Below, in pieces: positions 1 to 42,013 of a stretch of 42,013 nt of DNA. Source of the stretch: a virus; the IMG/VR virus record IMGVR_UViG_3300037358_000204, positions 1 through 42,013 of that record; one strand, written 5' to 3'. A program made the translations under genes and the position numbers. The notes below the pieces were generated by a model. That model was given only the letters and a program-made list of their open reading frames with translations. It made no database searches and had not been told where the DNA came from. Position 1 is the stretch's first letter, and each line of letters begins with the position of its first letter.

Positions 1-1710
1 TCAATCCACCCACGGGCTCACCAAACTAAACTTCCCCACGTCGAAGAGCCCCTTGTCGCCCAGCTTCAACTGCGGAATCACCAGCAGCGCCAAAAACGAC
101 AGGCACATGTACGGCGCCTGCAGCCGGCAACCATCCGCGCGCGCCAGTTGCGACAATTCCTGGTACGCGTGCCCGACCGTCGTCGCCGGCGCCGTGCTCA
201 TCAACCCCGCAATCGGCAGCGGTAATACTTTTTCCGTTTCCGCGCTCGCGTAGCTCAACCCCCCGCCGCTGCGGATGACCAGGTTCACCGCCCGCGCCAG
301 TTCCTCGTCGCTCGCGCCCACCGCGACCACGTTGTGCGAATCGTGCGCCACGCTCGACGCCAGCGCGCCGCGCCGCAGTCCGAAATTCCGCACCAGCCCC
401 ACCGCCACCGGCGCGTCAGCGTAGCGGTTCACCACCGCCAACTTGAGCAAATCCCGCCCGAGGTCGCACGCGACGAAACCCTCCGCCGTCACCCGCGGCG
501 CTTCCACCGACTCGCCCGTCACGATCTGCCCGTCAATCGCCTCGATCACGCGGATACGTTTCCCCGGCACGGCGCGCAGCGCGAAATCCTCCGGCCGCTT
601 CGGCCCGGTGCGGAATAAATTCACCGGCGTCACCGGCGTGTGCTCGGTCAGCGCCCGCCGCTCTTGCGCCACCAGCCGTCCGGCCACCCATGTCCGCCGC
701 ACGTGCAAATGCTGCAAGTCGGAAAGCTCAATCAAATCCGCCGGGTCGCCCGGCTGCAAGAGCCCCACCGGCAGCCGGTAATGGCGCACCGGGTTGAAGG
801 TGGCCGCGCGCAATGCGTCCATCACCGGCACTCCATACGCCACCGCGCGGCGCACCAGCGCGTCAATCTGTGAAAGCACCAATTCGTCCGGATGCTTGTC
901 GTCGCTGCAAAACCCGCACCGGTCCGGCCGTTCGCGCAGCAACGGCCACAACGCCTCGAAATTGCGCGCCGCCGAGCCTTCGCGGATCCACACCATCATG
1001 CCCAGCGCCGCGCGCTGCCGCGCCTCTTCCAGCGTCGTGCACTCGTGGTCGGTCTGGATGCCCGCCGCGGCGTATTTTTTCAAATCTTCGCCCAGCACGC
1101 CCGGCGCGTGCCCGTCCACCGGCTTGCCGCGCTTTTTCGCCTCCGCGATAATCGCCCGCATTGTCGGATCGCCGTGGATGACGGCGGGAAAATTCATTAC
1201 CTCGGACAAGTACCAGATGTCCGGGTCGTCCAGCAGTTCGCCCACCTCGGCCGGGCCGAACTTCGCGCCCGCCGTCTCGAAACTCGTCGCCGGCACGCAC
1301 GAGGGCGCGCCGAAGAAAATCTTGATCGCCGCCCGCCGCGCGTCCACCAGCATCCAGCGCACCCCCGGCACGCCGAGGACGTTGGCAATTTCGTGGGGGT
1401 CGCTCACCGTCGCCACCGTGCCGTGCGTCACCGCCACGCGCGCAAACTCGCTCGGCGGCAGCATCGAGCTCTCCACATGCACATGCGCGTCCACGAAGCC
1501 CGGCGCGTACCAGGGCGCCCCCTCCCGCGGCGCGCCTTCTTTGATCACCCGCGCCACGCGGTCTCCCGCCAGCTCGACCCTCCCCGCGAAAACGCGCTGT
1601 CCGACCACGTCCACGACGTTGCCCGACAACACCGTTGCTCCGGCCGCTGGCTGCGACATCCGCCCACCTTGCGTCACCGTCGCGCTTGTTTCAACCCGGA
1701 AAACTGCCAT
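1..1710 (-). CDS. ade: Adenine deaminase (host flank)
   Basis: This enzyme hydrolyses adenine to hypoxanthine and ammonia in purine salvage and belongs to the amidohydrolase superfamily. Metal-binding motifs appear in order: DAHVHVESSM near residue 73, SDPHE, DGHAPGVLGED near 200, TDHECT and SDDKHPDE near 270. The C-terminal Ade domain contains VAHDSHNVVAVG. The length of 569 residues is normal for the family. The longest reading starts at 1710, but an ATG at 1659 (MSQPAAG...) sits closer to where family members begin, so the first 17 residues may not be translated. The gene is intact, ends exactly at the window edge, and runs the same way as the phage late genes next to it. I regard it as host chromosome left of the prophage, because nothing links it to phage functions. 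Confidence 0.93.
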   Translation of the reverse strand: MAVFRVETSATVTQGGRMSQPAAGATVLSGNVVDVVGQRVFAGRVELAGDRVARVIKEGAPREGAPWYAPGFVDAHVHVESSMLPPSEFARVAVTHGTVATVSDPHEIANVLGVPGVRWMLVDARRAAIKIFFGAPSCVPATSFETAGAKFGPAEVGELLDDPDIWYLSEVMNFPAVIHGDPTMRAIIAEAKKRGKPVDGHAPGVLGEDLKKYAAAGIQTDHECTTLEEARQRAALGMMVWIREGSAARNFEALWPLLRERPDRCGFCSDDKHPDELVLSQIDALVRRAVAYGVPVMDALRAATFNPVRHYRLPVGLLQPGDPADLIELSDLQHLHVRRTWVAGRLVAQERRALTEHTPVTPVNLFRTGPKRPEDFALRAVPGKRIRVIEAIDGQIVTGESVEAPRVTAEGFVACDLGRDLLKLAVVNRYADAPVAVGLVRNFGLRRGALASSVAHDSHNVVAVGASDEELARAVNLVIRSGGGLSYASAETEKVLPLPIAGLMSTAPATTVGHAYQELSQLARADGCRLQAPYMCLSFLALLVIPQLKLGDKGLFDVGKFSLVSPWVD

Positions 1711-1744
1711 CCGTGACGCTCAACGCTCAAATCTGCGCTTGCCC

Positions 1745-1781
1745 CACTAAGTACCAAAGCACCAGGCACTGGAACACTTCC
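1745..1781. repeat. Phrase repeat C at left prophage edge
   Basis: This short periodic repeat is built on the words CACTAAG, AGCACC, GGCACT and GAACACTT. The same words recur at 2558-2592, 34375-34411 and, in reverse complement, at 23904-23936. It lies just past the end of the last tail gene. A separate 7-8 bp tandem direct repeat (ACGCTCA/ACGCTCAA) lies at 1716-1730. The host-phage junction should fall near here, but I could not define it. Confidence 0.6.
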
Positions 1782-1782
1782 T

Positions 1783-2529
1783 TTAGTCGAAGTCTGAGGG
1801 CTGCCAGTAATCGTCCGCCGTGACGCCAATTTCGTATGTGAAGCTCGTGATGAACGGATTTTGGGTAATCGGGTAAACCACATCACCGCCGGTTCCCGCA
1901 AACCACGCGTAAACGAAGAGCGTCTGCGCCCACAGATCCACCGTACCCACCTGGAAGTCGGAGTAAGTCCAGGTGTGACCGCCGGAATTGAGCGAGATCG
2001 GAAAACTGGGCGGTGCGCCGAAGGTATTCTGGTAATCGCCGCCGACAAGCACGTCGAGCGTCCACAAGCTGGCGAGCATGTAGGTCAGACCGTCGCTTGA
2101 GGCCGCGTAGAGGCTGGGCGCAAGCTTCCATTGGCCGCGACTCCAGTTCAGCCACGTGAGCCCGAAAGAAACGCTGCCGCCGTGCGTGATCAGGCCGGAT
2201 TCGTCGGTGTCCTCGGTGGTCGCGCCCAGGCTGATCCCTCCCGGACCGTAGCCGAGGCGTGCGTAAGGCTCGAGGTTGACCGGCATCGGGCCGCCTCCGC
2301 CATCACTGCTGCAGGCAAAATTGTAGGCCGGCGGCGGCGGCGCGCCCGCGAAATTGAACGTCATCTGGGCGAAAAACGTGATGTCCCTCAGCGAAAAAAA
2401 ACGCTGCAGTTCGCCCGCCGGCGAATCGCCCCCGTTGGCCACGCTGTAAAGTTGCGAAGGATTGCTATTATACGACTGGGGCGCGAAACCCACCAACTCG
2501 TCGAGCACGGCGCAGAATGGGGTCGGCAT
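1783..2529 (-). CDS. Unknown protein, last gene of tail module
   Basis: This is a 248-residue protein of unknown function and the last gene of the leftward late operon. I chose the ATG at 2529 (MPTPFCAVLDELVG) because the longer reading to 2583 runs through the repeat that fills the gap. The protein is rich in aromatic residues, Gly and Ser (for example WLNWSRGQW and WFAGTGGD) and has no membrane segment or signal peptide. That composition suits a beta-rich structural protein. Its place directly after the tail hub gene suggests a tail-tip or fibre-associated role, but this is inferred from position only. Confidence 0.7.
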   Translation of the reverse strand: MPTPFCAVLDELVGFAPQSYNSNPSQLYSVANGGDSPAGELQRFFSLRDITFFAQMTFNFAGAPPPPAYNFACSSDGGGGPMPVNLEPYARLGYGPGGISLGATTEDTDESGLITHGGSVSFGLTWLNWSRGQWKLAPSLYAASSDGLTYMLASLWTLDVLVGGDYQNTFGAPPSFPISLNSGGHTWTYSDFQVGTVDLWAQTLFVYAWFAGTGGDVVYPITQNPFITSFTYEIGVTADDYWQPSDFD

Positions 2530-2540
2530 GGAAAGTCTAG

Positions 2541-2592
2541 TTTCGAATTCGAAAAAACTAAGCACTAGAACACTAAGCACCAACGCACTGAC
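2541..2592. repeat. Palindrome plus phrase repeat C
   Basis: A perfect 14-bp palindrome (TTTCGAATTCGAAA, 2541-2554) is followed by CTAAGCACTAGAACACTAAG and a third degenerate unit at 2558-2592. It fills the gap between the last two late genes. Confidence 0.65.
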
Positions 2593-2594
2593 AA

Positions 2595-4505
2595 TTAAAA
2601 CGCCGGGCTTCGATACGTCACCGTCTGTTGCACCGAGCCGTTGTTGACCACGTAGACGGCCGCCAGTTGGACAACGGGAGACGAGGAAATCTCGTCCGGA
2701 TCAATCGAGTCATCCAATCCCGTCGGCTTGACGGTCAGCAACGGCGAACCGGACGGCGCCTGCCCGGGCGTGCCGGTGTGCCCGACGTAAATATCGTGCG
2801 CGGGCGGCGAACCTGCGCCTTTGCCGGACGTCTCCTTCGGATGAGTCGTCGGCAGCACCTGTTCGCCGCCGGTCAGGATGCCCGTCACCCGCTCGGCCAG
2901 CGCGCCGATCACCCGGTCGCGCGCGGCGCGCAGGTGAGCCACCATGTCCGCCGGCGAAAGATGCTTCGTCGGCCCGATGCGCAGGGTCGTCGCGCCCGTG
3001 GCCAGATTCTCCGTCACCACGTAAATCTGGGCATTCATCGTGGTCCATTCGCTCCGGCCGCCGGTCAGGTTCAGCACCTGCCCGGCAAACGGCCCGCCGC
3101 TGTCGCCCGCCTCTTCTTCCACCATGCTGAAACTGCCGTCGTACTGCAGTGGCGCCAGCAAATTGTAGTAGTACGCCGCCAATCCCGGGGCGGGCAGCGG
3201 GTCACCCGCGATGAAACCGCCGATGGATTGGTACGTCTGCGAGGTTGCGTCCGTCGTCACCACTTTTACCGACAAGGCCTTGCCCGTGACGTGGTTGACC
3301 ACCGTGTTGCCGGCGTCGTCCACCGTCGTCTCGTCGTAATTGAATAACGCCGACGCATTCGCCTCGCTGGCATGCACGTCCGTCATCCAGCCCGCGATCG
3401 AGCCTGTCTGCAATTCGTTGCCGTAAACGGTGTCGCCATCGTTGACCGGATTTACCTGCCCGCTGCTGTCCACGACGCTCAGGTTGGAAATCGCGGCGTC
3501 GCTCAACTGCGGCAGTTTCTGCTGCCACCACGCCTGGTTGTTGGCATCCAGCCCTGGGGCGGTCACCTCCTGCGTCAGCCACGTGTAGCGATTGCCGGTC
3601 AAGTCCACCGTCATCACCAACGCCCCCGCTTGCACCTCCGAGGCGTCCGCCGGATACTGGTCAATGCTCTCGAAAAGTTGTTGCAGGCCCTGGTAGGTGT
3701 TAACTTGCCGGTAATGGATGGAAACCACCGGCCGCTGCAAGTCGTAGCGCGGCGTGATCTCAATTTCGCTCGCCGGGGCGCCCACGCACGGCAGCGAGAC
3801 CGGCGCCAGCGCACTGCGCGGCTGGATGTTCAACGTCGGCGGCGAGGTCGTATAGTCGAACCACGTGATCGCGTCCGGATGCCAGCGCAATGCGCGCTTG
3901 ATCACCTCCGCGATGGTCAAATCGCTCCCCGCCTCGTCGGGCACCTCGATTTCGGTGCCCACCGCGCCGAGCTGCAGCGGCAGATTCGCGCCCAGCGCGT
4001 ACGTCATGGCCGATTCGATCTGCGTGCCCGTGTCAATTAAATCACCCAAAACATCCGCAAACAAAATGACGTGCGACTGCGGCATTTGCGTGGCGGTCGG
4101 GCCGCCAGCGGACGGAAACAGACACCAATACTGCTGGTAAACGACCTGCTCCAGCCACCACCATGGGCCACTCACCACATATTGCACGCCCTCGGCGCTC
4201 GGCCGGCCCATTTTCGGCGTCTTCGTGACCACGCCCTGAAACCACACTACGCCGCTGCGCTTGATGGACAGCATGCTCTGGTAGACGAAAATCTCGTCGG
4301 CGTCGAACGCCACGCCCTCGAGCCGCAGCACGCACTGGTCGGCCGCCTGGCTCAAGCGCGTGATTTCACACCCCGTGATGCCCCACGCCGCCAGCGTCTT
4401 CGTCACCGGCGTTCCGGTTATCGGATTGCCGCCGTTGTTGCCTCCTCCCGTCCCGGCTGCCGTGATGCCGAGATATTCAAGTGTCCAAATTTGGCTGATG
4501 GGCAT
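2595..4505 (-). CDS. Tail hub / baseplate protein
   Basis: This 636-residue structural protein lies near the end of the tail module. The N-terminal part (about residues 45-240) has the look of phage tail hub proteins (gp27/gpP-like fold). It begins with a segment carrying ITRLSQAADQCVLRLEG, then a description of an excitation-like strand (VWFQGVVTKTP), then a Trp-rich stretch (GPWWWLEQVVYQQYW). The rest is long and rich in Thr, Asp and Gly, with a proline- and glycine-rich linker near residue 570. No sheath gene is present, so in a siphovirus it would sit at the tail tip as hub or attachment protein. The start at 4505 follows a repeat-filled gap with no Shine-Dalgarno. The family call rests on visual similarity and position. 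Confidence 0.7.
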   Translation of the reverse strand: MPISQIWTLEYLGITAAGTGGGNNGGNPITGTPVTKTLAAWGITGCEITRLSQAADQCVLRLEGVAFDADEIFVYQSMLSIKRSGVVWFQGVVTKTPKMGRPSAEGVQYVVSGPWWWLEQVVYQQYWCLFPSAGGPTATQMPQSHVILFADVLGDLIDTGTQIESAMTYALGANLPLQLGAVGTEIEVPDEAGSDLTIAEVIKRALRWHPDAITWFDYTTSPPTLNIQPRSALAPVSLPCVGAPASEIEITPRYDLQRPVVSIHYRQVNTYQGLQQLFESIDQYPADASEVQAGALVMTVDLTGNRYTWLTQEVTAPGLDANNQAWWQQKLPQLSDAAISNLSVVDSSGQVNPVNDGDTVYGNELQTGSIAGWMTDVHASEANASALFNYDETTVDDAGNTVVNHVTGKALSVKVVTTDATSQTYQSIGGFIAGDPLPAPGLAAYYYNLLAPLQYDGSFSMVEEEAGDSGGPFAGQVLNLTGGRSEWTTMNAQIYVVTENLATGATTLRIGPTKHLSPADMVAHLRAARDRVIGALAERVTGILTGGEQVLPTTHPKETSGKGAGSPPAHDIYVGHTGTPGQAPSGSPLLTVKPTGLDDSIDPDEISSSPVVQLAAVYVVNNGSVQQTVTYRSPAF

Positions 4506-4527
4506 GGGTCAAAAACGGTCTCGAAAT

Positions 4528-4580
4528 GTCCTTTGTCCTTGGTCACGAATTCGGAAGACTAAGGACCAGGGACTAAGGAC
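4528..4580. repeat. Phrase repeat B as inverted pair
   Basis: The left arm GTCCTTTGTCCTTGGTC (4528-4544) faces the right arm 4557-4580, made of GACTAAGGACCAGG and GACTAAGGAC. The arms are near-complementary, so the transcript could fold into a hairpin between the glycosyltransferase and the hub gene. The same phrase in single orientation occurs at 24056, 24998, 30229, 31998 and 39117. Confidence 0.7.
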
Positions 4581-4592
4581 GTTTTGTGACTT

Positions 4593-5360
4593 TCAGCCGA
4601 TCCTCGGCTGCCGCCGCCGCCCGTCCCAATTCTCGCCTAACTTCGGCGATCGCGCGCACAGGTGGTAGCAGATCGCGCTCGGCAGCAAACGCCGCTGCGA
4701 GGCCGGCCATTGCGCCGCGAACAGTACGTCGTCATGCGCGGCCGAGCCCAGCGTCCACGGATAATCATGCTGGCAGCGCGCGTGCCAGAGCTGGAAGAAG
4801 CCGATCGGCACGTAGCCGTCGAGCGTGTCCACGTAACGCGACGCCACCGGCCGCGGTGCCTGCGCCGTCACAAACGCCCCGCCACTATGCTGCGGCACCC
4901 CCAACCCCGCGCGCGGCTGCAGCACGTTCGCCCATTCCTTTCTCCCGATTAAATCCACCCGGTCGGCGCCGTAGAGACATTCCTGATCGAGATACGTGTG
5001 GTTGAACAGCAGCCGCCGGAAGTTATCCGGCAGCGCGATGTCCGCGTCCAGATGCAGCCGCCAGCCGTGGTATTGGAAGCGCGCCAGGCCCCGGTTCAGC
5101 GCCGCGCCCTTGTTGAATCCGCGCCCGTTCTTGCGGAACAAATCCGTCTGCACGCAGATCGCGCCGTGCTTGCGCGCGACCGCCTGCGTGGCCTTGTCCT
5201 CGTGGCTCGTCACCACAATGAAGGTGTCCACCTGCGGGTGGTTCAGCGGCAGCGTGGCGTCGAGGAGGTCGTCGAACCCCACGCACGCCGTCACCGCTTC
5301 GAGGCGCAGGGCCTCGGCGGCGTGCGCGGTGCTATTTAGTGATTGATTGTAGGAGTTCAT
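4593..5360 (-). CDS. Family 2-type glycosyltransferase
   Basis: This 255-residue protein probably transfers a sugar from a nucleotide-sugar donor. The N-terminal strand TACVGF, the strand FIVVTSHED near residue 48, the GRGFNKGAALNRG stretch near 79-91 and the metal-binding DAD motif at 105-107 (LHLDADIALP) are the usual landmarks of a GT-A fold. A later segment (GYVPIGFFQLWHA) fits the acceptor side. No membrane segment is visible, so it should act in the cytoplasm. Its ATG lies one base after the stop of the upstream membrane protein gene, so the two are probably translationally coupled. A glycosyltransferase inside a tail module is unusual. It could modify fibre proteins or the host surface antigen, but the substrate cannot be read from sequence. 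Confidence 0.82.
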   Translation of the reverse strand: MNSYNQSLNSTAHAAEALRLEAVTACVGFDDLLDATLPLNHPQVDTFIVVTSHEDKATQAVARKHGAICVQTDLFRKNGRGFNKGAALNRGLARFQYHGWRLHLDADIALPDNFRRLLFNHTYLDQECLYGADRVDLIGRKEWANVLQPRAGLGVPQHSGGAFVTAQAPRPVASRYVDTLDGYVPIGFFQLWHARCQHDYPWTLGSAAHDDVLFAAQWPASQRRLLPSAICYHLCARSPKLGENWDGRRRQPRIG

Positions 5361-5361
5361 G

Positions 5362-6345
5362 TCAAGTGGAGAGCGCGACCTTGAGGCCGGCCTGGATGCC
5401 GGCGAGGAGCGTGCGCGCCTCGGCGACGGACTGGTCGGCGGTCAGCAGCGGGGCGTCCGCTTTCAGCCGGGAATCGAAGTCGGCCAGGACCACCGCAAAG
5501 ACGGCGTCCACCGCTTTCTGGTTGGCCGGTGAAACCTCGGCGTTGAGATCGGCGATGAGCTGCGCGGATGAGGTATGGCCGTTCGCGCTCGCGACGGTGA
5601 GCGCTTCGTAGGCCGCCTGCAAATCGGGCCGCAGGCTCGGCTTCTCCGCCAGGGCGACGGCCGCGCCGAGCGAGGTCGCCGTCTGCAAATTCGCCGCCAA
5701 CTCCGCCGGCGTCTGCGCGATGAACGCGGCCGTCAAATTGGCGGCAATGTCGCCGCCGGTCGTCGTGTTGCTGATTGCCAAAGTGCCATTGCCGGCTGCC
5801 TGGGTGCCATTGGTGGACGCGCACCCCGCGAGCACGAATGCCACCACCACCGCCGCGATCAACGCCAGCAGCTTCACCTGGGCGAAGCCTGATCTCCGGT
5901 CCGGCGCGCGCTCCTCCTTGTCGTCGGCGTACCCCAGCATCCACGCCACGATAAACGCGACGACAATGCCCAAGACGATCTCGATGGCCGGCTTCGCCTC
6001 CTTATTCCAGTCGGGAATGAACAGCGTCACCGCCGCGCCAAAGAGGGCGACGAACAGTAGCAGATTGACGCCGATGAATCCGCCCGGTCCATGCGCCGGG
6101 AATGGCACCGGGGCGCTGGGAGCCGCGGGTGTTTGCGCCGCGGTCACCGCCGCCGTTTCGGCAGCGCGGCGATGGAGGATGGCCACAATGACGCCGACGA
6201 GTCCGATGAGAACTTGAAAAAGCGTCGGCAATTGGTTGGCGATGGCGGAAGATTCCGCCGGCGTGAGGACGCCGTGTTGCACCAGGGCCGAGAGCCCCAG
6301 CGTGGCCGCGACAATGAGCGCGGTGATCGAATCTTTGGTGTTCAT
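5362..6345 (-). CDS. Multi-pass membrane protein with internal lipobox (lysis candidate)
   Basis: This is a 327-residue membrane protein. It has a weak hydrophobic N-terminus (residues 6-22), a clear membrane helix at about 40-57, a Pro/Ala linker, helices at about 91-111 and 121-139, and a further hydrophobic stretch at 157-174 ending in a lipobox, LAGC, with Cys at 175. After the lipobox come four N-x-T sequons in about 25 residues and then an Ala-rich soluble domain. Val157 is encoded by GTG (5877). A start there would give a 171-residue lipoprotein with a normal signal peptide. The gene may therefore encode a holin-like membrane protein and, from an internal start, an outer-membrane lipoprotein. 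A role in lysis is an inference from topology. I recognise no named family. Confidence 0.65.
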   Translation of the reverse strand: MNTKDSITALIVAATLGLSALVQHGVLTPAESSAIANQLPTLFQVLIGLVGVIVAILHRRAAETAAVTAAQTPAAPSAPVPFPAHGPGGFIGVNLLLFVALFGAAVTLFIPDWNKEAKPAIEIVLGIVVAFIVAWMLGYADDKEERAPDRRSGFAQVKLLALIAAVVVAFVLAGCASTNGTQAAGNGTLAISNTTTGGDIAANLTAAFIAQTPAELAANLQTATSLGAAVALAEKPSLRPDLQAAYEALTVASANGHTSSAQLIADLNAEVSPANQKAVDAVFAVVLADFDSRLKADAPLLTADQSVAEARTLLAGIQAGLKVALST

Positions 6346-6375
6346 GGGAGTTTTTAGTTGAGGTTGAAAATTTAT

Positions 6376-7398
6376 TCACCGCACCCGCCGCGCCCGGATC
6401 AGCGCCGAGATATTCCCCCCGCCGCTCACGTAAATCACGTTCGCCAGCAGATTGACCGTCGTGTTCGTGGTCACCTGCCATTGCGCCACCGGCAACGGCC
6501 CCGCGTCCGGCTGGGACGACCCCGCGCCGCCCGTGAAGTTGCCCTGGGTGTTGCTCGTGTTGCTGCTCAACCCGAACGTCTGCCCGCTGATATTGGTGAC
6601 GGTGGTGGTGTCCTCGTACCAGCCGGTCACATCCCAATCGCCCGGCGTCAGGGTGACATTGCAAACAATCGCGGTACTTCCCGAGGTCAGCGTGAAATTC
6701 CCCGTCAAATTACTTGCCACTATCAGCTCCCCGATGTACCCCGCCGGGGCCGCGTTCCCGGTGGTGTTGCCCGCGTAATTGTACGCGGTCAAATTTCCAC
6801 TAAAGGTTCCACCGTTAGCCAAAAAATTAACACTGTTTCCCAACCAAAAGGTGCCATTGCCAGAAAGGTTGATGCCGTAGTTTTGCGGCCCAAGGCCGTA
6901 TGCCGCAATCCCCCATGAGTTAGCGGTGCTACCCGCACCGATGTAGTGAAAGGCAGAAGTAAATAAATTATAATTAGAAGCAGCTACGCCGAAATATTGA
7001 TAAGCTCCTGTCCCTCCCGATGCGCTGGTGGTTTGGTTGGGGGAGAGAAACTCGGCCACTACCAGGGAAGACGCGCTTTGATTGGCGCTCGTGGTGAGGA
7101 CAGAGCCATTAAAAGTCAGGTTCGCCGTTCCTGTAAAATTACCCGCGCTCGCCACCTGCACATCCGTATTGCCTCCTCCTGGCGAAGACCCCGTAGGAAT
7201 GGTGGCATTGGAATAACTCGTCGGTACGCCGTTCGAGCCATAGGTGATTACCGGCACTGTGGTAGAATTACCAACCGCCCCAGCCGTCAGTGCGCCGGGC
7301 GGCGAAAAATTGCCGCTGAAAGTACTGGCAACCGCACCCTGGCCATGAGCCAGAGCGCACGCCAGCAGCGAAATCAGAATGAGAAATATCTTTTTCAT
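6376..7398 (-). CDS. Tail-fibre-like protein with Sec signal peptide
   Basis: This 340-residue protein starts with a classic Sec signal peptide (MKKIFLILISLLACALAHG, cleavage expected before or after QG). The body is rich in Gly, Asn, Ser and Thr, with many N-x-S/T triplets (NSTT, NATI, NFTG, NLTF, NQTT). The last 110 residues contain GYIGELIVASN and LTPGDWDVTGWYEDT, a pattern typical of phage tail-fibre C-terminal domains. The start is a plain ATG without Shine-Dalgarno. It lies 13 bp downstream of a second signal-peptide-bearing gene, and both sit after the tape measure gene, so a virion fibre is the best guess. A signal peptide on such a protein is odd, because phage fibres normally assemble in the cytoplasm. 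Confidence 0.75.
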   Translation of the reverse strand: MKKIFLILISLLACALAHGQGAVASTFSGNFSPPGALTAGAVGNSTTVPVITYGSNGVPTSYSNATIPTGSSPGGGNTDVQVASAGNFTGTANLTFNGSVLTTSANQSASSLVVAEFLSPNQTTSASGGTGAYQYFGVAASNYNLFTSAFHYIGAGSTANSWGIAAYGLGPQNYGINLSGNGTFWLGNSVNFLANGGTFSGNLTAYNYAGNTTGNAAPAGYIGELIVASNLTGNFTLTSGSTAIVCNVTLTPGDWDVTGWYEDTTTVTNISGQTFGLSSNTSNTQGNFTGGAGSSQPDAGPLPVAQWQVTTNTTVNLLANVIYVSGGGNISALIRARRVR

Positions 7399-7411
7399 GG
7401 TAGAGATGGGA

Positions 7412-9583
7412 TTAAGGCGCGGTTAGCAGTGGCAAAACAATCTCGTAAAATTGATCGGCGGGCATGACATAGCTCGATTCCCAAATCTCAATGTCCGCGC
7501 CCTGGCTGGCGCTTTGTCCGTTCCAAAAGAGCCCGTCGTTCGTGAGAAGGTATTCGGTGGTGGTGTTCTGCCGCTGAACCGGCTCCAGGTCGTCAAAACC
7601 GAGAAAATTTGCCTGCGCCGGATAACCCGCGTACCAGGTTGCGTTCGTCGTCAGCGTTGAATCCAAGTTCAGCACTACCGCTTTTCCCGCCGTCGAATTG
7701 CCCGATTGCGGCTGTACGATGAACCAGGTATTGCCCAGCTTGGTTAGGAACGGCCCTTCGCCGTCGTTACTGGACAATGCCGTATTCCGACCCAGCAGGG
7801 TGATATTGGCGGTCGTCAAATTCGCGGAGGAAAATGTCCAAGCCGAAGTGTATAGCGTGGTGTTCGCGGTAAACCCTTCCGTGAGGGTCGCGGTCTGCAC
7901 GCCATTGATCACCTTTAGGTCTCCCGGGTAGCATTGCGACGAACTGTTTCCCGCTGCCAGGAGATTAAATGGAATCAGTGTCGGATTCTGGAAAACGTGC
8001 ACGCCATAGCGGATGTCCTCGCCGGCGGTGACGGTCGCATAATAGGCTCCGATGTTCCCAGTAAACCCACTCACCCCCCAGTCACTTTGGTTGGTGAATA
8101 CAATGCGCGACTCGGGAATCGGCGTCCCGTTCGGGCCTGCGGGGCCATCCACGCGGTCATAGATCATCGAGCAATCGCCATCGCCTAAAACGTCGTTGCC
8201 GGTGTTCCACGCGCTATTTGGGCGCAAGTCCGCCAGCCAACCGGTTTGCACAATATTCCCAGTATCAGGATTCCACTTAAAGACCACGTTCTCACAGGCT
8301 GAAACCGGATAAGCCGGTGCCGGAAACATCATCGTCGCGGTAAAAAATCGGGAGTTCCCCGTCGGCGTTCCATCTTCGCAAAAGTAGCCCCGGAGATTAT
8401 CCACGCCCACGCCGCCGGCGTAGCCGTCCTGGAGGTGAGTTACCACGATATTGCCGCTCGCCGTGCTCGGAACAATCGCCGCCCGTATTGGGTGGATTTT
8501 CGCCAAATTTGCGGGCGTCTGGGCATCGAAGGCACCCCAATATTTCAGTTCCACCCCGGCCCCTCCCGGTGTATTGCTAATGGGCTGCGCTTTACCACCG
8601 GCCGGCTTTAGCCAGGCGGAAATAGCCCACCCGCTGTTCATCGCATAAATCTGCGCCGCCGTCGTCAAATTGCAGGCGTAACCACCCGCCGCCACGCTGG
8701 TATTTGCCATCGGATAACCGGTGCTGGGATTGAAAAATACGTCAGAGGTGTGCGCGGTCGAAAGGTTGCAGTAAAGTGAGATCGTGCCGTTGTACGCATC
8801 GTAGTAAGTGCCGAACCGGGGTGCGGTTAAATTGCCTACATTACCCACGTAAAAGCCGGTGAAAAAGCCCACGCCCGCGCCGGTCGCCACCGCCGAGACG
8901 TTCGCCGAGTCCTGAAAGAACGGAATCGTGTAGGTCTGGGCGGAGACAAAATCTTCCTCGTTTCCACCCGCGAAGAATGTCCCGTTGCCCCACCCCGCGC
9001 CGGTCGTCCAGGTACCGTTCGTGAGGGTAAGATTGGTCAGCCCGATATTTGGGTAAACCGGGCCGTTCAGAAAATCCTCGTCCTCGCACACCCCCTGCGG
9101 CGGTGCCGGGTCAAGCGCCTGCCTCACCCCCACCAACGACCACGTCCCGGTATAATTCGCGGGCGTGGTTGTGTTCGTCGGCGGCACGTAGCTTTCCAAA
9201 ATCGTGCTCAACCCCGTCACCCCGAACGGTTGAAACGCCACCGTCGCGCCCGTCAAATTCACGTTGCCCGAAAACACTGGCGAGCTCGCTGTCGCCACTC
9301 CGGTGACCGTCCCATTCCCCGCGCTCAGCGTGCCGCCGGCCAGGATGATCGAACCTCCACTCTTCACGGTGAAGTTCGTCCCGTTCCCCGCGTTCGCGCC
9401 CGTGTCCACCGTGCCGATGGTTTGGTTTCCGGTAAAATTGCCGCTCGTGAAATTCGCCATCACCGGCGCGGCCGCGCTCGCCGTCGGCGGCGTCCAGTTC
9501 TGCCCGCGCACCAGGGCCAGCGGCCAGCCCACCGCGGCGAAGGCCGCGAGGGCCAAGAAGAACAGGAGGAGATATTTTTTCAT
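7412..9583 (-). CDS. Large fibre-like exported protein
   Basis: This 723-residue protein has an N-terminal hydrophobic signal segment (MKKYLLLFFLALAAFAAVGW..., cleavage probably near residue 28). An Asn/Gly/Thr-rich repeat region follows (residues 29-110, six N-x-T sequons in the first 45 mature residues, units such as GNFTGNQT), then a long globular region. That region has strings such as FLNGPVYPNIG, DGDCSMIYDRVDGP and ESRIVFTNQSDWG, and ends in TTEYLLTNDGLFWNGQ. The distal part resembles a five-bladed glycoside-hydrolase-like or carbohydrate-binding fold, but I see no catalytic signature. Position between the tape measure and the second fibre-like gene suggests a host-recognition or depolymerase protein. 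The function is inferred. Confidence 0.7.
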   Translation of the reverse strand: MKKYLLLFFLALAAFAAVGWPLALVRGQNWTPPTASAAAPVMANFTSGNFTGNQTIGTVDTGANAGNGTNFTVKSGGSIILAGGTLSAGNGTVTGVATASSPVFSGNVNLTGATVAFQPFGVTGLSTILESYVPPTNTTTPANYTGTWSLVGVRQALDPAPPQGVCEDEDFLNGPVYPNIGLTNLTLTNGTWTTGAGWGNGTFFAGGNEEDFVSAQTYTIPFFQDSANVSAVATGAGVGFFTGFYVGNVGNLTAPRFGTYYDAYNGTISLYCNLSTAHTSDVFFNPSTGYPMANTSVAAGGYACNLTTAAQIYAMNSGWAISAWLKPAGGKAQPISNTPGGAGVELKYWGAFDAQTPANLAKIHPIRAAIVPSTASGNIVVTHLQDGYAGGVGVDNLRGYFCEDGTPTGNSRFFTATMMFPAPAYPVSACENVVFKWNPDTGNIVQTGWLADLRPNSAWNTGNDVLGDGDCSMIYDRVDGPAGPNGTPIPESRIVFTNQSDWGVSGFTGNIGAYYATVTAGEDIRYGVHVFQNPTLIPFNLLAAGNSSSQCYPGDLKVINGVQTATLTEGFTANTTLYTSAWTFSSANLTTANITLLGRNTALSSNDGEGPFLTKLGNTWFIVQPQSGNSTAGKAVVLNLDSTLTTNATWYAGYPAQANFLGFDDLEPVQRQNTTTEYLLTNDGLFWNGQSASQGADIEIWESSYVMPADQFYEIVLPLLTAP

Positions 9584-9595
9584 AAAGAGAAGGTC

Positions 9596-11296
9596 TTAAT
9601 AGTTCGCCAAATCCTGGATTTGGCCGGCCGTGTTCTCGTGGTTCTGTTCCAGTTGCGCGATGCGCCGCTCCAGCGCCCGCAGCGCGCCGGTGGTCGTCGT
9701 CACGGTCGTGCCGGAATCCATCGCCGCCGCCAGCCGGTTCAGCAGCCCGATCAGGTTTTCGATTTCCTCCGGCGTCGCGCCTTTGCCCTGCTCCAGCTTC
9801 GCCGCCGCGCCGGACACCGCCGTCGCCAGCCGCGCGTATTGGTTCTGCCGCGCGCCGAATTGCCCCGCCGTCTCCACGCCCGTCAGGTTGCCCGCGGCGT
9901 CGTGGGTGAAATCCTGCCGCGTCGGCTGCGCCCCGGCCAAGCCGCCGAGGATGGCCTGTAAAATCTGTCGCAGCTGCGCCTCCAGTTCCTCGCGTTGCGC
10001 CGCCGGCTTCGGCGCGGCCGCTTTCGCGCCCCGCGGCGTGCCGTCGTCATCGGCCTGGTTCTCGAAGGGGACCGCCTGCGCCTTCAACCGCGCCGCCTGC
10101 ACCTCGTTGCGCGCGGCTTGTTCATTCTCGGCCAAAATTTGCAATTGCTGGGTGAGCTGCGCGATCCCCGGCTTGTCCTTGCCGTCGCCGCCGCGCAGGC
10201 TTTGGATCACGGCGTTGCCCTGCTCGATCAATTTTTGGTAATCGGCCTCCCTGGCCGCGAACTCCGCGCGCATCGCCTCCACTCGTCGTTCCGCCGTCGC
10301 TTGGGCCTGCTGGGTGCTCGGGCCGCCGGGCAGCCCGCCCTGGGCGTTGGCCATCACCTTCGCCTCGCGCTCGGCTTCCTGCGCCCGCGCCGCCGTGATG
10401 TTTTCCGTCGCCTTCGCCATCACGTCCTGGGCGTGCGCGATCAATGCCGCCATCCCGGCCAGCCGCTGTTCCACGTCGCCCCGCGCCATCTCCGCCTCGG
10501 CCGCCTTCGCCTGGGCGTGCATCACGTCGCCCTGCGCGTCCCGTCCGCGCGCGGCGTCGTCAATGCCCTGGAGGTTTTTTTCATAGGGCGCTTTGATGCC
10601 CTCGATTTCCTCCGGGCTCGCCCCGCGCCGCTGCGCCGCCGCGACCGCCTCGCTCTCCTCGGCCTTCAGTTTCGCCTTGTTCAGGTCGTCCTGCGCCTTG
10701 GCCAGTTTTTCGAGCGAGCTTAAATAGGTTTCGCTGGCGGAAATAATTTCCTTTTGGTCCGCCAAAATCGCGTCATATTGGTCGCGCAAATCCTTCGCCG
10801 GGTCCTTCGCCGCCTCCGCCAGCGCCTTCCCCATCTGCTTCGTGTTTTCCGCGATCTCCTTCTGCTGGCCGGTGATGGACTTCGTCGCCGATTTCCACGC
10901 CTCGTCCAGCCCGAACACCGCCGCCACCACTCCCGCCAGCACCGCAATCGCCGGATTTTCCGCCATCGCAATGAAGAGCCCGCGGATGCCCATGCTCAGC
11001 AGCCGGATGCCGGGCAGCAGATTGCCCGACATCACCATGTCCACCCCGATCACGCCGCCCTCGACTTCGCGGAAGGCCCGCGCCAGCCGCGCGCCGCTCG
11101 CGCCCATTTCCTCCATGCTGCTGGCGCCGGCGCTGTTGCTCGCCGCGAAATTGCGCAGCCGGCCGAGCAATTCGTCGTTGATGCCGACGTAAATGCTCTG
11201 CTGCGCCTGCGCCACATTCCGCAGGTCGGCCGCCGCCGCCGGCGCGCCCACCACCTGCACCCCGATCTTCAAATTGCTGTCGGCTTCGTCGCCCAT
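9596..11296 (-). CDS. Tail tape measure protein
   Basis: This 566-residue protein has the normal make-up of a tape measure. The N-terminal domain ends in a hydrophobic block at about residues 103-130 (GIRGLFIAMAENPAIAVLAG). A very long Ala/Glu/Lys/Gln-rich coiled coil (about 135-420) follows, and a further C-terminal coiled coil ends in ALERRIAQLEQNHEN. Tape measure proteins fill the tail tube and set its length, and at about 0.15 nm per residue this one predicts a short to medium tail. It follows the tail-tube and tail-completion genes and precedes the fibre and hub genes, the usual siphovirus order. The ATG at 11296 follows an 88-bp repeat and hairpin gap. Confidence 0.85.
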   Translation of the reverse strand: MGDEADSNLKIGVQVVGAPAAAADLRNVAQAQQSIYVGINDELLGRLRNFAASNSAGASSMEEMGASGARLARAFREVEGGVIGVDMVMSGNLLPGIRLLSMGIRGLFIAMAENPAIAVLAGVVAAVFGLDEAWKSATKSITGQQKEIAENTKQMGKALAEAAKDPAKDLRDQYDAILADQKEIISASETYLSSLEKLAKAQDDLNKAKLKAEESEAVAAAQRRGASPEEIEGIKAPYEKNLQGIDDAARGRDAQGDVMHAQAKAAEAEMARGDVEQRLAGMAALIAHAQDVMAKATENITAARAQEAEREAKVMANAQGGLPGGPSTQQAQATAERRVEAMRAEFAAREADYQKLIEQGNAVIQSLRGGDGKDKPGIAQLTQQLQILAENEQAARNEVQAARLKAQAVPFENQADDDGTPRGAKAAAPKPAAQREELEAQLRQILQAILGGLAGAQPTRQDFTHDAAGNLTGVETAGQFGARQNQYARLATAVSGAAAKLEQGKGATPEEIENLIGLLNRLAAAMDSGTTVTTTTGALRALERRIAQLEQNHENTAGQIQDLANY

Positions 11297-11384
11297 GATT
11301 TAAAAGTGTTTCGAGTTTGTCGGGGCGCTCTGCTGGACAGCAGAACCGCGCCCGGTTGGAAATTTTCGTGTTTTTTGTGGCTGA
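11297..11384. repeat. Composite gap: hairpin and phrase repeats
   Basis: The gap holds a strong hairpin at 11323-11353 (GGGCGC, then TCTGCTG, GA, CAGCAGA, a 3-nt bulge, GCGCCC). It is flanked by a CGAAAC-type phrase near the tape measure start and, on the minus strand, AATCAGCCACAAAAAACACG next to the upstream stop. The hairpin lacks a U-run, so it is more likely a repeat element or processing site than a terminator. Confidence 0.65.
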
Positions 11385-11582
11385 TTAGCTCTCGCCCGTC
11401 TCCGCCAGCACCCTTGTCACCACCCCGTTGACCAGCTTCGGCCAGAAGGTGTACCACAGCCCGTTGTCCGGGCAGTAAAGCTGCTCGGTGCCGTCCTCCT
11501 TCATCCGCCAGTTGCCGTACGTCGCCCGCAAATAGCGGCCGTCCGACTGGGTCGTGGAATAGGCGATGGTGGTGGCGCTCAT
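11385..11582 (-). CDS. Small tail-region protein, paralogue of the upstream C-terminus
   Basis: This is a 65-residue protein starting MSATTIAYSTTQSDGRYL. Its sequence aligns along its length with the last 60 residues of the protein encoded just upstream. Shared positions include SDG[KR]YL, NWR, two aromatic residues in YYTPW/WYTFW, K[IL][IV]NGV and the ending A-E-[GT]-[GQ]-[QE]-S. The two copies therefore arose by duplication of a small domain. This copy is free-standing and the other is a C-terminal domain. The ATG at 11582 was chosen because the longer reading goes through the repeat in the gap. Function is unknown. In this position it may be a fibre-tip or chaperone-like domain. Confidence 0.75.
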   Translation of the reverse strand: MSATTIAYSTTQSDGRYLRATYGNWRMKEDGTEQLYCPDNGLWYTFWPKLVNGVVTRVLAETGES

Positions 11583-11590
11583 GCGGAAAA

Positions 11591-11637
11591 GGTTTCGAGT
11601 TTCGAGTTGGTGGTCTTTGTCTTGTTGGTGGCAAAAA
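11591..11637. repeat. Phrase repeat D
   Basis: The plus strand reads TTTCGAGTTTCGAGTTGG and then a GTCTTTGTCTTG unit. On the transcribed minus strand this is the CCAACTCGAAACTCGAAACC phrase that also precedes genes at 30633 and 31576. Confidence 0.6.
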
Positions 11638-11638
11638 A

Positions 11639-12310
11639 TCAGGACTGCCCCTCCGCCGCATAAACCACCGTCGGCACGCCGTTGATGATCTTCACCCACG
11701 GCGTGTAATAGAGGTTGGTGTCCGGGCTGAACTCCTGCCAGACGCTCCCGTTATAAATCCGCCAGTTCGTGTTCGCCGGAATCGCCGTCAGGTATTTGCC
11801 GTCGCTGGTCGCTTCCGGATACGAGGCCGGCAGCGGCGACGGCGGCGTGGCGTCCGGGAAAAAGGCGTTCGGCTGCACCACGATCCAGCCCGCCCCGGCC
11901 GTCAGATTGTGGCCGTCCACGGTGACAATGGCGAAGGAGAGCCAGTATTTCCCCGGCGCCAGCTTCATCTGGTCCGCCGTGAAGTAGAGCGTCGTCATCG
12001 CCTGGCGCGGTGTCCCGGTCCATTGGCTTTCCGTTGTCGGCGCGAAGCTGTTGGTCGTGAATTCGCACAAGACCGCGTCGTCCGGGGTCGGGATGCTGTT
12101 CGGCTGGCTCGTGTCCGGCGCCTTCAGGCAGGCCGTGATCTGCGCCAGGTTCGAGAGGTCGGTGATGATCTCTTCATCGTCGAACAGCGCGACCCCGAAC
12201 CACAAATCGCATCCCGCCCACGCGATAAGGCCGGCGTCGGTGTCGTCGTCCGTCGGCGAGCCGAACACTTTCGCGTCCAGCGCGACAAAAATGGTTTGGC
12301 CGAATTTCAC
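11639..12310 (-). CDS. Tail-module protein with duplicated C-terminal domain
   Basis: This is a 223-residue protein of unknown family. It begins with a GTG at 12310 that overlaps the upstream stop as GTGA, so the two are translationally coupled; the longer open frame upstream is noise. The N-terminal 160 residues are beta-rich (TIFVALDAKVFGSP, DLWFGVALFDDEEI, WLSFAIVTVDGHN), like immunoglobulin-type tail proteins. The last 60 residues repeat the whole of the next gene downstream (see 11385-11582). It lies between the tail tube genes and the tape measure, so a tail-tube accessory or tail decoration protein is plausible. Confidence 0.72.
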   Translation of the reverse strand: MKFGQTIFVALDAKVFGSPTDDDTDAGLIAWAGCDLWFGVALFDDEEIITDLSNLAQITACLKAPDTSQPNSIPTPDDAVLCEFTTNSFAPTTESQWTGTPRQAMTTLYFTADQMKLAPGKYWLSFAIVTVDGHNLTAGAGWIVVQPNAFFPDATPPSPLPASYPEATSDGKYLTAIPANTNWRIYNGSVWQEFSPDTNLYYTPWVKIINGVPTVVYAAEGQS

Positions 12311-12726
12311 GAGAAGACGCCTCCGATAATATTGTAAGTCCAGCGCACCGTCAGCCCGTCGAACTTCGGCGCGGCGCTGCGCAGGATCGCCCCCGCCAGC
12401 GTCGGCTTGTACACGCCGACGCCGCTCTGCCCCCACGCAAACGCCAGCGTGTTGCCCGGCTCCGCCTCCAGCGCCGCCATCTGCGCGATCACGAATTGCT
12501 GCGCCGCCAGCACGCTCGCAAAGACCGACTCCACCGTGAAGTCGAACACCGTGCGCCAGTTCGCCCGGTTCAATGGCAGCGCCGCCGGGCCGCGGACGTA
12601 TTCCGCGACCTGGGTCAGGTTCTCGATGCCGATTTTATTGAAGATCACGAGATCGCCGTTCGGTTCGCGGGTCGGGTTGGCCAGGAGGGTCGAGCCCCAG
12701 GTGAGTTGTAAGGTGGATGTGCTCAT
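12307..12726 (-). CDS. Tail-module protein of unknown function
   Basis: This 139-residue protein starts MSTSTLQLTWGSTLLANP. The sequence alternates hydrophobic strands and has no membrane segment. It contains the strings FNKIGIENLTQVAEYVRGP and AFAWGQSGVGVYKP. It sits just after the tail tube candidate and is coupled to the next gene by a 4-base overlap. The position is that of a tail assembly or tail completion protein, but I recognise no family. Confidence 0.72.
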   Translation of the reverse strand: MSTSTLQLTWGSTLLANPTREPNGDLVIFNKIGIENLTQVAEYVRGPAALPLNRANWRTVFDFTVESVFASVLAAQQFVIAQMAALEAEPGNTLAFAWGQSGVGVYKPTLAGAILRSAAPKFDGLTVRWTYNIIGGVFS

Positions 12727-12731
12727 GGCGT

Positions 12732-12759
12732 GCCCTCCGAAGCTTGAGCGCAGGAGGGC
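12732..12759. repeat. REP-like hairpin 1
   Basis: GCCCTCC (12732-12738) and GGAGGGC (12753-12759) are perfect inverted arms around GAAGCTTGAGCGCA. It belongs to the family with core CCCTCCG...GC(G/T)...GGAGGG that also occurs at 17236, 34058, 38574 and 40379. Confidence 0.75.
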
Positions 12760-12765
12760 GGCCGC

Positions 12766-13692
12766 TTAGGCCACGGTAAAGAGTTCCGCCAGCGCGTTGG
12801 TGGTCACGTTGCGGATGGTCTCGAAGACGAGCTTGTTGCCGCGGTATTTCTCCGCGCCCCAGGTCAGGCCGCCCGTGTTCACCGCCGCGTTTTTCAGCGT
12901 CACCGTCGGCGTCCCGCCAGTGGCCGCGATCACCGCGTCGTAGCCGGTCAGGTCGCTGCCCATCGCCTGGCCCGTCGGCAGCAGCGCCGCGTAGTTCGCC
13001 TCCGTCATGTTCACCGGCGTGAAGCTCACCCGCGCCAGAAACGACACCAGTTCATAGTCCAGCGTCGGGAAGACGTCGACCTTCACCGGCGCGATCTTGA
13101 GGTCCCACTCCACGTCAAACCCTTCCTGGTCGGCGTAGAAGGTCGTGCCGTTCCAGGTCAGCGTGTAAAGGCCGTTGTAGATTTGCGCGGCGTTGTACCC
13201 CGCCAGCGCGACCGCGCTGCCCACTGCGCCCAGCGAATAAAAATCGCCCGCCGCCGGCGCCGTGTAATCCGCGCCGGTCTTGATCAGCCCGGTGATCTCC
13301 AGTTCCTTCAGCATCGCCCCGCGCGCCGCCAGCTTCAGGCCCGGGAGCTTCGTGATCAGGCAGTTGGCCACCGTCAGCGGCGCGCCATTCACCGGCGTGA
13401 TGATCACCGGCTGGTCCGTGTTCGTCGAGAGCCGCGCGCCCACCTGCGTCGTCGCGTAGGGAAACAGCAGCGCCAGGTTGTTGTACTGGAGCGGCGTGAA
13501 CTTGATCTTCACCATCGCGTCCGTCACCCGCTTGCGCACCGGCCCCAGGCCCGAGGCCATCCGCATTTCGGTCTCGGTCACGAAGTCGGCGACAATGTCG
13601 CCCACGGAAAGCAAACTCGGCGGCGAGCTGGCGCCAAAGGCCAGCGACGCCGGCCCGCGCGGGATCAAAGTGCTGCGTGAAGGTTGGGACAT
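12766..13692 (-). CDS. Probable major tail (tube) protein
   Basis: This 308-residue protein follows the head-tail joining genes and precedes the tape measure by three genes, which is where the tail tube gene lies. It reads as two related beta-rich halves with motifs such as MVKIKFTPLQYNNLALLFPY and VSFTPVNMTEANYAALLP. The repeated [IV].FTP...NY..LLP pattern suggests an internal duplication of the tube fold. It has no membrane segment. There is no separate sheath gene nearby, which argues for a non-contractile tail. I do not recognise a named family with certainty. Confidence 0.72.
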   Translation of the reverse strand: MSQPSRSTLIPRGPASLAFGASSPPSLLSVGDIVADFVTETEMRMASGLGPVRKRVTDAMVKIKFTPLQYNNLALLFPYATTQVGARLSTNTDQPVIITPVNGAPLTVANCLITKLPGLKLAARGAMLKELEITGLIKTGADYTAPAAGDFYSLGAVGSAVALAGYNAAQIYNGLYTLTWNGTTFYADQEGFDVEWDLKIAPVKVDVFPTLDYELVSFLARVSFTPVNMTEANYAALLPTGQAMGSDLTGYDAVIAATGGTPTVTLKNAAVNTGGLTWGAEKYRGNKLVFETIRNVTTNALAELFTVA

Positions 13693-13795
13693 GGTGATTT
13701 TGAGTTAGCGTGTTTTTTTCGCGTCGGGGAGAAATTCTTTGGCGATTATCCCTTGGTGACAGGTAGTTGATGTGTGGCAAAATTCTTCCGTTTCC

Positions 13796-14254
13796 TCAGG
13801 CCTGCGGCTTGAACCCCGCGCTCGTTTCAAACAGCGCGTCAATCTCCCGCTGCTCGAAGACATACGCCGCTTCCGTCGTCGGCGGGTCGTCGGCAAACAG
13901 CGCGTTCATGAGCCGGTCCTGCACCCGCGGCTGCCACAGGTGCAGCGCGGTGAAAATGAATTCGATCAGCTCCTCCGCGTCCGGCGCGCCCTCCGGCCGT
14001 TCCAGCAAAGGGTTCTCGATTGCCTTCACCCGCACCTTCAAGGCCCGGAAATACGGGCCCGGCGCGTTCTGCTCGACCCGCGCGATCCGGGGCGTGAACA
14101 CCACCAGGCAGCACCCCAGCCCCGCCGCCAGGCCCTCCTCGATCTTCGCCTGGATGTTCCCCGGCTGCCGCACGATCACCGGGACGCCCCGCAGGTTCGG
14201 CGTGTTCTCCAGCCGCTCCACGATGGCCGCCCGCAATTCTTTCACCAGGCTCAC
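13796..14254 (-). CDS. Mu gp37-like tail terminator candidate
   Basis: This 152-residue protein starts with a GTG at 14254 overlapping the upstream stop (GTGA). The beginning, MSLVKELRAAIVERLENTP, and the following strands (VIVRQPGNIQAKIEEGLAAG, CCLVVFTP) match the layout of the small alpha/beta proteins that close the tail tube (DUF1834/gp37 type). It is directly coupled to the gpG-like gene and followed by the tail tube gene, as expected. The ending LFETSAGFKPQA is intact. The family call is by pattern and synteny. Confidence 0.7.
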   Translation of the reverse strand: MSLVKELRAAIVERLENTPNLRGVPVIVRQPGNIQAKIEEGLAAGLGCCLVVFTPRIARVEQNAPGPYFRALKVRVKAIENPLLERPEGAPDAEELIEFIFTALHLWQPRVQDRLMNALFADDPPTTEAAYVFEQREIDALFETSAGFKPQA

Positions 14255-14973
14255 GGCGCGCCTCCTTCCACCCGCGTCAGCGGCCGCAGTCCGCCCACGC
14301 CGAGATATTGCGCCAGGCGGTAAGCGATGAAATCGGCCAGCTCATCCATCGGTGGGAGCACCGTCTGATCCGCCGCCTGCGTCACCGACTTCTTCAGCAC
14401 GAACAGCAGCTCGCCCGCGTTGTGCGCGTCCGCCGGCTGGTGAAAATTCTTCGCCCCGCGGTGCGTCTTGAAATGCTGCGCCAGTCCGGGCGCCGGCAGA
14501 AACAACCCCATCCCGTGCGCGCCCCCCGCGCCCAGCCAGCCCACCAGCTTCAAGCCGTCGAAATCGCCCGGCCGCTTGCCGTAACTTAGCGGCGACACCG
14601 GAATCGCCAGCGCCTGCGCCGGCTGGCCCGCGTTCGGCCCGCTCAGCGCCGTCCCCGCCCCCGCCGTGATCGTGCCGCCGTAATACCGCAGCCGCATTCC
14701 CAGCTTGGCGACGATCACCACCGCCCCGTCCGCGTCGGACGTGAACGTCGTCGCGTCCGCCGCCTGCGCGTAAAAATGCGTGCGCGGTCCGCCCAGCTTG
14801 TTCTCGCGCTGCGGGTCCAGCGCGTAGAGATAATCCCGCGTGAAGTTCGCCGCCGCGCGCCCGACTTCCTCGTACATTTCCGGCCATGCCTCCGGGAAGA
14901 GCCGTTCGACGCGGTCCCGGATCGCCGCGTAGGCGGTGTCCTCCAATATCGTGCATGTCACTAGGGCCGGCAT
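14251..14973 (-). CDS. Phage virion morphogenesis protein (Mu gpG-like)
   Basis: This 240-residue protein belongs, by its pattern, to the gpG / virion morphogenesis family that joins head and tail. The characteristic region is residues 30-75: WPEMYEEVGRAAANFTRD, then the RENKLGGPRTHFY motif, a version of the usual N.LGG.RT.FY. A later signature is MRLRYYGGTITAG. It is longer than Mu gpG and ends with an unusual C-terminal segment (FIAYRLAQYLGVGG). Its stop overlaps the start of the gp37-like gene. The start at 14973 follows a composite repeat gap. Confidence 0.85.
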   Translation of the reverse strand: MPALVTCTILEDTAYAAIRDRVERLFPEAWPEMYEEVGRAAANFTRDYLYALDPQRENKLGGPRTHFYAQAADATTFTSDADGAVVIVAKLGMRLRYYGGTITAGAGTALSGPNAGQPAQALAIPVSPLSYGKRPGDFDGLKLVGWLGAGGAHGMGLFLPAPGLAQHFKTHRGAKNFHQPADAHNAGELLFVLKKSVTQAADQTVLPPMDELADFIAYRLAQYLGVGGLRPLTRVEGGAP

Positions 14974-15090
14974 GAAATTTTCGCGTTTCGGGTTTGGGGT
15001 TGGTCGGGGCGCGGACTTGCTGCGCCCGGCGGGCGCTTTTTGCGTTTTCTGCGGTGAAATATTTTCGTGGTTTTTCGTGACTTTTCGCGG
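14974..15090. repeat. Composite repeat gap
   Basis: In the direction of transcription this gap reads as a chain of phrases: TTAGCCGCGAAAAGTCACG, AAAACCACGAAAA, CACCGCAGAAAACGCAAAAA, a GGGCGC...GCGCCC hairpin, and CCCAAACCCGAAACGCGAAA immediately before the start codon. The same order of modules is seen at 11297-11384 and 24691-25029. Confidence 0.7.
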
Positions 15091-15960
15091 CTAATTCTGC
15101 GTCGCCATTTTCAACACCCCGTCCGCGCCCCACTCCGCCAGCCCGCGCAGCGCCGTGCTCAGCAGTTGCCCGAGCGCCGACTCCGCCGTCACCAGCGGTT
15201 GCGCCTGCAAAAAGAATCCGCGCGGCGCCGGCGCCGGCGCGTCGTCGTCTGCGCCGATCACGCCCAGGGCCACCGCCTCGTCCCGCGCGGTGTCGCGCGT
15301 GCGCATCCACGAGTTGAAATCAAACGGCGGGTAGGGATTCCCGAACCGGTTGAAGCCGCCCGCTTCCAGCGGGAGCAGCCAGATCGGGTCGTCCTTCCGC
15401 GCGATCATCCGCCCGTCGTAAAACTGGCCGCCCGCGTTCGCCCACTTCTCCGGCCACGGCCGCTCCGCCTCCACTCCGCCCTTCGGAATCGCCGCCCGGA
15501 ACAATTCCTGGCAGGGATACGACTTCAGCAAATTCGCGCTCTGCCCGGCGTTGTAGTACCCCGCGCCCAACGCCATCTCCCGGTTCGTTTGCAAAATCAG
15601 GTTCAGCCGCCAATCGCCGGTCAGGTCCGTCAGGCCCCCGACCTGTTCGTCTTCCAGCGGCTCGCCAAACGCGCTCATGCCGCCTTCGCCGTAGCCCAGC
15701 GCCCGCGCCAGTTGCCGCAGCCGCACCCGCGCGCCGGCCAGGTCCGTGCCGCCCGCGCCGGTCGTCAAGCCGGTCGTCAGCGCCCGCACCTCGCGCTGCG
15801 CCGCCTCCAGAAAATCCGCCTTCGTCACCCCCGCCGAGAAAAACGCCGCGTTCCGCACCTCCGGCGCCAGCAGTTGCAGCACCGCCGTGCGCGCCTCCGT
15901 CGGCAGCACGCTCCGCGCGTCCAAGGCGTCCAGCGCCCCCTGGAAAACAAGATCGCTCAC
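15091..15960 (-). CDS. Minor head protein (MuF-like)
   Basis: This 289-residue protein starts with a GTG at 15960 (VSDLVFQGALDALDARS) that overlaps the upstream stop. Longer open frames upstream overlap another gene. The central part (LNLILQTNREMALGAGYYNAG) and the end (GQFYDGRMIARKDDPIWL, followed by NPYPPFDFNSWM) match the order of conserved segments of MuF/gpF-type minor head proteins: N-x-x-x-A-x-G, then D-P-I-W, then P-P-F-x-F-N. These proteins are ejected or structural components near the portal. In Mu, F follows the portal directly. Here it lies five genes later, beside the gpG-like gene. Confidence 0.75.
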   Translation of the reverse strand: MSDLVFQGALDALDARSVLPTEARTAVLQLLAPEVRNAAFFSAGVTKADFLEAAQREVRALTTGLTTGAGGTDLAGARVRLRQLARALGYGEGGMSAFGEPLEDEQVGGLTDLTGDWRLNLILQTNREMALGAGYYNAGQSANLLKSYPCQELFRAAIPKGGVEAERPWPEKWANAGGQFYDGRMIARKDDPIWLLPLEAGGFNRFGNPYPPFDFNSWMRTRDTARDEAVALGVIGADDDAPAPAPRGFFLQAQPLVTAESALGQLLSTALRGLAEWGADGVLKMATQN

Positions 15961-16157
15961 GGCGTTGCCTCCTTCCCGCCGAACGCCTTCTCCCACGACC
16001 GCCCCAGCAGTTTCAGCGCAAACCCGCTCGCCCGCTGCGCCGCCCACCCCGCCGCCCACACCGCGCCCAGCGGCGCGAACACGCCCGGCACCCCCACCGC
16101 GAGGCACGCCCCGCGCCAGACCCGCCGGCCAATGCATAATTTGGGCTTCATGATCAT
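15957..16157 (-). CDS. Small hydrophobic protein
   Basis: This is a 66-residue protein with a hydrophobic stretch at about residues 14-37 (WRGACLAVGVPGVFAPLGAV) and a basic C-terminus. Two adjacent ATGs (16157 and 16151) are possible starts, and the shorter begins MKPKLCIG. Its stop overlaps the GTG of the minor head gene (GTGA). It has no recognised family. It could be a membrane-associated accessory or simply a coupling leader for the next gene. Confidence 0.6.
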   Translation of the reverse strand: MIMKPKLCIGRRVWRGACLAVGVPGVFAPLGAVWAAGWAAQRASGFALKLLGRSWEKAFGGKEATP

Positions 16158-16232
16158 GGTTCGTCTTCGCTTCCTTCGTTATCTTCGGTAAAATTGTTTT
16201 GGTGATTTTTGTGGCTAACCTCCCCGGCCGTT
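16158..16232. repeat. Phrase repeats of GAAG and CACAAAAA type
   Basis: On the minus strand this gap reads GTTAGCCACAAAAATCACC and then ACCGAAGATAACGAAGGAAG up to the start codon. It is a clear periodic CGAAG repeat and another copy of the TTAGCCACAAAAA phrase. Confidence 0.6.
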
Positions 16233-16688
16233 TCAGAGTCCATCAAACTCCCGCCCCCGCAGCTTCCGCCCGGGGTTGACCGTCCGCATGAAGCCGCCCG
16301 TCACCGGCTGCGTCGGCGCCAGTTCCGCGCTGTCCGGCTGCGTGATCGCCAGCAGCCCGCGCTTCACGTCGTTGAACGTCGCCAGCGCCGCCTTGTTCGC
16401 GTCCCGCCGGTCTGGGGTCAGCAGCGTCGCCACCGGCAGCGTCTTCAGCAGCGCGAAGATCGTCCGGTCCGTCACCGCCGTCACCAGCTCCGGGGGCACC
16501 GCCGGCGCTGTCGCCATTTGGTTCTTGTCGTTCGCGCCCACGTACCCCCGCGCCTCGTTCGCCATCCGCGTCAGGAAATTCGCGCAGTCGGTCGCGTACG
16601 TCGGCTTGTACTTCGCCAATGCCGTCGTCTCGACCGGCAGCAAATTTGCCAGCACGTCGCTCGCCGCCATCATGATCCAGTTGGGCAT
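16233..16688 (-). CDS. Head-tail connector candidate (gp36-like)
   Basis: This is a 151-residue protein starting MPNWIMMAASDVLANL. The helix-rich first half (KYKPTYATDCANFLTRMANE) and the size are like the gp36/DUF1320 class of head completion proteins, and it lies where Mu has gp36 (gpJ), two genes after the major capsid. The middle holds LLKTLPVATLLTPDRRDANK. No membrane segment or known catalytic motif is seen. The assignment comes mostly from size and gene order. Confidence 0.62.
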   Translation of the reverse strand: MPNWIMMAASDVLANLLPVETTALAKYKPTYATDCANFLTRMANEARGYVGANDKNQMATAPAVPPELVTAVTDRTIFALLKTLPVATLLTPDRRDANKAALATFNDVKRGLLAITQPDSAELAPTQPVTGGFMRTVNPGRKLRGREFDGL

Positions 16689-16799
16689 GTTCTTGGTTTC
16701 GGATTTTTATCGGATTCGTTTTCGCGCTTTCTCGGGGCAAAAATTCTCCCGCCGCCGCCGGGGCTCGGACCCGGCGCGCGCGGTGGTTCGGCGCGCGGC
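16689..16799. other. 111-bp gap with degenerate phrases
   Basis: On the plus strand it reads TTTCGGATTTTTATCGG, TTTTCGCGCTTTCTCGGGG and CAAAAATTCTCCCGCC, then a GC-rich stretch next to the 3' end of the upstream gene. No gene, promoter or terminator is visible. Confidence 0.45.
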
Positions 16800-17192
16800 C
16801 TAGAGCCGCGCCTGCGCCGCTTCCCGCGCTTGCCGTTGGCGCTGCTTGCGCTCGGCCTCGGCTTTCCAGACCGGCGCCATCTTCTTGTTGTGCGCGAGTT
16901 GCTTGCGCACCAGCACGACGGCGTCCTCGCGGTCCATGCCGGCCTTCACCTTCGCCGCCACCAGGCGCTCGAACTCGGGATCGGCCGCGCCCCCGCCCTG
17001 CCGCAGCGCCTCGATGGTGGCGAGGATGTCCTCGGTCGGGGTCCCGGGCGGCAGCCCGAGCGTTTCGGCGATGCGCGCCAGTTCCGCGGGTGTCGCCGGC
17101 GCGGTGGTCGTCGCCGTGCCGGCGGCCGCGCCGGCGGGAGGAGTTTCGGCGTCGGGCGCCGTCTCCTTGGGTGTGGATGTTTTCGTGGGCAT
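16800..17192 (-). CDS. Unknown protein after major capsid (gp35 position)
   Basis: This is a 130-residue protein. The N-terminal 40 residues are Thr/Pro/Ala-rich and probably disordered. The remainder is helical, with a recognisable block FERLVAAKVKAGMDREDAV, and ends in a highly charged, basic helix (AERKQRQRQAREAAQARL). Position directly after the major capsid matches Mu gp35, but the sequence itself is not diagnostic. A role in head assembly is likely from context. Confidence 0.65.
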   Translation of the reverse strand: MPTKTSTPKETAPDAETPPAGAAAGTATTTAPATPAELARIAETLGLPPGTPTEDILATIEALRQGGGAADPEFERLVAAKVKAGMDREDAVVLVRKQLAHNKKMAPVWKAEAERKQRQRQAREAAQARL

Positions 17193-17235
17193 GACTTTAA
17201 TTTTTTGAGGGTTGGGATTTTTTGGAATGAAAGGG

Positions 17236-17272
17236 CCCTCCGAAGTCCGGCGGCTGCCGGACGAAGGAGGGG
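17236..17272. repeat. REP-like hairpin 2
   Basis: Two 15-bp arms, 17237-17251 (CCTCCGAAGTCCGGC) and 17256-17270 (GCCGGACGAAGGAGG), with a GGCT loop pair except for a 3-nt internal mismatch. It lies between the major capsid gene and the next gene, so it may lower downstream expression or protect the capsid message. Confidence 0.8.
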
Positions 17273-17281
17273 AGGTCAGGC

Positions 17282-18337
17282 TTAGCTCTCGTCAATCGTG
17301 AGCGCCTGGATGCCTTGCGAATCGCAGAGCACGGTGTAGCAGTAGTGCTCCACCATGATCTCCGTGAACTTGGCGTGCTCCTTGATGTAGATGCGGAAGG
17401 GCGTGCCGCCTTCCGTCGGGCTAATGAACCGTTTCAGGTTCGAGGGGTCTTCCTGCGTCACCCCCGGCTGCGCGAAGAAGGCAATCGCCTCCAGGTTCAG
17501 GATGCGGGATTTCGCGCTCACGCTCGACTGGTAGCGCGGCGTGAACACCATGATCGCATCGAGCAGGAGCTTCGCCGCCAGTTGCTGGACGGTGTAGCCG
17601 GCCGGAATGTAGGCGCCGCCGTAGTTGTTCTGCGCCTCGTAGCAGGCCTGCCGTTGCGCCCACGCGCCCAGGCCGTAAACCGCCCGGTTCGGCACAATGC
17701 CCGCGTCGTCGCCCGCCGCTAGGATCGCCGTGCGCATGTCGTTGTCCGGGTTTTCCTGCGTGCCGTCCGTCTTCCAGTGCACGGTCGCGTTCACCAGCGC
17801 GCTCGCGCTTAGCAGCGTCACCGCCCGGAGCAATTCCGTGCGGTAGAGCCGCGACATCAGCGCCTCCGCATATTGTTCGCGGAAGGCGTCGCTGATCACG
17901 TCGTCATGGTCCACTTTGATCATCAGGCCCTTGTTCAGCGTCTTCGCGCTCACGCTCGACCGCGTCCGCTGGATCGTCTTGAAGGGCTGCCCGATGGCGC
18001 GGATGTCCTGGTTCTCTGTCGTGTCCGCCTGGAAGTATTCCAGGTTCGTGCCTTTCTTGAATTCAAACCGGCGTTGCGGCACCGGCACCGGCGGCGCAAT
18101 GAAGTCCAGAAACGTGTCCAGGCCGCCCGGGTCTTTCCAGCCGACGGTGAAGTCTTGCAGGAAGGCCGGCGCCGTCGCCGCCTCGAAGCGGCTGTCGTTC
18201 GCGACATGGACGATGCCCGATTCCATTTCGCCGCCGCGGCCCGGGTCGGGCCGCACGGCGCCATTGGCCACCAGCGCCAGGGGCGACTGCGGGTCAAGCT
18301 CGGCGACATCGCCGCCGTAAGAAGAATGAATTTTCAT
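17282..18337 (-). CDS. Major capsid protein (HK97-like)
   Basis: This 351-residue protein lies after the protease/scaffold and decoration genes, where the main shell protein is expected. It has a short variable N-terminus, the body begins around FLQDFTVGWKDPGG, then comes VPQRRFEFKKGTNLEYFQ (E-loop-like strands) and a helix at DVISDAFREQYAEALMSR. It ends with a beta-rich domain (KEHAKFTEIMVEHYCYTVLC). This matches the length and helix/strand order of Mu-type major head subunits. It probably matures by cleavage by the neighbouring protease. A REP-like hairpin follows the gene. Confidence 0.82.
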   Translation of the reverse strand: MKIHSSYGGDVAELDPQSPLALVANGAVRPDPGRGGEMESGIVHVANDSRFEAATAPAFLQDFTVGWKDPGGLDTFLDFIAPPVPVPQRRFEFKKGTNLEYFQADTTENQDIRAIGQPFKTIQRTRSSVSAKTLNKGLMIKVDHDDVISDAFREQYAEALMSRLYRTELLRAVTLLSASALVNATVHWKTDGTQENPDNDMRTAILAAGDDAGIVPNRAVYGLGAWAQRQACYEAQNNYGGAYIPAGYTVQQLAAKLLLDAIMVFTPRYQSSVSAKSRILNLEAIAFFAQPGVTQEDPSNLKRFISPTEGGTPFRIYIKEHAKFTEIMVEHYCYTVLCDSQGIQALTIDES

Positions 18338-18388
18338 GTTGGATTTGGTCTTGAGTTGAGTTGGTTAAGGTTGCGCAACCCGCGAGGG

Positions 18389-19174
18389 TTACAGGAACAT
18401 CAGTTCCACCGGCACGTCCGCGCCGGATTGGATCGCCGCGATGGCCACCCACGCCGCGTTCAGGTTGGCGATCAGCGCGGCCGCCTGCGCCGCGGTGAAC
18501 CCGTAGGGAGTCGAATTCGTCGGCGTGGTCGTCGCCACCGCCGTCGGAATCGTGATTGCCGCCAGGATGCACACCGGCACCGGCGGGCTCGGCGCCACCG
18601 CCACGTAATTCCCCGCGGTCGCTTCCGCGAAGGCGGCGATGCCCACCCGCCAGCACAGCGCCGTCGCGCCCGTCGGCCGCGGCACCACGTTGCCCGCGCC
18701 GTCCGAGTACACGTCCCCGCCCTCCGTCACCGCCGTCGCGCCCACGATCATCGGCAGAAACCCTTGCGCGCCGCCGAGCAGGTACACCGTCACCGGCACG
18801 TCCGTGTTGTTGGCGTCGTATTCGTCAAAACACACGCCGATGGGCTTGTCGCCCACCGCCGCGCACGCCGACACCGTCCCCGCCGTGCCGCTCTCCTTTA
18901 CCAGCATCCACGGCGTGGTCACGCTGTCGTCCACCAGGAAGCTGCGCGAGGTGTTGTTCATCCATTCCGGCAGCATCGAATTGCAGACGATGGTAAGTTT
19001 TTGCCGGGCGCCGAAGCGGAAGGGCGCCGTTTGCAGTTTGCGCCACAAGCGCAAGGTTCGCGGCAGTTTCACGGCCAGCCACACGGCGGCCAGGTACGCG
19101 AGCACCAGCAGCGCGCAGAAGGCGCCGGCGTGGCTCGGGGAATTGAGATCGAACAGGAACAGGATCGTTTTCAT
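18389..19174 (-). CDS. Capsid decoration protein with N-terminal membrane-like segment
   Basis: This is a 261-residue protein. Residues 72-200 look like a phage head decoration domain (DUF2190 type): MNNTSRSFLVDDSVTTPW, GDKPIGVCFDEYD, VYLLGGAQGFLPM and a late AEATAGNYVAVAPS. This domain binds on the capsid surface. In front of it is an unexpected hydrophobic helix (about residues 17-37, AGAFCALLVLAYLAAVWLAV) followed by a basic linker. The codons of this extension look normal for the phage, so it is probably translated, although ATGs at codons 67 and 72 could give the decoration domain alone. A C-terminal helical extension (FTAAQAAALIANLNAAWVAI) resembles a trimerisation helix. Confidence 0.72.
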   Translation of the reverse strand: MKTILFLFDLNSPSHAGAFCALLVLAYLAAVWLAVKLPRTLRLWRKLQTAPFRFGARQKLTIVCNSMLPEWMNNTSRSFLVDDSVTTPWMLVKESGTAGTVSACAAVGDKPIGVCFDEYDANNTDVPVTVYLLGGAQGFLPMIVGATAVTEGGDVYSDGAGNVVPRPTGATALCWRVGIAAFAEATAGNYVAVAPSPPVPVCILAAITIPTAVATTTPTNSTPYGFTAAQAAALIANLNAAWVAIAAIQSGADVPVELMFL

Positions 19175-19227
19175 TTTCAGTTGGATTGAAGGTTGGGTTG
19201 AAGTGGATTGGCCGGCCCGCGCGCCGT

Positions 19228-20490
19228 TCAGGCGCCGGCCCCGCGCTCGGCGAAGAGCCCCGCAAATTCGGGGTCCGTCTTCATGTCGTTCCAGTGGTCC
19301 GCCTGCGACCGGCTCGGGTCGGCGTGATAGCGCCGGTTCCGCTCCGTCGTCAGCTTGCGCGTGGCGTTCGCCGCCGTCGCGTCCGCGCGTTGCGCCGGCG
19401 GCCGGCGCCCGATCACCGTCAGCGCCGCGCCGACTTTGATCTTCGAGAGTTCGTTCGCGGCCGTCTCGAAATTGGCTTCAAACTTCTGCTGCCAGTCGGG
19501 CTGCTCCTTTTTGGTGATGCGCCCGGCTTCCAGCGCCGCGTTCACCAGCTCCGTCGCCGCCTTCTTCCGCGTGGTCGCCGCCGCCGTCTCGGCCTGCGTC
19601 GCCCGCGCGTTCGCGGCCGTCACGTCGCCCTCGGCCTTCTTTTGGCCTTCCCGGGCGGCGTCGCGTTCGGCCGTCAGCGTGGTCGCTTCCGCGCGCGCGT
19701 TCGCGGCCGCGGTTTCGCTGGCGTCGGCCTTCTCGGCCTTGGTCTTCAGATCGCGCACGGCGTGCTCGATCTCCGTTTGCAGCGGAGGCGTTTCGCCCCC
19801 GGCGGTCGCGTTGGCGGCGGCCGTGAGTTGTTCGTCCGTCGCGGCGAGGCCGAGCAGGGACGCAATGGCTTTCAGGATCGGTTTCATGGTGATGGTTTTT
19901 TGGTTGGCCGCGGCCGCCTCCCGGATGTTCGGGTGCGGCGTCAGGCCGAGAGAAAGCATTTCCACCGGGCGAAAATTTCCGTTCGCCAGCTCGCGCATCG
20001 CCCACCGCGGCGAGAAAAACAGCTTGCGCCCCGCCGCCAGCAGCTTGCGGCCGTCCTCGTTGTAGAGGACCCGCCCATAGAGCCCGTCGTCGCGCGTCTC
20101 CATCTCCGGCACGCTGGCGTATTGCGTCTTGTCCTTGTGCCCGTGGGCCGCAAAATGCGGATCGTCCGGATGGCCCAGGTGCACCGGCAGCGCCGCGTTC
20201 GCGCCCGTGAACCAGGCGAACACTTTCTTCACCTTCGCCCGCGCGCTCGACATCGCGTTCACCATCGCCGCCCCGCCCTCCGCGTCCACTTGCTGCCGGT
20301 GGCGGCCGTTCGGGTATTCGCCCCAGGGCACGATCCGCAGCCAGCCGTCCTGCGCGTTCGCCGCGCTCAACACCGGCTGCGTCCCGTCTTCCGTGCCGCT
20401 TAAAATCGCGCTCACGCTGTTGGCCGCTTCCTTGTCCTCCCCGGCTTTGGCGGCGGCGGAGGCCGCGTCGGGTTTGGTTTCATCGTTCAT
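19228..20490 (-). CDS. Head maturation protease fused to scaffold (Mu I/Z-like)
   Basis: This is a 420-residue protein. The first 200 residues are the Mu I-like serine protease, with GWLRIVPWGEYPNG near 49, a strand with FAWFTG, the LPVHLGHPDDP motif around 101-111 and GRKLFFSPRW near 154. After a linker follows a long Ala/Thr/Glu coiled coil (about 230-340) typical of an internal scaffold. An ATG at 19887 (MKPILKAIASLLGLA, codon 202) would give the scaffold alone, as Z does from I in Mu. The protein should cleave itself, the scaffold and the capsid during head maturation. It lies between the portal and the decoration gene. Confidence 0.88.
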   Translation of the reverse strand: MNDETKPDAASAAAKAGEDKEAANSVSAILSGTEDGTQPVLSAANAQDGWLRIVPWGEYPNGRHRQQVDAEGGAAMVNAMSSARAKVKKVFAWFTGANAALPVHLGHPDDPHFAAHGHKDKTQYASVPEMETRDDGLYGRVLYNEDGRKLLAAGRKLFFSPRWAMRELANGNFRPVEMLSLGLTPHPNIREAAAANQKTITMKPILKAIASLLGLAATDEQLTAAANATAGGETPPLQTEIEHAVRDLKTKAEKADASETAAANARAEATTLTAERDAAREGQKKAEGDVTAANARATQAETAAATTRKKAATELVNAALEAGRITKKEQPDWQQKFEANFETAANELSKIKVGAALTVIGRRPPAQRADATAANATRKLTTERNRRYHADPSRSQADHWNDMKTDPEFAGLFAERGAGA

Positions 20491-20548
20491 GGTGAAATCG
20501 AATTTTTGGATCGTCCTGGGTGTTTTGCGTTTTTTCTGGCAAAAATTC

Positions 20549-22321
20549 TTAGACCTTGGCCTCGACGGCCTTGAGTTGCGTTCCCCGCGCCACCGCCCCG
20601 CGCGCCGCCGCCCGCGCCAAAATCGTCTGCATCGCCCGCGCCCCCGCGTGCGATTGCAACACCTCCCGCGCCAGGTGCGGGAAATTCCCGGCCACCGCGT
20701 TGACGTTCGCCATCGTCAGCGGCGCGCCCGAATCGGCCAGCTTCCCGAGGGCCTGCGCCAGCGGTTTGAAATCCTCCCGCAGCCCGGCCGCGAATTTCTC
20801 CCGCGCCGCCGCGTCCTCCTCCGCCGTCGTGACTGGCGAACTCAGTGCCGCCGTGGCGGCATTCGCGCCTTCCTCCGCCGGTGTCAGCGGCTTTTCCAGC
20901 GCCTTCGCCAGCGGATTGCCCGGTCCCGCTCCGGCCGCTCCCTTTTTCCCGGGCATCGCGCCGGGCTGGTTCGGGTCCGGCGCCGTTGGCGCCGGCGGTT
21001 CGACTTCCAGCACGTCGCCGGGATCGTCCGGGTCCGGCGGCGTCAAATTCAAATCTTCATAGGCCGCCTTCTTCGAGACCGGCAGGCTCATCTCCGCCGC
21101 CAGTTGGTAATTCGCCCGCACCGCGCCCGCGTCGCGCCGGTCCGGCGTCAGGATGCGAAATTCCGCCAGCCGCGGCGCGTCCGGCCCGAACGCCCATTGG
21201 CGCACGGGGCGGCAAATTTGATCGTCCACCACCGCCTGGGCCCATTCCGCGTCCGCTTCCGTCAGTAAATCCGCCTCGTCGTGTTGCAGGCTCGCCCCGC
21301 TCGTGTTCACCCGGCTGTGCGTGCTCAGGTCCGCCCCGCGCCATTGCACCGTGAAACACTTGTCGCAGTACTCCACCAGCTTCGGGTAGGGCAGCTCGCC
21401 TTTCGCGTTCAGGTCAATCCCTTCGATCTTCGCATTGATCGAAAACAGCCCGATGAATTCCGCCCCGAATTCCTCCAGGCTCTTCGCGTCCTGCTCCCAC
21501 TGCGGCGTCCCCGGGTTCGCGTCCGTGTGGCCGACGATTCCGGGCATCCCGTTGCGCGAGCAATAAACCGCCCAGTCAATCATCGGATAATGCTTAAACA
21601 GGTAGTAGATCGCGCCGGCCCGCAGTAGCGGCGTGTCCCGCGCCGCCACCAGCCAGCCGTTCGGCTCCAACGGCTTCCCATAATAGCCGCCGAGCGTCGC
21701 CACGTACCGCAGTTCGCCGAACAGATTCTCAAAAAACCACGGGGGCGTGAACCGCGCCTCCAGCCCGAGCATCGGCGCGCCGTCGCTGGTCGTGCCGCTC
21801 TGTGGCGACCAGATCAGTTCGTGCGCCGAGTATTGCATCCCGATGGCGTCGGCCAGGTTCCGCAGCAGCATCGGCAACCCGCCGCGCTGGTTCAGATCGT
21901 ACACGTTCGTCGCCCGCAAATTCTCCAGCGTGTGCCGGAGCGTCGCGGCCTGGAGTTGCGCCTCCTTCGAGCGGTCCAGCGGCGCCACTTCCCAATCCAG
22001 CGCGGCGAGCGAGGAGTGCCGTTTTTCCCGCACCACCTGGAGCGTCGGGTCGTTCCGCGCCATGTCGAACCACATCTTCGTGCATAAGTACAAATACCCG
22101 CGCTCGAACTGATCGTGGTAATCCCGCACCTTCTTCGGCGTGAGGTCAAACAGCGGCATCAACTGCGTGCGGCGGTACAAATCCATCCGCTGCGCCGTGA
22201 TGATCGAGGCGGTTTTCAATTTCTCGCCCGCGCCCCCGCCGCGCCCTTGCGGCACGACTTCGCCGGGCGACGCGACCAGTTTCGCGCCGCCGAGGGCGTT
22301 GGGATCAGTGCTCGCGGCCAT
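20549..22321 (-). CDS. Portal protein (DUF935, Mu gp29-like)
   Basis: This is the portal ring through which DNA is pumped, recognised by the DUF935 pattern. Motifs include FERGYLYLCTKMWFDM, then VREKRHSSLAALDWEVAPL, IGMQYSAHELIW, GGYYGKPLEPNGWLVAARD and YCSRNGMPGIVGHTDAN. It ends in a helical, Ala-rich domain. I start it at the ATG at 22321 (MAASTDPNALGG, 590 residues). An upstream ATG at 22357 would add a signal-peptide-like MKKLFPLLFFLL encoded by AT-rich codons unlike the rest, so I think that part is spacer. The terminase gene ends just upstream, and the protease gene follows after a 58-bp gap. Confidence 0.9.
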   Translation of the reverse strand: MAASTDPNALGGAKLVASPGEVVPQGRGGGAGEKLKTASIITAQRMDLYRRTQLMPLFDLTPKKVRDYHDQFERGYLYLCTKMWFDMARNDPTLQVVREKRHSSLAALDWEVAPLDRSKEAQLQAATLRHTLENLRATNVYDLNQRGGLPMLLRNLADAIGMQYSAHELIWSPQSGTTSDGAPMLGLEARFTPPWFFENLFGELRYVATLGGYYGKPLEPNGWLVAARDTPLLRAGAIYYLFKHYPMIDWAVYCSRNGMPGIVGHTDANPGTPQWEQDAKSLEEFGAEFIGLFSINAKIEGIDLNAKGELPYPKLVEYCDKCFTVQWRGADLSTHSRVNTSGASLQHDEADLLTEADAEWAQAVVDDQICRPVRQWAFGPDAPRLAEFRILTPDRRDAGAVRANYQLAAEMSLPVSKKAAYEDLNLTPPDPDDPGDVLEVEPPAPTAPDPNQPGAMPGKKGAAGAGPGNPLAKALEKPLTPAEEGANAATAALSSPVTTAEEDAAAREKFAAGLREDFKPLAQALGKLADSGAPLTMANVNAVAGNFPHLAREVLQSHAGARAMQTILARAAARGAVARGTQLKAVEAKV

Positions 22322-22362
22322 GAGTAGAAAAAATAAAAGTGGAAAGAGTTTTTTCATGGCGA

Positions 22363-23895
22363 TCACGCCGCCGCCCGCGCCGCGCGTCCTCCCCCGCTCG
22401 CCGTCCGGTCTGTTCCGCGCCCCCAGACGCCTTCCCGGCGCTGGTCAAAATTCTGCCGCCGCCGCGCCGCCGTCCGCACCGCCCGCGCCGCAAACCGCTG
22501 CGCGTGGCTGCCCGCGTGCACCGCCAGCGCCAGCGCCCAGAACCGGTCCGCGTGCCCGCTCGCCTCGCCGTCGTGCTCCGCCACGAAGCGGAGGTTCCCC
22601 GCCGCCGTCGTCTCCTTGCGCACTTTCCGCAGGTCCGCGATCACCTGCCGGTCGTTCGGCACCCGCAGCGATTTGTCCTCGAACGCGCTCCGCACCGGAA
22701 AGGCGATCTGCTCCTTCACCGGCCCGGTGAACCGCAGCGCCTCGACTTTGTATTTGCTAAAGCGCTGCTGCGCCCGCTCCGCAAACTGCATTCCCAGCCC
22801 GGTCGCGTCCACGGCCGCCCGCCGCACCGGCAGCCGTTCCATCAGCTCATCGAACGCCCCTTCCTGAAACTCGAACGGCGTCCGCTCCAGTTCGATCACC
22901 ATCCGCGTCAGCAGTACGCCGCCGGTGCGCTCGATCAGCCACAGGACCGTCAGGTCGCGCGTGCGGCCCAGGTCCACGCCGAGAAATAAATCCGCGCTCG
23001 CCGCCGGCCACCATCCGGGCGCAAACAGCCCGCGCCCCGTGCTCGGCCAGCGCCGGAACCATGCCGGCGCCTCCCCGCGCCGCAGGTCGTCGGCGCCCTT
23101 GAACGTGCAGGGGTCAATCAAATCAAACGACAAAAACGCCGCCGCGTCGTCCGCCGGCTGGCACATGTATTCCTGCTGGAACGATTCCTCGTCCGCGCAC
23201 CCGGCCCGGATGAAGTTGAAATACTCGCCCTCATCCATCGCCTGGCGCTCGTCGTCCGCCGGCAGCGTCGCTTGCAGCTTCGCCAAAAAGCCCTGCTCCA
23301 GCGCGTCCGTCAGCGTCACCCGGTGCAGCGAAAATCCTTTCGGGTTCCCTTTGTGCCGTGCTTCGTTCACCAGCGTGTTGAAAAAATTCCCGCTCCCGCG
23401 GTGCGTCGAAATGATCTCCAGCTGCCCTCCCCAGGTGATGCCCGGATACGCGATCTCGTAGAGCGCGCGCGGGTTTGGGTGCAGCGCGAATTCGTCCAGC
23501 ACCCGCGGCCCTTTCTTCCCCGCCTGCGCGTCCATGTTCGAGGAGAGCGAGTTGATGCGCTTCCCGTTGGCAAATTCCAGCACCCGCACCGACCCGCGCC
23601 CGGGCTCCAGCAGGACTTCCCCCAGATCATCACTCACGATCCGCTGCTTGTTCGCCCAGAACTTGCAGTCTTCGATCAGGAGCCGCGCCTGCAAATCGTC
23701 CCGCGAGGTCACCCAAATGTCGAACTTCGCCTCCTCGTCCGCCGTCTTCTCCGTCGCCCGGTACGCCGTGCTCAGCGAGAGCCCGACTTGCCGCGCCTTC
23801 TCCATCAGCTTCAGCCGCGCGCCGTCGTCAATCCACCGCTTTTGATACGGCAGAAAGAACCCCCGCGGGGGCTTGATTTTGGCGCGGCCCGTCAT
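22363..23895 (-). CDS. Terminase large subunit (Mu gp28-like)
   Basis: This 510-residue DNA-packaging motor has an ATPase domain with a Walker-A-like KARQVGLS at 33-40, a strand IWVTSRD and Walker B VLDE at 132-135. Its nuclease domain has acidic residues in GVDLGRTRDLTV (Asp308), AVDATGLG (Asp363) and GHADRFWAL (Asp450). This arrangement is that of Mu gp28. Mu packages headful lengths that include flanking host DNA, so this phage probably does as well. The gene follows the gp27-like small subunit after a repeat gap and is followed closely by the portal. The Ala/Arg-rich C-terminal tail is low complexity. Confidence 0.93.
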   Translation of the reverse strand: MTGRAKIKPPRGFFLPYQKRWIDDGARLKLMEKARQVGLSLSTAYRATEKTADEEAKFDIWVTSRDDLQARLLIEDCKFWANKQRIVSDDLGEVLLEPGRGSVRVLEFANGKRINSLSSNMDAQAGKKGPRVLDEFALHPNPRALYEIAYPGITWGGQLEIISTHRGSGNFFNTLVNEARHKGNPKGFSLHRVTLTDALEQGFLAKLQATLPADDERQAMDEGEYFNFIRAGCADEESFQQEYMCQPADDAAAFLSFDLIDPCTFKGADDLRRGEAPAWFRRWPSTGRGLFAPGWWPAASADLFLGVDLGRTRDLTVLWLIERTGGVLLTRMVIELERTPFEFQEGAFDELMERLPVRRAAVDATGLGMQFAERAQQRFSKYKVEALRFTGPVKEQIAFPVRSAFEDKSLRVPNDRQVIADLRKVRKETTAAGNLRFVAEHDGEASGHADRFWALALAVHAGSHAQRFAARAVRTAARRRQNFDQRREGVWGRGTDRTASGGGRAARAAA

Positions 23896-24102
23896 GTTGA
23901 AAAAGTGTTTTAGTGCTTGGTGTTCTAGTGCTTGGTTCGTTGCGGGCGGGACGCTCGTCGCGTGAAATCTTTTCGCGCCTGCTCGCGCCTTTTTGTGGCT
24001 CTGGTGGGTAGGCGTCTTTGGCGTTTTCGGTGGTGAAAGTTTTTTTGCTTTTCGATGACCAAGGACCAGGGACGAAGGACGATTCGTGACTTCGACTCGT
24101 CG
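23896..24102. repeat. 207-bp composite repeat gap
   Basis: The gap contains phrase C in reverse complement (GTGTTTTAGTGCTTGGTGTT at 23904), the module GGGACGCTCGTCGCGTGAAA (23949-23968), a GCGCCTTTTTGTGGCT phrase, GGCGTCTTTGGCGTTTTCGG and phrase B (GACCAAGGACCAGGGACG at 24057). No gene is visible. Confidence 0.7.
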
Positions 24103-24690
24103 CTACGCCGCCAGCCCCAACTCCTCCCGCAGCGCGTCCTTGGCCGCCTTCGACAGGCCGCCTTTCTTGTGCGCGCGATTCAGCGCCGCCGCCGCCCGCG
24201 CCCGCTGCTCCGCCTCCTTGCGCTCCAGTTCTTCGAGCTGCCGCGTCCGCAGCTTCAGCCGCGATTCGCTCTCCCGCAGCTTCGCCTCCAGCGCCCGCAG
24301 GTCCTCGTCGCCCTTCTTCGCCCGCGCCAGCGCGAACACGAACGCCGTCAAATCCTCGTTCGTCACCTCCGCGCCCGGGTCCGTCAGGAGGTCGAGCATC
24401 CGCTGCGTCCCTACCGCCAACCCCGCCGCCGTCGCGCTCTTCCCGCCCGCCGTCGCCTGCGCCACCAGCTCGGCCGCCGCCTGCTTCTGTTTCAGCTCGG
24501 CCAGGTAGTCCTCGAAGGTCGTCTTCCGAAAATGGATCGCCCGGTCCACCGACAACCGCACCCCGTATTTCGCCAGCACTTCCTGAATCTGCTTCCCCGT
24601 CGGCTTCGCCGCCAGCGCGCGCAACTCCTCCAGCAGCTTTAAAAGCTGCGGTTCGGGCAGTTGCGCCTGCGCTTTGTTGGCTCGGGCCAT
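24103..24690 (-). CDS. DUF3486 protein (Mu gp27-like, small terminase candidate)
   Basis: This 195-residue protein belongs to the DUF3486 family. The region SVDRAIHFRKTTFEDYLAEL near 48-67 and the long C-terminal coiled coil (ESRLKLRTRQLEELERKE) are typical, and so is the position immediately before the terminase large subunit. In Mu-like phages it is believed to be the DNA-recognition small terminase. The length is normal. The protein is rich in Ala, Lys and Glu and has no membrane segment. Its ATG at 24690 follows a CGAAACGCGAAAC phrase repeat with no Shine-Dalgarno. Confidence 0.85.
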   Translation of the reverse strand: MARANKAQAQLPEPQLLKLLEELRALAAKPTGKQIQEVLAKYGVRLSVDRAIHFRKTTFEDYLAELKQKQAAAELVAQATAGGKSATAAGLAVGTQRMLDLLTDPGAEVTNEDLTAFVFALARAKKGDEDLRALEAKLRESESRLKLRTRQLEELERKEAEQRARAAAALNRAHKKGGLSKAAKDALREELGLAA

Positions 24691-25029
24691 TTTAGTTTCG
24701 CGTTTCGGGGTTCGGGTTGATCGTCGCGGGCGGGGCGGCCGTGGCGTGAAATCTTTTCTCTTGGCGGAGGGGCGCAGGCTTGCCGCGCCCGTCGGTCGGT
24801 TTTGAAAATGCGACTCTCGAAAATTATGTTGTTGGGATGGTCTTAAGCCTCGTTTAAGGAGGGTCTGGTGAAACCGGTCGTTAAAGTGAGTGGGGTGGTA
24901 GCCGAAATTGTCTTCCGTGCGTTATAGGCGATTTTGGTTTTGCGCCTTTTGGCTTTTTTTGTGGTGGATAATTCCGGGGTTCGATTTTGGTTCGTGACCA
25001 AGGACCAGGGGCGGTTCGTTGACTTCTTC
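24691..25029. repeat. 339-bp gap of mixed repeats
   Basis: In the minus direction it holds a phrase B copy, ACCACAAAAAAAGCC with GGCGCAAAACC, a segment of about 120 bp without obvious repeats, a GGGCGCGGC...GCGCCCC hairpin, the module TTTCACGCCACGGCCGCCCC and CCCCGAAACGCGAAACTAAA before the start codon. A 73-codon frame here encodes only repeat-derived sequence, and I do not call it a gene. A promoter in the non-repetitive part is possible but not identifiable. Confidence 0.6.
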
Positions 25030-25311
25030 CTACGCCAGCCGCTCCGTTTCCAAATATTCGACACCCTCCGCCGTCAGCCCCCACCGCGTCAGCGCCGCCG
25101 ACACCCGGTCCGCCTGCGCCTTCACGAACCCCCGCTGCTCCAAATACTCCAGCTCCGCCTCGACCTCGGCGTCGCTCAGGTGGAACGCCCGCACCGTCAG
25201 CCCGTGCCGCACCGACAAGACCGACAGCTTCCCCGGCCGCACCGCGTGGAGTTGCAGCAGGATCGAGTCGCGCAAAATGCGCTTCTGTTCGGCGGTGTCG
25301 GGTGGGGGCAT
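25030..25311 (-). CDS. Small winged-helix-like protein
   Basis: This is a 93-residue protein. The order of elements suggests a winged helix: helix ILRDSILLQLHAV, helix VLSVRHGLTVRAF, then the recognition-like helix SDAEVEAELEYLEQRGF and a wing with LTRWGLTAEGVEYLET. Proteins of this type occur between gp25 and gp27 in many Mu-like phages, with unknown function. It could be a late regulator or a packaging accessory. Five bases separate it from the upstream gene, so the two are co-translated. Confidence 0.75.
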   Translation of the reverse strand: MPPPDTAEQKRILRDSILLQLHAVRPGKLSVLSVRHGLTVRAFHLSDAEVEAELEYLEQRGFVKAQADRVSAALTRWGLTAEGVEYLETERLA

Positions 25312-25316
25312 GGGGT

Positions 25317-25796
25317 TTAGGCCGGACGCTCGATCAGGCGGTCGAGCTTGCCGTCTATGTGCAAAAGTTGTTGCCGGGTGATCTCCACTTCCTTGCCGAC
25401 CGCCGCGATCTTCGCGTTGTGGTCATCCAAGCGGCGGTAAACCTCCTTGCGCGAGGTCGTCCCGGCCCGCGCTTCCTCGGCGCTGATATTCTCCATCTTC
25501 GTCATGAAGTTCTTCATCTCCAAAGAGAGCGCGTTCAGTTCGCTTCTCTCGGCGTACTCCTTCGCCTTCCCGGTGATCACCGGCTGCTCCACCCGCACCG
25601 TGTGGCCTTTGGCGAATTGCATCCGCAGCCAGAAGAACGCCTGCACTCCGAGCAAAAATGCCGAGGCTACCCCGATGGCCCAGCCCAGCGTCACCGCGCC
25701 GGTCGCCATTTCATCCCTCGTCGGCTCCGACCCGCTCTCCGCCAGCAGCAGCCAATTCGAAACGCAAAACGCAAAACTCGAAACGAGAAAATTCAT
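25317..25796 (-). CDS. Membrane-anchored coiled-coil protein (Mu gp25/DUF2730-like)
   Basis: This 159-residue protein has one clear membrane helix at about 36-57 (VTLGWAIGVASAFLLGVQAF) and a C-terminal coiled coil (KEVYRRLDDHNAKIAAVGKE to KLDRLIER), the layout of DUF2730 proteins in this position. The ATG at 25796 overlaps the upstream stop as ATGA. Oddly, codons 2-14 lie in a phrase repeat (CGAAAC/GCAAAAC units at 25756-25794), which creates a hydrophobic tail NFLVSSFAFCVSN. An ATG at codon 30 (25709) would avoid it. It could be an inner-membrane lysis or assembly protein. Confidence 0.7.
   Translation of the reverse strand: MNFLVSSFAFCVSNWLLLAESGSEPTRDEMATGAVTLGWAIGVASAFLLGVQAFFWLRMQFAKGHTVRVEQPVITGKAKEYAERSELNALSLEMKNFMTKMENISAEEARAGTTSRKEVYRRLDDHNAKIAAVGKEVEITRQQLLHIDGKLDRLIERPA
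25756..25794. repeat. Phrase repeat D overlapping a start codon
   Basis: TTCGAAACGCAAAACGCAAA is followed by ACTCGAAACGAGAAAATTC, and the ATG used by the DUF2730-like gene lies at its end. The repeat is translated. Confidence 0.75.
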
Positions 25797-26227
25797 GACG
25801 CCTTCCCCCAGGTTTCGAGTGAGGTCAAAATCATCCAGCGGTCCATCGTCTGCTGGTCGCACCAATCCGTCCGCTGCCCGAACCGCCAGCCGTCCCGCGG
25901 GTCGTGCGCATAAGGCACCCCGTCAATCGTCACCGGCTCGGCCCCGCGCCCGGCGTATTTCTTCAGCAGCCGGACGTAATCCGGGTACATCGCCGCCGGC
26001 ACGAGCCAGCCTTTCGTCTGGCCGATGGTGTGCGGCGTGCATTGCTGCGCCAGCGGGCTGCTCAACCCCTGCGTCGGCGTCGCCGGCACCCGCGTCCCCG
26101 TGTCCATGCACCCGGCCGCCAGCAACATGATCACCGCGAAAAACAGCACCGCGACCAGCAGCGCCAAGCCCCGCAGGACCCAGACGTTCAGGTCCTCGTT
26201 GTCAAATATTTCGTCGTCGAGCTTCAT
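25793..26227 (-). CDS. Membrane-anchored unknown protein
   Basis: This is a 144-residue protein. An acidic N-terminus (MKLDDEIFDNEDLN) is followed by one membrane helix with a lipobox-like end (LLAAGC, Cys at about 40). The rest is a soluble domain with several Trp and Cys residues (GWLVPAAMYPDYVRLLKKYA, RTDWCDQQTMDRWM). It starts with ATG in a 4-base overlap with the upstream small gene and is itself overlapped by the next. It has no known family. The Cys at the membrane edge could be lipidated, but the long acidic N-terminus is not a typical lipoprotein signal. It may be part of an inner-membrane lysis set. Confidence 0.68.
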   Translation of the reverse strand: MKLDDEIFDNEDLNVWVLRGLALLVAVLFFAVIMLLAAGCMDTGTRVPATPTQGLSSPLAQQCTPHTIGQTKGWLVPAAMYPDYVRLLKKYAGRGAEPVTIDGVPYAHDPRDGWRFGQRTDWCDQQTMDRWMILTSLETWGKAS

Positions 26228-26403
26228 GGGAGGTCGGCCGGACCAAGCGGTCCCTTTGGAGCGATTAGGCTTTGGGTGAGTTCGGCAATCCGGCGCCGCG
26301 TTGCCACGGCTCGCTCCGCCAGCGCGCAGATCAGCAATGACCGGCCCTGCCGCGTCACCTGATAGCGTGGCGCGCGGGGCGTTCGTTGCGTGAAATTCTT
26401 CAT
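26224..26403 (-). CDS. Small basic 59-aa protein
   Basis: This short gene (59 residues) is easy to miss. It begins ATG at 26403 and ends TGA overlapping the next ATG (ATGA at 26224-26227), which is strong evidence for translation. The sequence is basic and helical (YQVTRQGRSLLICALAERA, then TRRRIAELTQSL), similar to small DNA-binding fragments. Its first 13 codons lie on a copy of the TTTCACGC...CGCCCCGC module found in the gaps at 23949 and 24742, so the true start may be further in. Function is unknown. Confidence 0.65.
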   Translation of the reverse strand: MKNFTQRTPRAPRYQVTRQGRSLLICALAERAVATRRRIAELTQSLIAPKGPLGPADLP

Positions 26404-26434
26404 GCCTTTTTTAGGGTTTTTTTGTGGCCATTCC

Positions 26435-26701
26435 TCAAACCGCGCCCCCCGTCAGCCGCGCCCGGCACCGCGCGACGGCCGCCTGATCTCCCGCTTGCGC
26501 CGCCGCCTGGTCCGCCAGCACTTGGTCAATCATCTGCTGGAGTTGCGTCGCTTCCGCGGCGGTCAATTGTTCGGCGGTGTTGTTCAACTCGGCCGAAGTC
26601 TGCTCGTCCGCCCCCACCTGCTTCACCGCGCCCGCCACCTCGCCCACCGCTCCGGCCACTGCCGAAACCGGATCGCCGCTGACGCTGACATTTTCGTCCA
26701 T
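26435..26701 (-). CDS. Small acidic helical protein
   Basis: This is an 88-residue protein, mostly Ala, Gln, Val and Glu (AVAGAVGEVAGAVKQVGADE, then LTAAEATQLQQMIDQVLADQ). It should form one or two amphipathic helices, with no membrane segment. It starts with a clean ATG at 26701. Function is unknown. It lies in the group of small genes before packaging. Its Gly/Ala heptad start could insert into membranes, so a small holin-like activity cannot be ruled out but is unsupported. Confidence 0.65.
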   Translation of the reverse strand: MDENVSVSGDPVSAVAGAVGEVAGAVKQVGADEQTSAELNNTAEQLTAAEATQLQQMIDQVLADQAAAQAGDQAAVARCRARLTGGAV

Positions 26702-26734
26702 GAGGGTTGGTGGGTGTTCTTGCGGGGGAAAACT

Positions 26735-27517
26735 TCAGGCGCTTCTCTTCCGCGCCCAGGACTTCCGCATTGCGGCCGCAGACGGCCCGAGTCGGTCCTG
26801 TTGCGCGGCGTAGGCTTGCGGAAATAATTTTCTGAACCCGACCGAGATAGTCGCCGGATTGATCACCCGCGGGTTGCAAAACGCCGACACCGATTGGCCG
26901 CTCTTCACCCAGGCGTCGAACAGCGCGCGCCATTCTTCCCCCGTGCGGTGCGGCCGGCGTTTCAACGCGTAACTTTTCCCGGTCAAATTTGCCGCCGCCG
27001 TCCCTTCGCCCCCGCCCACCCCGAGGCGGGGTTTTCCCGCGAGTCCGGGGCTCTGTCGGGCCTCCGGTGTCGCCGGCTTCGCTATGAGCACCGAAGTCGG
27101 CGTGGGCCCGGCGGCGGTTCCCTCGGCGGCAGGCGCCGCCGGGGAAAGCAAAAATTTAATTCGCGCCGCCGCCTTCGCCGACGCGCGCCGCGCCTCCCGC
27201 AGCGCTTCCTCCGCCAGCAGTTCGATCCGCCCCAGCGCCTTCCCCACCGCGGCCGCGTCCAGCCGCGTCCCCGGCGGCTCCAGATGCCCCAGCGCCGCGC
27301 CGAGTTGCTCGTACAGGTGCTCGAACTGCCCGCGCCCACCGAAGAACACGATGTCCCCCGCGTGCGTCACCACCCGCAGCCCCAGCCGCTCGAAGGTTTC
27401 CCGCCACACCGGCCCCAATCCCCGCGCCTCGCTCTGCTCGGCGTTCGGGAAGCGCGTCCCGCTCGCGGCGGGATCGGCGCTGGTGTCGGGCTTCGGCTGG
27501 TCTTCCGGGGGGGGCAT
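26735..27517 (-). CDS. Unknown protein with transposase-type HTH at the C-terminus
   Basis: This is a 260-residue protein. The first 120 residues look globular and helical (PVWRETFERLGLRVVTHAGD, AVGKALGRIELLAEEALREA). A Pro/Ala/Gly linker follows (about 125-175). The last 80 residues hold a homeodomain-like helix-turn-helix: GEEWRALFDAWVKSGQSVSA, FCNPRVINPATISVGFRKLF. This resembles the small TnpA-type accessory protein of IS66 elements and suggests DNA binding. In position it could be the late-gene activator, since no Mor/C homologue is seen; that is inference. The start is uncertain because upstream sequence is a REP-like repeat. Confidence 0.7.
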   Translation of the reverse strand: MPPPEDQPKPDTSADPAASGTRFPNAEQSEARGLGPVWRETFERLGLRVVTHAGDIVFFGGRGQFEHLYEQLGAALGHLEPPGTRLDAAAVGKALGRIELLAEEALREARRASAKAAARIKFLLSPAAPAAEGTAAGPTPTSVLIAKPATPEARQSPGLAGKPRLGVGGGEGTAAANLTGKSYALKRRPHRTGEEWRALFDAWVKSGQSVSAFCNPRVINPATISVGFRKLFPQAYAAQQDRLGPSAAAMRKSWARKRSA

Positions 27518-27705
27518 CGGCTTGCTCTCCGCAGTCCCGCTTCAGCGGGACGTAGGAGGGGAAGCGCCCATTCTACCACGGTTCTGCGTTCTGTCTTAAA
27601 AATCGCCACACGGAGACAAACGGAGATACGCGGAGACAATGGGGTATTACCCACCCCTCCCGATCGGGGTTCCCGGCTATTCTCAATTGTCCGGGCGTCG
27701 TTTTC
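27518..27705. repeat. Gap with hairpin REP2 and CGGAGA phrase repeat
   Basis: GTCCCGC (27534-27540), TTCA and GCGGGAC (27545-27551) form a perfect hairpin, followed by GTAGGAGGGG. At 27606-27644 lies a periodic CACGGAGACAAACGGAGATA then CGCGGAGACAATGGGG. A second short GC-rich palindrome (CCCGATCGGG) is at 27658-27667. A late promoter might be here, but no convincing boxes are seen. Confidence 0.65.
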
Positions 27706-28092
27706 TCAATTCGTGCTCGAAAACATAATCACGAAAATCACCGTCCAGACGACCGTCATCGTGATTGCAATTGCCAGATAAAGCATCCCGTTTTGCCGCC
27801 GCCGCTGATCGTTCACTGTCATCAGAAAAGCGATCAAGCCAATCAGCGGCAGGAAAATAATGCCGAGTAGCAATAAAACGTTCGCAGGATTCGCTTCGTC
27901 ATCGGCCGATTCCGATCCTTTCTGCACTTCCTGGCCGCCCTGGGGAATGACAGCTGTTGGTGCGACCATTCTCACCTCCTCTTTCCCCTCCGCCCCCAGC
28001 ATCTCCGCCAATTCCTCCGGCGAAAGCTTTTCCAACACCCACCGTTTCCCGCGCGGGGTTAATTTATCGAACTCCTCCCGCGTCAGATTCAT
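27706..28092 (-). CDS. Two-pass membrane protein
   Basis: This is a 128-residue protein. I chose the ATG at 28092 (MNLTREEFDKLTPRGKRW) because the longer frame runs into the next gene. A charged cytoplasmic part with two helices (LEKLSPEELAEMLGAEG) is followed by two membrane helices at about 70-90 and 102-124. The short loop between them is NDQRRRQNGML. Size and topology would fit a holin, but also a superinfection or lysogenic-conversion protein. It lies near the repressor and is probably expressed in the lysogen. It has no recognised family. Confidence 0.65.
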   Translation of the reverse strand: MNLTREEFDKLTPRGKRWVLEKLSPEELAEMLGAEGKEEVRMVAPTAVIPQGGQEVQKGSESADDEANPANVLLLLGIIFLPLIGLIAFLMTVNDQRRRQNGMLYLAIAITMTVVWTVIFVIMFSSTN

Positions 28093-28130
28093 TCCCTGGT
28101 TTGTTGGATTTTCGCTGGATCGGATGACGT

Positions 28131-28874
28131 TCAGTTCCACTCCACATTCCAAATCCGAATCACCCTCTCGGTTCCTGGATCGTCCGGCTCCCCGTCGCTG
28201 GTGATATATTTCTTGTCGGGATTTTGATGCTGCATGGAGTCTCCATAGACCCATCCCATCCCGCCACTCTGACGGGAATCCCGGTCATAAAATTCATAGA
28301 CCGGGAACGTCTTTCCCGCCTTCAGCCACGCCACGAATTGCTCGTGCGTCGCGCCATTGTCCTCCCAGCCCTCCGGCGGCAAATCGAAAACGGTATAAAG
28401 GGGAACGCGCCGGTTGCTCCCGAGAGCATTCGCGTAATCATAATGGCCGGTCAGGGTCGCGTAGATTTCCGCCGGCTGCCCGTCCACTTCCTGATCATCC
28501 CCCCCTTGCACCAACACCAGGATGTCGCCGGAATCCGTCTCCCCGGTCTTTAATAAAAACTTTCCCCCGTCCAACGATTGAAAGATCGTGCCCGTCAGTA
28601 GCACGGTGTTTCCGGGCGCGAAGGCTGACGCCGCCCTCCATTTCAGCTCGCCGGTTGCGTTCAGCGAATATTGATGTCGAAACCGGTCAAAAATACGTAG
28701 CAGCGTCGCCTTGGGAAATTCGGCCGATCCGGTCTCCGCCACCCGAAATGGCTCATGCTCGATCCGTTCCTCGAAGGTCGGCGCGGGTAATTCGCCCTTC
28801 GGATTCAGGGAGGGCGCGTCGGCATATAATCCCACCGCCAACGCCATCATGCTAATCCGAATCAACCATTTCAT
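28131..28874 (-). CDS. Secreted protein, probable lysogenic-conversion gene
   Basis: This 247-residue protein starts MKWLIRISMMALAVGLYADA, a good Sec signal peptide; the ATG at 28874 is preferred over a longer frame to 28910 that overlaps the repressor gene. The mature part is beta-rich (FAPGNTVLLTGTIFQSLDGG, EIYATLTGHYDY) with a later VAWLKAGKTFPVYEFYDRDS. I recognise no family. It shares strand and position with the repressor, so it may be transcribed in the lysogen and act in the host envelope. It could equally be a superinfection-blocking protein. Confidence 0.68.
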   Translation of the reverse strand: MKWLIRISMMALAVGLYADAPSLNPKGELPAPTFEERIEHEPFRVAETGSAEFPKATLLRIFDRFRHQYSLNATGELKWRAASAFAPGNTVLLTGTIFQSLDGGKFLLKTGETDSGDILVLVQGGDDQEVDGQPAEIYATLTGHYDYANALGSNRRVPLYTVFDLPPEGWEDNGATHEQFVAWLKAGKTFPVYEFYDRDSRQSGGMGWVYGDSMQHQNPDKKYITSDGEPDDPGTERVIRIWNVEWN

Positions 28875-28906
28875 CTCGTCGTGATATTCCTTCCCGCTGC
28901 TCCCCG

Positions 28907-29464
28907 TCAAGCCTTCCCGGCGTCCTCCAGCCGCGCCAGCTTCTTGCGCTCTTTCGGCGTGGGCCGCGGCATCGGATAGCTCGGCGCGTGTGTTCCCTCA
29001 TCCCCGCTGCGTCGCCGTTGGTGCGGATCAAAACTATTCGCTCGCTCGTCGAGCGCCACCGCCTGTTCCCGCAGCGCGTTCGCTTCCCTTCGCAATCTTG
29101 CGGCCAAATCGCCGCGCCAGCCGCCCGCGATGTCTTCCAAAACGGCTTGTTCCAAAAATCGTTGCGCGGCCTCCTCGTCGCCCGGGAATCGCTGCGCCGC
29201 CTGCGCCCGTCGCCGTTCCAATTGCTGCAGCCAATCCTTAAAATCAGGCAACGAAACCTCGTCGTCAAACAATTCCGGCTCGGTTAATTTAAAGAACTCC
29301 GATAATTTGTGGCGAGTTTTCGGGTGCGGCTGACGCCCGCGGAGCCACCCGCCAACTGTCGCGTGAGTCACCGCCAGTCCGAAACCCGTCAATTCCCCTG
29401 CTAAACCCGTCTGCGTGAGGCGGCGCCGTTCCATCAAAGAGCGTAGTTTCTCGGGGAAAGTCAT
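28907..29464 (-). CDS. XRE-family repressor
   Basis: This 185-residue protein has an N-terminal Cro/C1-type helix-turn-helix: FPEKLRSLMERRRLTQTGLA, then VTHATVGGWLRGRQPHPKTR. The C-terminal two-thirds are helical and charged, with no S24 peptidase motif, so induction is not by the LexA-type cleavage route. An upstream TTG at 29470 could be used, but the ATG at 29464 is the better start. It is transcribed leftward, divergent from the early genes, with the operator region between them. It should be the lysogeny repressor that shuts off the early promoter. Its leftward transcript also runs toward the late genes, so a second promoter or an activator must govern those. Confidence 0.82.
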   Translation of the reverse strand: MTFPEKLRSLMERRRLTQTGLAGELTGFGLAVTHATVGGWLRGRQPHPKTRHKLSEFFKLTEPELFDDEVSLPDFKDWLQQLERRRAQAAQRFPGDEEAAQRFLEQAVLEDIAGGWRGDLAARLRREANALREQAVALDERANSFDPHQRRRSGDEGTHAPSYPMPRPTPKERKKLARLEDAGKA

Positions 29465-29563
29465 GGGCAAAATATTTTCAAAAAAAGATATTGACGATTG
29501 AACGTTTATGGATAGTTTTGCCTATAGTTTCAGCCAAAAGCCTCGTCAACCTACCCACCCGCC
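29465..29563. promoter_or_regulatory. Divergent early promoter and operator region
   Basis: This AT-rich 99-bp gap lies between the repressor and the first early gene. A TTGACG (29491-29496) could be a -35 box, and TATAGT (29523-29528) matches the -10 consensus at 5 of 6 positions, though their spacing to each other is not ideal. GATAGTTTTGCC (29511-29522) and TATAGTTTCAGCC (29523-29535) form a tandem repeat of about 12 bp, a likely repressor or Ner-type operator. Confidence 0.6.
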
Positions 29564-29785
29564 ATGCCGAAAGCCAAGAGAAAACTCCGCGCCCCGGGGA
29601 AATACCCCAAGGGCATCGTCCACGCCGCCCAGCATCTGGGCGTCTCGCTGGGCACCATGCACGCCATCGCCCAGGGCCGCTGGCCCCGCGTCGTCAAGTC
29701 CGGTGGCCCCGTCTCTCCGGAATATCTGCGCCGCTACCGCGCCTACCTCGCCCAATTTCAACGCCGCACCCCCGCGATGCCATGA
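29564..29785 (+). CDS. Small HTH protein, first early gene (Ner/Cro position)
   Basis: This is a 73-residue basic protein. The segment KGIVHAAQHLGVSLGTMHAI followed by AQGRW reads as a helix-turn-helix, so it probably binds DNA. As the first gene of the rightward early operon opposite the repressor, it occupies the place of Ner/Cro, which turns down early and repressor promoters. It has no visible Shine-Dalgarno. Its stop overlaps the next start as ATGA. The family is not certain. Confidence 0.72.
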   Translation: MPKAKRKLRAPGKYPKGIVHAAQHLGVSLGTMHAIAQGRWPRVVKSGGPVSPEYLRRYRAYLAQFQRRTPAMP

Positions 29786-29964
29786 GCACCGCTTGCGAAA
29801 CCCTTCCTTTTTCCGCGCCGGTTCGCCGTCTAATTGCGCTACGCGAACGCGTCGGCGACGCCCGTGCGGAGGTGGCTGTGAGAGAGGAAGCGCTCGAAAA
29901 ATCGCGCATTCATCTCCGCAACCTCGAGCTCGAGATTGAATCTTTGGAAACCGCGGTGCGCTAA
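29782..29964 (+). CDS. Small coiled-coil protein
   Basis: This 60-residue protein starts MSTACETLPFSAPVRRLIAL in a 4-base overlap with the previous gene. The rest is a single charged coiled coil (VAVREEALEKSRIHLRNLEL). The overlap shows translational coupling, so the gene is probably real. Function is unknown. Confidence 0.68.
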   Translation: MSTACETLPFSAPVRRLIALRERVGDARAEVAVREEALEKSRIHLRNLELEIESLETAVR

Positions 29965-29998
29965 GTCCTCTTTCTTTTTCCATTCACCCCGATTCCCC

Positions 29999-30226
29999 AT
30001 GGAACCTTTTTTAATCGGCTTCGGCCTCGGCCTCCTCTTCTCCACCGCCGTCGGGTTGCTCATTTGGAACGCCCACCTGCGCCGCGTCGCCCGCGAAACC
30101 GAACTCCTCGATCTCTCCCGCCGCCCTGGCCTCTCAGTCTCGCCCGGCGCCGGGAAGCTGATCGTCTTTCGGCCCGGAACTCCCGGCATTCCCACGCCCC
30201 CGACTTTCACCCCGCTCAAATATTAG
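29999..30226 (+). CDS. Single-pass small membrane protein
   Basis: This is a 75-residue protein with one membrane helix at residues 3-23 (PFLIGFGLGLLFSTAVGLLI) and a basic, Pro-rich tail (FRPGTPGIPTPPTFTPLKY). It starts at an ATG preceded by GATTCCCC. A small membrane protein in an early operon could act in superinfection exclusion, but no family is recognised. Confidence 0.62.
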   Translation: MEPFLIGFGLGLLFSTAVGLLIWNAHLRRVARETELLDLSRRPGLSVSPGAGKLIVFRPGTPGIPTPPTFTPLKY

Positions 30227-30228
30227 CG

Positions 30229-30300
30229 ACCACGGACTAAGAACCAAGGACGAGGGACTTCGATACTTTCACCTGAACCCAAACCCCAAACTCACCACCA
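30229..30300. repeat. Phrase repeats B and D before a start codon
   Basis: GACCACGGACTAAGAACCAA followed by GGACGAGGGAC (phrase B) and then AACCCAAACCCCAAACTC, which leads into CACCACCACC directly in front of the ATG at 30303. Confidence 0.6.
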
Positions 30301-30302
30301 CC

Positions 30303-30572
30303 ATGCCCAAAACCTCCGGCGCCACCCGCGCCCTCATCCGCGCCGACTTCGAGGCGCTCTTCCGGCCCGACAAAGAAAACTTGTGCGTCAAGGAAGTCGC
30401 CCAAGCTGCAGGAGTTCAAGATCGAGCCATCTACCAGGCCATCAAAAATCCCCACCCTAAATTTCGCCTGATCGCCTACGACATCGGCAACGGCGCGTCC
30501 GGCAAACACCCCTCTTTTCGCATCCTCCGTCGCCACGCCATTGACTGGCTCATGAACCGCGCCCTCGGCTAA
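30303..30572 (+). CDS. Small HTH protein of excisionase type
   Basis: This is an 89-residue basic protein. CVKEVAQAAGVQDRAIYQAI is a helix-turn-helix, and the following stretch (RLIAYDIGN, then RILRRHAIDWLMNRA) resembles the wing and C-terminal helix of MerR/excisionase-like phage proteins. It probably binds DNA. It could regulate the early operon or assist transposition. Its own family is unsettled. Confidence 0.7.
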   Translation: MPKTSGATRALIRADFEALFRPDKENLCVKEVAQAAGVQDRAIYQAIKNPHPKFRLIAYDIGNGASGKHPSFRILRRHAIDWLMNRALG

Positions 30573-30591
30573 CCCTTCTTCGCTGGCGGCC

Positions 30592-30622
30592 AACCCGAAA
30601 CCCCAAACTCGAAACGCGAAAC
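30592..30622. repeat. Phrase repeat D
   Basis: AACCCGAAACCCCAAACTCG then AAACGCGAAAC, followed by TATTTCCCCC and the start codon of the next gene. Confidence 0.65.
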
Positions 30623-30632
30623 TATTTCCCCC

Positions 30633-31445
30633 ATGTCCGACCCCACCCCCGCCGTCCAAGTCGTCGCTCCCTCGGCCCGCGAAACTCCCTTGCGGAACGA
30701 AACCGGCACCCTCGTCGAAGCCCTTACCCGCGTCGGCGCCCAAATTCAATTGAATGACGTGATCGTGCTTCAGACCATCGCCGAGCGCTGCCGCTCAAGC
30801 TACGCCGTTTATGCCGTGCTTCTAGGCATCGCCCTCCTCGCCAAAAAAGCCCTGCTCCCGCATGGCGCCTTCAAGCAGTTTTGTAACGACAGTCTGAGAA
30901 AATCGGCCCCGACGGCGGTTCTCGGGCCCAACGGAACGGTCAAAAGCGCAGCGGGTGCTGCGCTTTTGAAAGGGGAGAGTCAGCGCAGTGCGCAGGTGTA
31001 CATGCTCGTCGCCCGTCGCCTCCTCGATTCCTTCACCTCGTTCCAATTCAACCACCACTTCGTCATCCGGCTCAACGAGTTGCGCGCCTCTGGCGACACC
31101 ATGACCGCCCCGCGCCTGGTCGAACTCACCGTCTCCGGCCGCGATGAAGCCATCGCCTGGCTCACCGAGTTCACCGACGGCTGGTCCCTCCGCCAACTCC
31201 TCACCCTCCTCAACCAGGCCGACCGCGAGGCCGACGCCCCCGCCCCCCTCCCGCGCAAGGAGCGCGACGCCGCCCCGACCGACTTCTTCTCCGAACTCGA
31301 ATCCGCCATCGCCCACCTCCGCCAATACCGCGAGGACCCCCTCTTCCTCACCCTCGAACCCGCCCAGGCTCTCCTCTACGCCGCCGCCCTCGAAGCCGAA
31401 GCCAAAACCATCCGCGCCGCCGTCACCGGCCAGTCCGCCGGCTGA
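30633..31445 (+). CDS. DUF3102-like protein with hairpin-bearing insertion
   Basis: This is a 270-residue protein. Residues 60-130 resemble DUF3102, a helical domain found in plasmid and phage proteins: LLGIALLAKKALLPHGAFKQ, FCNDSL, and later SQRSAQVYMLVARRLL. In the family these two blocks are adjacent. Here about 25 residues (roughly 91-115) are inserted between them, and the insertion is encoded by DNA with a perfect 13-bp inverted repeat. The C-terminal half contains TEFTDGWSLRQLLTLLNQAD and a charged region. Function is unknown. It is the gene before the small protein preceding the transposase. Confidence 0.7.
   Translation: MSDPTPAVQVVAPSARETPLRNETGTLVEALTRVGAQIQLNDVIVLQTIAERCRSSYAVYAVLLGIALLAKKALLPHGAFKQFCNDSLRKSAPTAVLGPNGTVKSAAGAALLKGESQRSAQVYMLVARRLLDSFTSFQFNHHFVIRLNELRASGDTMTAPRLVELTVSGRDEAIAWLTEFTDGWSLRQLLTLLNQADREADAPAPLPRKERDAAPTDFFSELESAIAHLRQYREDPLFLTLEPAQALLYAAALEAEAKTIRAAVTGQSAG
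30940..30969. repeat. Perfect 13-bp hairpin inside a coding sequence
   Basis: TCAAAAGCGCAGC (30940-30952), loop GGGT, and GCTGCGCTTTTGA (30957-30969) are exact reverse complements. They encode residues 103-113 (VKSAAGAALLK) of the DUF3102-like protein. The element looks like an inserted palindromic repeat. Confidence 0.85.
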
Positions 31446-31448
31446 CTT

Positions 31449-31571
31449 TTTTTGTGCCTTCTCCCGCCTTTTCGCGGCGACCTCTCCTCCGGCGTCTATT
31501 CCTGATTTTGCGCCCTTTGCGTCTTCTGCGGTTAATTTTCCAACCCGAAACTCGAAACCGCCAACCATCCC
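31449..31571. repeat. Composite repeat gap
   Basis: TTTGTGCCTTCTCCCGCC and TTTTCGCGGCGACC are followed by TTGCGCCCTTTGCGTCTTCT with GCGGTTAATTTTCC, and then AACCCGAAACTCGAAACCGC just before the next start codon. Phrases of this type are reverse complements of those in the late gaps. Confidence 0.65.
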
Positions 31572-31575
31572 TCCC

Positions 31576-31980
31576 ATGCCCAAATCCCCCGACCTCGACC
31601 TCGTCAAACTCGTCTTGCAACGCAACCTCCCCGACGTTCGCGTCGTCGCCCAAATCCTGGCCGACCTCAACGAAGAACTCGCCGCCCTCGTTGACGAAGA
31701 CCGCGGCCCTCCCGAGAAAAAACAGTTCGTCATCATCCGACTCCACGACGAAGCCGGTCTCGTCGTCAAAATCCCCGAGAATCTTTCCCCGGCCACCATC
31801 GAAGCCAGTCTGCTCAGCGCCGCCAGCGAATTCAACGCCACCCCCAAGGGGCGCCGACTGCCGATCAAAGCCGTCGCCGAAGCCTGCGAACACATTCCCG
31901 CGCGCTTCTTCAAAGAGCGCGGTCTCACGATTTGCACCAAGGAACCCGTCGCCATCGTTACCCTCCCGCCCAAATTCTAG
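31576..31980 (+). CDS. Unknown early protein
   Basis: This is a 134-residue protein starting MPKSPDLDLVKLVLQRNLPD. It has two apparent parts: an N-terminal helix pair (VVAQILADLNEELAALVDED) and a central beta stretch (KKQFVIIRLHDEAGLVVKIP), followed by helices (IEASLLSAASEFN). No motif is diagnostic. It precedes the transposase gene after a gap with phrase repeats. Function is unknown. Confidence 0.68.
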   Translation: MPKSPDLDLVKLVLQRNLPDVRVVAQILADLNEELAALVDEDRGPPEKKQFVIIRLHDEAGLVVKIPENLSPATIEASLLSAASEFNATPKGRRLPIKAVAEACEHIPARFFKERGLTICTKEPVAIVTLPPKF

Positions 31981-31997
31981 GGCCGTCCTTTCACCGC

Positions 31998-32069
31998 GAC
32001 CAAGGACTACGGATTCTCCCTGAATTTTTCATAATTCATCCTTCCTCCTTCTGCCTTCATCCTTCCCCT
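31998..32069. repeat. Phrase repeats B and E before the transposase
   Basis: GCGACCAAGGACTACGG (phrase B) is followed by phrase E at 32028-32068: TCATAATTCATCCTTCCTCC then TTCTGCCTTCATCCTTCCCC. The ATG follows one base later. Phrase E also precedes the gene at 39845. Confidence 0.65.
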
Positions 32070-34127
32070 ATGCTCCCCGCCCTCCCCGAATCCGATCTGC
32101 CCGAATGGTTCGCGTTGCCCTCCGGGGAGCGTTCCCGCGTTGCCGCCTTGCTCGCCATCTGTGAGCGGCTGCGTGGCGCGCGCGGCGCCAGTCTCCGCGC
32201 CCGCGCCCACCGCGAGGCCCAGGCCCACCGCGCCCGCCCCGGCTCGTGGTCGCTGCAAACTCTCTTAAGGCACTATTACGCCTGGCTCAACGCCGGCCGC
32301 AACTGGCGCGCCCTCCTTCACCGTTACGCCCGCTGCGGCCCCGCCGCCAAGCCCCCGCGCGAATTCCTCGCCTTCTGGATTGGCCTCGTCGGCGAAAGCA
32401 GCCGCGCCGACGCCGTCGCCGCCGCCCGCGCCCGCCTCGTCCAGGCGTGGTTCGCTGACGAGGCCATCCCGGGCTATGGGCGCCTCTCCCTCTGGTGGAG
32501 CAAGCATCGTCCGTCTTCCCCGCTCCCGTCCGGCCTCATCGAGCGCCCCGGCGACACTCCTCCCGGCTGGTCCGAGCGCAATCTCCGCAATTACCTGCCG
32601 CGCCGCCGCGCCGTCCGCACCCTCATGCGGCAGGGCTTCTTCGCCGCCCACGGCGATTTCCCCCAACTCCTCCGCGACCGCGCGAAACTCCGCCCCTTCG
32701 AGCTGCTCACCTTCGACGACGTTCGCCTCGACCTCCAGACCGTCTTTGAGGTCGCCCCCGGCGACTACCAGGTCGGCTACGTCAACGCCCTCTTCGCCCT
32801 CGATGTCGCCACCGGGCACATCGTCAACTTTGGCCTCAAGCCCCGCTGGCAGCGCCAGGACGAAACCCGAACGCCCATCACGAAATCGGATACGCGGTTT
32901 CTTCTCCTTCGCCTGCTGGAGGGCTGGGGCCTTCCCCCTTGGCCGGTCCATCTCCTCCTCGAATCCGCCGTCGCCGCCCTCACCGGCCAGGATCGGTCGG
33001 ACCTCGCCGCCGTCTTCGGCGACCGCCTCGTCTTCGAGACCACCGGCACCATGCGCCGCCAGCTCCTTAAAAGCGGCTTCCTCGAACAGGGCGGCCAGCC
33101 CTGGATGAAGGGCTGGATCGAAGCCTACTTCCGCAAGCTGCATGGCGCGCTCGCCCACCTCGACGGCGCCACCGGCCGGCGCTACGACCTCAACCCCGGC
33201 GATCTCGAAAAACGCGCCTCCTACGCCCTCGCCCTCCTCGAACAGGCCAAAGCCGCCGGCATTGACCCCGGCGATCTTTGGCTCCCGTTTCTCACCGCCG
33301 CCCAGGCCGGTCTTGTCGTCGGCGAGGTCGTCACGCGCCTCAACTGGCGCACCCGCCACGCCCTTCAAGGCTTCCGCACCCTTTTCGAGTACCAGCACCC
33401 GGCCCGCGGCTGGCTGGCCGCCGCCGATTTCGCCGCCCTCCCGCCGCCCGAGCGCGAACTCTGCCGCCCGCACCCGCGCCATGAAGCCCCCGCCGAACGC
33501 CTCGCCGATTTGCTCAGCGGCATCGAACTCGTCCAACCGCCGCCGGCCGCCCTCCTCCCGCTCTACGCCGACCGCCGCCCCGTCACCATCCGCCGCGGCG
33601 AAATCACCGTCCGTGGCTTGGAAAACGACCCCGTCGTCTTCTGGGAGGAAAAGCATCCCCTCCTCACCGCCGATGCCAACGAAGGCCGCGAATTCGTCGG
33701 CGCCATTCCCGATCACCGCGACTGTGTCCACCTCTTCACCGCCGAACTCGCCTACGTCGGCGTCGTCGCCCGCAAAGGTCGCGTCCACCCCCTTGACCGC
33801 GACGAACTCCACCGGCGCGGCGGCGCCATCCACCGCGACCGGATGCGCACCGCGCAGGAAGCGGCCGCCTACCTCGCCCCGCGCGAGCAGCGCTACGCCG
33901 CCGGCCGCGCCCACAACGACGCCGTCTTCGCCCGCGCCGCCGCCGCCGGCGCCGCCATGTCCGCCGGCGAAACCGCCGTCAAGTCGCGCCGCCGCGCCGC
34001 CGCTACCCGCGCCGCCGCCCAATTCGCCGCCGACGCCGCCGTTCTCGCCGCGCCGTCGCCCTCCGAACTGCGGCCACCGCCGGACGAAGGAGGGCCGACC
34101 CCATTCGACCCTGCCAATCTCCTCTAA
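32070..34127 (+). CDS. DDE transposase (MuA analogue)
   Basis: This 685-residue transposase cuts and joins the phage ends during integration and replicative transposition. The N-terminal 200 residues are helical and DNA-binding (SWSLQTLLRHYYAWLNAG, WSERNLRNYLPRRR). An RNase-H-like core follows: ELLTFDDVRLDL (first acidic residue Asp216/217), then VHLLLESAVAAL and KGWIEAYFRKLHG (Glu351). At the second acidic position this protein has Glu298 in place of the usual Asp. The C-terminal part contains a beta-rich target-binding region and a long Ala-rich basic tail. The last 20-odd residues are encoded by a REP-like hairpin. The start is the ATG at 32070 directly after phrase E. Confidence 0.85.
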   Translation: MLPALPESDLPEWFALPSGERSRVAALLAICERLRGARGASLRARAHREAQAHRARPGSWSLQTLLRHYYAWLNAGRNWRALLHRYARCGPAAKPPREFLAFWIGLVGESSRADAVAAARARLVQAWFADEAIPGYGRLSLWWSKHRPSSPLPSGLIERPGDTPPGWSERNLRNYLPRRRAVRTLMRQGFFAAHGDFPQLLRDRAKLRPFELLTFDDVRLDLQTVFEVAPGDYQVGYVNALFALDVATGHIVNFGLKPRWQRQDETRTPITKSDTRFLLLRLLEGWGLPPWPVHLLLESAVAALTGQDRSDLAAVFGDRLVFETTGTMRRQLLKSGFLEQGGQPWMKGWIEAYFRKLHGALAHLDGATGRRYDLNPGDLEKRASYALALLEQAKAAGIDPGDLWLPFLTAAQAGLVVGEVVTRLNWRTRHALQGFRTLFEYQHPARGWLAAADFAALPPPERELCRPHPRHEAPAERLADLLSGIELVQPPPAALLPLYADRRPVTIRRGEITVRGLENDPVVFWEEKHPLLTADANEGREFVGAIPDHRDCVHLFTAELAYVGVVARKGRVHPLDRDELHRRGGAIHRDRMRTAQEAAAYLAPREQRYAAGRAHNDAVFARAAAAGAAMSAGETAVKSRRRAAATRAAAQFAADAAVLAAPSPSELRPPPDEGGPTPFDPANLL
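34058..34095. repeat. REP-like hairpin 3 inside the transposase gene
   Basis: GCCCTCCGAACTGCGGC and GCCGGACGAAGGAGGGC are inverted arms, with the same right arm as the element at 17236-17272. It encodes part of the transposase C-terminus (PSELRPPPDEGGP). Confidence 0.75.
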
Positions 34128-34142
34128 CTCCTTGAACCACCC

Positions 34143-34364
34143 ATGAACCCCACCGCTTCAGACTTAGCATCACTGAATATCAACATTCTCCAGTTCCTGG
34201 CGTTCACCTACCTCTTTGATGAGCGCCCGATTAAAACCGGATTTCAGTTGTTCTTCCTGCTTTTTTTCGCGGCGCTCTTCGTCATCTACACTCTTTCTCT
34301 TTTGATCCTCGCCTGTGCGCTCATCGCCAAAGGCCTTAAAGCGCAGGATGCTCCCAAAACCTGA
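34143..34364 (+). CDS. Small membrane protein
   Basis: This is a 73-residue protein with a hydrophobic block at about residues 34-61 (FQLFFLLFFAALFVIYTLSL) and a basic C-terminus (KGLKAQDAPKT). It starts at an ATG 15 bases after the transposase stop. Composition is less GC-rich than the neighbours. Function is unknown. It lies between the transposase and its ATPase partner. Confidence 0.65.
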   Translation: MNPTASDLASLNINILQFLAFTYLFDERPIKTGFQLFFLLFFAALFVIYTLSLLILACALIAKGLKAQDAPKT

Positions 34365-34374
34365 TCTCTTTAAT

Positions 34375-34411
34375 GACTAAGCACTAGAACACTTGGCACT
34401 AGAGCACTTTC
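34375..34411. repeat. Phrase repeat C
   Basis: GACTAAGCACTAGAACACTT is followed by GGCACTAGAGCACTTTC, seven bases before the MuB-like start codon. It matches the copies at 1745 and 2558. Confidence 0.7.
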
Positions 34412-34418
34412 TTCCCTT

Positions 34419-35669
34419 ATGAGCACCCCCGAATCATCCGATCCTCGCGTCGCCGGTCCCGTCGAACAGGCGGTTAATTCATCCGCCGATCTCGCTCTCG
34501 CCGCGCCGACTCCTCCGATCCCCGTCGCCAACAACCAGGTCCGCGCCACCTGGGCCATTTCCCTCTCCGAACTGCGCGCCAACATCGCCCATTGCTGCGA
34601 CGAAACCCGCCGTATCTTCCCCGAAGCCTTCCTCTTCTGCCAGACCCGCGAGGTCACCCGCGCCGAATTCGCGGCGCAAATCGAAGCCACCGGCAAGCGG
34701 ATTCATGGCAAATCCTACACCTTCTCCCAAAATCTCGTTTATCAGTTTTGTAAGGGTATTTACAAAAACCCCGACAACGGCACTCGCATCGACCTCTCCG
34801 AAAAAAATCTCAAGGCCGTCAAACAATGGCTTCGCGAGCAGCGCTCCTACCTGGCCAGTTCCTTTAACGAAAAGGATTTCGTCGTCACCCCGTCCACCCG
34901 CCGCGTCTTCCTCGCCGTGGATTTCGCCCGCGAATCGCGCACGCCCGTCCCGCTCTACGGCCCGTCTCACGTCGGCAAAAGCTGCGCCCTGACCTACAAG
35001 CACCTCACCGAAAACCACGGCCTCACGCCTTACGTTCGCATCCCCGCCGTCGGCGGCCTCAACGAACTATTTGCCGCCCTGTGCCGCGCCGTCGGCCAGT
35101 CTCCGCACGCCTCCTTCCCGAAAATGCGCCGCGGCCTCCTCGGCGCACTCGCGCCCGATATGTGCGTCATCCTCGACGAGGTCCATCTCCTGCTGAACAC
35201 CTACCGCAAGGAGAGCTTTTTCGCCTGCATCGAAGCCATTCGCGAACTCTACGACCGCGTTGGTTTCGGCCTCGTGCTTTGCTCCACTGATCTCGGCCGT
35301 GACAAATTTTACGAGCAGGAGCGCAAAAAGGAACTCGATCAAATGCTCCGCCGGGGCGTCCACCGCTTTCAACTCTCCGCCCCCACTGTCGAAGACCTCC
35401 GCCTCATCCTCCTCCATCACGGCCTCGAATTTCCGAAACCCCGCGACCGCGTCGTCGTCGGTGATAGTTCCGAACAGCCCTTCGCCCTGCTCAAGGCGAT
35501 GAGCAAGGATTCCGGCCTCAAAGCCATCACCGAGCGCGTCCGCTATGGCAAGAAATTTGCCGCCAAGGAAGGCCGCCCGCTCGCCTGGGAGGACTTCGTC
35601 CGCGCTCACCTCACCATCGAACTCAACGCCGCCACCCCCGCCACCGGCTGGGAACAACCGGGCCCGTGA
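34419..35669 (+). CDS. AAA ATPase, transposition target selector (MuB analogue)
   Basis: This is a 416-residue ATPase. The N-terminal 150 residues are helical with a helix-turn-helix look (KSYTFSQNLVYQFCKGIYKN). The AAA core has Walker A GPSHVGKS at 181-188 and Walker B CVILDE at 249-254, followed by a sensor-like strand (GLVLCSTD). The C-terminal helical domain follows. This matches MuB-type proteins, which bind target DNA in an ATP-dependent way, deliver it to the transposase and give immunity. The next gene overlaps its stop (GTGA). Phrase C precedes the start. Confidence 0.88.
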   Translation: MSTPESSDPRVAGPVEQAVNSSADLALAAPTPPIPVANNQVRATWAISLSELRANIAHCCDETRRIFPEAFLFCQTREVTRAEFAAQIEATGKRIHGKSYTFSQNLVYQFCKGIYKNPDNGTRIDLSEKNLKAVKQWLREQRSYLASSFNEKDFVVTPSTRRVFLAVDFARESRTPVPLYGPSHVGKSCALTYKHLTENHGLTPYVRIPAVGGLNELFAALCRAVGQSPHASFPKMRRGLLGALAPDMCVILDEVHLLLNTYRKESFFACIEAIRELYDRVGFGLVLCSTDLGRDKFYEQERKKELDQMLRRGVHRFQLSAPTVEDLRLILLHHGLEFPKPRDRVVVGDSSEQPFALLKAMSKDSGLKAITERVRYGKKFAAKEGRPLAWEDFVRAHLTIELNAATPATGWEQPGP

Positions 35670-36229
35670 AAACCAATTCCTACCCGCTCTCCTGGCCCGC
35701 TGGCTGGCCGCGCACGGCCGCGCCGGAGTCGTCGCGCTTCGGCGAACGCACGCCCTACGCCGCGCTCGAACAACTCAAAAAGGAACTCATTCTTCTGGGC
35801 GCTCAGGACATCAACCTCTCCAGTAATTTCGCCCTCGGCGCGGCCCCGAAAGACAAGGGCGTCTGCGTGTATTTCATCCTCAAGGGCAAAAATTACGCGA
35901 TGCCGTGTGATAAATGGAATCGCGTGGAGGACAACCTCTGGGCGCTCGCCAAGCATATCGAATCGCTGCGCGGCCAGGAACGCTGGGGCGTCGGCACCAT
36001 CGAACGCGCCTTCGCTGGGTATGTCGCCCTCCTCACTGGCAGCATCGCGCAAAAGCCTTGGTGGAAAGTTCTCGGGGTAAATCCCGACGCTTCCCCGGAG
36101 AAAATTCAATCGCACTACCGCTCCCTGGCCGCTTCCCGCCATCCTGATATTGACGGCGGCTCCAACGAACTCATGGCTGAACTCAACGGCGCCTATGACG
36201 AAGCCAAATTGGAACGCGGCATCGTCTGA
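35666..36229 (+). CDS. J-domain protein
   Basis: This 187-residue protein starts with GTG overlapping the MuB-like stop. The N-terminal domain (SYPLSWPAGWPRT, KELILLGAQDINLSSNF, KGVCVYFILKGKNYAMPCDK) is a conserved phage-associated module. The C-terminus is a DnaJ J-domain: WWKVLGVNPDASPEKIQSHY, then SRHPD (HPD at 159-161). J-domains stimulate DnaK-type ATPases, so the protein may recruit host DnaK to a phage complex. Tight coupling to the ATPase gene suggests action on the transposition complex. The role is inferred, but the domain is clear. Confidence 0.85.
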   Translation: MKTNSYPLSWPAGWPRTAAPESSRFGERTPYAALEQLKKELILLGAQDINLSSNFALGAAPKDKGVCVYFILKGKNYAMPCDKWNRVEDNLWALAKHIESLRGQERWGVGTIERAFAGYVALLTGSIAQKPWWKVLGVNPDASPEKIQSHYRSLAASRHPDIDGGSNELMAELNGAYDEAKLERGIV

Positions 36230-36233
36230 TTAT

Positions 36234-36290
36234 TTTTGCGCCTCTTCGTGGCTAAAAACTCTTTTCCTCGAAACTCCAAACTCGATCCTG
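36234..36290. repeat. Phrase repeats before the Gam-like gene
   Basis: TTTTTGCGCCTCTTCGTGGC with TAAAAACTC, then CTCGAAACTCCAAACTCGAT, immediately before the next start codon. Confidence 0.6.
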
Positions 36291-36292
36291 TC

Positions 36293-36862
36293 ATGGAACT
36301 AAAAAAAGAAAACTCCCCCGCCCTCGCGGCCGTCCTCGCCGCCGCCAAATCCTACGCCGACGCCTACGCCGTCCTCGAAGGCAAAACCACCGCCCACCGC
36401 GACGCTCAGCGCGAACTCTTCCGCGCCCATCTTCCCGGCATTCGCTTTGCCCTCGCCAAAACCATCGAGCTGCGCGCCGCCCTCAAAGCCGCCCTCGCCG
36501 CCGCCCGCGCCAACTTCGTCAAGCAGCGCACTCTCGCTATCTCCGGCATCCGCGTCGGCTTCCGCGTCGGCGCCGGCCGCGTCACCTTCAAAAACGGCGA
36601 GCGCGTCGCCGATCTCGTCCGCAAGCACTTTCCCGACCGCTTCGACGAACTGATCGAGACCAAGCTCGTTCCCCGCAAGCAGGCCCTCCTCGGCCTCTCT
36701 CCCGCCGATCTCCGCAAACTCGGCGTTACCGTCTCCGGCCTCGGCGATCAGCCTGTCATCCAGCCCCTCGCCGGCGATCTCGAAAAACTCGCCGATACCC
36801 TCCTCAAGCACGCCGATTCCGAATCCGCCGACGATCCCGCCGCGCCCTCCGCCGCCGCCTGA
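36293..36862 (+). CDS. Gam-like DNA end-protection protein
   Basis: This is a 189-residue protein. It has a long N-terminal coiled-coil region (SYADAYAVLEGKTTAHRDAQ), then a basic helix with TIELRAALKAALAAARANFV. Further on it reads GIRVGFRVGAGRVTFKNGER, then LIETKLVPRKQALLGLS and VTVSGLGDQPVIQP. The order (coiled coil, a G.[RV][VG][FW]R block, then K...nK.aLL and a closing I.P) is that of Mu Gam, a Ku-like protein that shields linear DNA ends from host nucleases. Position after A and B is also as in Mu. The match is by pattern only. Confidence 0.65.
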   Translation: MELKKENSPALAAVLAAAKSYADAYAVLEGKTTAHRDAQRELFRAHLPGIRFALAKTIELRAALKAALAAARANFVKQRTLAISGIRVGFRVGAGRVTFKNGERVADLVRKHFPDRFDELIETKLVPRKQALLGLSPADLRKLGVTVSGLGDQPVIQPLAGDLEKLADTLLKHADSESADDPAAPSAAA

Positions 36863-37059
36863 CCGTCTTCCATTTTCCCGTCCTTTTTTTGTGTCTTTTG
36901 CTTGCCCTTCAAAGTCCCGCTCAGCGGCACGAAGTAGGGTGGCTAAAAATTCTTCCCGCCTTTCCCTCGTTCTCCAGATCAGCCGCCTCGCCGCCAGGCG
37001 AAAGTCTCCGCCCTCGCCGAGGCGCAAAAACTGACGCCCGGGGCTATGTAGGACGCGCC
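36863..37059. repeat. 197-bp gap with hairpin REP2 and phrases
   Basis: TTTTTTTGTGTCTTTTGC is followed by GTCCCGCTCAGCGGCACGAA (36914-36933), a close copy of the hairpin at 27534. Then come GGCTAAAAATTCTTCCCGCC and, near the end, GAGGCGCAAAAACTG. The strand composition changes from C-rich to G-rich near 37015, where the foreign-looking cassette begins. No gene is visible. Confidence 0.6.
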
Positions 37060-38148
37060 ATGAGCCAAACAACTTCCATTCAATGGTGCGATGTGACGCT
37101 GAATCCCTGGCGGGGATGCAGCCGGGTGTCGCCTGGGTGCGTGCATTGCTATGCCGAGGCGATGGACCGGAGGTTTTTTGGCGGCCGGCACTGGGGCAGT
37201 CCGAAGGGCACTGGGGCACTGCGGCCGGAGATCGCGGGGTTCGAGGCGGCGGCGTTGAAGTTGAACGAGCAGGCGGCGACGGGGAAGTTTCGGGAGTGTC
37301 CGGGGTGCGGGTTTAGGGGTTGGAAAAAAGACATATTCCCCATCGTGAGCCAGCGGTGTCTGCACAGGCCAGAGAGCGTCCGCCCGCGGGTGTTTCCGTC
37401 GAGCATGGACTGGCTGGACGAGGCGGTGCCGGCGGCGCAGCGGGCGCGGTTTCTGGACGTGGTGCGGCGGACGCCGAATCTGGATTGGCTGTTGCTGACG
37501 AAAAGGCCGGAGAAGTGGCGGGAGCTGGTCAATCGGGCTGAAGGTGCATTTTTTGACATCGAGAATGACTGCAAGAAATGGGAAGAATACCATGAACTTC
37601 GCGTCTGGCTCAGACGGTGGTATGAAACTGATCGGCCGCCCGACAACATTTGGGTGGGCACGTCGGTTGAGGATCAGCAGCGGGCGGAGGAGCGGGTGCC
37701 GGCGTTGCTGAAGATTCCGGCGAAGGTGCGGTTTCTATCGGTCGAACCGTTGTTGGAAAAAGTTGACCTGAAACTCGCGCAGAGGCGCAGAGGCGCGGAG
37801 GAAGAACTCGGGACGTGCGGGATTGACTGGGTGATCGTGGGCGGGGAGAGCGGGCCGGGGGCGCGGCCGTGTAACGTGGAGTGGATTCGGGACATCGTGC
37901 GGCAGTGTCGGGATGCGCGGGTGCCATGCTTTGTGAAGCAGTTGGGGAGTCGCCCGTACGATTCCGCGGCAGCCGATGGTGTTCCTGACGCTCACAAGAA
38001 ATTTTCGGGTGATGAGGTTACGCCTGAGATGGTAAAGATTTTCAATGACTGCCGGCGGCTAATGTCGCTGAACTTAACCGACAAAAAGGGCGGCGATCCG
38101 GCGGAGTGGCCGGAGGATTTGCGGGTGCGGGAGTTTCCGGATGTTTGA
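37060..38148 (+). CDS. DUF5131 (phage Gp37/Gp68) family protein
   Basis: This 362-residue protein is recognised by MSQTTSIQWCDVTLNPWRG and the cysteine motif C-x6-C-x2-C at 20, 27 and 30 (CSRVSPGCVHCYAE), the hallmark of this family. The motif resembles a radical-SAM Fe-S site. Later blocks are DWLLLTKRPEKW, NIWVGTSVEDQQ and DWVIVGGESGPGARP. A short extra Cys pair, CPGCGFRGW, lies near residue 75. Codons are G-rich, unlike the neighbours, which suggests recent gain. A stretch of about 28 bases (37777-37804) is a CGCAGAGG repeat translated as QRRRGAEEE. The TcmP partner that often accompanies this family is absent. Biochemical function is unknown. Confidence 0.86.
   Translation: MSQTTSIQWCDVTLNPWRGCSRVSPGCVHCYAEAMDRRFFGGRHWGSPKGTGALRPEIAGFEAAALKLNEQAATGKFRECPGCGFRGWKKDIFPIVSQRCLHRPESVRPRVFPSSMDWLDEAVPAAQRARFLDVVRRTPNLDWLLLTKRPEKWRELVNRAEGAFFDIENDCKKWEEYHELRVWLRRWYETDRPPDNIWVGTSVEDQQRAEERVPALLKIPAKVRFLSVEPLLEKVDLKLAQRRRGAEEELGTCGIDWVIVGGESGPGARPCNVEWIRDIVRQCRDARVPCFVKQLGSRPYDSAAADGVPDAHKKFSGDEVTPEMVKIFNDCRRLMSLNLTDKKGGDPAEWPEDLRVREFPDV
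37777..37804. repeat. CGCAGAGG phrase repeat translated in DUF5131 gene
   Basis: GCGCAGAGGCGCAGAGGCGC followed by GGAGGAAG. This periodic phrase, common between genes in other genomes, sits in frame here and adds about nine charged residues between two conserved blocks. Confidence 0.8.
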
Positions 38149-38176
38149 AAAAATTGAATCATAACCAAAGCCTAAA

Positions 38177-38572
38177 ATGAAGCCAAGTACACGACATAAA
38201 ATATCTGTGCCGAACGGGGCGATTCTGGAACTAATCAGCGAGGATGAGGTGCATCAATGGCTGGCGGCAAAGCTGGCAGCCATCCGCGCTTTGGGGTTGC
38301 CTGCGCACTCCATTGAAATAGAGGCCTCGTATCGAAAAGATTACGGAGAATCATATTACGACGTATCTTGTTCGACGCATGGGGCGGGGAAATTCGCCCT
38401 TACTCACGAATCGTTCGCGCGCGCCGTCCATGATTTTGCGGAGGAATTAGATGGGAATCCACTCCAGCAGGCGGCGGAGAAGCGGCGGGCCGCCGAACGG
38501 CTGAAACGCGAGGCGGATGAACTTGTCGAAATGGCGAAAAATCGCCTTGGCCCTATCGGCCCTAACCCATGA
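38177..38572 (+). CDS. Unknown cassette protein
   Basis: This is a 131-residue protein starting MKPSTRHKISVPNGAILELI. A beta-alpha domain with EVHQWLAAKLAAIRALGLP and IEIEASYRKDYGESYYDVSC is followed by a C-terminal charged helix (EKRRAAERLKREADELVEMA). It lies between the DUF5131 and GNAT genes, in the same strand composition as both. I do not recognise a family. It may be the third component of the cassette. Confidence 0.65.
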   Translation: MKPSTRHKISVPNGAILELISEDEVHQWLAAKLAAIRALGLPAHSIEIEASYRKDYGESYYDVSCSTHGAGKFALTHESFARAVHDFAEELDGNPLQQAAEKRRAAERLKREADELVEMAKNRLGPIGPNP

Positions 38573-38573
38573 A

Positions 38574-38598
38574 CTCCTTCGCCAAGGCTCCGGAGGGC
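38574..38598. repeat. REP-like element 4 (reverse orientation)
   Basis: CTCCTTCGCCAAGGCTCCGG followed by AGGGC. Its reverse complement matches the element at 40379-40404 (CCTCCG, GCYTTRGCGAAGGAG). Confidence 0.65.
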
Positions 38599-38603
38599 GC
38601 GCC

Positions 38604-39020
38604 ATGAAAAAGTGCACTCTTAAATTGGGTTTCGTTTACGGCGAAACCGGCATCGCCGGCTGCCGGCAATTACTGGCGATCCACGAAGATGCGCCGTTTC
38701 CAATTGCGCTCATATTTTACCATTGGACGACCCAGCATTTGATTCAAATCAACTGGGTTTATACCCTTCCGCAGTTCCGCCGGCAGGGTGTAATGACCGC
38801 TTTGCTCGCCTCGATGGCCCTGGCTTACCGAGACCAGGATTTGCGATTTTTCCGGACGGCTTCCGGCAGTGCCGAGGGAGGGTTGGACTGGTTGAAATCG
38901 CTCGGCTTCAAGCAGGACGGGACGGTCGGCGATTATCTTCTTCAGATTGATGCCGACCTCCTCTCTTTAGCCGCGCCCGAGCTGGCTGTGGTGGAGAAGA
39001 AAGGTCTGGTGAGCGCATGA
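38604..39020 (+). CDS. GNAT-fold acetyltransferase-like protein
   Basis: This 138-residue protein starts MKKCTLKLGFVYGETG. The central part has the GNAT core: a strand ending INWVYTLPQF, then the acyl-CoA-binding RRQGVMTALLASMALAY (an R/Q-x-x-G-x-G/A loop), a strand DLRFFRTASG and helix LDWLKSLGFKQ. This predicts acyl transfer from acetyl-CoA, but the target is unknown. Its neighbours are DUF5131 and a small ORF that overlaps its stop. Mu Mom, a DNA modifier, also has a GNAT-like fold, so DNA or tRNA modification is conceivable. I rate this as speculation. Confidence 0.75.
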   Translation: MKKCTLKLGFVYGETGIAGCRQLLAIHEDAPFPIALIFYHWTTQHLIQINWVYTLPQFRRQGVMTALLASMALAYRDQDLRFFRTASGSAEGGLDWLKSLGFKQDGTVGDYLLQIDADLLSLAAPELAVVEKKGLVSA

Positions 39021-39118
39021 CGACTGAACTTTTAAAGGCACCGAAGAGGCCGCGCATTGAGTGTTTGTGGCTGAACCCGGCGGCGCAGGCGGCGCAGCGG
39101 CAGAAAACTCTTCTTTGA
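39017..39118 (+). CDS. 33-aa coupled ORF
   Basis: This small ORF starts with ATG overlapping the GNAT stop (ATGA) and encodes 33 residues: MTTELLKAPKRPRIECLWLN and a QAAQRQKTLL end. The overlap supports translation, but the short length and lack of a family keep confidence low. It ends where phrase B begins. Confidence 0.4.
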   Translation: MTTELLKAPKRPRIECLWLNPAAQAAQRQKTLL

Positions 39119-39154
39119 CCAAGGACGAGGGACTAACCGACTAAAACACTTTCC
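39117..39154. repeat. Phrase repeats B and C
   Basis: GACCAAGGACGAGGGACTAA is followed by CCGACTAAAACACTTTCC, and then CCCCATG starts the next gene. The strand composition returns to C-rich here. Confidence 0.65.
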
Positions 39155-39158
39155 CCCC

Positions 39159-39374
39159 ATGTCCACCACCATCACCCTCCAACTCGTCACGCCGGCGCCC
39201 CGCCTTCGCATCATTTTCTCCGACGATCAAACCCACGAATTCACTCAGCGCGAAGTTCGTCTCCTCCTCGACCGGATTAAAGCCGGCCTCCGCCATTTCG
39301 ACTTCCTTCCTCCCGCCGAACAGGCCCGCTTTCTCTCCGCCCTCCAAAAATTCGCCGACACCGGCACCCTTTAA
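39159..39374 (+). CDS. Small early protein of unknown function
   Basis: This is a 71-residue protein, MSTTITLQLVTPAPRLRIIF, with an alpha/beta look: two strands, then helices (REVRLLLDRIKAGLRHFDFL, PPAEQARFLSALQKFA). It has no known family. It starts after TTCCCCCC and is followed closely by the next gene. Confidence 0.68.
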   Translation: MSTTITLQLVTPAPRLRIIFSDDQTHEFTQREVRLLLDRIKAGLRHFDFLPPAEQARFLSALQKFADTGTL

Positions 39375-39388
39375 TCTCCCCTTTTCCC

Positions 39389-39805
39389 ATGAGCAAAGCA
39401 CTCGATTCCCTTCACCGCGCCGCCCTCGATAAACGCCGCTGCGACCGCGACCCCCTCGACGTGCGCGCCGAGACTCATGAGTTTTTCGTCGTCTCCAAAA
39501 TCATCGAGGGGCGCCAATTCTATTTCGCCGGATTCAATTCTCTTTCCGGTGGTGAGGATAACAATGAGTGGTCCCTCGTCTATCGCGCCGCCCGCTTTTA
39601 TCAAAGCCATGAAATCGCCAGCCGGGAGGCGCGTTTTCTCAATGCCGCCGTCATGGCTGGCCGCGTCACCCTCACCCCCTTCCCCAATGCCAAATTAGTA
39701 TCCGCCGAAGATCATTTCGATCATCGCGCAATCGAACAATTCACCCGCCCGTCCTCCCCTTCCTTGGAAACTATCCCCATTCCGCCCTCCACGCCCGCCT
39801 CCTGA
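39389..39805 (+). CDS. Early protein of unknown function
   Basis: This is a 138-residue protein. The N-terminal helix (SKALDSLHRAALDKRRCD) leads into a beta-rich middle (THEFFVVSKIIEGRQFYFAG) and a Glu/Asn loop (SGGEDNNEWSLVYRAARFYQ). The C-terminus is Pro/Ser-rich and probably disordered. No family is recognised. It starts at an ATG preceded by TTTTCCC. Confidence 0.68.
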   Translation: MSKALDSLHRAALDKRRCDRDPLDVRAETHEFFVVSKIIEGRQFYFAGFNSLSGGEDNNEWSLVYRAARFYQSHEIASREARFLNAAVMAGRVTLTPFPNAKLVSAEDHFDHRAIEQFTRPSSPSLETIPIPPSTPAS

Positions 39806-39806
39806 T

Positions 39807-39843
39807 TTTTCATCCTTCATCCTTCTGCCTTCATCATTCCCCC
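39807..39843. repeat. Phrase repeat E
   Basis: TTTTTCATCCTTCATCCTTC followed by TGCCTTCATCATTCCCC leads directly to the GTG start of the next gene. It matches the phrase before the transposase (32028-32068). Confidence 0.65.
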
Positions 39844-39844
39844 C

Positions 39845-40516
39845 GTGACCCGTGCCGCCAACAACCACTACTGGGCTCTCGCCACCGAGGCCCGCGCCGC
39901 CCTGCGCAATTTCGGCCGCGCCGTTACTGAAGAGCAATGGCAGCGCGAACGCGGCGCCATTCATCTTGCCGCCGGCGCCGTGAACCCCGACGGATCCCCG
40001 CTCTCCTCCAAATACCTCACCCTCGACCTCTTCAAAAAAGTCAAAGCCGAATTCCTCTCCTGGTCCAAACCCGCCGATCTCACCGCCCAGATCGCCGCCC
40101 TCAACGAGGATTACACCCGGTGGCGTTACGTCGCCGATGCTGTCTTGGATCGCATGGCCGCCCACCTCGACGCCCTCGGCCGCCCGCAGGAGGCCGTCCA
40201 TCGCGGTCCCGGCCGCGATGGTTATTTGCTCTACCTCTTTCGCCGCGTCGGCGCCACCCCCGCCCATATCATTGACCTCGCCGACACCACCCCGCTCGCC
40301 CGCTGGAAAGTCATGTCCTCCCTGATGTACCGCTACGACCAGGTCATGCGCAAAACCGCCGGCCACTCCCGCGCCGCCCCCTCCGCGGCTTTAGCGAAGG
40401 AGGGCCAACTCGAAACCTCCATCTCGAAACTCGAAACCAACCCACCTCTCCACCGCCCCTTCGATTCCCCCTCCGAAATCCCCGCTCTCGCCGCCCGCGC
40501 CGACGATCCTTTCTAA
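39845..40516 (+). CDS. Unknown early protein with repeat-encoded tail
   Basis: This 223-residue protein starts with GTG. Helical domain: NNHYWALATEARAALRNFGR, then KYLTLDLFKKVKAEFLSWSK, and later RDGYLLYLFRRVGATPAHII and VMSSLMYRYDQVMRK. From about residue 178 the protein is encoded by a REP-like hairpin followed by CGAAAC phrase units, giving a low-complexity linker (SAALAKEGQLETSISKLETN), before a short end with a conserved-looking ALAARADDPF. Function is unknown. Confidence 0.68.
   Translation: MTRAANNHYWALATEARAALRNFGRAVTEEQWQRERGAIHLAAGAVNPDGSPLSSKYLTLDLFKKVKAEFLSWSKPADLTAQIAALNEDYTRWRYVADAVLDRMAAHLDALGRPQEAVHRGPGRDGYLLYLFRRVGATPAHIIDLADTTPLARWKVMSSLMYRYDQVMRKTAGHSRAAPSAALAKEGQLETSISKLETNPPLHRPFDSPSEIPALAARADDPF
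40379..40438. repeat. REP-like hairpin 5 and phrase D, both translated
   Basis: CCCTCCGCGGCTTTAGCGAA followed by GGAGGG (40379-40404), then CTCGAAACCTCCATCTCGAA and ACTCGAAACC (40409-40438). Both lie in frame in the gene at 39845-40516. Confidence 0.78.
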
Positions 40517-40519
40517 CCC

Positions 40520-40744
40520 ATGCATCCGGCCCTCCAGGCCATCGGCCTCACCCGCGAACAGGTCCAGGCCCTGACCGCTTCCTGTCGTCCCGTGGCCGCC
40601 GTGCGTCCACGCCCGATTACCAGCCACCACGACCGCCGCATCTACATGCGCCGCTATTATCGGCTGCGTCTCATCCAACGCCGCGCCTGCCAGCGCGCCT
40701 CTATGCGCCACCGCCGCGCCAGTGCCAAAACCATTTGCCAATAA
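40520..40744 (+). CDS. Small basic protein, last early gene
   Basis: This is a 74-residue protein, very rich in Arg (about 19 Arg): MHPALQAIGLTREQVQALTA, then DRRIYMRRYYRLRLIQRR. It starts three bases after the upstream stop. The high charge suggests nucleic-acid binding. Such a protein at the phage end could help fold the DNA ends. It has no family. Confidence 0.6.
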   Translation: MHPALQAIGLTREQVQALTASCRPVAAVRPRPITSHHDRRIYMRRYYRLRLIQRRACQRASMRHRRASAKTICQ

Positions 40745-41092
40745 TTTTCCTTTCCTTTTCTAAAAGACGTTATTTCCTGTCCTCTAAAACCGGTCACTGC
40801 GCCCTAAATTCCGTCCCAAACATTCTTCCATCGCCCCTCCGCTCATGATTTCCGTCCCAAACCTCGCCCTGGCCCCCAAAACGACCCCGCCGGTCAATTT
40901 CTTCGGGGCAATTCAGGTCTCTTAAGGCTTCTTAAAGCCTTCCCAAACCCACCTGCCGAAACCCGGTCCGACTAGGCTGGCGAATTGGCGGGGGCTGTCC
41001 CGGGTGGCGTTCTAACGGCTGTTTCCACGGTCACGCCGGGAATTTTGCGGCTGACGTCCCGCTCCCATCTTTTTACCCTCTATTCCCCCACC
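40745..41092. other. Right end region with repeated boxes
   Basis: About 350 bp without a gene. Two identical TTCCGTCCCAAAC boxes (40809-40821, 40850-40862) and a related CCTTCCCAAAC (40938-40948) are spaced 41 and 87 bp apart, the sort of arrangement expected for transposase end-binding sites. A perfect 7-bp hairpin (AAGGCTT, CTTA, AAGCCTT) lies at 40924-40941. From about 40970 the sequence is likely host. No TG...CA end or target duplication could be matched to the left side. Confidence 0.55.
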
Positions 41093-42013
41093 ATGCGCTC
41101 TACCCTCTCGCTCCGCTCCCTCACGCCGTTGCTCGCCGCCACGCTGCTGACCTGGGCCGTCGCCCAACCCGCCCACGCCGAGGTCACTTTCGTCGGCGCC
41201 TACGGACTCACTCCGTTCCAGCAATTCAGCAGACCCTCCAGCGTGTCGCAGGACGCCCAGGGCCACATTTGGGTGGCCGACCCGGGTCTGGGAAATATTC
41301 TCGAATTCTCGCCAGAAGGCAAGGTGCTCAACACCTGGGGCACGCATGGAAATATCAAAACCTATCTGCCCGGCGCCATCGCCCTGACCGTCGCCCCCAA
41401 CGGCTACCTCTACGTCCTGCGCGGCAATGGCACCATTTACAAATGCGACCTCCACGGCAATATCAAGGCCACTTACAGCATCTTTCCCCGCGTGCTCACC
41501 CCGCTTGACCTTACGGCGGACGCCGACAGCAACCTGTACGTAATCGGCCAGACCAAGGACGCGGTCTACCGCTACAACTCCAACGGCGAATTCGTCGCCG
41601 AGTGGTTGCTGACCGGGACCACGGAAACAGTCACCCCCATCGCCATCAACGCCCACATCGTCGGCCGCACCACCTACCTGTATGTCAGCGACTCCCGCTC
41701 GCGTATCCTCAAATACAGCACCAACGGTGTGCTGCTCAAGACGTACGGGCATTTCGGCGCGGGCCGCGGCGAGTTGGACTATGCCAAGGGCGTGGCCGTG
41801 GACCCGAACGGCCTCGTGTACGTCTGCGACTATCACAATGACCGCGTGGAAATTTTCGAACCCAACGGCGACTTCGCGCACCTCATCATCGGCCCCACCG
41901 CCAACCCGCCCCTCGACAAGACGGCACCGCTCGACATCATCTACTACCACCAGACCAACAGCATCTACGTCCTCTACCTCTACGGGCCCCTGGTGCGGTA
42001 TAGTCTGTTTTAG
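41093..42013 (+). CDS. Secreted NHL-repeat beta-propeller protein (host flank)
   Basis: This is a 306-residue host protein. Signal peptide: MRSTLSLRSLTPLLAATLLT, cleaved near AQPAHA. The mature protein has NHL repeats: PSSVSQDAQGHIWVADPG, IALTVAPNGYLYVLRGNG, LDLTADADSNLYVIGQTKD and AKGVAVDPNGLVYVCDYHND. Such six-bladed propellers bind partners outside the cytoplasm, and some act as enzymes. The ATG at 41093 follows CCCCCACC, the C-rich start context shared with the phage early genes. Longer frames upstream cross non-coding sequence. The gene is complete and ends at the window edge. Confidence 0.85.
   Translation: MRSTLSLRSLTPLLAATLLTWAVAQPAHAEVTFVGAYGLTPFQQFSRPSSVSQDAQGHIWVADPGLGNILEFSPEGKVLNTWGTHGNIKTYLPGAIALTVAPNGYLYVLRGNGTIYKCDLHGNIKATYSIFPRVLTPLDLTADADSNLYVIGQTKDAVYRYNSNGEFVAEWLLTGTTETVTPIAINAHIVGRTTYLYVSDSRSRILKYSTNGVLLKTYGHFGAGRGELDYAKGVAVDPNGLVYVCDYHNDRVEIFEPNGDFAHLIIGPTANPPLDKTAPLDIIYYHQTNSIYVLYLYGPLVRYSLF

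Follow-up and report, generated by a model that had tools for sequence, protein, structure and literature searches.

The accepted view is that phage tail fibres fold and are assembled in the cytoplasm and stay inside the cell until lysis. The locus described here raises the question of why two neighbouring genes of a phage tail operon, coding for fibre-like proteins of 723 and 340 residues, begin with Sec-type signal peptides, and of where their products would act if the host exports them.

Two fibre-like genes inside a Mu-type tail module

The window, i.e. the whole 42-kb IMG/VR virus record analysed here, carries on its minus strand a Mu-type structural operon in the order terminase, Portal_Mu, Mu-I-like protease, capsid, tail tube, tape measure, 723-aa protein, 340-aa protein, membrane/lipobox protein, glycosyltransferase-like protein, hub-like protein and a small last gene (Table 1). 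The plus strand codes for a MuB-like AAA protein and a Gam-like protein, and both ends of the window carry host-like genes (adenine deaminase, NHL-repeat protein). A search for relatives of the hub protein, covering 84,980 species of bacteria and archaea, found them nearly confined to Verrucomicrobiota, Kiritimatiellota and Lentisphaerota, so that the host of the window is probably a member of this group. The two fibre-like genes lie between the tape-measure-like gene and the hub, i.e. inside the tail module, and this place within a late operon argues for late expression. Their ATG codons stand 12 and 13 nt past the preceding stop codons, which makes both starts credible.

Table 1. Coordinates of the features discussed in the text, with the basis of each assignment
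Feature	Position	Strand	Basis
636-aa tail hub-like protein, the lineage marker	2595..4505	-	relatives across bacterial/archaeal species
255-aa GT-A/GT2-like glycosyltransferase, same operon	4593..5360	-	weak Pfam match (E=0.033); relatives at 68-73% identity in further phage contigs
327-aa membrane protein with a holin-like N-terminal half, a lipobox (VLAGC) in its interior and a sequon-enriched tail	5362..6345	-	sequence features
340-aa fibre-like protein, Sec signal peptide, 13 N-x-T	6376..7398	-	ORF
C-terminal C1q/TNF-like jelly-roll domain of the 340-aa protein (LTPGDWD...ARRxR); a homologue is the C-terminal part of 8vbx gp47, a phage tail fibre of solved structure	6379..6789	-	profile match, model
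Signal peptide region of the 340-aa protein, residues 1-24	7327..7398	-	signal peptide scoring
723-aa GNST-rich fibre-like protein, N-terminal Sec signal peptide, 23 N-x-T, 7 Cys	7412..9583	-	ORF
Six-N-x-T cluster of the 723-aa protein, residues 29-72, adjoining the signal peptide	9368..9499	-	sequon count
Signal peptide region of the 723-aa protein, residues 1-28, with cleavage predicted to follow residue 16 or a later one	9500..9583	-	signal peptide scoring, codon check
566-aa tape-measure-like protein, directly upstream of the 723-aa gene	9596..11296	-	inferred: its length and coiled-coil-like sequence, and a place with respect to the tube and hub genes that relatives share
Major tail-tube-like protein	12766..13692	-	blastp matches to proteins in this slot of six related loci
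Mu-type portal (Portal_Mu), the defining gene of the structural operon	20549..22366	-	Portal_Mu match

The 340-aa protein ends in a head domain (its last 137 residues) that has 149 relatives among viral contigs and matches the virion tail fibre of PDB 8vbx in a profile search (E=5e-25). The model of this domain (pLDDT about 90) resembles TNF/C1q-type lectins and phage fibres, BFVD fibre matches included. The C-terminal domain of BclA, the TNF-like lectins BC2L-C and PLTL and the chlamydial Pgp3 share the C1q/TNF-like fold (Foldseek E about 1e-3 to 1e-4), although these are cellular or plasmid proteins and the similarity is one of distant fold only. Closer counterparts are the tail fibre gp47 (8vbx) and Phimunavirus fibres such as that of CB5, whose head domain is homologous; unlike the window's protein, however, they have a longer N-terminal part and no signal peptide (the latter checked for CB5). 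The 723-aa protein has no convincing homologues among viral contigs, INPHARED, 388 genomes and the PDB, homology to a known fibre was not found, and an AlphaFold model of the protein alone (pLDDT 33) was discarded. In neither protein was an N-terminal virion-attachment domain recognised.

Signal peptides and their recurrence on fibre-type proteins

Signal peptides were called with our own rule-based scorer, not with SignalP. Both proteins show n-, h- and c-regions at a credible start, namely MKK, a markedly hydrophobic run and, after it, plausible sites of cleavage. Specifically, the 723-aa protein opens with MKKYLLLFFLALAAFA, followed by AVGW (peak 9-residue Kyte-Doolittle mean 3.1), and the 340-aa protein with MKKIFLILISLLACALAHG (peak 3.4); this arrangement had been proposed from the letters of the sequence, and the ORF coordinates, hydropathy peaks and start placement confirm it. 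The signal peptide codons of the 723-aa gene are, in our reading, GC-rich like the gene body, and the next in-frame ATG is M42, from which translation would leave a gap of more than 130 nt in a packed operon. None of 48 structural coding sequences of four Mu-like phages from other phyla has a signal peptide. The same scorer flagged the portal ORF of the window, which opens with MKKLFPLLFFLLMA (22321-22357, minus strand). This leader has AT-rich codons and a second ATG at residue 13 and is absent from related portals, so that the call was dropped in favour of a probable AT-rich leader, untranslated or accidental; its flagging is a warning against relying on the scorer alone.

A G/N/S/T-rich protein with a signal peptide occupies the same tail-module slot in 9 of 15 hub-related loci (L004, L005, L010, L013, L014, L016, L019, L020 and L021; for L004, L019 and L020 the scorer chose internal starts). 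The 15 loci belong to prophages of Verrucomicrobiota, Kiritimatiellota and Lentisphaerota and are those in which a related hub is present and the interval from tail tube to tape measure is covered. Classical fibre domains occur in the proteins of L020 (Peptidase_S74), L013 (collagen) and L004 (Gly_rich_2), and PHROG tail-fibre families are matched by those of L004, L013, L014 and L020. By blastp the GNST-rich bodies are unconnected with the window's proteins and, in nearly every case, with each other. Across 78 further Mu-portal loci of Verrucomicrobiota-type genomes, signal peptides are commoner on GNST-rich ORFs than in the background (16/30 vs 60/462, P=6e-7; the background includes flanking host genes), and many of the proteins combining the two properties lie 7.5-10 kb downstream of the portal, some of them clearly between the tube and tape-measure genes. 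Fibres with signal peptides are visible near lysis genes in several loci, with an association that is not significant (3/12 vs 2/30, P=0.13).

Other products with signal peptides were noticed among the loci examined. Small proteins of about 110-190 aa with signal peptides are encoded at L132:5804-6193, L135:7860-8252, L025:4024-4356 and L298:13319-13978, those of L132, L135 and L025 directly after the major capsid gene, i.e. in the slot of capsid decoration proteins. The viral contig L003 (1065-6563, 7269-19544) carries a run of glycosyl-/methyltransferase-like genes after a capsid-like gene, and then four fibre-like proteins with signal peptides.

The head domain leads to fibres of the same kind beyond this lineage. 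Among its viral-contig relatives, a Sec signal peptide opens 10 of 77 proteins and other N-termini open the remaining 67, the 77 being the complete proteins among the best 80 of the 149, a set that contains near-duplicates. Three cultured phages encode fibres with signal peptides, namely Burkholderia phage BcepC6B (gp19), Xanthomonas phage PBR31 (orf035) and Shewanella phage QDWS; the related fibres of CB5, PPWS1 and Mulvp2 have none. The BcepC6B and PBR31 proteins and the head-domain relatives with signal peptides match the PHROG 11393 fibre family, and they align solely to its C-terminal part (from about position 281-397 of 538), so that the N-terminal part of that family is missing from them. 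The QDWS fibre ORF (L245:5998-8061, 687 aa) is annotated only from an internal, late start, and an unrelated antisense gene is called over its 5' end. The three cultured-phage proteins resemble those of the window in combining a Sec signal peptide with a fibre-type body; they differ in lacking an N-x-T excess of that size, and their phages, hosts and bodies are different. The early suggestion that fibre-type proteins carry Sec signal peptides is borne out in the window, and such proteins recur in unrelated phages. Proteins with signal peptides tend to have more cysteines than their homologues without them (at least two in 77-80% vs 45%; Mann-Whitney P=0.05). Some carriers encode an additional canonical fibre or spike; the authors of the PBR31 paper take a separate tailspike as the receptor-binding protein, and searches of that paper brought up no signal peptide on orf035. 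A literature search found no paper on tail fibres with signal peptides as a class, and phage DGR targets are reported to be without signal peptides (PMC6199706).

N-x-T sequons and the neighbouring glycosyltransferase

The 723-aa protein contains 23 N-x-T triplets against 6.4 expected (3.6-fold; 0 of 2000 shuffles of its own composition reach 23), and the 340-aa protein 13 against 4.1 (3.2-fold over shuffles of its own composition). In both, the enriched N-T spacing is N-x1-T only, the reverse T-x-N is not significantly enriched, and internal repeats do not account for the excess; N-x-S is not enriched in the larger protein and weakly so in the smaller. Within the window, a clear excess is limited to these two proteins and to the post-lipobox part of the 327-aa protein (4 vs 0.8 expected), i.e. 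to three predicted exported products, and the two fibre-like proteins rank first and second among 271 unique fibre-like proteins. The six triplets counted beforehand in about 45 residues of the larger protein are exactly six, in residues 29-72, and the density goes beyond what the sequence-only reading had expected, standing above composition and above every other fibre-like protein examined. In the 340-aa protein, G-N-x-T makes up half of the excess, and turns of this type are a possible structural cause of the sequon excess, especially in that protein, where one sequon (NVTLTPGDWD) belongs to the domain consensus and is also found in fibres without signal peptides.

The machinery for glycosylation is a different matter. 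No STT3-type oligosaccharyltransferase is encoded on the contig, and none of the STT3/PglB type was found in the nearest sampled relatives, which were chosen by adenine deaminase and may not be the host of the window. Clear STT3-type candidates occur in the Verrucomicrobiota-type genomes L252 and L253 (E 9e-20 and 2e-13), which are not nearest relatives. The neighbouring glycosyltransferase has a weak glucosyl-3-phosphoglycerate-synthase-type similarity and gives only a weak GT2-type match, short of an HMW1C-type (GT41) cytoplasmic N-glycosyltransferase. Its relatives (68-73% identity; L298:7995-8744, L299:8001-8717, L300:2-610) belong to otherwise different phages, and in L298 and L299 they lie near membrane/holin-like genes. 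The 327-aa protein itself seems to be a fusion of a holin-like membrane part and a lipoprotein, whose counterparts in L299 appear as two distinct genes that precede the same glycosyltransferase. Three general explanations of the sequons were rejected: that they travel with export (other fibres with signal peptides have the expected N-x-T number), that PVC hosts generally have sequon-rich secretomes (among the sampled relatives, secreted proteins of Verrucomicrobiota have no excess), and that the glycosyltransferase accompanies sequon-rich fibres (its close relatives occur in phages without N-x-T-rich fibres nearby).

A proposed exported adhesin or decoy, and its alternatives

The reading favoured here, to which we assign a probability of about one half, is that the two proteins represent a class of tailed-phage products that recurs and seems not to have been described before: late-made, Sec-exported adhesins or decoys of the fibre type. 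They would be binding proteins, probably trimeric, in which a cleavable Sec signal peptide replaces the usual virion-attachment domain. Made late, together with the tail genes, they would use the host SecYEG to reach the periplasm or outer membrane, a step that is well supported by the predicted signal peptides, and would be released or displayed around lysis, where the C-terminal C1q/TNF-like head may bind cell-surface glycans. Their role would be that of an exported receptor-binding adhesin or, more speculatively, a decoy, masking receptors on the dying cell or on its debris, or excluding competitors, rather than that of an ordinary virion fibre.

A rather unlikely alternative is that they are true virion fibres or decorations, which would fold in the periplasm (with disulfides and perhaps glycosylation) and be added to virions once the inner membrane gives way at lysis. 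The fixed slot in the tail operon, the fibre homology (fibre domains, 8vbx, PHROG 11393), the higher cysteine numbers and the small proteins with signal peptides encoded just after the major capsid gene of relatives agree with this account, and L010, where the protein with the signal peptide is the sole fibre candidate noticed, would favour it. Against it, the signal peptide takes the place of the N-terminal part of the fibre family, some carriers have a further canonical fibre or spike, and we know of no tailed phage that assembles fibres by periplasmic folding and late addition. The sequence-only reading had instead considered surface proteins of the lysogen; these would be products of lysogenic conversion, expressed and exported in the lysogen as an adhesin or a superinfection barrier. 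The export signals, the lipobox in the neighbouring gene product and the precedent of lambda Lom, a protein with a signal peptide that is encoded in the tail region and expressed in lysogeny (PMC12309495), speak for this possibility, which we regard as unlikely given the tight 12-13 nt gaps inside a late tail operon; moreover, Lom is an outer-membrane beta-barrel, whereas the window's proteins are fibre-like and have no Pfam match to the Ail_Lom family.

Export itself could be illusory, if the hydrophobic N-terminus were a virion-binding helix or the start codons were misplaced, and the portal ORF of the window, which likewise opens with MKK and a hydrophobic run, gives this objection some weight. 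It is nevertheless quite improbable in view of the gap that a start at M42 would leave, the GC-rich signal peptide codons and the recurrence of such ends, with A-x-A cleavage sites, on otherwise unrelated bodies across phages. Lastly, the proteins may be exported and N-glycosylated at their sequons, by analogy with HMW1, an exported adhesin with many N-x-S/T sites that is N-glycosylated at many of them (PMC3012730). The excess has a direction and a specific spacing, and of the window's products only the three predicted to be exported show it; its two main carriers head the ranking of fibre-like proteins, and a glycosyltransferase gene lies next door. Conversely, STT3 is absent from the contig and the nearest sampled relatives, an HMW1C-type enzyme was not found in the window, where the neighbouring enzyme looks like GT-A/GT2 and has its relatives away from N-x-T-rich fibres, other fibres with signal peptides and the relatives' secreted proteins show no excess, and the G-N-x-T half and the domain-consensus sequon of the 340-aa protein may be structural. 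Glycosylation, which had been raised as a possibility from the sequons, is thus unsupported as regards machinery and is very doubtful, as is the composite proposal that the phage exports fibre-type receptor-binding proteins via the host Sec pathway, N-glycosylated at dense N-x-T, to act on or outside the cell envelope.

Returning to the exported adhesins or decoys favoured here, the recurrence of fibres with Sec signals points either to an extracytoplasmic route for virion parts or to a class of exported phage adhesins or decoys. The fibres with signal peptides of cultured phages, whose annotation says no more than tail fibre or structural protein, allow both readings to be tested directly. 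Where every fibre gene is taken to code for a receptor-binding protein of the virion, annotation or host-range prediction would misjudge such fibres.
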